From the NCBI GenBank assembly GCA_024699425.1, contig JAILPP010000099.1, positions 1 through 36,732 of the forward strand: a stretch of 36,732 nucleotides of DNA, read 5' to 3'. Made by a program: the position numbers and the translations under genes. This document shows positions 1 to 36,732 of this stretch, one piece after another (position 1 is the first letter of the stretch; every line of letters begins with the position of its first letter). This stretch comes from Oscillospiraceae bacterium. Lineage in GTDB: Bacteria > Bacillota > Clostridia > Oscillospirales > Ruminococcaceae. The notes under the pieces are model-generated. The model was not told the origin of the DNA. It did no database searches and worked only from the letters and a program-made list of their open reading frames with translations.

Positions 1-1
1 G

Positions 2-556
2 ACCAATATCCGTCTGAAGAACATCAGTGAGTATATGGATCTGACAAGCAAGACCAATTATGAACGCCTTTTCACCTACGAATCACCGGAAAAACGTCTG
101 GAACGGGTGCATCAGTCCAGCCGTGATTCGGCAAGAACGCCTGTCCAGTGGACAGGCGGCAAATATGCGGGCTTTTCTTCGCATGAGCCGTGGTTTCAGA
201 TCAACCCGAACTACCGCTGCGTGAACGTTGCCCGTGAGGAAACACAGCCGGACAGCATTCTGAACTTCTACCGGAAATGCCTTGCCCTTCGCAAACGCAG
301 CAAAACACTTCTGTATGGGCGGTTCCATGAATACTTCCCCCTGCATCCGAGCATTTTCATGTATGAGCGTGTCTATGAAACGATCGCCTATCTCGTGATC
401 TGCTCTTTTTCGAGCCATCGGCAGCTTGTCACGCTCCCTGCGCCTTATCAGGGGAAGAAACTGCAACTGGTTCTCTGCAATTATCCGGAAAGCAACGGAC
501 AGTCACCGGAGCTTGCACCCTATGAGGCAAGAGTGTACCGCACCCGTCTTTCCTGA
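2..556 (+). CDS. Alpha-glucosidase / oligo-1,6-glucosidase-like GH13, C-terminal part (5' truncated by window edge)
   Basis: Open frame from base 2 (TNIRLKNISEYMDLTSK...) with GH13 motifs ARTPVQWTGGKYAGFS, PWFQINPNY, SILNFYRKCLALRK; stop at 556. Confidence 0.85.
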   Translation, partial: TNIRLKNISEYMDLTSKTNYERLFTYESPEKRLERVHQSSRDSARTPVQWTGGKYAGFSSHEPWFQINPNYRCVNVAREETQPDSILNFYRKCLALRKRSKTLLYGRFHEYFPLHPSIFMYERVYETIAYLVICSFSSHRQLVTLPAPYQGKKLQLVLCNYPESNGQSPELAPYEARVYRTRLS

Positions 557-561
557 CAATC

Positions 562-1125
562 TCAGAGAAAAAGTCCGATCTGCGGCGGGACTTCCGTAAA
601 CCAGAGAAATCCGGCTGTCATAAATCCGAGTGCCATCGCACCGGGCAGATTGGAACATTTCTGACGGTTGGCACTGCGCATCATGTACAGGGACAGACAC
701 AGACCACAGAAGCAGATCACACTGCTGTCGATCCAGAAATGCTGCATTCCGAGAATGCCGCTTACGGTGTAAAGCAGCACGATCATCAGCAGCTCACAAA
801 GTGCAATTCCCGTTGCATATGTCGTCAGAATGCCCTTTTGCAGCTTCCCGGTCAGAAGATAGCGCAGCAATGCGATCACTGCTGTCGGGAAGAAAAGGAG
901 CTTGAGCAGTTCCCAGACACTCCCCCTGACCGGAAGAAAACTGCGCAGAATCGGTATCTTTGTCAGATACGGCACATAATAATACAGGAGCGTCCCCGAC
1001 AGCAGCAGAACTGTCAGAAGTGCAAGATCCCAGAAAATGGTCTTGTGCAGCATATGGGAACGCTGTGCGGCACGTTCCGTGATGCTTTGCGGAGTCAGCT
1101 TTTCATGATACAACAAAATTTTCAT
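562..1125 (-). CDS. Multi-pass membrane protein, DUF6512-like
   Basis: Hydrophobic ORF; GSVWELLKLLFFP and C-terminal PPQIGLFL. Start moved to MKILLYHEK (1125) because AGGAGG lies just upstream of it; the ORF track starts at 1140. Confidence 0.6.
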   Translation of the reverse strand: MKILLYHEKLTPQSITERAAQRSHMLHKTIFWDLALLTVLLLSGTLLYYYVPYLTKIPILRSFLPVRGSVWELLKLLFFPTAVIALLRYLLTGKLQKGILTTYATGIALCELLMIVLLYTVSGILGMQHFWIDSSVICFCGLCLSLYMMRSANRQKCSNLPGAMALGFMTAGFLWFTEVPPQIGLFL

Positions 1126-1221
1126 TGTCATCCTCCTCATCTTTCGGCTTTGTACCAGTTTATTCTGAAAAAAGTGTGGATATGACGCAGAAAAAGAGGT
1201 TTTTCACGGAAATTTTTTCAA

Positions 1222-1244
1222 ATTTCTGAAAAAATTTCAGAAAT
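1222..1244. repeat. Perfect 10-bp inverted repeat ATTTCTGAAA-AAA-TTTCAGAAAT upstream of pyrH promoter
   Basis: Arms 1222-1231 and 1235-1244 are exact reverse complements; ends 4 bp before the -35. Confidence 0.75.
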
Positions 1245-1248
1245 ACTC

Positions 1249-1277
1249 TTTACAGATTCACTTTTTTAGTGTAAAAT
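1249..1277 (+). promoter_or_regulatory. Sigma70-type promoter for pyrH operon
   Basis: TTTACA (1249-1254), 17-bp spacer, TAAAAT (1272-1277). Confidence 0.75.
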
Positions 1278-1295
1278 AGATATAGTATATCTATT
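1275..1295. promoter_or_regulatory. 21-bp perfect palindrome AATAGATATA-G-TATATCTATT overlapping -10 and expected start site of pyrH operon; candidate operator
   Basis: Arms 1275-1284 and 1286-1295 are exact reverse complements. Confidence 0.6.
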
Positions 1296-1309
1296 GTGAG
1301 GTGTAACAC

Positions 1310-2020
1310 ATGGAATTGAAGTACAAGCGTATTTTACTCAAGCTCAGCGGTGAGGCTCTTGCCGGTGACAAGAAATTCGGTCTGGATTACGGCATTATCG
1401 GCAATATCTGCGAAAGTGTCAGAAAGTGTGTGGACGTTGGTACGGAGGTCGGCATCGTTGTCGGCGGCGGCAACTTCCTGCGCGGCAGAATGAGCGGAGG
1501 TCTTGACCGCACCCGTGCCGATCACATGGGAATGCTTGCCACAACGATCAATGCTCTTGCCATTGCGGATGTGCTGGAATCGCTCGGTGTGGAAGTTCGT
1601 GTCCAGACGGCGATCACCATGCAGCAGGTCGCTGAACCGTATATCCGGAACAAGGCGATGAACCATCTTAAAAAGGGCAGAGTCGTGATCTTCGGATGCG
1701 GCACAGGTAATCCCTTCTTCTCAACGGACACGGCTGCTGCACTGCGCGGTGTCGAGATCGAGGCGGAGATCCTGATGAAAGCCACACTCGTAGACGGCGT
1801 GTATGACAAGGATCCCCATAAGTTTGACGATGCTGTCAAGTATGACAAACTCACGTTCAGTCAAGTGCTGAACAATGAACTGAATGTGATGGATATGACC
1901 GCTGCAACACTCTGCCGTGACAACCATCTTCCGATGCTCGTCTTTGATCTGAGCCGTCCGGACAATATTCTGGATGCGGTCATGGGCAAGGACGTTGGTA
2001 CTGTCGTAACAGAAGATTAA
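1310..2020 (+). CDS. pyrH: UMP kinase
   Basis: [40 protein letters not shown]. Confidence 0.97.
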
Positions 2021-2073
2021 AATACCCGAAAGGTATCCTTTGACATTTTTCAAAATCTCATCAGAAAGGAGTA

Positions 2074-2095
2074 CGCCCGCTGAATGCGGCGGGCG
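2074..2095 (+). promoter_or_regulatory. GC-rich stem-loop between AAAGGAG and the frr start codon
   Basis: CGCCCGC (2074-2080) pairs with GCGGGCG (2089-2095); AAAGGAG at 2065-2071; ATG at 2107. Confidence 0.55.
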
Positions 2096-2106
2096 GTATC
2101 ATTACT

Positions 2107-2661
2107 ATGAAAGCAACACTGAAAGCAGCAGAGGACAAGATGCAGAAGAGCGTCGCAAGCCTCGAAAATAATTTCGCCTCCATTCGTGCAGGCAGAGCAA
2201 CTCCCGCAGTACTGGACAAGATCATGGTCGATTACTACGGAACTCCCACTGCCATTCAGTCAATGGCGGCTATCTCCGTAGCAGAGGCAAGAGTGCTGGT
2301 CATTCAGCCCTGGGATAAGACTTCCCTCAAGAGCATTGAGAAGGCGATTCTGGCTTCCGATCTGGGCATCACGCCCATGAATGACGGCAATGTCATCCGT
2401 CTGAGCTTCCCGCAGCCGACAGAAGAGCGCCGCAAGGAGCTTTGCAAAACGGTCAAGAAGTACGGCGAAGAGGCAAAAGTTTCTGTCCGCAATGTGAGAC
2501 GTGATACCCTTGACAAGTTCAAGGCAATGAAGAAGAACGGCGACCTCACAGAGGACGACCAGAAGGATGCAGAAAAGAAACTCCAGAAGATCACTGATAA
2601 ATACTGCGAAGATGTGGAGAAAGCAGTTTCCGAGAAGGAAAAGGAGATCATGAGCATCTGA
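2107..2661 (+). CDS. frr: Ribosome recycling factor
   Basis: LENNFASIRAGRATPAVLDKIMVDYYGTPT; C-terminal helical RRF signature. Confidence 0.97.
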   Translation: MKATLKAAEDKMQKSVASLENNFASIRAGRATPAVLDKIMVDYYGTPTAIQSMAAISVAEARVLVIQPWDKTSLKSIEKAILASDLGITPMNDGNVIRLSFPQPTEERRKELCKTVKKYGEEAKVSVRNVRRDTLDKFKAMKKNGDLTEDDQKDAEKKLQKITDKYCEDVEKAVSEKEKEIMSI

Positions 2662-2686
2662 GTTCATCGAAGAAAAGGAGCCATGT

Positions 2687-3430
2687 ATGGCGTTATTTGA
2701 AAAAAAGAAAGCTGCGCCGCCTGTTCCGGCAGAAAAGCTTCCGAAGCACATCGGCTTTATCATGGACGGAAACGGCAGATGGGCAAAAAAACGTGGTATG
2801 CCGCGCCCTTTCGGACATATTGAGGGCGGAAAGGTCTATCGGAAGATCATGCTGTACTGTCAGGACATCGGCATCAAATATGTCTCGTTCTATGTGTTTT
2901 CCACGGAAAACTGGTCAAGAGCGCAGGAGGAGATCAAGGGTATTATGCAGATGATGCGTATGTACCTTGATGATGCCCAGAAACATCTTGATGATGGTGT
3001 GCGTTTTATCTTCCTCGGTGATCTCAGCCCTTATCCGGAGGATATCCGTACCCGTATGAGAAAACTGGAAAAGGACACCGAACGCAACACGGATATCAAT
3101 GTCCTGATGGCGGTCAATTACGGCGGAAGAGCTGAGATCGCAAAATCTGCAAGGGAACTTGCAGAACTTGTGAAACAGGGGATGCTGAATCCCGAAGACA
3201 TTACCGAACAGTCCGTTGCCGATCATCTCTATACTGCCGGGCTGCCTGATGTGGATCTGGTCATCCGTCCAAGCGGTGAACTGCGTCTTTCCAACTTTCT
3301 GATCTGGCAGTGCGCCTATGCAGAATACTATTTCACCAATATTCTCTGGCCTGATTTCACACCTGAGGAACTGGACAAGGCGCTGATTGATTACGCAGGA
3401 CGCGGACGTCGTTTCGGAGGCGCTGAATGA
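2687..3430 (+). CDS. uppS: Isoprenyl transferase (undecaprenyl diphosphate synthase)
   Basis: PKHIGFIMDGNGRWAKKRGMPRPFGH; DLVIRPSGELRLSNFLIWQCAYAEYYF. Confidence 0.97.
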   Translation: MALFEKKKAAPPVPAEKLPKHIGFIMDGNGRWAKKRGMPRPFGHIEGGKVYRKIMLYCQDIGIKYVSFYVFSTENWSRAQEEIKGIMQMMRMYLDDAQKHLDDGVRFIFLGDLSPYPEDIRTRMRKLEKDTERNTDINVLMAVNYGGRAEIAKSARELAELVKQGMLNPEDITEQSVADHLYTAGLPDVDLVIRPSGELRLSNFLIWQCAYAEYYFTNILWPDFTPEELDKALIDYAGRGRRFGGAE

Positions 3431-4293
3431 AAGAGCGTCTGATCTCATCCGCAGTCGGACTGCTCGTGCTGGCGGCTGTACTGCTTCTGAGCGACACTTT
3501 TGTGCTGCCGCTGATCCTCGGATTTATCATTGCGGTCATCCTGTTTGAGCTTTCCCGTGCCGTGGGAGGAGATCAGTTTCGTCTGGCGCTCATCGGAACT
3601 CTGCTTTACGGCTTTGTACAGCCGTTTCTGGTGTTTTTTGCCAGACTGGATATTCCTGCGCTTCGTGTTGTTTCGGCTCTGCTGCTGCCGATTTGTTCTA
3701 TCTGTCTGTTTCTGGAATTTCTATGGCATCACGGCAAGTATAAAATCGAACAGCTTGCCATGATGGGGGCTGCCATGTATTTTGTCACATGGTCACTCAC
3801 GCAGCTCATCATCCTGAAACAGTCCAGTGAAACGCACGGTCTGCTGTACCTGATACTGGGGCTTGGCGGTGCATGGATCGCAGATTCCGGTGCTTATTTT
3901 TCCGGTGTATTTCTCGGAAAACGAAAGCTCTGCCCGGAGATCTCTCCTAAAAAAACAGTGGAGGGCTTTGTCGGCGGTCTCATCAGCAATGCCGTCGTAT
4001 TTGCTTTGATCTTTGTGGTTTACACCTATTTTGATGCGCGTGTGCATATGCCGGGTGTACCTCTCACATCGCTTGTCAACATTCCGAAAGCAGCCTTGCT
4101 TGGACTTGTCTGCGCACCGATCAGCGTTGTCGGAGATCTGGTATTTTCCGTCATCAAGCGGGAAAAGGGCATCAAGGACTATGGCAGGATCATGCCAGGT
4201 CACGGCGGTCTGACAGATCGGTTTGATTCCGTGCTGTTTGTGGTGCCTGCATTTAGTATCTGCATTTCACTGTTCCCTGTATTGAATTATTAA
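3427..4293 (+). CDS. cdsA: Phosphatidate cytidylyltransferase
   Basis: C-terminal CdsA motif SVVGDLVFSVIKREKGIKDYGRIMPGHGGLTDRFDSVLF; ATGA overlap with uppS. Confidence 0.95.
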   Translation: MKERLISSAVGLLVLAAVLLLSDTFVLPLILGFIIAVILFELSRAVGGDQFRLALIGTLLYGFVQPFLVFFARLDIPALRVVSALLLPICSICLFLEFLWHHGKYKIEQLAMMGAAMYFVTWSLTQLIILKQSSETHGLLYLILGLGGAWIADSGAYFSGVFLGKRKLCPEISPKKTVEGFVGGLISNAVVFALIFVVYTYFDARVHMPGVPLTSLVNIPKAALLGLVCAPISVVGDLVFSVIKREKGIKDYGRIMPGHGGLTDRFDSVLFVVPAFSICISLFPVLNY

Positions 4294-4329
4294 CGGAACT
4301 CAGAACAGTTCCCTGATCTGTATTCGTAG

Positions 4330-4353
4330 TAAGCCCATCTGCTGATGGGCTTA
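4330..4353 (+). other. Perfect 10-bp hairpin TAAGCCCATC-TGCT-GATGGGCTTA between cdsA and dxr
   Basis: Arms 4330-4339/4344-4353; not followed by a T tract. Confidence 0.7.
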
Positions 4354-4376
4354 TTCCGCTGAAAGGAAGGATTGTT

Positions 4377-5525
4377 ATGAAAAAAGTTGCGATCCTCGGT
4401 TCTACCGGTTCGATCGGTACACAGGCGCTTGAGGTCGTTGAAAAGCATGGTATGCAGGTAACGGCTCTCGCCGCAAACAGCAATGCCGAAAAGCTCGCAG
4501 AACAGGCAAAAAAATATCATCCTGAGGCTGTCTGCATCTTTGATCCTGCCAAAACCGAACTGCTTGAAACGCTCCTTCAGGGCGAACATATCGAAGTTCT
4601 CACAGGCATGGACGGTCTGTGTGAGATCGCCTCAAATGCCTCACATGATATTCTGCTCAATTCCGTGGTCGGCATGGTCGGACTGCTCCCGACACTTAAA
4701 TCCATTGAAGCCGGAAAAGACATTGCACTCGCCAACAAGGAAACACTCGTTGCGGGCGGCAGTCTCGTCATGAGGCAGGCACTGGAAAAGGGAGTGAACA
4801 TTTATCCCGTTGATTCGGAGCATTCTGCAATTTTCCAGTGCTTGCAGGGCAATTCCGTGAACCGTATCCGCAAGATCATTCTTACGGCATCCGGCGGTCC
4901 GTTCTTCGGAAAAACGAAAGCCGACCTGCAAAACGTCCGTGCTGCCGATGCCCTGAAACATCCCAACTGGAATATGGGCAACAAGATCACCATTGATTCC
5001 GCAACGCTGATGAATAAGGGACTGGAATTCATCGAGGCAAAGTGGCTTTTTGATCTTGAGCCGTCACAGATCGAAATTGTGGTTCATCGTCAGAGTGTGC
5101 TGCATTCCGCCGTAGAATATGAGGATTACGCCGTGATCGGACAGATGGGCGTTCCCGATATGAAAATTCCGATTCAGTATGCGCTCCTCTATCCGCAGCG
5201 GACAGAATGCCCGACAAAACCGCTTTCTCTCACGGATTACGGAACGCTCACATTTGAAAAGCCTGATTATGAGACATTCGACTGTCTGCGCTGTGCCATT
5301 GATGCCATTACGGAAGGCGGTCTGCGCCCTGCGATCGTCAATGGTGCCAATGAGGAAGCGGTATGGCATTTCCTGCGTGACGAAATTGGCTTTTTGGAGA
5401 TCGGCGAACTTGTCCTTGCGGCGGCAGAAGCTGTTCCGGGCGGGGAAGTACGCAGCTATGAAGAAGTGCTTGCAGCAGATCAGGCAGCAAGAACCTTCGT
5501 CCGTGAACAGATCACCAAGAGATAA
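4377..5525 (+). CDS. dxr: 1-deoxy-D-xylulose-5-phosphate reductoisomerase
   Basis: VAILGSTGSIGTQALEVV; NKETLVAGG; DSEHSAIFQCL; ASGGPF. Confidence 0.97.
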   Translation: MKKVAILGSTGSIGTQALEVVEKHGMQVTALAANSNAEKLAEQAKKYHPEAVCIFDPAKTELLETLLQGEHIEVLTGMDGLCEIASNASHDILLNSVVGMVGLLPTLKSIEAGKDIALANKETLVAGGSLVMRQALEKGVNIYPVDSEHSAIFQCLQGNSVNRIRKIILTASGGPFFGKTKADLQNVRAADALKHPNWNMGNKITIDSATLMNKGLEFIEAKWLFDLEPSQIEIVVHRQSVLHSAVEYEDYAVIGQMGVPDMKIPIQYALLYPQRTECPTKPLSLTDYGTLTFEKPDYETFDCLRCAIDAITEGGLRPAIVNGANEEAVWHFLRDEIGFLEIGELVLAAAEAVPGGEVRSYEEVLAADQAARTFVREQITKR

Positions 5526-5552
5526 GCCGCTACAACAGAAAGGCTGGGATTT

Positions 5553-6611
5553 ATGAATATTGTTTCGATTCTGATCGCTGTACTGGTGTTTTTTGTGATC
5601 GTTGTGCTTCATGAACTCGGACACTTCACGGTTGCAAAGCTCTGCGGTATCAAAGTCAATAAGTTTGCCGTCGGCATGGGACCTTGCCTTTTGAAAAAAC
5701 AAAAGGGAGAGACGGAATACTCCATCCGCTTATTCCCCATCGGCGGTTTCTGCGCAATGGAGGGTGAGGACGATTCCAGTAACGATCCCCGTGCATTTGC
5801 CAACAAACCCGTCTGGCAGAGATTCCTTGTCGTACTGGCAGGACCTGTCATGAACCTGATCCTCGGTTTCATTCTGATCCTCATTACCACGCTGCTTTAC
5901 GGCACACTTGGCAATCTGACGGTTGCCGAGTTCCGCACAAATCCCGAAAACGAGTCGGAATGCATCGCCATGAGCGCTGAGACCGGCTTGCAGAAGGGTG
6001 ATACAATCCTGAAAATCAACGGAATGCGCATTCTCACCGACACGGACCTTTCCTATAAACTCTCTACCAACGAATCTGACACTATGCAGGTCGTTGTCCG
6101 CCGTGACGGAAAGAAGGTCACACTTGACAACGTGACATTCCGCAACAAGCTGAATGATACACGTCTGGATTTCTATGTCGAAAGTATCAAACTGAATCCG
6201 CTGAACGTTATCTCCTACAGCTTTCTGGATACGATCTCGACTGCCCGCCTGATCTGGTCATCTCTGCGGGATCTTCTGACCGGAAAATACGGTTTCCATG
6301 ATCTGTCCGGTCCTGTCGGCATTGTCACCACGATCGGAGAAGCGGCGCAGTATGGCGAAACGTTCAGACAGCATCTCGAAAGCGTTCTGGGGCTTGCCAG
6401 CTTCATCACCATTAATGTGGGCGTATTCAATCTTCTGCCCATTCCGGCACTGGACGGCGCACGGATCGTATTTCTGATCGTGGAAGGTATCCGCCGCAAG
6501 CCCATACCGCCTGAAAAGGAAGGCATGGTGCATTTTGCAGGCATGGCACTGCTGTTCCTGCTGATGATCGCTGTCACATTCCAGGATATTATGCGCCTGT
6601 TGCAGAACTGA
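5553..6611 (+). CDS. rseP: RIP metalloprotease (site-2 protease family)
   Basis: VVLHELGHFTVAKLCGIKV zinc motif; PDZ region; NLLPIPALDGARI. Confidence 0.95.
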   Translation: MNIVSILIAVLVFFVIVVLHELGHFTVAKLCGIKVNKFAVGMGPCLLKKQKGETEYSIRLFPIGGFCAMEGEDDSSNDPRAFANKPVWQRFLVVLAGPVMNLILGFILILITTLLYGTLGNLTVAEFRTNPENESECIAMSAETGLQKGDTILKINGMRILTDTDLSYKLSTNESDTMQVVVRRDGKKVTLDNVTFRNKLNDTRLDFYVESIKLNPLNVISYSFLDTISTARLIWSSLRDLLTGKYGFHDLSGPVGIVTTIGEAAQYGETFRQHLESVLGLASFITINVGVFNLLPIPALDGARIVFLIVEGIRRKPIPPEKEGMVHFAGMALLFLLMIAVTFQDIMRLLQN

Positions 6612-6632
6612 TTGTATTTAGGAGGTATTCTC

Positions 6633-7670
6633 ATGCGAAACGTGAAACCTGTCAAAGTCGGAAACTGTGTGCTGGACGGGAAGCACATCTACATCCAGTC
6701 TATGCTGAATGTGCCCGCCGAAAATGTGGAAGGCAATGTTGCACAGGCTGTTGCACTTGAACAAGCAGGCTGCGAGATCATCCGCACGGCTGTTCCCAAT
6801 CTCGAAGCAGTGCGCCTGATCCCGGAAATTAAGGAAAAAATCACCATTCCTTTGGTCGCTGATATTCATTTTGACTATCGCATCGCCCTTGCCGCCGCAG
6901 AAGTAGGCGTGGATAAGATCCGTATCAATCCCGGCAATATTGGTGATATGAACCGTGTACAGACGGTTGCAGAGGCTTGTCAGAAGCGGAATATCCCCAT
7001 TCGCATCGGTGTCAATTCCGGTTCTCTGGAGAAAGAACTACTGGCAAAATACGGCTCTCCCACGCCGGAAGCCCTTGTGGAATCCGCACTGCATCATGCC
7101 GCAATGCTCGAACAGTTTGATTTTACGGACATCGTGATCTCAATCAAGTCCTCTGATGTCAACCGCATGATCGACAGCTATCGTCTGGCAGCGGAAAAAT
7201 GCAGCTACCCGCTTCATCTCGGCGTAACAGAGGCGGGAACGGAGCGCATGGGACTGATCAAATCGGCAATCGGCATCGGTTCACTTCTGCATGACGGCAT
7301 CGGTGAAACGATTCGTGTCAGTCTGACCGATGATCCGATCCGTGAAATTGCCGCTGCAAAAGATATTCTCAAAAGCATCGGCAAGCGAGGCGGTGTGCAG
7401 ATCGTTTCCTGCCCGACCTGCGGCAGAACAAAGATCGACCTTGTAAGCCTTGCCAAGCAGGTGGAAGAGGCGGTCAGGGATATTGAAAAAGATGTAAAGA
7501 TCGCCGTAATGGGCTGTGTGGTCAACGGACCGGGTGAAGCCCGTGAAGCGGATATCGGTGTTGCCGGCGGTGACGGTGTCGGACTGATCTTCAAACACGG
7601 CGAAACACTTCGCAAAGTTCCGGAAGATCAAATTGTTCCCGCACTGCTTGAAGAACTGGAGAAGCTTTGA
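6633..7670 (+). CDS. ispG: 4-hydroxy-3-methylbut-2-enyl diphosphate synthase, flavodoxin-type
   Basis: VNSGSLE, SCPTCGRTKID, VMGCVVNGPGEAREADIG. Start set at 6633 (MRNVKPVKVG); AGGAGGT lies just upstream, inside the ORF-track start at 6612. Confidence 0.96.
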   Translation: MRNVKPVKVGNCVLDGKHIYIQSMLNVPAENVEGNVAQAVALEQAGCEIIRTAVPNLEAVRLIPEIKEKITIPLVADIHFDYRIALAAAEVGVDKIRINPGNIGDMNRVQTVAEACQKRNIPIRIGVNSGSLEKELLAKYGSPTPEALVESALHHAAMLEQFDFTDIVISIKSSDVNRMIDSYRLAAEKCSYPLHLGVTEAGTERMGLIKSAIGIGSLLHDGIGETIRVSLTDDPIREIAAAKDILKSIGKRGGVQIVSCPTCGRTKIDLVSLAKQVEEAVRDIEKDVKIAVMGCVVNGPGEAREADIGVAGGDGVGLIFKHGETLRKVPEDQIVPALLEELEKL

Positions 7671-7715
7671 GTCCTTGCAGGGTGATCCTGCGAATCCTAA
7701 GATAAGGGTGAAACT

Positions 7716-10700
7716 ATGGCAAACGCAACTCTTATGGAGTTTTTTTCACAGTACAACAAGGACATCCCGCCGTCTGTCCAGCCTGGTGTGATCGAAGAGA
7801 TCTGCTATGACAAGGAACTGCGGGGAGATATTACCGTGATTGCACGGTTTCCGCATATTGCGCCGTTTGCAGATATGGTCAGATTTGAAAAAACGACCAG
7901 AGCTGCGCTGGAACTGCGCAGTCTGCGGCTCGAACCCCGCTATAACGGCGAACTGCTGACACAGGAATGTGTATCTGAACTGGTGCAGATGCTCAAACGG
8001 GAACTGCCCATTGTCAACGGGTTTCTCAACAATGCCGACTGGACGTGGGAAGCAGAACATATTCACATTGAACTGAACAACGGCGGGTATCCCATTCTTG
8101 TCAAATTTCAGTTCACATCTGCACTGGAAAAACTGATCGAACGTGTGTTTGACAAAAAAATGCAAATCACGTTCCACGGGAAAGATACCCTGTCCGAAGC
8201 CGAACTGACCCATGTGATCGAGGAAGTCCCGCCGGAGTATGCACCTGCACCTCCGCCCCCGCCGCCGTCCTCCGACCGCTTTGAATACATTCCGCCTCCG
8301 ATTCCCGATGCACCGCAGTCTGTGGCAAGCGATGCTGTACAGATGGATTCCGTCAAAGGTGAAGATGTTCTCATCAAGGGACGGCTCATCCGTGATGAGC
8401 CGATTCCCATTCCCGAAGCACTCCAGACAAGAGGGGAACGTGTGGTCGTTTATGGTGATATCTTTGCGATCGAAAGCAAGGACATCCGCGGCGACCGCCG
8501 TGTTATCACCTATCAGATCACCGATTTTTCGGGTTCTGTCACTGTCAAGCTGTTTGATGCTGTCAAGAAACTGGAAGCCATGCCGCTGGGCGAACTGAAA
8601 AAAGGCGTTAGCATTCTGGTTGCCGGAAAGATCGAGGACGATCCTTTCGCCCGTGAACCGATCCTGAAACCTGATGCCATCGTCAAACGCAAGCGAAAGA
8701 CCCGCAAGGAGACTGCCGAAAAGAAACGTGTTGAACTGCACTGCCATACCAATATGTCCGCAATGGATGCTGTGACACCTGCGGGAGATCTCATCAAGCG
8801 CGCTCATGACTGGGGATTTCCTGCAATTGCAATCACCGACCACGGCGTTGTGCAGGGCTTTCCTGATGCGATGAATGCCGTCAGCGGACTGAAAGACCCG
8901 AATTTCAAAGTGATCTACGGCTGTGAAGCCTATGTGGTCAACGACCTTGACCGCCCGAAGATCTTAAATGGCAATGATGAACGTGATATTCATGATGAGA
9001 TCATCATTTTCGACGTGGAATCAACGGGACTCAGCCCCGAACGTGACCGCCTGACAGAGATCGGTGCAGTTAAGGTGCGGGGAATGCAGATCGTGGACAG
9101 CTTTGATACCTTTGTCAATCCCGAACGACATATTCCCGCAAGTATCACGGAACTGACCCGCATTTCCGATGACATGGTGCAGGATGCTCCCAAAGAAGGG
9201 GAAGCACTGAGGAAATTCATGGAATTCTGCGGCGATCATCCCGTTCTTGCCGCACACAACGGCAGCTTTGATACAACTTTTCTCAACCGTGTGGCACGGG
9301 ATTACAACATTCAGTTTGAATACAACTGGATTGATACGCTGATCTTATGTCAGTCATGTCTTCCGCAGCTCAGCCGTCATAAACTCGATGCTGTCGTCAA
9401 GCATCTGAAACTCGGCACATTCGGTCACCACCGTGCCAATGAAGATGCGGCGATTCTGGCAAAAGTTTACGTCAATCTCGTACAGAAACTTGAAAAGGAA
9501 AAGGGTGTCAGAGTTCTTAACGATCTCAATGAAAAGACCGACAAAATTGATGTCAAGAAGCTGAAATCCTATCACCAGATCATTCTCGTGCGCAATCAGG
9601 TCGGCTTGAAAAATCTGTACCGTCTGGTTTCCTACGGGCATCTGAATTACTATTACCGACACCCGCTGCTGCCCAAATCGGTTTTACTGGAAAACCGCGA
9701 GGGACTGATCTTTGGCTCGGCGTGTGAGGCGGGTGAGCTGTTCACTGCCGTTGTGAACGGCAAAAGTGACGAATATCTCGAAAATCTTGCACGATTTTAT
9801 GACTATCTCGAAATCCAGCCCATTGCCAACAACGAATTTATGATACACAAGGGCATTGCTGAAAACGAGGAAACACTGCGGGATTATAACCGCAAGATCA
9901 TTGCACTCGGTGAGAAGCTCAATATCCCCGTTGTGGCGACCTGTGACGTGCATTTCCTTGACCCGAAGGATGCCATTTACCGAAAAATCCTCACATCAGG
10001 TCAGGGCTTTTCCGATGCAGACAACCAGCCGCCCCTCTACCTGCGCACAACTGCCGAAATGCTGGAAGAATTCAGCTACTTAGGGGCGGAAAAGGCGGAG
10101 GAAATCGTCATTACCAATACGGTTCGCATTGCCAATGCCTGTGAATATGTATTCCCCATTCCGAAAGGTACATTCACACCGAATATCCCCGGTGCAGAGG
10201 AAGATCTGGTGCGCATCACACATGAACGCGCTCATGAGATCTATGGTGACCCGCTTCCGGAGATCGTGGAAAAACGGCTTGACAGAGAGCTTTCTTCGAT
10301 CATCAAACACGGATTTTCAGTGCTTTACATGATCGCACAGAAGCTGGTATTCAACTCTGAGGAACATGGATATCATGTCGGTTCCCGTGGTTCTGTCGGC
10401 TCGTCATTCGTCGCAAGCATGGCGGGTATCTCGGAGGTCAATCCGCTTGTTCCCCATTACGTCTGCCCGAAGTGCAAATACAGCGAATTTATCACAACAG
10501 GTGAATACGGCTCCGGTTTCGATATGCCCGATAAAAAATGCCCGAAATGCGGTGCGGAATTGCTCAAGGACGGACACGACATTCCCTTTGAAACGTTCCT
10601 TGGTTTTGACGGCGACAAGGCACCGGATATCGACCTGAATTTCTCAGGCGAATACCAGTCCTCCGCACACCGCTACACAGAGGAACTGTTCGGACGTGAC

Positions 10701-12086
10701 AACGTATTCAAAGCCGGAACCATCGGTACGATCGCAGACAAGACGGCGTATGGTTTCGTGAAAAAATATCTGGAAGAACAGGGATTCGCTCTCAACAATG
10801 CAGAACTGAACCGCCTTTCCATCGGCTGTACCGGTATCAAACGAACAACTGGACAGCACCCCGGCGGTATGGTCGTTGTGCCGTCAGATTATGAGGTCTA
10901 CGACTTCACTCCCGTGCAGCATCCGGCAGATGCAGCAGATTCTGATGTGATTACCACACACTTCGACTTCCACTCCATTCATGATACCATTCTGAAACTT
11001 GATGAACTCGGACACGTTGTTCCTACGCTTTACAAGCATCTGGAAGATATGACCGGCAAACTCATCAAGGACGTTCCCGGCTATGACCAAAAGGTCATCC
11101 AGATGTGTACGGACTGTTCGGTGCTTGGCGTGACAGAGGAGGACATCTATTGTAAAACCGGCTCTCTCGGCATTCCCGAAATGGGTACAGGATTCACCAT
11201 CCAGATGCTGCTGGACGCAAAACCAACTAAATTTTCCGACTTTTTGCAGATTTCCGGATTGTCCCACGGTACAGATGTATGGCTCGGAAATGCCAAAGAC
11301 CTGATCGAAGCAGGAACCTGTACGATTTCGGAAGTGATCGGAACCCGTGACAGTATCATGACGACTCTGCTCTATAAGGGTGTCGAACCGAAAATGGCAT
11401 TCCAGATCATGGAATGGACACGTAAAGGAAAAGCGCCCAAGCAGTTCACACCGGAAATTATTCAGATGCTCAAGGACAACAATGTTGAGGACTGGTATAT
11501 TGAAAGCTGCCTGAAAATCAAGTATATGTTCCCGAAAGCACACGCTGCCGCTTATGTCATTGCTGCAATGAAGCTCGGCTGGTTCAAACTCTATATGCCG
11601 CTGGAATACTATTCCACCTATTTTACAGTCCGCGGCGACGATTTCGATGCACCGCTGGCAGTACAGGGAATTGATGCGGTAAAAGCTAAAATCAACGAAC
11701 TGCGGGCAAAAGGCAACGATCGTTCCAAAAAAGAGACGGACTTACTGGATATCCTGATGATCGTCAATGAAATGATGGCACGGGGCTTTGAATTTCTTCC
11801 CATTGACCTGTACAGATCCCATGCCTACAAGTATCTGATTCAGGAGGACGAACGGGATGGACAGCGGCGGATCCGCATTCCCTTTGCGGCCCTCAGCGGC
11901 GTTGGCGGCAATGCGGCAAATTCTGTCTATGAGGCTGTGCAGGAACGTCTGAACAAGGGCGACAGCTTCACTTCTATTGAAGATTTTCAGCAGGCAAGCG
12001 GCTGTTCCAAAACAATTGTGCAGACGCTGCGTGATCTGGGAGCATTCGGAGAACTGCCGGAATCCGATCAGCTTTCTCTGTTCTGA
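7716..12086 (+). CDS. polC: DNA polymerase III alpha subunit, PolC type
   Basis: 1456 aa; PHP domain (VELHCHTNMSAMDAVTPAGDL), embedded exonuclease (IFDVESTGLSPERDRLTEIGAVKV), CPKC...CPKC zinc motif, KTGSLGIPEMGTGF. Confidence 0.97.
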   Translation: MANATLMEFFSQYNKDIPPSVQPGVIEEICYDKELRGDITVIARFPHIAPFADMVRFEKTTRAALELRSLRLEPRYNGELLTQECVSELVQMLKRELPIVNGFLNNADWTWEAEHIHIELNNGGYPILVKFQFTSALEKLIERVFDKKMQITFHGKDTLSEAELTHVIEEVPPEYAPAPPPPPPSSDRFEYIPPPIPDAPQSVASDAVQMDSVKGEDVLIKGRLIRDEPIPIPEALQTRGERVVVYGDIFAIESKDIRGDRRVITYQITDFSGSVTVKLFDAVKKLEAMPLGELKKGVSILVAGKIEDDPFAREPILKPDAIVKRKRKTRKETAEKKRVELHCHTNMSAMDAVTPAGDLIKRAHDWGFPAIAITDHGVVQGFPDAMNAVSGLKDPNFKVIYGCEAYVVNDLDRPKILNGNDERDIHDEIIIFDVESTGLSPERDRLTEIGAVKVRGMQIVDSFDTFVNPERHIPASITELTRISDDMVQDAPKEGEALRKFMEFCGDHPVLAAHNGSFDTTFLNRVARDYNIQFEYNWIDTLILCQSCLPQLSRHKLDAVVKHLKLGTFGHHRANEDAAILAKVYVNLVQKLEKEKGVRVLNDLNEKTDKIDVKKLKSYHQIILVRNQVGLKNLYRLVSYGHLNYYYRHPLLPKSVLLENREGLIFGSACEAGELFTAVVNGKSDEYLENLARFYDYLEIQPIANNEFMIHKGIAENEETLRDYNRKIIALGEKLNIPVVATCDVHFLDPKDAIYRKILTSGQGFSDADNQPPLYLRTTAEMLEEFSYLGAEKAEEIVITNTVRIANACEYVFPIPKGTFTPNIPGAEEDLVRITHERAHEIYGDPLPEIVEKRLDRELSSIIKHGFSVLYMIAQKLVFNSEEHGYHVGSRGSVGSSFVASMAGISEVNPLVPHYVCPKCKYSEFITTGEYGSGFDMPDKKCPKCGAELLKDGHDIPFETFLGFDGDKAPDIDLNFSGEYQSSAHRYTEELFGRDNVFKAGTIGTIADKTAYGFVKKYLEEQGFALNNAELNRLSIGCTGIKRTTGQHPGGMVVVPSDYEVYDFTPVQHPADAADSDVITTHFDFHSIHDTILKLDELGHVVPTLYKHLEDMTGKLIKDVPGYDQKVIQMCTDCSVLGVTEEDIYCKTGSLGIPEMGTGFTIQMLLDAKPTKFSDFLQISGLSHGTDVWLGNAKDLIEAGTCTISEVIGTRDSIMTTLLYKGVEPKMAFQIMEWTRKGKAPKQFTPEIIQMLKDNNVEDWYIESCLKIKYMFPKAHAAAYVIAAMKLGWFKLYMPLEYYSTYFTVRGDDFDAPLAVQGIDAVKAKINELRAKGNDRSKKETDLLDILMIVNEMMARGFEFLPIDLYRSHAYKYLIQEDERDGQRRIRIPFAALSGVGGNAANSVYEAVQERLNKGDSFTSIEDFQQASGCSKTIVQTLRDLGAFGELPESDQLSLF

Positions 12087-12156
12087 CAGAGTTTTTCCGC
12101 ATTGTGGAAAGCGTACCGTCATTTCTCCAAAAATCATGACAATTATGCCAAAGCAG

Positions 12157-12185
12157 TTGACATTATCCTGCTAATATGGTATTAT
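12157..12185 (+). promoter_or_regulatory. Promoter for his operon
   Basis: TTGACA (12157-12162), 17-bp spacer, TATTAT (12180-12185). Confidence 0.75.
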
Positions 12186-12230
12186 GATACTATAGTAACA
12201 CGCTAAAGTGAACAGAAAAGAGGTTTCTAT

Positions 12231-13442
12231 ATGCGCCGATATGATCTGATTACCCCGGAAGGCACACGGGATTATCTCTTTGAAGAGTGCGCCCTCAAAC
12301 GCATTGTGGAGAACCGTACCCGTGAGATCTTCAAATCTATGGGGTATTCCCGCCTGATTACGCCAGGACTCGAATTCTATGATGTATTCAGTCTCAATTC
12401 CCGCTATTTTCCGCAGGAAGAGCTTTGCAAACTCACCGACAACAAGGGAAGACTGATGGTCGTGCGTCCCGATTCGACCATGCCCATTGCCCGTGTCGTT
12501 GCCACCAGACTGCGTGATGCAAAGCTCCCGCTGCGTCTGTATTACACACAGCCTGTCTATCATTTTGCACCGTCCCTCAAAGGCAAAAGCACCGAAGTCA
12601 ATCAGACAGGCATTGAACTGATCGGTTCTTCCTCACGGATGGCGGATGTGGAGGTCATCTCCGCAACCCTCTCTGTGCTGTCCAGTGTGGGCAAGGATAC
12701 ACCTGTCCCGTTCGTTGTCAACTATTCGCTGGAACTGGGCGACGTGCGCATTTTCCGTGAACTGATGCACCGTCTGAATGCAACGCCTGCACAGAAAGAA
12801 GAGATCCGCAGTCTGATCGAATCCAAAAATTACCCTGCTCTGAATGATGTTCTGGACAGACTCGGTGACAATAAGATCACCCGTTCACTGCGCAAACTGC
12901 CGACGCTGTTCGGCGGAGAAGAAGTCTTTGCAAGAGCCGCAGAAGTCTTTCAGGATGAGCGCATTCAGGCGATCCTTGACAATATGCGTGAGCTTTACAA
13001 GACCGTCTGCGCAATCCGTAAGGAAGGCAATGTTATTGTGGATCTCGGACTTGTCAACAAGACGGATTACTATACCGGTCTTGTCATCAAGGGCTATCTG
13101 GAAGGATATGGCGAGGAAGTCATCTCCGGCGGCCGCTATGACAGACTGCTTTCGGATTTCGGCTATGATGAACCTGCTGTCGGCATGGCAGTCAATGTCG
13201 ATGCTGTCGCAAATGTCATCGGCAAGAAATATACCCCTGTTCCTGAGCCAGTGGACGTGCTGATCGCTGCGGAAGAGGGCTGCGAGGCAAAGGCTGTCCT
13301 GCTCTCGGAAAAACTGCGTGAACAGGGAAAACGGACAGAGTTCGCTCCGGATTTTGAATCCGCAGAGGACTATGCCGCAAATCACGGAATCCATCTGCTT
13401 GTGGAAGTATCCGAAAATGCGGAAAAGGAGGTGCAGTTATGA
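12231..13442 (+). CDS. hisZ: ATP phosphoribosyltransferase regulatory subunit
   Basis: HisRS-like paralogue: LITPEGTRDYLFEECALKR, MVVRPDSTMPIARVVATRL, YTGLVIKGY; upstream of short-form HisG. Confidence 0.93.
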   Translation: MRRYDLITPEGTRDYLFEECALKRIVENRTREIFKSMGYSRLITPGLEFYDVFSLNSRYFPQEELCKLTDNKGRLMVVRPDSTMPIARVVATRLRDAKLPLRLYYTQPVYHFAPSLKGKSTEVNQTGIELIGSSSRMADVEVISATLSVLSSVGKDTPVPFVVNYSLELGDVRIFRELMHRLNATPAQKEEIRSLIESKNYPALNDVLDRLGDNKITRSLRKLPTLFGGEEVFARAAEVFQDERIQAILDNMRELYKTVCAIRKEGNVIVDLGLVNKTDYYTGLVIKGYLEGYGEEVISGGRYDRLLSDFGYDEPAVGMAVNVDAVANVIGKKYTPVPEPVDVLIAAEEGCEAKAVLLSEKLREQGKRTEFAPDFESAEDYAANHGIHLLVEVSENAEKEVQL

Positions 13443-14086
13443 TGGATAAACCGCTGAGAATCGCCCTTACCAAGGGCAGACTGGAAAAAGATACCGTTGC
13501 TTTGCTTGAAAGTCTGGGGTACGACTGCACCGCTGTTCATGAAAAGGGCAGACGGCTGATCCTCCCCATTCCTGACGGCAATCTCGAAGTCGTGCTTGCA
13601 AAGGCAGCAGATGTTATCACCTATGTAGAGCATGGCGTTTGTGATATGGGTGTTGTCGGCAAGGATACGCTCATGGAAATGAACGGTAAATTGTTTGAGC
13701 TTGTGAATCTCGGATTCGGCAAGTGCAAATTCGCCCTTGCTACCAAAAAAGATTATCCGTTCTATGACGGTTTCGGTGTCAAAACCATTGCTTCCAAATA
13801 CCCGAATGTGACCCGTGCATTCTTTGAAAATAAGGGCATGGACGTGGATATTGTCAAAATCGAAGGCTCTGTGGAACTCGCCCCGCTGCTGGGACTGGCT
13901 GACGGCATTGTGGACATCGTGGAGACAGGAACAACCCTGAAAGAAAATGGTCTGGAAGTCGTTGAGGACGTGGCACAGGTTTCCGCACGTCTGATCGTCA
14001 ACACGGTCAGCCTGAAATTGCGTCAGCAGGAAATTGAAGAGCTTGTAAAGAAAGTGGAGGAGAAGATCAATGATAAAGCAGATTAA
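13439..14086 (+). CDS. hisG: ATP phosphoribosyltransferase, short form
   Basis: LRIALTKGRLEKDTVALLE; GLADGIVDIVETGTTLKENGL; 215 aa. Confidence 0.96.
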   Translation: MMDKPLRIALTKGRLEKDTVALLESLGYDCTAVHEKGRRLILPIPDGNLEVVLAKAADVITYVEHGVCDMGVVGKDTLMEMNGKLFELVNLGFGKCKFALATKKDYPFYDGFGVKTIASKYPNVTRAFFENKGMDVDIVKIEGSVELAPLLGLADGIVDIVETGTTLKENGLEVVEDVAQVSARLIVNTVSLKLRQQEIEELVKKVEEKINDKAD

Positions 14087-15359
14087 ATGCGACGGAACAT
14101 CTGAATACGAGTTCCTGAAGGAGCTTTCCAGACGCAGCGGCGAAACTGACCGCAAGGTGACACAGATTGTGACCGAAATCATCGACACCGTTCGTGAGGG
14201 CGGCGATGAGGCTGTCAAGGAGTATACCAAGAAATTCGACGGCAATCTGCCGCAGTATTATGAAGTGCCCCGTGAAGTCATCAATGATGCGCTCACATCG
14301 GCAGATCAGGATTTTGTAAACGCACTTCTGAACGCACAGGAGAATATTGCCAATTTTCACAACCGCCAGAAGCCGCAGGGTTTCACCGATGCACAGGCAA
14401 ACGGCGTGATTCTGGGACAGCGTGTCCGCGGACTGGAAAGAGTCGGTCTGTATGTTCCCGGCGGCACGGCAGCCTATCCGTCAAGTGTGCTGATGAATGC
14501 AATTCCTGCCAAAATTGCAGGGGTCAAAGAAATCATCATGGTGACACCGCCCTGCAAGGACGGTACACCGAACAAGGATATTCTCGTTGCGGCTGCGATC
14601 TGCGGCGTGGACAGAGTATTCCTCTCCGGCGGCGCACAGGCAATCGCAGCGCTTGCCTATGGTACAGAGGAGATCCCGAAGGTGGACAAGATCGTCGGAC
14701 CCGGAAATATTTTTGTTGCAACAGCGAAAAAACTTCTCTACGGCGTGGTCGATATTGATATGATCGCAGGACCGAGTGAAATTCTCGTCATGGCTGACCA
14801 CACCGCTGACCCGAAGTTCGTAGCCGCCGACCTCATGAGTCAGGCAGAACACGACAAGCTCGCCTCTTCAATCCTCATCACAACCGACCCGACCCTCCCC
14901 GATAAGGTAGAGACGGAAGTACAGCGGCAGATGGCTTATCTGGAACGCCGTGAGATCATTCAAAGTTCGATGGAGAATTACGGCGTGATGCTCATCGCAA
15001 GAGACAAGGCACAGGCAATTGAACTTGCAAATGCCATTGCTCCGGAACATCTCGAAGTCTGCATGGAAAATCCGCTGGAATACATCGGGTGTCTGGACAA
15101 TGCAGGCAGTGTGTTCCTCGGTTCCTATGCATCTGAGCCGCTGGGTGACTACTACGCAGGGCCGAACCACGTTCTTCCGACCTCCGGTACGGCAAGATTC
15201 TTCTCGCCGCTGGGCGTGAACAGCTTCCTCAAGCGTTCCAGCTACATCTATTACACCGAAGATGCCCTGCGTGAAGCCAAGGACGATATTGTCCTGATTG
15301 CCGAGCGTGAAGGTCTGACGGCACACGCAAATGCGATCAAAGTCCGGTTTGAGAACTGA
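14070..15359 (+). CDS. hisD: Histidinol dehydrogenase
   Basis: GLYVPGGTAAYPSSVLM; KIVGPGNIFV; GPSEILVMAD; AGPNHVLPTSGTARF. Confidence 0.97.
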   Translation: MIKQIKCDGTSEYEFLKELSRRSGETDRKVTQIVTEIIDTVREGGDEAVKEYTKKFDGNLPQYYEVPREVINDALTSADQDFVNALLNAQENIANFHNRQKPQGFTDAQANGVILGQRVRGLERVGLYVPGGTAAYPSSVLMNAIPAKIAGVKEIIMVTPPCKDGTPNKDILVAAAICGVDRVFLSGGAQAIAALAYGTEEIPKVDKIVGPGNIFVATAKKLLYGVVDIDMIAGPSEILVMADHTADPKFVAADLMSQAEHDKLASSILITTDPTLPDKVETEVQRQMAYLERREIIQSSMENYGVMLIARDKAQAIELANAIAPEHLEVCMENPLEYIGCLDNAGSVFLGSYASEPLGDYYAGPNHVLPTSGTARFFSPLGVNSFLKRSSYIYYTEDALREAKDDIVLIAEREGLTAHANAIKVRFEN

Positions 15360-15396
15360 TGCATTTTAGCAGAAAATTCTGTTTTACGCGATCGCC

Positions 15397-15468
15397 ATGA
15401 GCGAGGATTGGAACACGATGATCTGGGACAACGGCGATAACCGTTTGATCTACATAAAAAAGAACTAA
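15397..15468 (+). CDS. Possible 23-aa small ORF between hisD and hisC (MSEDWNTMIWDNGDNRLIYIKKN)
   Basis: Open ATG-to-TAA frame whose stop overlaps the hisC Shine-Dalgarno; no clear SD of its own. Confidence 0.2.
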   Translation: MSEDWNTMIWDNGDNRLIYIKKN

Positions 15469-15479
15469 AGGAGCAGTTT

Positions 15480-16547
15480 ATGAGTTGGGAAGATAACGTC
15501 CGCAAGGTCGTACCCTATACACCCGGCGAACAGCCGAAACTTGATGATATCATCAAGCTCAATACCAATGAAAACCCCTATCCGCCTGCACCTGCCGTGC
15601 AGGAAATTCTCGACAGCTTCGATATTTCCCTGATGCGTAAGTACCCCGACCCGAATGCACAGATTCTGGTCGATGCACTGGCGAAAACTTACGGCGTGAA
15701 GTCCTCACAGGTCTTTGTGGGCGTGGGCTCTGATGATGTCATTTCCATGGCATTCATGACATTTTTCAATGGCAGCAAGCCGATCTTGTTCCCGGATGTG
15801 ACCTATTCGTTTTATGATGTCTGGGCAGATGTGTACCGTATCCCGTACAGACTGATTCCTCTGACGGATGATTTCCGCATCGAACCAAAGGATTACGCAC
15901 AGGAAAACGGCGGCATCATCTTCCCGAATCCCAACGCCCCGACCGGCGTACTGGAATCCCTCGGAACCATTGAGGAGATCATCAGCGCAAATCCGGATTC
16001 TATCGTCATTGTAGACGAAGCCTATATTGATTTCGGCGGAATGTCGGCACTTCCGCTTCTGGACAAATATGAAAACCTGCTCATCGTGCAGACCTTCTCC
16101 AAATCCCGTTCTATGGCAGGAATGCGCATTGGCTTTGCGATCGGTTCGGGAAAGCTGATACGGTATATGAACGATGTGAAATTCTCCGTCAACTCCTACA
16201 CCATGAATCAGCTCACACTGCTGTGCGGTGCTAAGACACTGGAGGACGATGCCTATTTCTGTAACACAACCTCTAAGATCATCGCCACCCGTGAAGATGC
16301 CAAAACGAAACTGGCAGAACTGGGATTCACATTCCCGGATTCGTACAGCAATTTTATCTTCGCAAAACATCAGACAGCAGATGCAGCTATGATTTTTGAT
16401 CAGCTCAAAAAGTGCCGTATCTTCGTCCGCTACTGGAATAAGCCCCGTATTTCGCAGTATCTTCGCATTACCGTCGGCACACCGCAAGAAATGGACCGCC
16501 TGTACACCGCACTGACGGAAATTTTAGCTGAGGAGGAAACTGCATGA
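15480..16547 (+). CDS. hisC: Histidinol-phosphate aminotransferase
   Basis: LNTNENPYPPAPAV; NPNAPTG; IVDEAYIDFGG; QTFSKSRSMAGMRIGFAIG. Confidence 0.96.
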   Translation: MSWEDNVRKVVPYTPGEQPKLDDIIKLNTNENPYPPAPAVQEILDSFDISLMRKYPDPNAQILVDALAKTYGVKSSQVFVGVGSDDVISMAFMTFFNGSKPILFPDVTYSFYDVWADVYRIPYRLIPLTDDFRIEPKDYAQENGGIIFPNPNAPTGVLESLGTIEEIISANPDSIVIVDEAYIDFGGMSALPLLDKYENLLIVQTFSKSRSMAGMRIGFAIGSGKLIRYMNDVKFSVNSYTMNQLTLLCGAKTLEDDAYFCNTTSKIIATREDAKTKLAELGFTFPDSYSNFIFAKHQTADAAMIFDQLKKCRIFVRYWNKPRISQYLRITVGTPQEMDRLYTALTEILAEEETA

Positions 16548-17125
16548 ATACGGCAACCGTAACCAGAACTTCAAAAGAAACAGATATTACCGTGACGATC
16601 CTGCCTAAAAACGGCAAACACGAAATTTCAACAGGTATCGGCTTTTTTGACCATATGCTGACCGCCATGACCGTTCACAGCCGTATCCCCATGCAAATCA
16701 AAGCAGTCGGAGACCTCCATGTGGATGCCCACCATACGGTTGAGGATACCGGTATCGTGTTAGGGCAGGCGCTTGCTGCTGCCCTCGGTGACAAAAGCGG
16801 TATCGTTCGCTACGGAAGTGCCTATATTCCAATGGATGAGAGCCTTGCCTTCTGCTGCATGGACATCTGCAACCGTCCGTTTCTGGTATACAACGCAGAG
16901 TTTACAAATCCCATGATCGGCGCTTATGACACTTGTCTGACTGAAGAATTCCTGCGGGCATTTGCATTCAATGCGGGTATCACGCTCCATGCTAATGTCA
17001 TGTACGGCAAAAATGACCATCACAAAACTGAGGCACTCTTCAAGGCAGTTGCCCACGCCCTGCGCATCGCATCGGCACCGTCCGGAACAGGCGAGGCGTT
17101 TTCAACGAAAGGACTATTAGGATGA
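16544..17125 (+). CDS. hisB: Imidazoleglycerol-phosphate dehydratase
   Basis: GIGFFDHMLTAMTVH; DAHHTVEDTGIVLGQAL; NDHHKTEALFKAVAHALR. Confidence 0.97.
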   Translation: MNTATVTRTSKETDITVTILPKNGKHEISTGIGFFDHMLTAMTVHSRIPMQIKAVGDLHVDAHHTVEDTGIVLGQALAAALGDKSGIVRYGSAYIPMDESLAFCCMDICNRPFLVYNAEFTNPMIGAYDTCLTEEFLRAFAFNAGITLHANVMYGKNDHHKTEALFKAVAHALRIASAPSGTGEAFSTKGLLG

Positions 17126-17724
17126 TTGCAATTGTAGATTATGGTGCCGGAAATATTTTCAGCGTCAAGAATGCGCTGGATTATCTCGGACTGGACAGCA
17201 AACTGACCGATTCTGCCGATGAGATCCGTGCTGCCGATGAAGTGATTCTCCCCGGCGTAGGTGCATTTCCGGCAGCCATGAAAATGCTGGAAAGCAAAGG
17301 ACTCATTCCCGTTCTGAAAACGGAGGCTCAGAAAAAACCGCTTCTCGGTATCTGTCTCGGAATGCAGATGCTTCTTGAAAAAAGCTATGAATTTGAGGAG
17401 TGCAGCGGTCTGGGACTCATTCCCGGAACGGTGGAGCGCATTGATGCGCCCGGTCTTATCATTCCGCATATGGGCTGGAATAAACTGGAAATGGGCATTG
17501 CGTGCCCGCTTTTGCAGAATCTACCCGCAGAAGCCTATGTGTATTTCGTGCATTCCTATGCGGCAAGACACTGCGAAACATCTCTTGCGGCATGGGTCGA
17601 GTACGGCGGGCAGATTCCTGCAATGGTCTATGACGGCGGCAATGTATACGGTGCGCAGTTCCATCCGGAGAAATCCGGTGAAGTGGGATTGCAGATTCTG
17701 CGGAATTTCGGAGGTCTGGTATGA
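17122..17724 (+). CDS. hisH: Imidazole glycerol phosphate synthase, glutamine amidotransferase subunit
   Basis: IAIVDYGAGNIFSVKNAL; LLGICLGMQMLLE; GAQFHPEKSGEVGLQILRNF. Confidence 0.97.
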   Translation: MIAIVDYGAGNIFSVKNALDYLGLDSKLTDSADEIRAADEVILPGVGAFPAAMKMLESKGLIPVLKTEAQKKPLLGICLGMQMLLEKSYEFEECSGLGLIPGTVERIDAPGLIIPHMGWNKLEMGIACPLLQNLPAEAYVYFVHSYAARHCETSLAAWVEYGGQIPAMVYDGGNVYGAQFHPEKSGEVGLQILRNFGGLV

Positions 17725-18437
17725 TTATTTTACCTGCAATTGACATCAAGGACGGAAACTGCGTCCGTCTTGTACGCGGCGATTACGGCACAGCCCACAA
17801 GGTCGCAGAGGACTATATGCAGACGGCACAGAGCTTTGTCAAAGCCGGTGCGGACTGGATTCATATGGTCGATCTGGACGGTGCGAAAGATGCAAAGCCC
17901 GTCAACACAGACATTTTCCTCGATGTGGCAAAAAATACCCCCCTCAAGGTCGAAGTCGGCGGCGGTATCCGCACGATGGAAACAATGGAAATGTATCTCT
18001 CCGGCGGTGTTTCCCGTGTGATCCTTGGCAGTGTGGCGCTGAAAAATCCCGATCTTGTGGCGCAGGCAATCAGGGAATACGGCGAAAAGGTCGCAGTCGG
18101 CATTGATGCGAAAAACGGCTTTGTAGCGGTGGAAGGCTGGCTGGATGCCTCTACTGTGGATTATATTTTCCTTGCAAGGGAAATGGAGAAAATAGGTGTC
18201 AGAACAGTCATCTTCACGGATATTTCCAAGGACGGCACGCTTTCTGGTGTCAATGCCGAACAGCTCAAAGCGCTGCATGATGCTGTCTCCATGAATGTGA
18301 TCGCATCGGGCGGTGTCCATACGATAGAGGATATTAAAATCTGCTGCAATATGGGACTTTACGGTACGATTGCGGGCAAGTCGCTCTATCAGGGAACACT
18401 TGACCTCGCAGAAGCGGTCGCCTGTGCAAGGGCATAA
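17721..18437 (+). CDS. hisA: ProFAR isomerase
   Basis: ILPAIDIKDGNCVRLVRGDY; VGGGIRTMETMEMYL; TDISKDGTLSGVN. Confidence 0.97.
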   Translation: MIILPAIDIKDGNCVRLVRGDYGTAHKVAEDYMQTAQSFVKAGADWIHMVDLDGAKDAKPVNTDIFLDVAKNTPLKVEVGGGIRTMETMEMYLSGGVSRVILGSVALKNPDLVAQAIREYGEKVAVGIDAKNGFVAVEGWLDASTVDYIFLAREMEKIGVRTVIFTDISKDGTLSGVNAEQLKALHDAVSMNVIASGGVHTIEDIKICCNMGLYGTIAGKSLYQGTLDLAEAVACARA

Positions 18438-18455
18438 TTGCAGGAGTAACAGTGT

Positions 18456-18899
18456 ATGGCTGAAATCAGAGTTATGACCGTCGCCGACTATGACGAAGTG
18501 TACGACCTCTGGCTGCATACGCCCGGCATGGGACTGAATACTATGGATGACAGCAGGGAAGGCATTGCAAAGTATCTGAAACGAAATCCCTCGACCTGCT
18601 TTGCTGCTTTTGCAGATGGGAAGCTCATCGGCTGCATTCTTGCAGGACATGACGGGCGGAGGGGATATATTTATCATACTGCCGTCCTGCCGGAATTCCG
18701 AAAGCAGGGAATTGCACGCTCATTGGTAAAACATTCCATGTCTGCATTGGAACAAGAGGAAATTCATAAGGTCGCACTGGTGGCATTCGGGCGCAATGCG
18801 TTTGGAAACGGCTTCTGGGAGAAAATCGGCTTTACCGTCCGTGACGATCTGGTCTATCGGAATAAAAGTATTCATGATCTGGAACGAATTGATACATAA
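18456..18899 (+). CDS. GNAT family N-acetyltransferase inside the his operon
   Basis: [55 protein letters not shown]. Confidence 0.9.
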
Positions 18900-18910
18900 A
18901 GGAGGGCAAT

Positions 18911-19666
18911 ATGCTCGCAAAACGAATTATCCCCTGTCTGGACGTGCGTGACGGCAGGGTCGTCAAGGGCGTGAATTTCGAGGGCATCCGTGAAGTCGGT
19001 GATCCCGTGGAATGCGCCGCAGAGTATAACAAACAGGGCGCTGACGAGATCGTGTTCTATGACATTACTGCATCCCATGAAGGGCGCGGTGTGATGCTTG
19101 ATGTGGTGCGTGAGACTGCAAAGCGTGTATTCGTACCGCTGACTGTCGGCGGCGGTATCAAAACCGTGGACGATATCCGTGAAACGCTCCGTGCAGGTGC
19201 AGACAAGGTGAGTGTCAATTCGCAGGCAGTGAAAAATCCGCAGCTCATCAAGGACGGTGCGGATATTTTCGGGAGTCAGTGCATCTGCGTCGGCATTGAT
19301 GCAAAGAAAACACCTGTCGGCAACTGGACAGTCTATATCAACGGCGGACGTATTGACATGGGAATTGATCTGCTTGACTGGGTGAAACAGGTCGAGCGCC
19401 TTGGCGCAGGAGAAATCTGCCTCAATTCCATCGACACGGACGGCGTGAAGGGCGGCTTTGATCTGCCCATGCTCAAAACCGTTGTCGATTCTGTAAGCAT
19501 TCCGGTCATTGCATCGGGCGGTGCGGGAAAGCTGGGCGATTTTGCCGAAGCTTTTCAGAAAACGGACTGCTCCGCAGCACTTGCCGCATCGCTGTTTCAT
19601 TTCAGGGAACTGACCGTGCAGCAGGTCAAGGACGACTGCCGTGCAAAAGGCATCATCGTGCGCTGA
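18911..19666 (+). CDS. hisF: Imidazole glycerol phosphate synthase, cyclase subunit
   Basis: [52 protein letters not shown]. Confidence 0.97.
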
Positions 19667-20373
19667 TGCTTTATGCGACCTATTCCGAATGCGAGGAGAC
19701 GATCGTCCGGGCAGGAATTGATGCGATCCGTGCGTATTTCCGAACTGCAAATAAGCAGAAAAAGCGTGATCTTCTGTTTTGTCTCGACAAATATCTTGAC
19801 CCGTGGTTCGGTTATAATCTGCCCTATGCAGAGGAAATTTTCTGTTTTTTGGAAGAAATTGTTCTTTCATCGGGAGAATGCGTGGACATTGCAGAGGATG
19901 CGCTGAACCTGATCGGCAGCTACGGTCACACAACCGATATACTGGAGGAGCATCTTGATCTCGTACCGGAATCGCTGCAATTTTATGCGAAAATTGTCAT
20001 TGCGGAATCGAAAGGAGTGCTTTATATGGGATTTGCACTGAATGATCTCGACAGGTATTTCATCAAGTCCGATCTCATCCCCGCCATTGCGGTGGATGTG
20101 AAAACGGGGCAGGTGCTTATGCTTGCCTACATGAACAAGGAAAGCCTGCGTAAAACGCTGGAGACCGGTTATACATGGTACTGGTCCCGTTCCCGTCAGG
20201 AGCTTTGGAACAAGGGCGCTACGTCCGGACATCTGCAAAAGGTCGTATCCATTTTTGCGGACTGCGACAATGACACGCTGCTTGTCAAAGTCGAGCAGAC
20301 AGGTGCAGCTTGCCACACGGGGAATTATTCCTGCTTCTTTACGCAGATTTACGGCGAACCTGAAATGAAATAA
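19666..20373 (+). CDS. hisI: Phosphoribosyl-AMP cyclohydrolase with ~120-aa unknown N-terminal region, or two alternative starts (HisI alone 20026-20373)
   Basis: HisI motifs ([42 protein letters not shown]) are confined to the C-terminal ~115 aa. AAAGGAG at 20011-20017 precedes an in-frame ATG at 20026. Confidence 0.88.
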
Positions 20374-20376
20374 GCG

Positions 20377-20405
20377 AAAAAGGACACCTCAGCGGTGTCC
20401 TTTTT
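20377..20405. terminator. Bidirectional intrinsic terminator between convergent his operon and EAL gene
   Basis: AAAAAGGACACC-TCAGC-GGTGTCCTTTTT, 12-bp perfect stem with T tract in both directions. Confidence 0.9.
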
Positions 20406-20408
20406 GTC

Positions 20409-23400
20409 TCAGTATTCCCATCGGATCGGATGTTCGATCTCTTTTCCGTTCAGACGGAACAAATGTCTGCCATTGACGAGCTGTATTTTTTCCGGCGGCG
20501 CAAGTGTCTCTTTTCCGAGTGCATTGTTGATCTTTACACGCTGATCGGAATTCAAAACATAAATCGAAACACATGGTTCATAGCCGCCAAAGGCAAGTGC
20601 CTGCGGTCCTGTCCCTACGATGCTCAGTGTGATGCTTTCAAAACGAATGTCAGATTCTCCGTACAAAGTTCCCAGACCGGTAAGATAATCCGAGCGCATA
20701 TTGAAATCCAGTCCTGCTTCTACTACCCTGACAGCCGCTTTTTTGCCCCGCAGAGAACCGATGCCACAGATGTATTTTCCCGATGCATAGTAATTCACGG
20801 CACTCTTCCTGACGGATACATCTGCGGTATTCTCCATTGAACCGATCAGCAGTCCCGAAGATACGGAGAAATCTGCCTCAATATGACAGCAGTCCAGTGC
20901 AAGCGATACTTCACCGTTCAGTGAACCGATCCCGACACAAGTCTCTGTTTTGCTGTTCAGATTAAATTCTCCGCGGTTAATGTGAATCTCACCACCAAGC
21001 CCTGAACCAATGCAGACACCTTTCTGCCCTCGGCTGTTGATATTGATCGGACCATCCTGCTCAAACACCAGTTCTCCGTGACGGGCATTCTGATGATTGC
21101 CGATTCCGTAGAAATCCGAGGCATTCAGCTCGATGTTCAATGCTCCGTCGCCCTCAATGCACAGGCGGGAACTTTCCGGCACCTGTATACCGCTGCCGTA
21201 CAGCGTATTCGTCCCATACAGCACAAGTGTGACATCACAATACTCACCAAGTTCAATGCACGGACGGTTCTTTACATTGGAGAACCATGCATCTTCCAGT
21301 GCAATGCGCCCACTGTAACCCGCTTCTACCCGCAGGTGGATCTCCGATTTCATCTGCGGTGCGCTGATGATCGCAATATCCTTGTAGATCATTCCCTCCT
21401 GCCCGACCACAATATCCGTACAGCCGTCCTTCATCAGTCTTGCAAGGGAAACACGGCTTGTTTTGCCTGCAATGTAAATCTTCTTGACCGTTCCGTCAAT
21501 GCGTTCCTGATAATACTGGCGTATCTCGTTGCGGCGCTTCTCATCAATCTGTGCCGAGATCACCGCTGAGGGTCGGGCAGTGTAGAAGCCCTGAATCAGA
21601 TCTGCACCGAGATGTATTACCGTCTGCAATTCCTCCGCCGTTTCCACACCCTCCGCAAGCGCAAGAATGTGATTATCATGACAGAAATCAATGATCTCAC
21701 GGACAAAATGCTGCTTCTGCATCTGATTTTCAATACCACTGAGCAGAGAACGGTCAATTTTGACGTAATTCGGCATATACCGCAATAAGTTGCTCACATT
21801 GGAATATCCCGTACCGTAATCATCAACGGCAATGTCGATCTGCTGCTTGGCAAAGAACGCTTTCATTGCTTTCAGATCGGCATCCTGCAACTCTGCCTCT
21901 TCCGTCAGTTCCACAACGACCTTGCGTGAATATTTTTTGAGCAGTACCGACATTTCAGAAAATGCACTTTCTGCCATACGAACACCGGGAATGCTGTTGA
22001 TAAACACCCTTGCATCTCCGAAAGTTTCCTCGTTTTTTTCCAATACACGGAGAACATTCAGGAATGTTGCACTTTCTACATCGGAAAGACGTTCCTGCAT
22101 TGCAGCATATTTGATGATGTTCAGCGGTGAAATGCGCTTTTCTGTTTTAGACCGCATCAGCGCCTCATAAGCAAAAATCTCCCCGTCCACGGTGCTGACG
22201 ATCGGCTGAAAATGATATTCCAGCAAGTTTTCATCCAGAATGGTGGAAACAAGCTGATACTCCGCTTTTTCCTCCTGATTCAGACTTTCATAGGCATGAT
22301 TGGATACGGAAAATTTGCTGTTTCTGATGCGCTCTAAATGCTCCTGCATCTGTTTCAGGACAAGATTGCGCCGCAGTACTTCAAATCCTCTGCAAACCGA
22401 ACCGATCCACCGACGATAGGTTTCGTCGTAGCACTGCGTTGCTTCTGCGTAACGCACCACGGAATAACCAAAACACTCGGTTTCAAAAAACAAGGGCGTA
22501 AAGAACCATGCGGTGGGGCGGTCGGAATCTGCATACAGATCTGGCAGCATTTCCGAAGAGGAAAACTTCTGATCGAAACCTGCCGTATTATTGCGGTGGT
22601 CGCTGTAATAACGGATCGCATGGATCATCTGTTCAGGATAGCCTTCATTCGGGACGTGAATGCTCTGCCCGACATACTGCCAGTCAGAGGCTATACAAAG
22701 ATGAAATTCCCCGATTCCTTTCAACTGATACACATAGGAGTACACAGTGTTCAGAAATTCCGGAAGCGATGTCTGCATAATCAGGTTTTCGTCCATCATG
22801 TTGAAAACGGAACTGTAGCCTTCCTCGGAAATATCTGTCCCCCATGTTTCACGCCGTATGCAGTAATGCGGCATATCCGATTCCTGACACCCACAGCTTT
22901 CTCCAAACAGCAGGTGAGGTTTGAGTTTGAAGGAATCCGGCATTTCTCCCCGCATCTCCGCCTGCAAAAAACGGAACGCATACTCACCGAATTCCTCCGC
23001 CGGAATCCATGCGGAAGTCAGGGAACGGGGACTGGTCTGCCCCTCATAGGTCGAATCGTAACCGACCACGAGGATATCCTCCGGCACACGGATGTCATGC
23101 TCTTCAAAGACTTTACAAAGTCCGATCGCCATCTGGTCATTGGCACATGCAACCGCATCCGGCAGCTTGCCGTGCTGGGAAAGAAGCTGTTCCGCACACA
23201 AGCCGCCGCTTTGATACCAGAAATCACCGTAAAGGATACGCTGTTCCGCAACGGGAAGATCATGTGCTTTCATTGCATCAAGATACCCCTGCAGCCGTTC
23301 CTTGGAATGCTTGTGCCATTTTTTACCGGATACAAATGCAATGTCCCTGCACCCGTGATGCTCAATGAGGTGGGAAACAAGTTCATACTCCGCCGAATAG

Positions 23401-23747
23401 CAATCCGTGCAGATGCTCGGAAACAATTCACTTTCTTTTTCAATCACGACAATTGGCTTGTCAAAGACCTTTTTCAGGTGCTGTTCCAGCTTTTCCGTTG
23501 CGTGTTCTGTCTGAATGCTGTCTTTTAAGATCACCGCGCCATCAAACTGTGCAGGATTCATCAGTGAAAAAATATTGGATTCACCCTGTTCACGCTCTGC
23601 TGTATCCTGATACTTACGGTACATGGAAAAAATACAGACATCAAAACCGGAAGAAAATGCCGTTTTCAGAAAACCACTGATAAAGCGGTTCTGATATGCT
23701 TCGTCAGCCTGCCCGACAAACAGTGCGATCCGTTTCTTTTTATCCAT
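20409..23747 (-). CDS. LacI/PBP1-like sensor + EAL c-di-GMP phosphodiesterase + C-terminal beta-helix-like repeats
   Basis: N-terminal Peripla_BP_3-like region (KRIALFVGQADEAYQNRFISG, ACANDQMAIGLCKVFEEH, ILVVGYDS) with no HTH; EAL motifs YEALMR, FINS, VVELTE, AVDDYGTGYSN, VKIDRSLL, ALAEGVET, IQGFY; C-terminal GIGSLNG-type repeats. Start at 23747 (MDKKKRIALF, preceded by AAAGGA). Confidence 0.88.
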   Translation of the reverse strand: MDKKKRIALFVGQADEAYQNRFISGFLKTAFSSGFDVCIFSMYRKYQDTAEREQGESNIFSLMNPAQFDGAVILKDSIQTEHATEKLEQHLKKVFDKPIVVIEKESELFPSICTDCYSAEYELVSHLIEHHGCRDIAFVSGKKWHKHSKERLQGYLDAMKAHDLPVAEQRILYGDFWYQSGGLCAEQLLSQHGKLPDAVACANDQMAIGLCKVFEEHDIRVPEDILVVGYDSTYEGQTSPRSLTSAWIPAEEFGEYAFRFLQAEMRGEMPDSFKLKPHLLFGESCGCQESDMPHYCIRRETWGTDISEEGYSSVFNMMDENLIMQTSLPEFLNTVYSYVYQLKGIGEFHLCIASDWQYVGQSIHVPNEGYPEQMIHAIRYYSDHRNNTAGFDQKFSSSEMLPDLYADSDRPTAWFFTPLFFETECFGYSVVRYAEATQCYDETYRRWIGSVCRGFEVLRRNLVLKQMQEHLERIRNSKFSVSNHAYESLNQEEKAEYQLVSTILDENLLEYHFQPIVSTVDGEIFAYEALMRSKTEKRISPLNIIKYAAMQERLSDVESATFLNVLRVLEKNEETFGDARVFINSIPGVRMAESAFSEMSVLLKKYSRKVVVELTEEAELQDADLKAMKAFFAKQQIDIAVDDYGTGYSNVSNLLRYMPNYVKIDRSLLSGIENQMQKQHFVREIIDFCHDNHILALAEGVETAEELQTVIHLGADLIQGFYTARPSAVISAQIDEKRRNEIRQYYQERIDGTVKKIYIAGKTSRVSLARLMKDGCTDIVVGQEGMIYKDIAIISAPQMKSEIHLRVEAGYSGRIALEDAWFSNVKNRPCIELGEYCDVTLVLYGTNTLYGSGIQVPESSRLCIEGDGALNIELNASDFYGIGNHQNARHGELVFEQDGPININSRGQKGVCIGSGLGGEIHINRGEFNLNSKTETCVGIGSLNGEVSLALDCCHIEADFSVSSGLLIGSMENTADVSVRKSAVNYYASGKYICGIGSLRGKKAAVRVVEAGLDFNMRSDYLTGLGTLYGESDIRFESITLSIVGTGPQALAFGGYEPCVSIYVLNSDQRVKINNALGKETLAPPEKIQLVNGRHLFRLNGKEIEHPIRWEY

Positions 23748-23793
23748 TCCTGTACGTCCTTTCTGTGAAAGAATTCCAAGGTGTCTTTTTGTT

Positions 23794-23822
23794 ATTATAC
23801 CATATTTTTTACAATTCTGCAA
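23794..23822 (-). promoter_or_regulatory. Promoter for the sensor-EAL gene
   Basis: Minus strand TTGCAG, 17-bp spacer, TATAAT. Confidence 0.8.
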
Positions 23823-23860
23823 GTAGTTTCGGAAAAATTAACAAATTCTTTCAACGGGAA

Positions 23861-26257
23861 TCAGAGGAGAGGATGCTGTGAAAATTCCCAGCTTGTCTCG
23901 AACGCATCCCAGTCTTTCTTGCTCAGTTCAATATTTTCTCTGACAAGCCGTGCAATCTCGGCATTTTCTTCATAGATAAACGGAAGCGACCTGATGTCAT
24001 TTGCCTGAATGTTCATCGTCGGATTCAGAAGTTTCAGAAAAAAACGTGATACTGTACTGCACAAAAAAGCGAGAATATATTCCAGCGAATCCTCATCGGT
24101 AAAAATACAGGAGCCTGCAACATCAAATAAAAATCCCTCCGGACTGTAACGGAATCCCGGTGTGATCGCAATAAACGTCCATGCGATCGAACGGCGAAAA
24201 TAATACTCTCTGTTCTTGAGCCGTCCGCCAGCGCTGCTCTTGTTCAGCGCTTTGTGGAAATCCTGCAATTCTCTTCCGTTGTCTTTATAATTGACAACAT
24301 TCTCATGATTGCCGTACCATTTCCTGTAACCGCCGCCCTTGTGATAGGGAAACCATTTCTTTCCGCTTGCCTGTGCGGTTTGCATATCGGGGGCATGAAA
24401 ACAGATATCGTGATAATTTATCTCGTACCATTTGCGGACAAATCTGTTATTGTCCGAAGTGGTCATTCCCTGACGGGGATTTGCAACTTCCCTGAGCTTC
24501 ATGCCTGAAAACAGGGAAAGGGTATGATCGGAAGCCTGATAGACATAAGGATGCCCCGGAATCCGCAGAAAATCCTGCTTTGTTCTGTAACAGGGAAGGG
24601 GACGGGAAAGAAATGCCATGCGTTTTTCCTCGGTTTTGCTGTATGCTCTCAGATCCATATAAGTGCTTTGATACCCGGAAATGTCGCTTTTGCGCATGAC
24701 GAATGCCGCCGCCTGCACGATCGTCCCGACCTCTCCCGCATCAAACGCATTGGCTCCCAGATGAACAAGGTTTACCACATCATGCAGTAACAGCAGACTT
24801 CTCAGCTTCACAAAACGATACAGAAACATCCACGAATGCATGGTAATCATCGCATAGAATCCATGCGGTGCAGTAAGCTGTCCGCAGCGTTCGATAAAGC
24901 AGGCAAACAGATCGCTTTTGCTGTCGGGGAAATGCTCTCTGACATATGCGGAAAGTTCCGTATGCATTCCGGAAACGCCCATATAAGGCGGATTTGTTAT
25001 CACGACGGAGTATTTCTGTGTCAGCATTTCGCCGATGCGCCGCAGCATGGTTTTCTGCTGTCCGCTGCTGTCTGCGATTTGTTCGATCTCCTCGAAAAAT
25101 TCGTTTGTAAGCTCCTTCAGAGAACCAATGCTTTCCGCATTCGGGAAGATTTCCCCCACATCTGCAATGTCTGCAAAATTCGCAAGATTCAGCCGCAGAT
25201 CACCGATTTTCAAAATCTCCGCATGATACTCTCTCGCTTTCATCATCAGCGCAAAACCCGCAAGCTGATACGCCCGTCTGTCAATATCCAGCCCGAAAAG
25301 ATTCTTTTGCAGAATAGACACCGCCGCCTCCTGTTCCGACCAGCCGCAGGAAAGATAAATGTCCATCAGCACATCAAAAGCATAGACCAGAATATGCCCG
25401 CTGCCCATGCAGGGATCTATAATCCGTATCTGTTCGGGACAGAGACTGCGGTATTCCTCCCGCAATGCCTCCATTTTTTCCTGAACATCCGCCTGCTGAT
25501 GCGGTTCATCAAGATAGTACAGCCAATCCGCAGTTTGCGGCTTTCCGTGTCCCTCAGCCCAGAGTCTGCCGAGAGAATTTTCAACAAGGTAGCGCACCAC
25601 CCAGTCCGGCGTGAAAAGCTGTGTTGCTGTCGGAATGGATGCCGCAGGAATTTTGATATTGCGCCGCAAATCTGCGTAGACCTGATCTTTTAATTCAGCG
25701 TTGTAGTACTGATAAAGCCAGCCGATGATCTGCACCTGATCCCGCCATTCCTCCTCTGTAATCTCCAGAACCATGCGTCCCACAACGCTGTCCGCCCGCA
25801 GGAGATCATCGGGAAAGAGCAGCTCTGCCCAGCCGTCAATCGGCTCAAACAGCTCCGGCATATACTGATGCAGCGCATTGCACTGTGAAAGCAGCAAATA
25901 TCTGTATTGCGCTGCGTTGTCCTGCGCTTCCTTGAGGATTCCGGGTTTGAAGTCACCGTTCTCATCCGAGAAAATACGAACCGTTTCCGGAAGAAAACCG
26001 TTCACTTCCATATACCGCAAAGCCGTGAAACGGCTGAACCACATATATGCCGCTTCTTCCATCGTCTGCGCAAACCCATTGCGGCGGATGTGTGAAAGCA
26101 GTTGACTGCGCTGTTCTGTCTCCGCAGGAGTCAGAGGGCGATCAGGTTCTGTTTCGCCGTCAGGTGTGATCGAATAAAGATCTGCCCGCTGTGACACAGA
26201 ACGAATGAGCATCGTTCTTGCTGCGGCAGCAAAATGTCTGAGTGCTGATTTATTCAT
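23861..26257 (-). CDS. pglX: PglX-like (BREX-type) adenine-specific DNA methyltransferase, apparently C-terminally truncated
   Basis: N-terminus MNKSALRHFAAAARTMLIRSVSQRA; motif I IIDPCMGSGHILVYAFDVL; motif IV VITNPPYMGVSGMHTELSAYVREHFPDSKSDLFACFIER; ends at SKKDWDAFETSWEFSQHPLL. Start at 26257 after AAAGGAG. Confidence 0.8.
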   Translation of the reverse strand: MNKSALRHFAAAARTMLIRSVSQRADLYSITPDGETEPDRPLTPAETEQRSQLLSHIRRNGFAQTMEEAAYMWFSRFTALRYMEVNGFLPETVRIFSDENGDFKPGILKEAQDNAAQYRYLLLSQCNALHQYMPELFEPIDGWAELLFPDDLLRADSVVGRMVLEITEEEWRDQVQIIGWLYQYYNAELKDQVYADLRRNIKIPAASIPTATQLFTPDWVVRYLVENSLGRLWAEGHGKPQTADWLYYLDEPHQQADVQEKMEALREEYRSLCPEQIRIIDPCMGSGHILVYAFDVLMDIYLSCGWSEQEAAVSILQKNLFGLDIDRRAYQLAGFALMMKAREYHAEILKIGDLRLNLANFADIADVGEIFPNAESIGSLKELTNEFFEEIEQIADSSGQQKTMLRRIGEMLTQKYSVVITNPPYMGVSGMHTELSAYVREHFPDSKSDLFACFIERCGQLTAPHGFYAMITMHSWMFLYRFVKLRSLLLLHDVVNLVHLGANAFDAGEVGTIVQAAAFVMRKSDISGYQSTYMDLRAYSKTEEKRMAFLSRPLPCYRTKQDFLRIPGHPYVYQASDHTLSLFSGMKLREVANPRQGMTTSDNNRFVRKWYEINYHDICFHAPDMQTAQASGKKWFPYHKGGGYRKWYGNHENVVNYKDNGRELQDFHKALNKSSAGGRLKNREYYFRRSIAWTFIAITPGFRYSPEGFLFDVAGSCIFTDEDSLEYILAFLCSTVSRFFLKLLNPTMNIQANDIRSLPFIYEENAEIARLVRENIELSKKDWDAFETSWEFSQHPLL

Positions 26258-26302
26258 GACACTTCTCCTTTGTGGCATCTGTACTTCAAAAAACAAGAAA
26301 AA

Positions 26303-26336
26303 AGCCTATATACCGCTACAACTACGATATATAGAC
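26303..26336 (-). terminator. Intrinsic terminator for tRNA-Gly
   Basis: Minus strand AGTCTATATATCGT...GCGGTATATAGGCT stem (with G-U pairs) followed by a T tract. Confidence 0.65.
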
Positions 26337-26360
26337 TAATTCACATAATGTCACTGATGA

Positions 26361-26431
26361 AGCGGATGACGGGAATCGAACCCGCATACTCAGCTTGGGA
26401 AGCTGATGCTCTGCCACTAAACTACATCCGC
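26361..26431 (-). tRNA. tRNA-Gly(CCC), 3' CCA not encoded
   Basis: Minus strand GCGGATGTAGTTTAGTGGCAGAGCATCAGCTTCCCAAGCTGAGTATGCGGGTTCGATTCCCGTCATCCGCT; cloverleaf, anticodon loop TTCCCAA, GGTTCGATTCC T-arm. Confidence 0.95.
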
Positions 26432-26445
26432 ATCTGACAATATTC

Positions 26446-26474
26446 AGTATACCACATTCCGGTGCATTTGTCAA
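26446..26474 (-). promoter_or_regulatory. Promoter for tRNA-Gly
   Basis: Minus strand TTGACA, 17-bp spacer, TATACT. Confidence 0.85.
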
Positions 26475-26495
26475 GTCTTTTTTTGCTGAAATTTG

Positions 26496-26526
26496 CAGAC
26501 TGCGGAGCAAAATACTCCGCAGTCTG
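26496..26526. repeat. 12-bp perfect inverted repeat CAGACTGCGGAG-CAAAATA-CTCCGCAGTCTG downstream of DUF1846 gene
   Basis: Arms exactly complementary; no T tract directly after it on the minus strand. Confidence 0.75.
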
Positions 26527-26533
26527 TTTCAGA

Positions 26534-28003
26534 TCAGCTAAATTTCGGCTCGCAGGTGAGATTTACTCCAAGACGCTTGAAAATTCTTTCATCCACAGCG
26601 GAAAGGATGACCGTGGAATGTACTTCACAGCCCCAGAGCTTGTCAAGCTGTGCCATTGCTTTGGCAGCGTTTTCGTCTGTTGTTGCACAGATTGCAAGTG
26701 CGTACAAAGTTTCATCGGTATGGATGCGGGGGTTCTGATTGCCGAGATGCTTGACCTTCAGATTCTGGATCGGCTCGATCACCTGCGGACTGAGAAGCAA
26801 AGTCTCATCCGGAAGCCCGGCAAAACATTTCAGAGCATTCAGCAGCAGGGCAGAGGCTGCTCCGAGCAGATCGGAAGTACGCCCCGTCAGGATCTTTCCG
26901 TCCGGCAGTTCCATTGCCGCTGCGGGTGCGCCCGTCTCCTGTTCACGGCGGAGCGCAGGTGCAACAGCAGCTCTGTCCTCGGCGGAAACACCTGCCTGCT
27001 TCATCATCAGTTCCAGCTTGAGAACTTCTTCATCGGTCGAAGTTCCCTTTCTTCTTCCGCAGAGTGCCGTGAAATAGCGGCGGATGATCTCCTCCCGTGC
27101 CGCAGTGCAGACGGCTTCATCATCGACAATGCAGTTGCCAGCCATGTTGACACCCATATCCGTCGGAGACTTATACGGCGAAGTGCCGAGGATTTTCTCA
27201 AACATGGCGTTCAGAACAGGGAAGATCTCCACGTCACGGTTATAATTGACCGTTGTCTTTCCGTAGGCTTCCAGATGAAACGGGTCGATCATATTGACAT
27301 CGCCCAGATCGCTTGTCGCAGCTTCATAGGCAATATTGACCGGGTGGCGCAGCGGGAGATTCCAGATCGGAAATGTTTCAAATTTCGCATATCCCGCATT
27401 GATACCCCGCTTATGTTCATGGTAGAGCTGGGAGAGACAGGTCGCCATTTTTCCGGATCCCGGTCCCGGTGCCGTTACAACGACCAGACGGCGGGTGGTT
27501 TCGATATAATCATTTTTGCCGTATCCGTCATCACTCATAATCAACTGCAAATTCGAGGGATACCCCTTGATCGCATAGTGATGGTACACCTTGACACCGA
27601 GCGATTCCAGACGGTTCTGGAACGCATCCACCGCCGGCATGGAAGTGTAGCGGGTCAGCACAACACTGGATACATACAGCCCGATCTTACGGAACACACT
27701 GATTAAGCGAATGACATCCACATCATAGGTGATGCCGAGATCACCGCGGACTTTGTTCTTTTCAATATCCGCAGTATTGATGACGATCACAATCTCCGCC
27801 TCATCTTTCAGGTGAAGCAGCATTTGCAGTTTGCTGTCCGGTTTGAACCCCGGCAGTACTCTTGCGGCATGATAATCATCAAACAGCTTACCGCCAAACT
27901 CCAGATAGAGCTTGCCGCCAAATTCAGCGATTCGCTCACGGATGTGAGCAGACTGCATTTGCAGATACTTTCCGTTGTCAAAACCAATTTTTCCGGCACT
28001 CAT
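26534..28003 (-). CDS. DUF1846 domain-containing protein
   Basis: KIGFDNGKYLQMQSAHIRERIAEFGGKLYLEFGGKLFDDYHAARVLPGFKPDSKLQML, typical DUF1846 N-terminus; PGPGSGKMATCLSQLYHE. Confidence 0.93.
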   Translation of the reverse strand: MSAGKIGFDNGKYLQMQSAHIRERIAEFGGKLYLEFGGKLFDDYHAARVLPGFKPDSKLQMLLHLKDEAEIVIVINTADIEKNKVRGDLGITYDVDVIRLISVFRKIGLYVSSVVLTRYTSMPAVDAFQNRLESLGVKVYHHYAIKGYPSNLQLIMSDDGYGKNDYIETTRRLVVVTAPGPGSGKMATCLSQLYHEHKRGINAGYAKFETFPIWNLPLRHPVNIAYEAATSDLGDVNMIDPFHLEAYGKTTVNYNRDVEIFPVLNAMFEKILGTSPYKSPTDMGVNMAGNCIVDDEAVCTAAREEIIRRYFTALCGRRKGTSTDEEVLKLELMMKQAGVSAEDRAAVAPALRREQETGAPAAAMELPDGKILTGRTSDLLGAASALLLNALKCFAGLPDETLLLSPQVIEPIQNLKVKHLGNQNPRIHTDETLYALAICATTDENAAKAMAQLDKLWGCEVHSTVILSAVDERIFKRLGVNLTCEPKFS

Positions 28004-28038
28004 GGTAAAAACTTCCTTTCCGAATCAATATCTACTCT

Positions 28039-28067
28039 ATTATAGCATAAAATCCGATAAATGTCTA
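28039..28067 (-). promoter_or_regulatory. Promoter for DUF1846 gene
   Basis: Minus strand TAGACA, 17-bp spacer, TATAAT with extended -10 (TGC immediately upstream). Confidence 0.75.
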
Positions 28068-28157
28068 CCTTTTTTAAGGATTCTTCTGATTTTTATTTCA
28101 AAACGGTCGAAGTTTACTTTTTTGACACATAATTTTTGAAAAAAAATGCTTTTCCTA

Positions 28158-28186
28158 TTGACGTGAAGCGGTTTTTCATGTATAAT
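28158..28186 (+). promoter_or_regulatory. Promoter for rpe-rnf-like operon
   Basis: TTGACG (28158-28163), 17-bp spacer, TATAAT (28181-28186). Confidence 0.85.
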
Positions 28187-28223
28187 GAATAGGAGTATGA
28201 ATGTTTATTTCGGAGGTGCTGAT

Positions 28224-28877
28224 TTGAAGCGAAGAATTTCAGCGTCCATCCTGAATGCCGATCTGCTGCGGCTTGGCGAAGAGGTTCAGCGTGCAAAGCA
28301 AGCTGGGGTGGATATGCTGCATTTTGATGTGATGGACGGCTGTTTCGTTCCGAATATTTCGTTCGGAATGCCTGTTCTGAAAGCCGTTTCGGATAATTCA
28401 GATTTGTTTATGGACGTGCATCTGATGATTCAGAATCCGCTGCGGTATGTTCCGGATTTTGTACGGGACGGTGCGGACGGGATCACGTTTCATCTGGAAT
28501 GCGGTGATGATTCGTTTCAGACGATCGAAAAAATACACGGACTCGGCTGCAAAGCAGGCATTTCCCTGAAACCGGCAACGCCTGCACGGGCTGTCCTGCC
28601 GTTTCTGGATGAGGTCGAGAATATCCTCATCATGACAGTAGAGCCCGGATTCGGCGGGCAGAGCTATCTGCATGAAATGAATGAGAAAATCCGTGCCGTC
28701 CGTGAAATGATCGGCAGACGGAACTGCACACTGGAAGTGGATGGCGGCATCAATCCGGATACCATTCAGGAAGCTGCTGCTGCGGGCGCTGACCTGTTCG
28801 TTGCCGGAAGCTACCTGTTCCGTTCGGAGGATATTCATGCGGCTGTCCGTTCCCTTGCAGAAGGAGGCAGCCATTGA
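28224..28877 (+). CDS. rpe: Ribulose-phosphate 3-epimerase (TTG start)
   Basis: ISASILNADLLRLGEEV, MLHFDVMDGCFVPNISFG, MTVEPGFGGQSY, EVDGGINPDT. GGAGGTG at 28212-28218 then TTG at 28224; the ORF-track start (28185) falls inside the -10. Confidence 0.95.
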   Translation: MKRRISASILNADLLRLGEEVQRAKQAGVDMLHFDVMDGCFVPNISFGMPVLKAVSDNSDLFMDVHLMIQNPLRYVPDFVRDGADGITFHLECGDDSFQTIEKIHGLGCKAGISLKPATPARAVLPFLDEVENILIMTVEPGFGGQSYLHEMNEKIRAVREMIGRRNCTLEVDGGINPDTIQEAAAAGADLFVAGSYLFRSEDIHAAVRSLAEGGSH

Positions 28878-29842
28878 CAAAACAAATCAGTTCCCGCCCT
28901 GTCCGCCGTCCCGAATACTGGCTGATCTTGGGTTCACTGGTGTTTGTTGCCGTCTGCTTTTACGGTATCCGTGCAGCAGCCGTGATCGGACTTGCAGCCG
29001 TGACTGCAATGATAACAGACCTCATCGTTCTGTTCTGGCGGGGACGTGCCTACCGAAGTATTGACGTTTCCAATATCGGCAATGCCATTGTGCTGGCACT
29101 GTTGTTTCCTGCAACTGTTCCGTATTCAATCGTGATAATCAGTACTGTGTTCGGGACAGTCATCGGAGCGCACGTATTCGGCTACCGCCGTGATCTGGTA
29201 TTTCCGCCGTCGGCGGTCGGTTATCTTCTGGCGCTTACCTGCTGGAAAGACGAGATTCTTCAGTTTCCGGAGGTCGGCAGCCGACTTGCACTGTTCGGCA
29301 ACGAACCTGCGGTACAGCCTTCTTTCACTGCTTTGTTCAACGAGAAGGGAAGTATCTACTTTCTGCATGAGGATATTCTCGAATGTCTGATCGGCGCTGT
29401 GCCGGGACCGATGGGAACGGGCTGTGTCATCATGCTGCTGCTGGGAATTGTGATCCTGATCGCACGCAGGCAACTCGATCTGTTTGCCGTTCTTGGCGGG
29501 ATCCTGAATATGACGCTCCCTGTACTTTACGGAAGAGCCGATCATACTATCCTGCTGACAAATATGCTGCTTTTTTCGCTGATCTTCTTCATTGGCGACC
29601 GTGCGTTGATGCCCTGTCGGGGACTTGCTGCATTTCTGGCTTCCGGTATCACCTGCACACTGACCGGATTCCTGATTACAGCTTATCATCTGGAATATGC
29701 ACCTGTGATCGCTGTGATCCTCACCTGCCCGCTGTGGCGGTGGTTTGCAGCCATTGAGAAGAGAACCCGTATGCTTTTCAGGGAACAGCACAAGGACAGA
29801 AAGAAGGAGGCTTCGGAAAATGGATCCGCAAAAAGCGTATAA
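28874..29842 (+). CDS. RnfD/NqrB-like membrane protein, divergent (TTG start overlapping rpe stop)
   Basis: SNIGNAIVLALLFPATVP, GAHVFGYRRDLVFPPSAVGYLLAL and CLIGAVPGPMGTGCVIMLLLGIVILIARRQ resemble RnfD segments; multiple TM segments; AAGGAGG at 28861-28867. Confidence 0.7.
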   Translation: MTKQISSRPVRRPEYWLILGSLVFVAVCFYGIRAAAVIGLAAVTAMITDLIVLFWRGRAYRSIDVSNIGNAIVLALLFPATVPYSIVIISTVFGTVIGAHVFGYRRDLVFPPSAVGYLLALTCWKDEILQFPEVGSRLALFGNEPAVQPSFTALFNEKGSIYFLHEDILECLIGAVPGPMGTGCVIMLLLGIVILIARRQLDLFAVLGGILNMTLPVLYGRADHTILLTNMLLFSLIFFIGDRALMPCRGLAAFLASGITCTLTGFLITAYHLEYAPVIAVILTCPLWRWFAAIEKRTRMLFREQHKDRKKEASENGSAKSV

Positions 29843-30458
29843 AGACGGACTTTTCCGCCATAATTCAGTTCTTTCCGAGGGTATGGTGATCGCACCTGTC
29901 GTTGTCTGCTGCGATACCCTGCGCAAGTCGCTGCTGCTCTCTCTTGCATTTGTCCTGATTACAGTGACCGCAGTCACTCTCGGTTCTTTTTATCCGAAGA
30001 AGCTGCCCTATGCTGTGCGCATTATCCTCTATGCACTGACCGCCTCGCTCCTGTACATTCCGACAGCGCTCCTCTGTGAGTATCTCAGTCCGGAAACCTA
30101 TGCGGCACTGACAAATATGTCTCTGCCGGGGCTTGGCATGGTCAGCGGTGCGGCGTTTCTGTACTTGCCGCTTCTGTCGGTCAATTCGTTTGTTGTCCTG
30201 CATTCGGAACTGCATTTTTATCATTATAAGCGAGGGAAAATGCTCGGTGTACTGCTTTCACACGCAGCAGGATTTTCTCTTGCCGCCTGCCTGATCGGAT
30301 GTATCCGTGAGATCTTTGCCCACGGAACGTTCTTCGGATTTGCTGTGGATATGCCGCTTATCCTGCAAGGACTGGCTGCACCGTGGGGCGGATTTATTCT
30401 GATCGGTATCCTGTCGGCACTGCACCGCAGGATTTTCCCGAAGAAAACGGAGGCATAA
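29820..30458 (+). CDS. RnfE/NqrD-like membrane protein, divergent
   Basis: GLFRHNSVLSEGMVIAPVVV aligns by eye to GL(W)KNN.ALVQLLGLCPLLAVT; IGCIREIFAHGTFFG matches RnfE GSLREIIGNGTLF. Start at 29820 after GGAGG, overlapping the upstream gene by 23 bp. Confidence 0.7.
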   Translation: MDPQKAYKDGLFRHNSVLSEGMVIAPVVVCCDTLRKSLLLSLAFVLITVTAVTLGSFYPKKLPYAVRIILYALTASLLYIPTALLCEYLSPETYAALTNMSLPGLGMVSGAAFLYLPLLSVNSFVVLHSELHFYHYKRGKMLGVLLSHAAGFSLAACLIGCIREIFAHGTFFGFAVDMPLILQGLAAPWGGFILIGILSALHRRIFPKKTEA

Positions 30459-30463
30459 TATCC

Positions 30464-31105
30464 ATGTGGCTGATGACGGCGATCGTATCGCTGCTGACTA
30501 CAAACCTGATCTTTACACGGGCACTCGGCACAAGCACAATGATGGCTGCCGCCAAGAATCGTTCACGATTGCCGGTACTGGCACTTGTTATGACGGTGTT
30601 TTCCGTGTTTTCCTGTCTGGGAATGCAGCTTGTCTGCTATGTGTTCGGACTTGCACGTCTGCTGCATTATCCTTTTGCACTGGGACTGCCGCTTGTCTAT
30701 ACCCTGATGATTGGTGTGATCTATCTGGCAGTTCTTGCCTTTATAGAACTGCTGTTTCCCCAAAAAGCTCCGGGGTATCGGAAATATGTCCACCTGTCTG
30801 CATTTAACTGTGCGGTAATGGGAACACTGTATCTGGCGTTTTCACCGGACGGATTGAGTCAGGATTTTGCCGAGCCGCCCGTGGTCAGCCTGTTCGGACT
30901 GCTCATCGGGGCAATGAATGAACCGATTACGGCAGTTCTGTTCGGCTTGCAGGAAGGACTCGGATTTCTTCTGGCTTCGCTGATGCTTTCCGCCGTGCGG
31001 GAACGGCTGTATGACAGCGAAGTGCCGTCCTCCTTCCGCGGAAGACCCGCCATGATGGTTTACATCGGCGTAATCGCACTTGCGGTCTATGCGATTTTTG
31101 TGTAG
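30464..31105 (+). CDS. RnfA/NqrE-like membrane protein, divergent
   Basis: AFNCAVMGTLYL matches TTNCAVLGVALL; EGLGFLLASLMLSAVRERLYDSEVPSSFRGRPAMMVYIGVIALAVYAIF matches the RnfA C-terminus. Start at 30464 after GGAGG. Confidence 0.78.
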   Translation: MWLMTAIVSLLTTNLIFTRALGTSTMMAAAKNRSRLPVLALVMTVFSVFSCLGMQLVCYVFGLARLLHYPFALGLPLVYTLMIGVIYLAVLAFIELLFPQKAPGYRKYVHLSAFNCAVMGTLYLAFSPDGLSQDFAEPPVVSLFGLLIGAMNEPITAVLFGLQEGLGFLLASLMLSAVRERLYDSEVPSSFRGRPAMMVYIGVIALAVYAIFV

Positions 31106-31147
31106 TTTCAGATATATAGAACAGATGAGAGGAGCCGGACGATCCCT

Positions 31148-32257
31148 ATGAAGATCAGACCAAAGGGACGGAAAATCTACAGACATCGTACCGCAGCGGA
31201 AAAACTGCGAGATTTCGGCACAAATACAGCTTCTCTGCTTGGTACACTGCTGGCAGCGAGCGTGATGGTCATTGTCGGCTACAGTGCGGGAAAACCACTG
31301 CTCCAATTTCTCAATGAAAGCCGTATTCTTGCCGTGCCGAATGAGGTGCAGGAGACACTGCCGCTCACCGAACCGCCGACGGAAGCCCCCGTCACGGAAA
31401 CAGAGACGGCTGCACCAACAACAGAACCCGAACCACAACAGCGGGAAGCTCCCGAAATGCAAGGCTATATCCTGCCTGAGGACAGCCTGACGGCACAGTC
31501 TCCGTTTGAAGAGGCTGTCAAAGCGATTCCCGAAGGAACGACACACGTCTTTGTCCCGCTGAAAACCAAAGGCGGCTATCTCTATTACGCAACCGACTTG
31601 CAGGATGCGGCAAAAAGCGGCGCTGTCCGTGCGGCACTCCCTCTGACTTCGATCTATGAGGCAATCGCCGCAAAAGGCGCAGAACCGGTTGCACTGATTA
31701 ACACGCTGGAAGATTCCGTGTACCCGCAGAGTTATCCCGATTCGGCGTACCGCTACGCTGGAAGCGATGAACTCTGGCTGGACACCTCACCGGAAAACGG
31801 CGGAAAACCAATGCTCTCACCATTCAAAGAGATGACACTCGATTACCTTGGAAATATCGCTGCGGAGATCAAGGCTGCCGGCTTTGAGTCGATCGCCTGC
31901 GACGGACTGCGATTTCCCGATTTCACGGAAGAAGAACTTTCCCGACTGGACAGCCGTGTCGGACAGAATGCCCGCTATACAGCGTTGACCGCAGTCGTTG
32001 AGGCAATGCGGAAAGCCGCACCGCATATGCATTACTATACTCTGGTCAGCGGCACAGACATTCTGAACAACCGCAGCGATGCCATTGCCGCTTCCAATGA
32101 CATTGAACTGGAAGCAATTCTTTGCAAGGTGGATTCGCTTTCTGCCGCCAATGTGGAAATGCTGCGGACACTTCCGGACGAAAATCCTGTCGTTTTCATA
32201 TGGGATGGCGTTTCTGTTCCGGAAAGTGAGAAAAGCTATATCCGATATGCGGAATAA
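31148..32257 (+). CDS. Membrane-anchored putative glycoside hydrolase-like protein (DUF4015-like) with Thr/Pro/Glu-rich linker
   Basis: N-terminal TM (LLGTLLAASVMVIVGYSAG); linker LPLTEPPTEAPVTETETAAPTTEPEP; ELWLDTSPENGGKPMLSPFKEMTLDYLGNIAAEIKAAGFESIACDGLRFPDF. Confidence 0.65.
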   Translation: MKIRPKGRKIYRHRTAAEKLRDFGTNTASLLGTLLAASVMVIVGYSAGKPLLQFLNESRILAVPNEVQETLPLTEPPTEAPVTETETAAPTTEPEPQQREAPEMQGYILPEDSLTAQSPFEEAVKAIPEGTTHVFVPLKTKGGYLYYATDLQDAAKSGAVRAALPLTSIYEAIAAKGAEPVALINTLEDSVYPQSYPDSAYRYAGSDELWLDTSPENGGKPMLSPFKEMTLDYLGNIAAEIKAAGFESIACDGLRFPDFTEEELSRLDSRVGQNARYTALTAVVEAMRKAAPHMHYYTLVSGTDILNNRSDAIAASNDIELEAILCKVDSLSAANVEMLRTLPDENPVVFIWDGVSVPESEKSYIRYAE

Positions 32258-32331
32258 ACACATTTTTATGTGTGTCAATATCCGGGCTGCTTCGGAAATG
32301 CCCGGAAGATCATAATCAAAGGAGTGATTCC

Positions 32332-33291
32332 ATGTCAGAAAAATTCACAATTTCCCTGAAGAAGATCATTGATGAGTTCAAGCTCGAAGTCATCTATTCT
32401 CCGAAGGATCCGTCCGAACTGCTGATTGACGAGAACGATGTCAACCGTCCCGGCTTGCAGCTCATGGGCTTCTATGAGTATTTCAATCCGGAGCGTATCC
32501 AGATCATCGGCAAAATGGAGTTTGCCTACCTCTCCACGATCGACGAAAAAACCCGCAGAGAACGTCTGGAAATGCTGTTTTCCAAGAAGCTGCCTGCGCT
32601 CATCATCGCAAGAGAACTCCCCTATTTTGCGGAAATGCTGGAACTTTCCAAGAAGTATGATGTTCCGCTGCTCCGCAGTAAGGAGAGTACTTCCAATTTC
32701 ATGTCGGGTCTGATCGCATTCCTGAATCTGAACCTTGCGCCCCGTATTACCCGTCACGGCGTACTGATCGAGATCTACGGTGAGGGTGTGTTCCTGACAG
32801 GTGAAAGCGGTGTCGGCAAATCGGAAACCGCCATTGAACTGGTCAAGCGGGGACATCGCCTCGTTGCAGATGATGCCGTGGAGATCCGCAAAGTCTCCAA
32901 CATCTCGCTGGTCGGTTCGTCTCCGGACAACATCCGCCACTTCCTCGAACTGCGCGGTATCGGTATCATCAATGCCCGCCGCCTGTTCGGTATGGGTGCT
33001 GTCAAGGTGACAGAGAAGATTGATCTTGTGGTGGAAATGGAACTCTGGAATCCGGAAAAGATCTATGACCGCATGGGCGTGGATACACAGTATACCTCGA
33101 TTCTCGGTGTCAAAGTGCCGTCCCTGACAATTCCTGTCAAGCCCGGACGAAATCTCGCCGTCATTTTAGAGGTCGCAGCAATGAACAACCGTCAGAAGAA
33201 AATGGGCTACAATGCCGCTACTGAACTGCTCGACAGACTCGGTATGGACATGGAAGGCACAGAGACGGTCAAGGATTACGATGCATTCTGA
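32332..33291 (+). CDS. hprK: HPr kinase/phosphorylase
   Basis: Walker A GESGVGKSETAIELVKRGHRLVADDAVEI; ELRGIGIINARRLFGMGAVK. Start at 32332 after AAAGGAG. Confidence 0.96.
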   Translation: MSEKFTISLKKIIDEFKLEVIYSPKDPSELLIDENDVNRPGLQLMGFYEYFNPERIQIIGKMEFAYLSTIDEKTRRERLEMLFSKKLPALIIARELPYFAEMLELSKKYDVPLLRSKESTSNFMSGLIAFLNLNLAPRITRHGVLIEIYGEGVFLTGESGVGKSETAIELVKRGHRLVADDAVEIRKVSNISLVGSSPDNIRHFLELRGIGIINARRLFGMGAVKVTEKIDLVVEMELWNPEKIYDRMGVDTQYTSILGVKVPSLTIPVKPGRNLAVILEVAAMNNRQKKMGYNAATELLDRLGMDMEGTETVKDYDAF

Positions 33292-33317
33292 TGCACACAT
33301 ATTAGAAGGGAGCCTTT

Positions 33318-34232
33318 ATGAAAGAAAAACTGAAACAGCTCTGTGAGCAATGGAAAACAGAATTACTCGAAAACGTCAGACTGTCCGAACATACCACGTT
33401 TCAGATCGGCGGATGTGCGGATTACTGGGCAGAGGTCGCAAGCACGGGCGCACTCTCAAATCTGATCAAATTCTGTCAGGCGGAAGGACTGCCATTCTTT
33501 GTCATGGGCAAGGGCAGTAATATCCTCGCTTCCGATCAGGGATTCAGAGGTCTGATCCTGCACATCGGCAAGGGATTTTCGGATATGTACGATGACGGGG
33601 CTGAGATCACCTATGAAGCAGGTATGTCCCTGATACGGGCTGCCAAGATCGCAGAATCCAAAAGTCTCTCCGGTATGGAAGGACTTTCCGGCATTCCCGG
33701 TACGATCGGCGGTGCGCTTTATATGAATGCGGGCGCTTACGGCTACGAAATGAGCCAGATCGTCACCGGCTGCACCTACATGGACATGGACGGCAAAATG
33801 CGTACTATGGAAGCCGAGGAACTGGAACTTTCCTACCGTCATAGCTGGTTCACCGATCATCCGGGCATCATCCTGTCTGTGACTGTGAAGCTGACTCCTG
33901 GCGACAAGTCCGAAATCACAACCAGAATGCTCGATTTCCTGCACAAGAGAAATGATATGCAGCCGCTGAATTTCCCAACTGCGGGCAGCACATTCAAGCG
34001 CCCGGAAGGAAATTACGCCTCTGCACTGATCGACGAATGCGGTCTGAAAGGACTGTGCATCGGTGATGCGCAGGTCAGCCCGAAACACGCAGGCTTTATC
34101 ATCAACCGCGGCAGGGCAACCTGCGCAGATGTGCTGAAACTGTGCGGTCATGTTCAGAATACCGTCAAGGAAAAAACAGGGTATGAACTGGAACTGGAAC
34201 CGATCCTTCTGGGTGAACAGACAGGAGCGTGA
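33318..34232 (+). CDS. murB: UDP-N-acetylmuramate dehydrogenase
   Basis: LSEHTTFQIGGCADYW; MGKGSNILASDQGFRG; GSTFKRPEGNYASALIDECGLKG. Confidence 0.96.
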   Translation: MKEKLKQLCEQWKTELLENVRLSEHTTFQIGGCADYWAEVASTGALSNLIKFCQAEGLPFFVMGKGSNILASDQGFRGLILHIGKGFSDMYDDGAEITYEAGMSLIRAAKIAESKSLSGMEGLSGIPGTIGGALYMNAGAYGYEMSQIVTGCTYMDMDGKMRTMEAEELELSYRHSWFTDHPGIILSVTVKLTPGDKSEITTRMLDFLHKRNDMQPLNFPTAGSTFKRPEGNYASALIDECGLKGLCIGDAQVSPKHAGFIINRGRATCADVLKLCGHVQNTVKEKTGYELELEPILLGEQTGA

Positions 34233-34237
34233 TTTCC

Positions 34238-35095
34238 ATGCAATTGATCATACTGACCGGTATGTCCGGTTCAGGAAAATCAACGGCAATGAAAGTGCTG
34301 GAGGATATCGGATTTTACTGTATTGATAACCTCCCGCCGCTTCTCATTCCGAAATTTGTGGATATCTGCGAACAGACAGGCGGCAGTCTCAACAAGGTCG
34401 CAGTTGCGATTGATATTCGTACCGGTGATATGTTCTCCGAGGTCTATACCACGCTGAAAAATCTCCACAAGGAGAAACGCGATGAACTGAAAGTGATCTA
34501 CACAGAGGCATCCAATGAGATACTGCTCCGCCGCTATAAGGAAACACGCCGCAAACATCCGCTTCTGGACAAGTGCAGCTCGCTGGAAGATGCCATCCGT
34601 CTCGAACGTGAACAGCTCCAGCCCTTACAGGCACTTTCGGACTATTACATCGAAACGACACGGCTCAGTACCGCACAGCTCGGCGCCGAAATACGGGAGA
34701 TCTTTCTGGAAAATCAGACCGATTCCATGCTTGTGAAAGTCATGTCGTTCGGCTACAAGTACGGCGTTTCCACAGAGGCAGACCTCGTGTTCGATGTGCG
34801 CTGTCTGCCCAATCCCTACTACCTGCCCGAACTGAAAACCCACACCGGCTGTGAATCCTGTGTGCGGGATTATGTCATGAAGTTTGAGCAGTCACAGGAA
34901 TTGATGCGGAAACTGACAGAACTTCTCGACTTCCTGCTGCCGCTGTATATTGCCGAGGGCAAAAGTCAGCTTGTCGTTGCTTTCGGCTGTACCGGAGGAA
35001 AACACCGCAGTGTCACATTTGCGGAACTGGTCGGCGATGCCGTCCGTGAAAAAGGCTACCGTGTCCATAAACTGCATCGTGATATTGCAAAATAG
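34238..35095 (+). CDS. rapZ: RNase adapter / nucleotide-binding protein RapZ (YvcJ)
   Basis: IILTGMSGSGKSTAMKVLEDIGFYCIDNLP; FGCTGGKHRSVTFAE. ATG at 34238 has better SD spacing than the GTG at 34229. Confidence 0.95.
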   Translation: MQLIILTGMSGSGKSTAMKVLEDIGFYCIDNLPPLLIPKFVDICEQTGGSLNKVAVAIDIRTGDMFSEVYTTLKNLHKEKRDELKVIYTEASNEILLRRYKETRRKHPLLDKCSSLEDAIRLEREQLQPLQALSDYYIETTRLSTAQLGAEIREIFLENQTDSMLVKVMSFGYKYGVSTEADLVFDVRCLPNPYYLPELKTHTGCESCVRDYVMKFEQSQELMRKLTELLDFLLPLYIAEGKSQLVVAFGCTGGKHRSVTFAELVGDAVREKGYRVHKLHRDIAK

Positions 35096-35105
35096 ACAAC
35101 CATTC

Positions 35106-35131
35106 CATACACCGCCTACGGGCGGCGTATG
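35106..35131 (+). other. Stem-loop with C(UACG)G tetraloop between rapZ and whiA
   Basis: CATAC-a-CCGCC-TACG-GGCGG-c-GTATG, one internal mismatch; precedes the whiA SD. Confidence 0.65.
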
Positions 35132-35151
35132 CTTTATCCGGAGGGAATACC

Positions 35152-36069
35152 ATGTCATTTTCACATAATGTGCGGGAATGCATCCGCAGTTCAATCAACG
35201 ATCAGGACAAGCGATTTGCCTGCCTGTATGGAATGCTTCTGTTCGGACGTACTGTCACACGGGAGGAAATTGTCCTGAAAAGTGAAAGTGATGTGTTCGA
35301 TTCCGTGTTTCCGGTTCTGATGAAAACCGTGTTCGGCACTTCCGTTCCGCTTTCCATCGAAGAAAAGCCGAGAAAAAACGGCGAAGTTCTCCATATCTAC
35401 CGCATCAGCGGGGAAGCATATGTGACAGCGATCCGCCATCGTTTTCACATTCATGAGGAACGCCGCATTGATATGCGCAATCTGCCGACCAACAGCATCG
35501 GAATGTTCCTCGGCGGGGTGTTCCTGACCTGCGGCACGATCACAGACCCGCAGAAAGAATATCATATGGAATTCACAGTGCCAACGGAAGCACTCTGCAC
35601 AGATCTCTGTGATCTTCTTCTGAGCGTCGGCGTACACCCGAATACGGTCAGACGGCGCTATGCATGGTCGGCATACCTGAAAATGCATGAAGAGATCGGT
35701 GATCTGCTGACCTTCATCGGCGCACAGCGCTGCACACTTGAACTGATTGATGTGCAGATCGACAAGGAAGTCAAGAATCACGTCAACCGTATGAATAACT
35801 GCGATATGGCAAATATTGACAAAGTGATAAATGCTGCCGAACGTCAGAGGCGGGACATCGAAACGATCATCGCACACGATAAAATGCAGACACTCACACC
35901 CGAACTGCGGGAACTTGCCGAACTTCGGCTTGATAATCCGCACCTGAGTCTTGCCGATCTCTCTGAACTGCTTTCCGAGCCGATCGGACGTTCCGGTGTG
36001 AACCACCGCTTCCGCCGCCTCAGTGCCATTGCGGAACAGTGCAGAAAGGAGGAACACGGTGAATCCTGA
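35152..36069 (+). CDS. whiA: DNA-binding protein WhiA
   Basis: MFLGGVFLTCGTITDPQKEYHMEF; NRMNNCDMANIDKVINAAERQRRDIETI; C-terminal HTH LSLADLSELLSEPIGRSGVNHRFRRL. Confidence 0.95.
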   Translation: MSFSHNVRECIRSSINDQDKRFACLYGMLLFGRTVTREEIVLKSESDVFDSVFPVLMKTVFGTSVPLSIEEKPRKNGEVLHIYRISGEAYVTAIRHRFHIHEERRIDMRNLPTNSIGMFLGGVFLTCGTITDPQKEYHMEFTVPTEALCTDLCDLLLSVGVHPNTVRRRYAWSAYLKMHEEIGDLLTFIGAQRCTLELIDVQIDKEVKNHVNRMNNCDMANIDKVINAAERQRRDIETIIAHDKMQTLTPELRELAELRLDNPHLSLADLSELLSEPIGRSGVNHRFRRLSAIAEQCRKEEHGES

Positions 36070-36732
36070 TGCGTTTGTTCACCTTCATGTCCACAGCGAA
36101 TACAGCCTGCTGGACGGTGCCTGTCGTCTGAAAGCACTTTGCAGGCAAGTCAGAGAACATGGTCAGACGGCTGTCGCTGTGACGGATCACGGCAATCTGT
36201 ATGCGGCTGTCGCTTTCTATGATGCGGCGAAAGAAGCAGGAATCAAGCCGATTATCGGGTGTGAGGTCTATCTTGCACAGCGCAGCCGCCGTGACAGAGA
36301 TCCGCTGCTGGACGGCAAAAGTTATCATCTGCTTCTGCTTTGCGAGAATGAGACAGGCTATCGGAATCTGATCAAACTCGTCTCGCTCTCGAACTTAGAG
36401 GGCTTTTACAGGAAACCCCGTGTCGATTGGGAACTGTTACAGCAGTACCACGAGGGACTGATCTGCCTGTCCGCCTGTATTGCCGGGGAAATCCCCCGTC
36501 TTTTGCTGGACAACGACTATGCAGGTGCGAAATGTGCCGCACTCCGCTATCGTGAGCTGTTCGGGGAGGGGAATTTCTTTCTGGAAGTCCAGAATCACGG
36601 CATTCCCGAAGAAAGGGAAGTCCTGCCGCAGCTTGTCCGTCTCTCCCGTGAAACCCATATCCCGCTTGCAGCCACCAATGATGCCCACTATCTGAACCGT
36701 TCCGATGCACAGACACATAAGATACTGCTTTG
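36059..36732 (+). CDS. dnaE: DNA polymerase III alpha subunit, DnaE type, N-terminal PHP domain (3' truncated by window edge; absent from ORF track)
   Basis: GTG start overlapping the whiA end; VNPDAFVHLHVHSEYSLLDGACRLKAL...VTDHGNLYAAVAFYDAAKEAGIKPIIGCEVYLA. Confidence 0.93.
   Translation, partial: MNPDAFVHLHVHSEYSLLDGACRLKALCRQVREHGQTAVAVTDHGNLYAAVAFYDAAKEAGIKPIIGCEVYLAQRSRRDRDPLLDGKSYHLLLLCENETGYRNLIKLVSLSNLEGFYRKPRVDWELLQQYHEGLICLSACIAGEIPRLLLDNDYAGAKCAALRYRELFGEGNFFLEVQNHGIPEEREVLPQLVRLSRETHIPLAATNDAHYLNRSDAQTHKILL

What the first reader, a model, noticed from the sequence alone, without database searches (positions are those of the whole stretch)
20409..23747. EAL phosphodiesterase with LacI-type sensor and a C-terminal beta-helix-like repeat domain
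The 1112-aa protein joins a LacI/PBP1 ligand-binding domain (no HTH, no signal peptide, no TM), a linker like those in LacI-GGDEF proteins, an EAL domain with all recognisable catalytic motifs, and a ~360-aa tail with about seven GIG-type turns (GIGNHQ, CIGSGLGG, GIGSLNG, LIGSMEN, GIGSLRG, GLGTLYG, AFGGYE). GIGS-rich beta-helix repeats are typical of secreted or surface clostridial proteins. On a predicted cytoplasmic c-di-GMP enzyme they would be a novel sensory or scaffolding module.
Basis: partly seen in the sequence, partly recalled or inferred. Interest (0 to 1): 0.7.

Follow-up and report, generated by a model that had tools for sequence, protein, structure and literature searches.

The report
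Cytosolic c-di-GMP phosphodiesterase with adhesin-like tail
A rumen Ruminococcus-type bacterium has an internal signalling enzyme that probably destroys the messenger c-di-GMP, senses a small molecule at its front end, and carries at its back end a seven-turn beta-helix related to parts of surface adhesins; this tail is an uncatalogued domain shared by dozens of related enzymes, and its job is unknown.

Summary
The gene lies on the minus strand (23747 to 20409) and encodes 1112 aa: LacI/PBP domain, GAF-like segment with a long helix, EAL domain with an intact catalytic set, and a 377-aa tail. AlphaFold models the tail as all-beta (pLDDT 92.5). Its seven IG turns are about 28 residues apart, and their glycines are invariant across 26 divergent relatives. 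It is not one odd protein. Of 40 distinct full tails, nearly all from one bacterial family, 39 follow an EAL directly in the same reading frame; the fortieth is cut by a contig end. Of 31 members of this EAL clade in the sampled family, 29 carry the tail and two lack it. N-termini vary (LacI, LacI+degenerate GGDEF, membrane+degenerate GGDEF, short helix). No Pfam model matches the tail. Profile comparison places it with the N-terminal part of secreted GIGGG beta-helix (Beta_helix_3) surface proteins (hhalign 98.7%, E 4e-16; reversed and permuted controls 1.5% or less). High cysteine content and membrane-anchored homologues indicate a cytosolic location. Most likely it is a structural or binding module coupled to the EAL, with the EAL-proximal half most constrained. 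Sensing versus scaffolding is unresolved.

The parts
20409..23747 (-). whole gene, 1112 aa, ATG start at 23747, stop 20411-20409
   Evidence: orthologues align from residue 1
22884..23747 (-). residues 1-288: LacI/PBP1-type ligand-binding domain without HTH
   Evidence: Peripla_BP_3 E 1.9e-29, Peripla_BP_1 E 2.3e-16; CcpA/PurR core structures
22308..22826 (-). residues 308-480: GAF-like segment ending in a long helix (442-475)
   Evidence: secondary structure of the full-length model only; inference
21558..22250 (-). residues 500-730: EAL domain, catalytic set intact (E528, N584, E613, E616, D642, D643, K663, E699, Q719)
   Evidence: Pfam E 7.3e-48; alignment to active EALs; these residues invariant in orthologues and in tail-bearing relatives
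21348..21542 (-). residues 736-800: junction helix and N-terminal cap of the tail
   Evidence: conserved in orthologues as strongly as the EAL (0.74); low confidence in the model up to about residue 755
20583..21347 (-). residues 801-1055: beta-solenoid with seven IG turns (882-1054)
   Evidence: model pLDDT over 90 for most residues; invariant turn glycines; motif test
20412..20582 (-). residues 1056-1112: C-terminal strands and cap, least conserved part

Best explanation
This is a cytosolic c-di-GMP phosphodiesterase. A small molecule, probably a sugar or other solute, binds the N-terminal LacI/PBP domain, and the signal passes through a GAF-like segment and a long helix to the EAL domain, which hydrolyses c-di-GMP. 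The C-terminal tail is a fixed seven-turn parallel beta-helix, a cytosolic offshoot of the GIGGG beta-helix otherwise found in secreted Clostridia surface proteins. It was acquired by one EAL clade and then kept behind several different sensory front ends. It most likely acts as a structural or binding module on the EAL (EAL packing or oligomerisation, or docking of a partner or ligand), with the EAL-proximal half doing the essential work and the distal half acting as a rod. Shown here: the domain content, the intact catalytic residues, the recurrent EAL-tail fusion, the homology to secreted beta-helices, the conservation gradient. Inferred: catalytic activity, ligand, cytosolic location, and the tail's role.
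For: EAL catalytic residues intact in the window protein and in all 39 tail-bearing relatives, gaps at sequence ends aside. 39 of 40 distinct full tails directly follow an EAL; the fortieth starts at a contig end. 29 of 31 EAL-clade members carry the tail in the family sample. N-termini differ: LacI; LacI+GGDEF; two N-terminal TM+GGDEF; soluble GGDEF; short helix. GGDEF signatures upstream are degenerate in every GGDEF-bearing member read (RGFQEF, SYKEF, TGNEF, TDDEF, GGDVF and so on), so the proteins look phosphodiesterase-only. Tail model pLDDT 92.5, pTM 0.89, all-beta. Homology to secreted beta-helices: hhalign 98.7%, E 4.2e-16; reversed control 1.5%, five permuted controls 0.4% or less; HMM hits down to 2e-17 on signal-peptide/SLH proteins that carry PF18889 with no hit on reversed or shuffled sequences. 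Cysteine 2.9% in EAL tails against 0.9% in the secreted domains, as expected for a reducing cytosol. Orthologue identity is 0.68-0.74 from the junction to rung 3, like the EAL (0.74), then falls to 0.42-0.53. Across the wide family the invariant tail residues are nearly all glycine, which argues against a catalytic site.
Against: Two members of the same EAL clade have no tail (L185, L186), so the tail is not needed for every EAL of this type. The full-length model gives no confident placement of tail against EAL (pTM 0.42). Foldseek against the PDB finds no significant match for the tail (best E 0.013, TM up to about 0.3), although the top matches are mostly right-handed beta-helices. Nothing shows an interaction or a ligand.
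Confidence: 0.6

Rival explanations
1. The tail is a second ligand sensor: the cytosolic beta-helix binds an internal carbohydrate (storage glucan or imported oligosaccharide) or a metal ion and tunes the EAL, like carbohydrate-binding beta-helices outside the cell.
For: Secreted relatives belong to beta-helix surface proteins, and the related type Cthe_2159 binds cellulose and acidic sugars (PMC6712302). The EAL-proximal rungs are strongly conserved and hold conserved charged residues in the LacI-EAL orthologues (R889, H890, D898, R906).
Against: No non-structural polar residue is invariant across the wide family. No Cthe_2159 Pfam match. No ligand data.
Confidence: 0.2
2. The tail is a localisation or scaffold module that docks the phosphodiesterase to a cell-envelope or type IV pilus machine, giving local c-di-GMP control.
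For: It is kept behind very different N-termini, including membrane-anchored ones. The same genome encodes a PilB-type ATPase with an MshEN domain next to a prepilin-peptidase-like gene, a plausible c-di-GMP receptor, and type IV pili serve cellulose adhesion in ruminococci (PMC13234629).
Against: No conserved gene neighbour shared by all tail-bearing genes was found; no interaction data.
Confidence: 0.15
3. The tail is a functionally neutral relic of a gene fusion with an adhesin gene.
For: Distal rungs are poorly conserved and two clade members lack the tail.
Against: Retention in 29 of 31 clade members, a constant seven turns over deep divergence (19-61% identity), and EAL-proximal conservation equal to that of the catalytic domain.
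Confidence: 0.05

Closest known systems
EAL-domain c-di-GMP phosphodiesterases (PF00563; for example BlrP1, RocR)
   Same: Same EAL fold by sequence, and complete metal and catalytic residues
   Different: An uncatalogued C-terminal beta-helix directly behind the EAL, and a LacI/PBP front end
LacI/PBP-GGDEF proteins of Ruminococcus
   Same: Homologous LacI/PBP sensor without HTH; such a gene lies immediately downstream of the orthologue in R. flavefaciens L014, L015 and L018
   Different: Opposite predicted output (EAL instead of GGDEF) and the added tail
Beta_helix_3 (PF18889) GIGGG surface proteins of Clostridia
   Same: Homologous N-terminal region (GI-VPE cap, IG turns): hhalign 98.7%
   Different: Those proteins have signal peptides, SLH or other surface domains, GIGGG turns and few cysteines; the EAL tails are cytosolic, have seven turns, are cysteine-richer and fall below the Pfam threshold
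Cthe_2159 (PF14262) carbohydrate-binding beta-helix
   Same: Beta-helix fold class (literature, PMC6712302, PMC9210967)
   Different: No Pfam match in the window protein; extracellular

Membership tests
EAL-type c-di-GMP phosphodiesterase (PF00563) | EAL domain above Pfam cut-off | tested here: met
   163.4 bits against cut-off 31.3
EAL-type c-di-GMP phosphodiesterase (PF00563) | Complete metal-binding and catalytic residues | tested here: met
   E528, N584, E613, E616, D642, D643, K663, E699, Q719 align with active EALs and are invariant
EAL-type c-di-GMP phosphodiesterase (PF00563) | Hydrolysis of c-di-GMP to pGpG | not testable with these tools
   needs an enzyme assay
LacI/PBP1 ligand-binding domain (PF13377) | Domain above Pfam cut-off, HTH absent | tested here: met
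   103.4 bits against cut-off 26.5; PurR alignment begins at PurR residue 58
Beta_helix_3 (PF18889) | Match above Pfam cut-off | tested here: not met
   no match in the window protein or in the 24 relatives scanned
Beta_helix_3 (PF18889) | Homology to proteins that carry it | tested here: met
   hhalign 98.7%, E 4e-16, with negative controls
Right-handed parallel beta-helix fold | Significant structural match to solved beta-helices | tested here: inconclusive
Cthe_2159 (PF14262) | Match above Pfam cut-off | tested here: not met

The most novel reading that the evidence does not exclude
An adhesin-type carbohydrate-binding beta-helix was brought into the cytosol, fused once to an EAL clade, and now reads an internal glycan or partner to gate c-di-GMP breakdown, so that one enzyme senses two inputs (LacI domain at one end, solenoid at the other).
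Probability: 0.15. Interest if true: 0.75.

Novelty: new variant of a known kind. Interest (0 to 1): 0.55.

Why it matters
It defines an uncatalogued C-terminal domain of c-di-GMP phosphodiesterases that is widespread in rumen and gut Ruminococcaceae-type bacteria, and it documents that a beta-helix typical of extracellular adhesins also lives in the cytosol on a signalling enzyme. If it regulates or localises the EAL, it opens c-di-GMP control of fibre adhesion in cellulose-degrading gut bacteria to direct testing. A dedicated Pfam-type model would relabel many 'EAL domain-containing proteins'.

Tried and rejected
Glycine autocorrelation in the single sequence is not significant. An early impression that the tail is obligate in this EAL clade was rejected: two clade members lack it; the 'one change' tree came from tail-first sampling. 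Full-length AlphaFold gives no confident domain packing (pTM 0.42). PilZ was not found in the genome, which is only 66% complete. The c-di-GMP-I riboswitch search is uninformative because its controls did not ring. Conserved neighbourhood: no gene neighbour is shared by all orthologues; the LacI-GGDEF neighbour occurs in a subset only. Literature searches found no paper on a beta-helix behind an EAL, with the limit that only open-licence papers are held. An enzyme role for the tail was considered and judged unlikely, as invariant residues are nearly all glycine. Export was considered and judged unlikely: no signal or TM in this protein, TM-anchored homologues whose EAL must be cytosolic, and cysteine content.

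Full report
What is there. The gene runs on the minus strand from ATG 23747 to the stop at 20409 and encodes 1112 aa. Pfam finds Peripla_BP_3 (residues 125-285) and EAL (504-726) and nothing above cut-off behind the EAL. The LacI/PBP part aligns with CcpA and PurR cores and lacks the HTH. No TM or signal segment was found by a hydropathy scan. Between LacI and EAL, residues 308-475 have a GAF-like strand and helix order ending in a long helix; this rests only on the full-length model and is an inference. The seven quoted turns exist and exceed chance, although glycine autocorrelation of the single sequence alone would not have been convincing.

The tail. AlphaFold with 24 related sequences gives an all-beta model at pLDDT 92.5 and pTM 0.89, with repeated strands between the IG turns. 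Foldseek finds mostly right-handed beta-helix proteins at the top, but none significantly; handedness could not be measured. Across 26 tails, the others 19-61% identical to the window's, all seven turn glycines are invariant and nearly all other invariant positions are glycine. The number of turns is therefore constant, unlike a variable stalk, and there is no sign of a catalytic site.

Distribution. Close full-length relatives (63-71% identity in the best segment) come from Ruminococcus flavefaciens strains and rumen MAGs. With a tail profile, 21 of 149 genomes of the same family (18 of 124 genera) have a match. A wider profile finds full tails in the family and in one genome of another family of the class, which holds two. 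Of 40 distinct full tails, 39 directly follow an EAL in the same frame, and the fortieth begins at a contig end. The EAL catalytic residues are intact in these 39, apart from one sequence with gaps at three positions. N-termini vary: LacI; LacI plus GGDEF; N-terminal TM segments plus GGDEF; soluble GGDEF; or only a short helical segment. The GGDEF signatures read in these proteins are all degenerate, so the proteins look like phosphodiesterases only. The window's own genome has a second member, a degenerate GGDEF-EAL-tail protein on contig 56, among 11 EAL matches.

Origin. A search with the EAL domain alone shows 31 clade members at 290 bits or more in the family sample; 29 carry the tail and two do not. 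Of the next tier of EALs, six were checked and all end just after the EAL. The tree is compatible with one gain and two losses; a first tree with a single change reflected tail-first sampling. The wide tail profile also hits, weakly but clearly, the N-terminal region of secreted proteins with signal peptides, SLH domains and Pfam Beta_helix_3 repeats. Profile-profile comparison gives 98.7% and E 4e-16, against 1.5% for the reversed alignment and 0.4% or less for five permuted ones. Reversed and shuffled sequences give no HMM hits. The secreted domain boundaries were chosen with the tail profile, which is a mild circularity.

Where it works. Cysteine content is 2.9% in EAL tails against 0.9% in the secreted domains, several homologues are anchored by N-terminal TM segments with the EAL necessarily in the cytosol, and the window protein has no export signal. 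The tail is therefore most likely cytosolic.

How it probably works. A ligand binds the LacI/PBP domain; the signal passes to the EAL, which hydrolyses c-di-GMP. In the orthologues the tail is as conserved as the EAL from its junction to the third rung (0.68-0.74) and then falls to 0.42-0.53. The simplest reading is that the EAL-proximal half contacts the EAL, a partner or a ligand, and the rest is a rod. Whether this is packing or oligomerisation, docking, or a second sensory input is open. A possible downstream target in this genome is a PilB-type ATPase with an MshEN domain next to a prepilin-peptidase-like gene; type IV pili mediate cellulose adhesion in R. albus and are expressed in R. 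flavefaciens (PMC13234629). In three R. flavefaciens loci a LacI-GGDEF gene follows directly, which could form an opposing enzyme pair.

What is known. EAL enzymes with PBP-type sensors are noted as a class whose solutes are unknown (PMC8846402). No paper found here describes a beta-helix behind an EAL. The finding is a new variant of a known kind: an uncatalogued accessory domain on a known enzyme class.

Noticed in passing
L132:2632-5199 (+): A flagellin (Flagellin_N and Flagellin_C in Pfam) carries a GIGGG-type beta-helix related to this tail in its central variable region.
   Followed up: partly
L014:9387-11318, also L015 and L018: A LacI-GGDEF gene lies immediately downstream of the LacI-EAL-tail gene on the same strand in three R. 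flavefaciens loci, suggesting an opposing cyclase and phosphodiesterase pair. It is absent from the window.
   Followed up: partly
L185:1228-3915 and L186:1222-3900: Two members of the same EAL clade end about 15 residues after the EAL, without the tail; natural controls for a tail deletion.
   Followed up: yes
window 23861-26296 (-): An 811-aa Eco57I-type adenine methylase directly upstream of the gene, with no obvious restriction partner next to it.
   Followed up: no
window 19666-20373 (+): The hisI-like protein has an N-terminal extension of about 120 residues before its recognisable part (by reading, not searched).
   Followed up: no
window 18456-18899 (+): A small acetyltransferase-like ORF sits inside the histidine operon between the hisA-like and hisF-like genes (by reading, not searched).
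   Followed up: no
G746 (L134:1928-5287, L135:1921-5268): A genome of another family of the class holds two LacI-EAL-tail proteins close to the Ruminococcus ones, which may be horizontal transfer.
   Followed up: partly
L187:1324-3003 (+), window genome contig 5: PilB-type ATPase with an MshEN domain beside a prepilin-peptidase-like gene: a candidate c-di-GMP receptor in this genome.
   Followed up: partly
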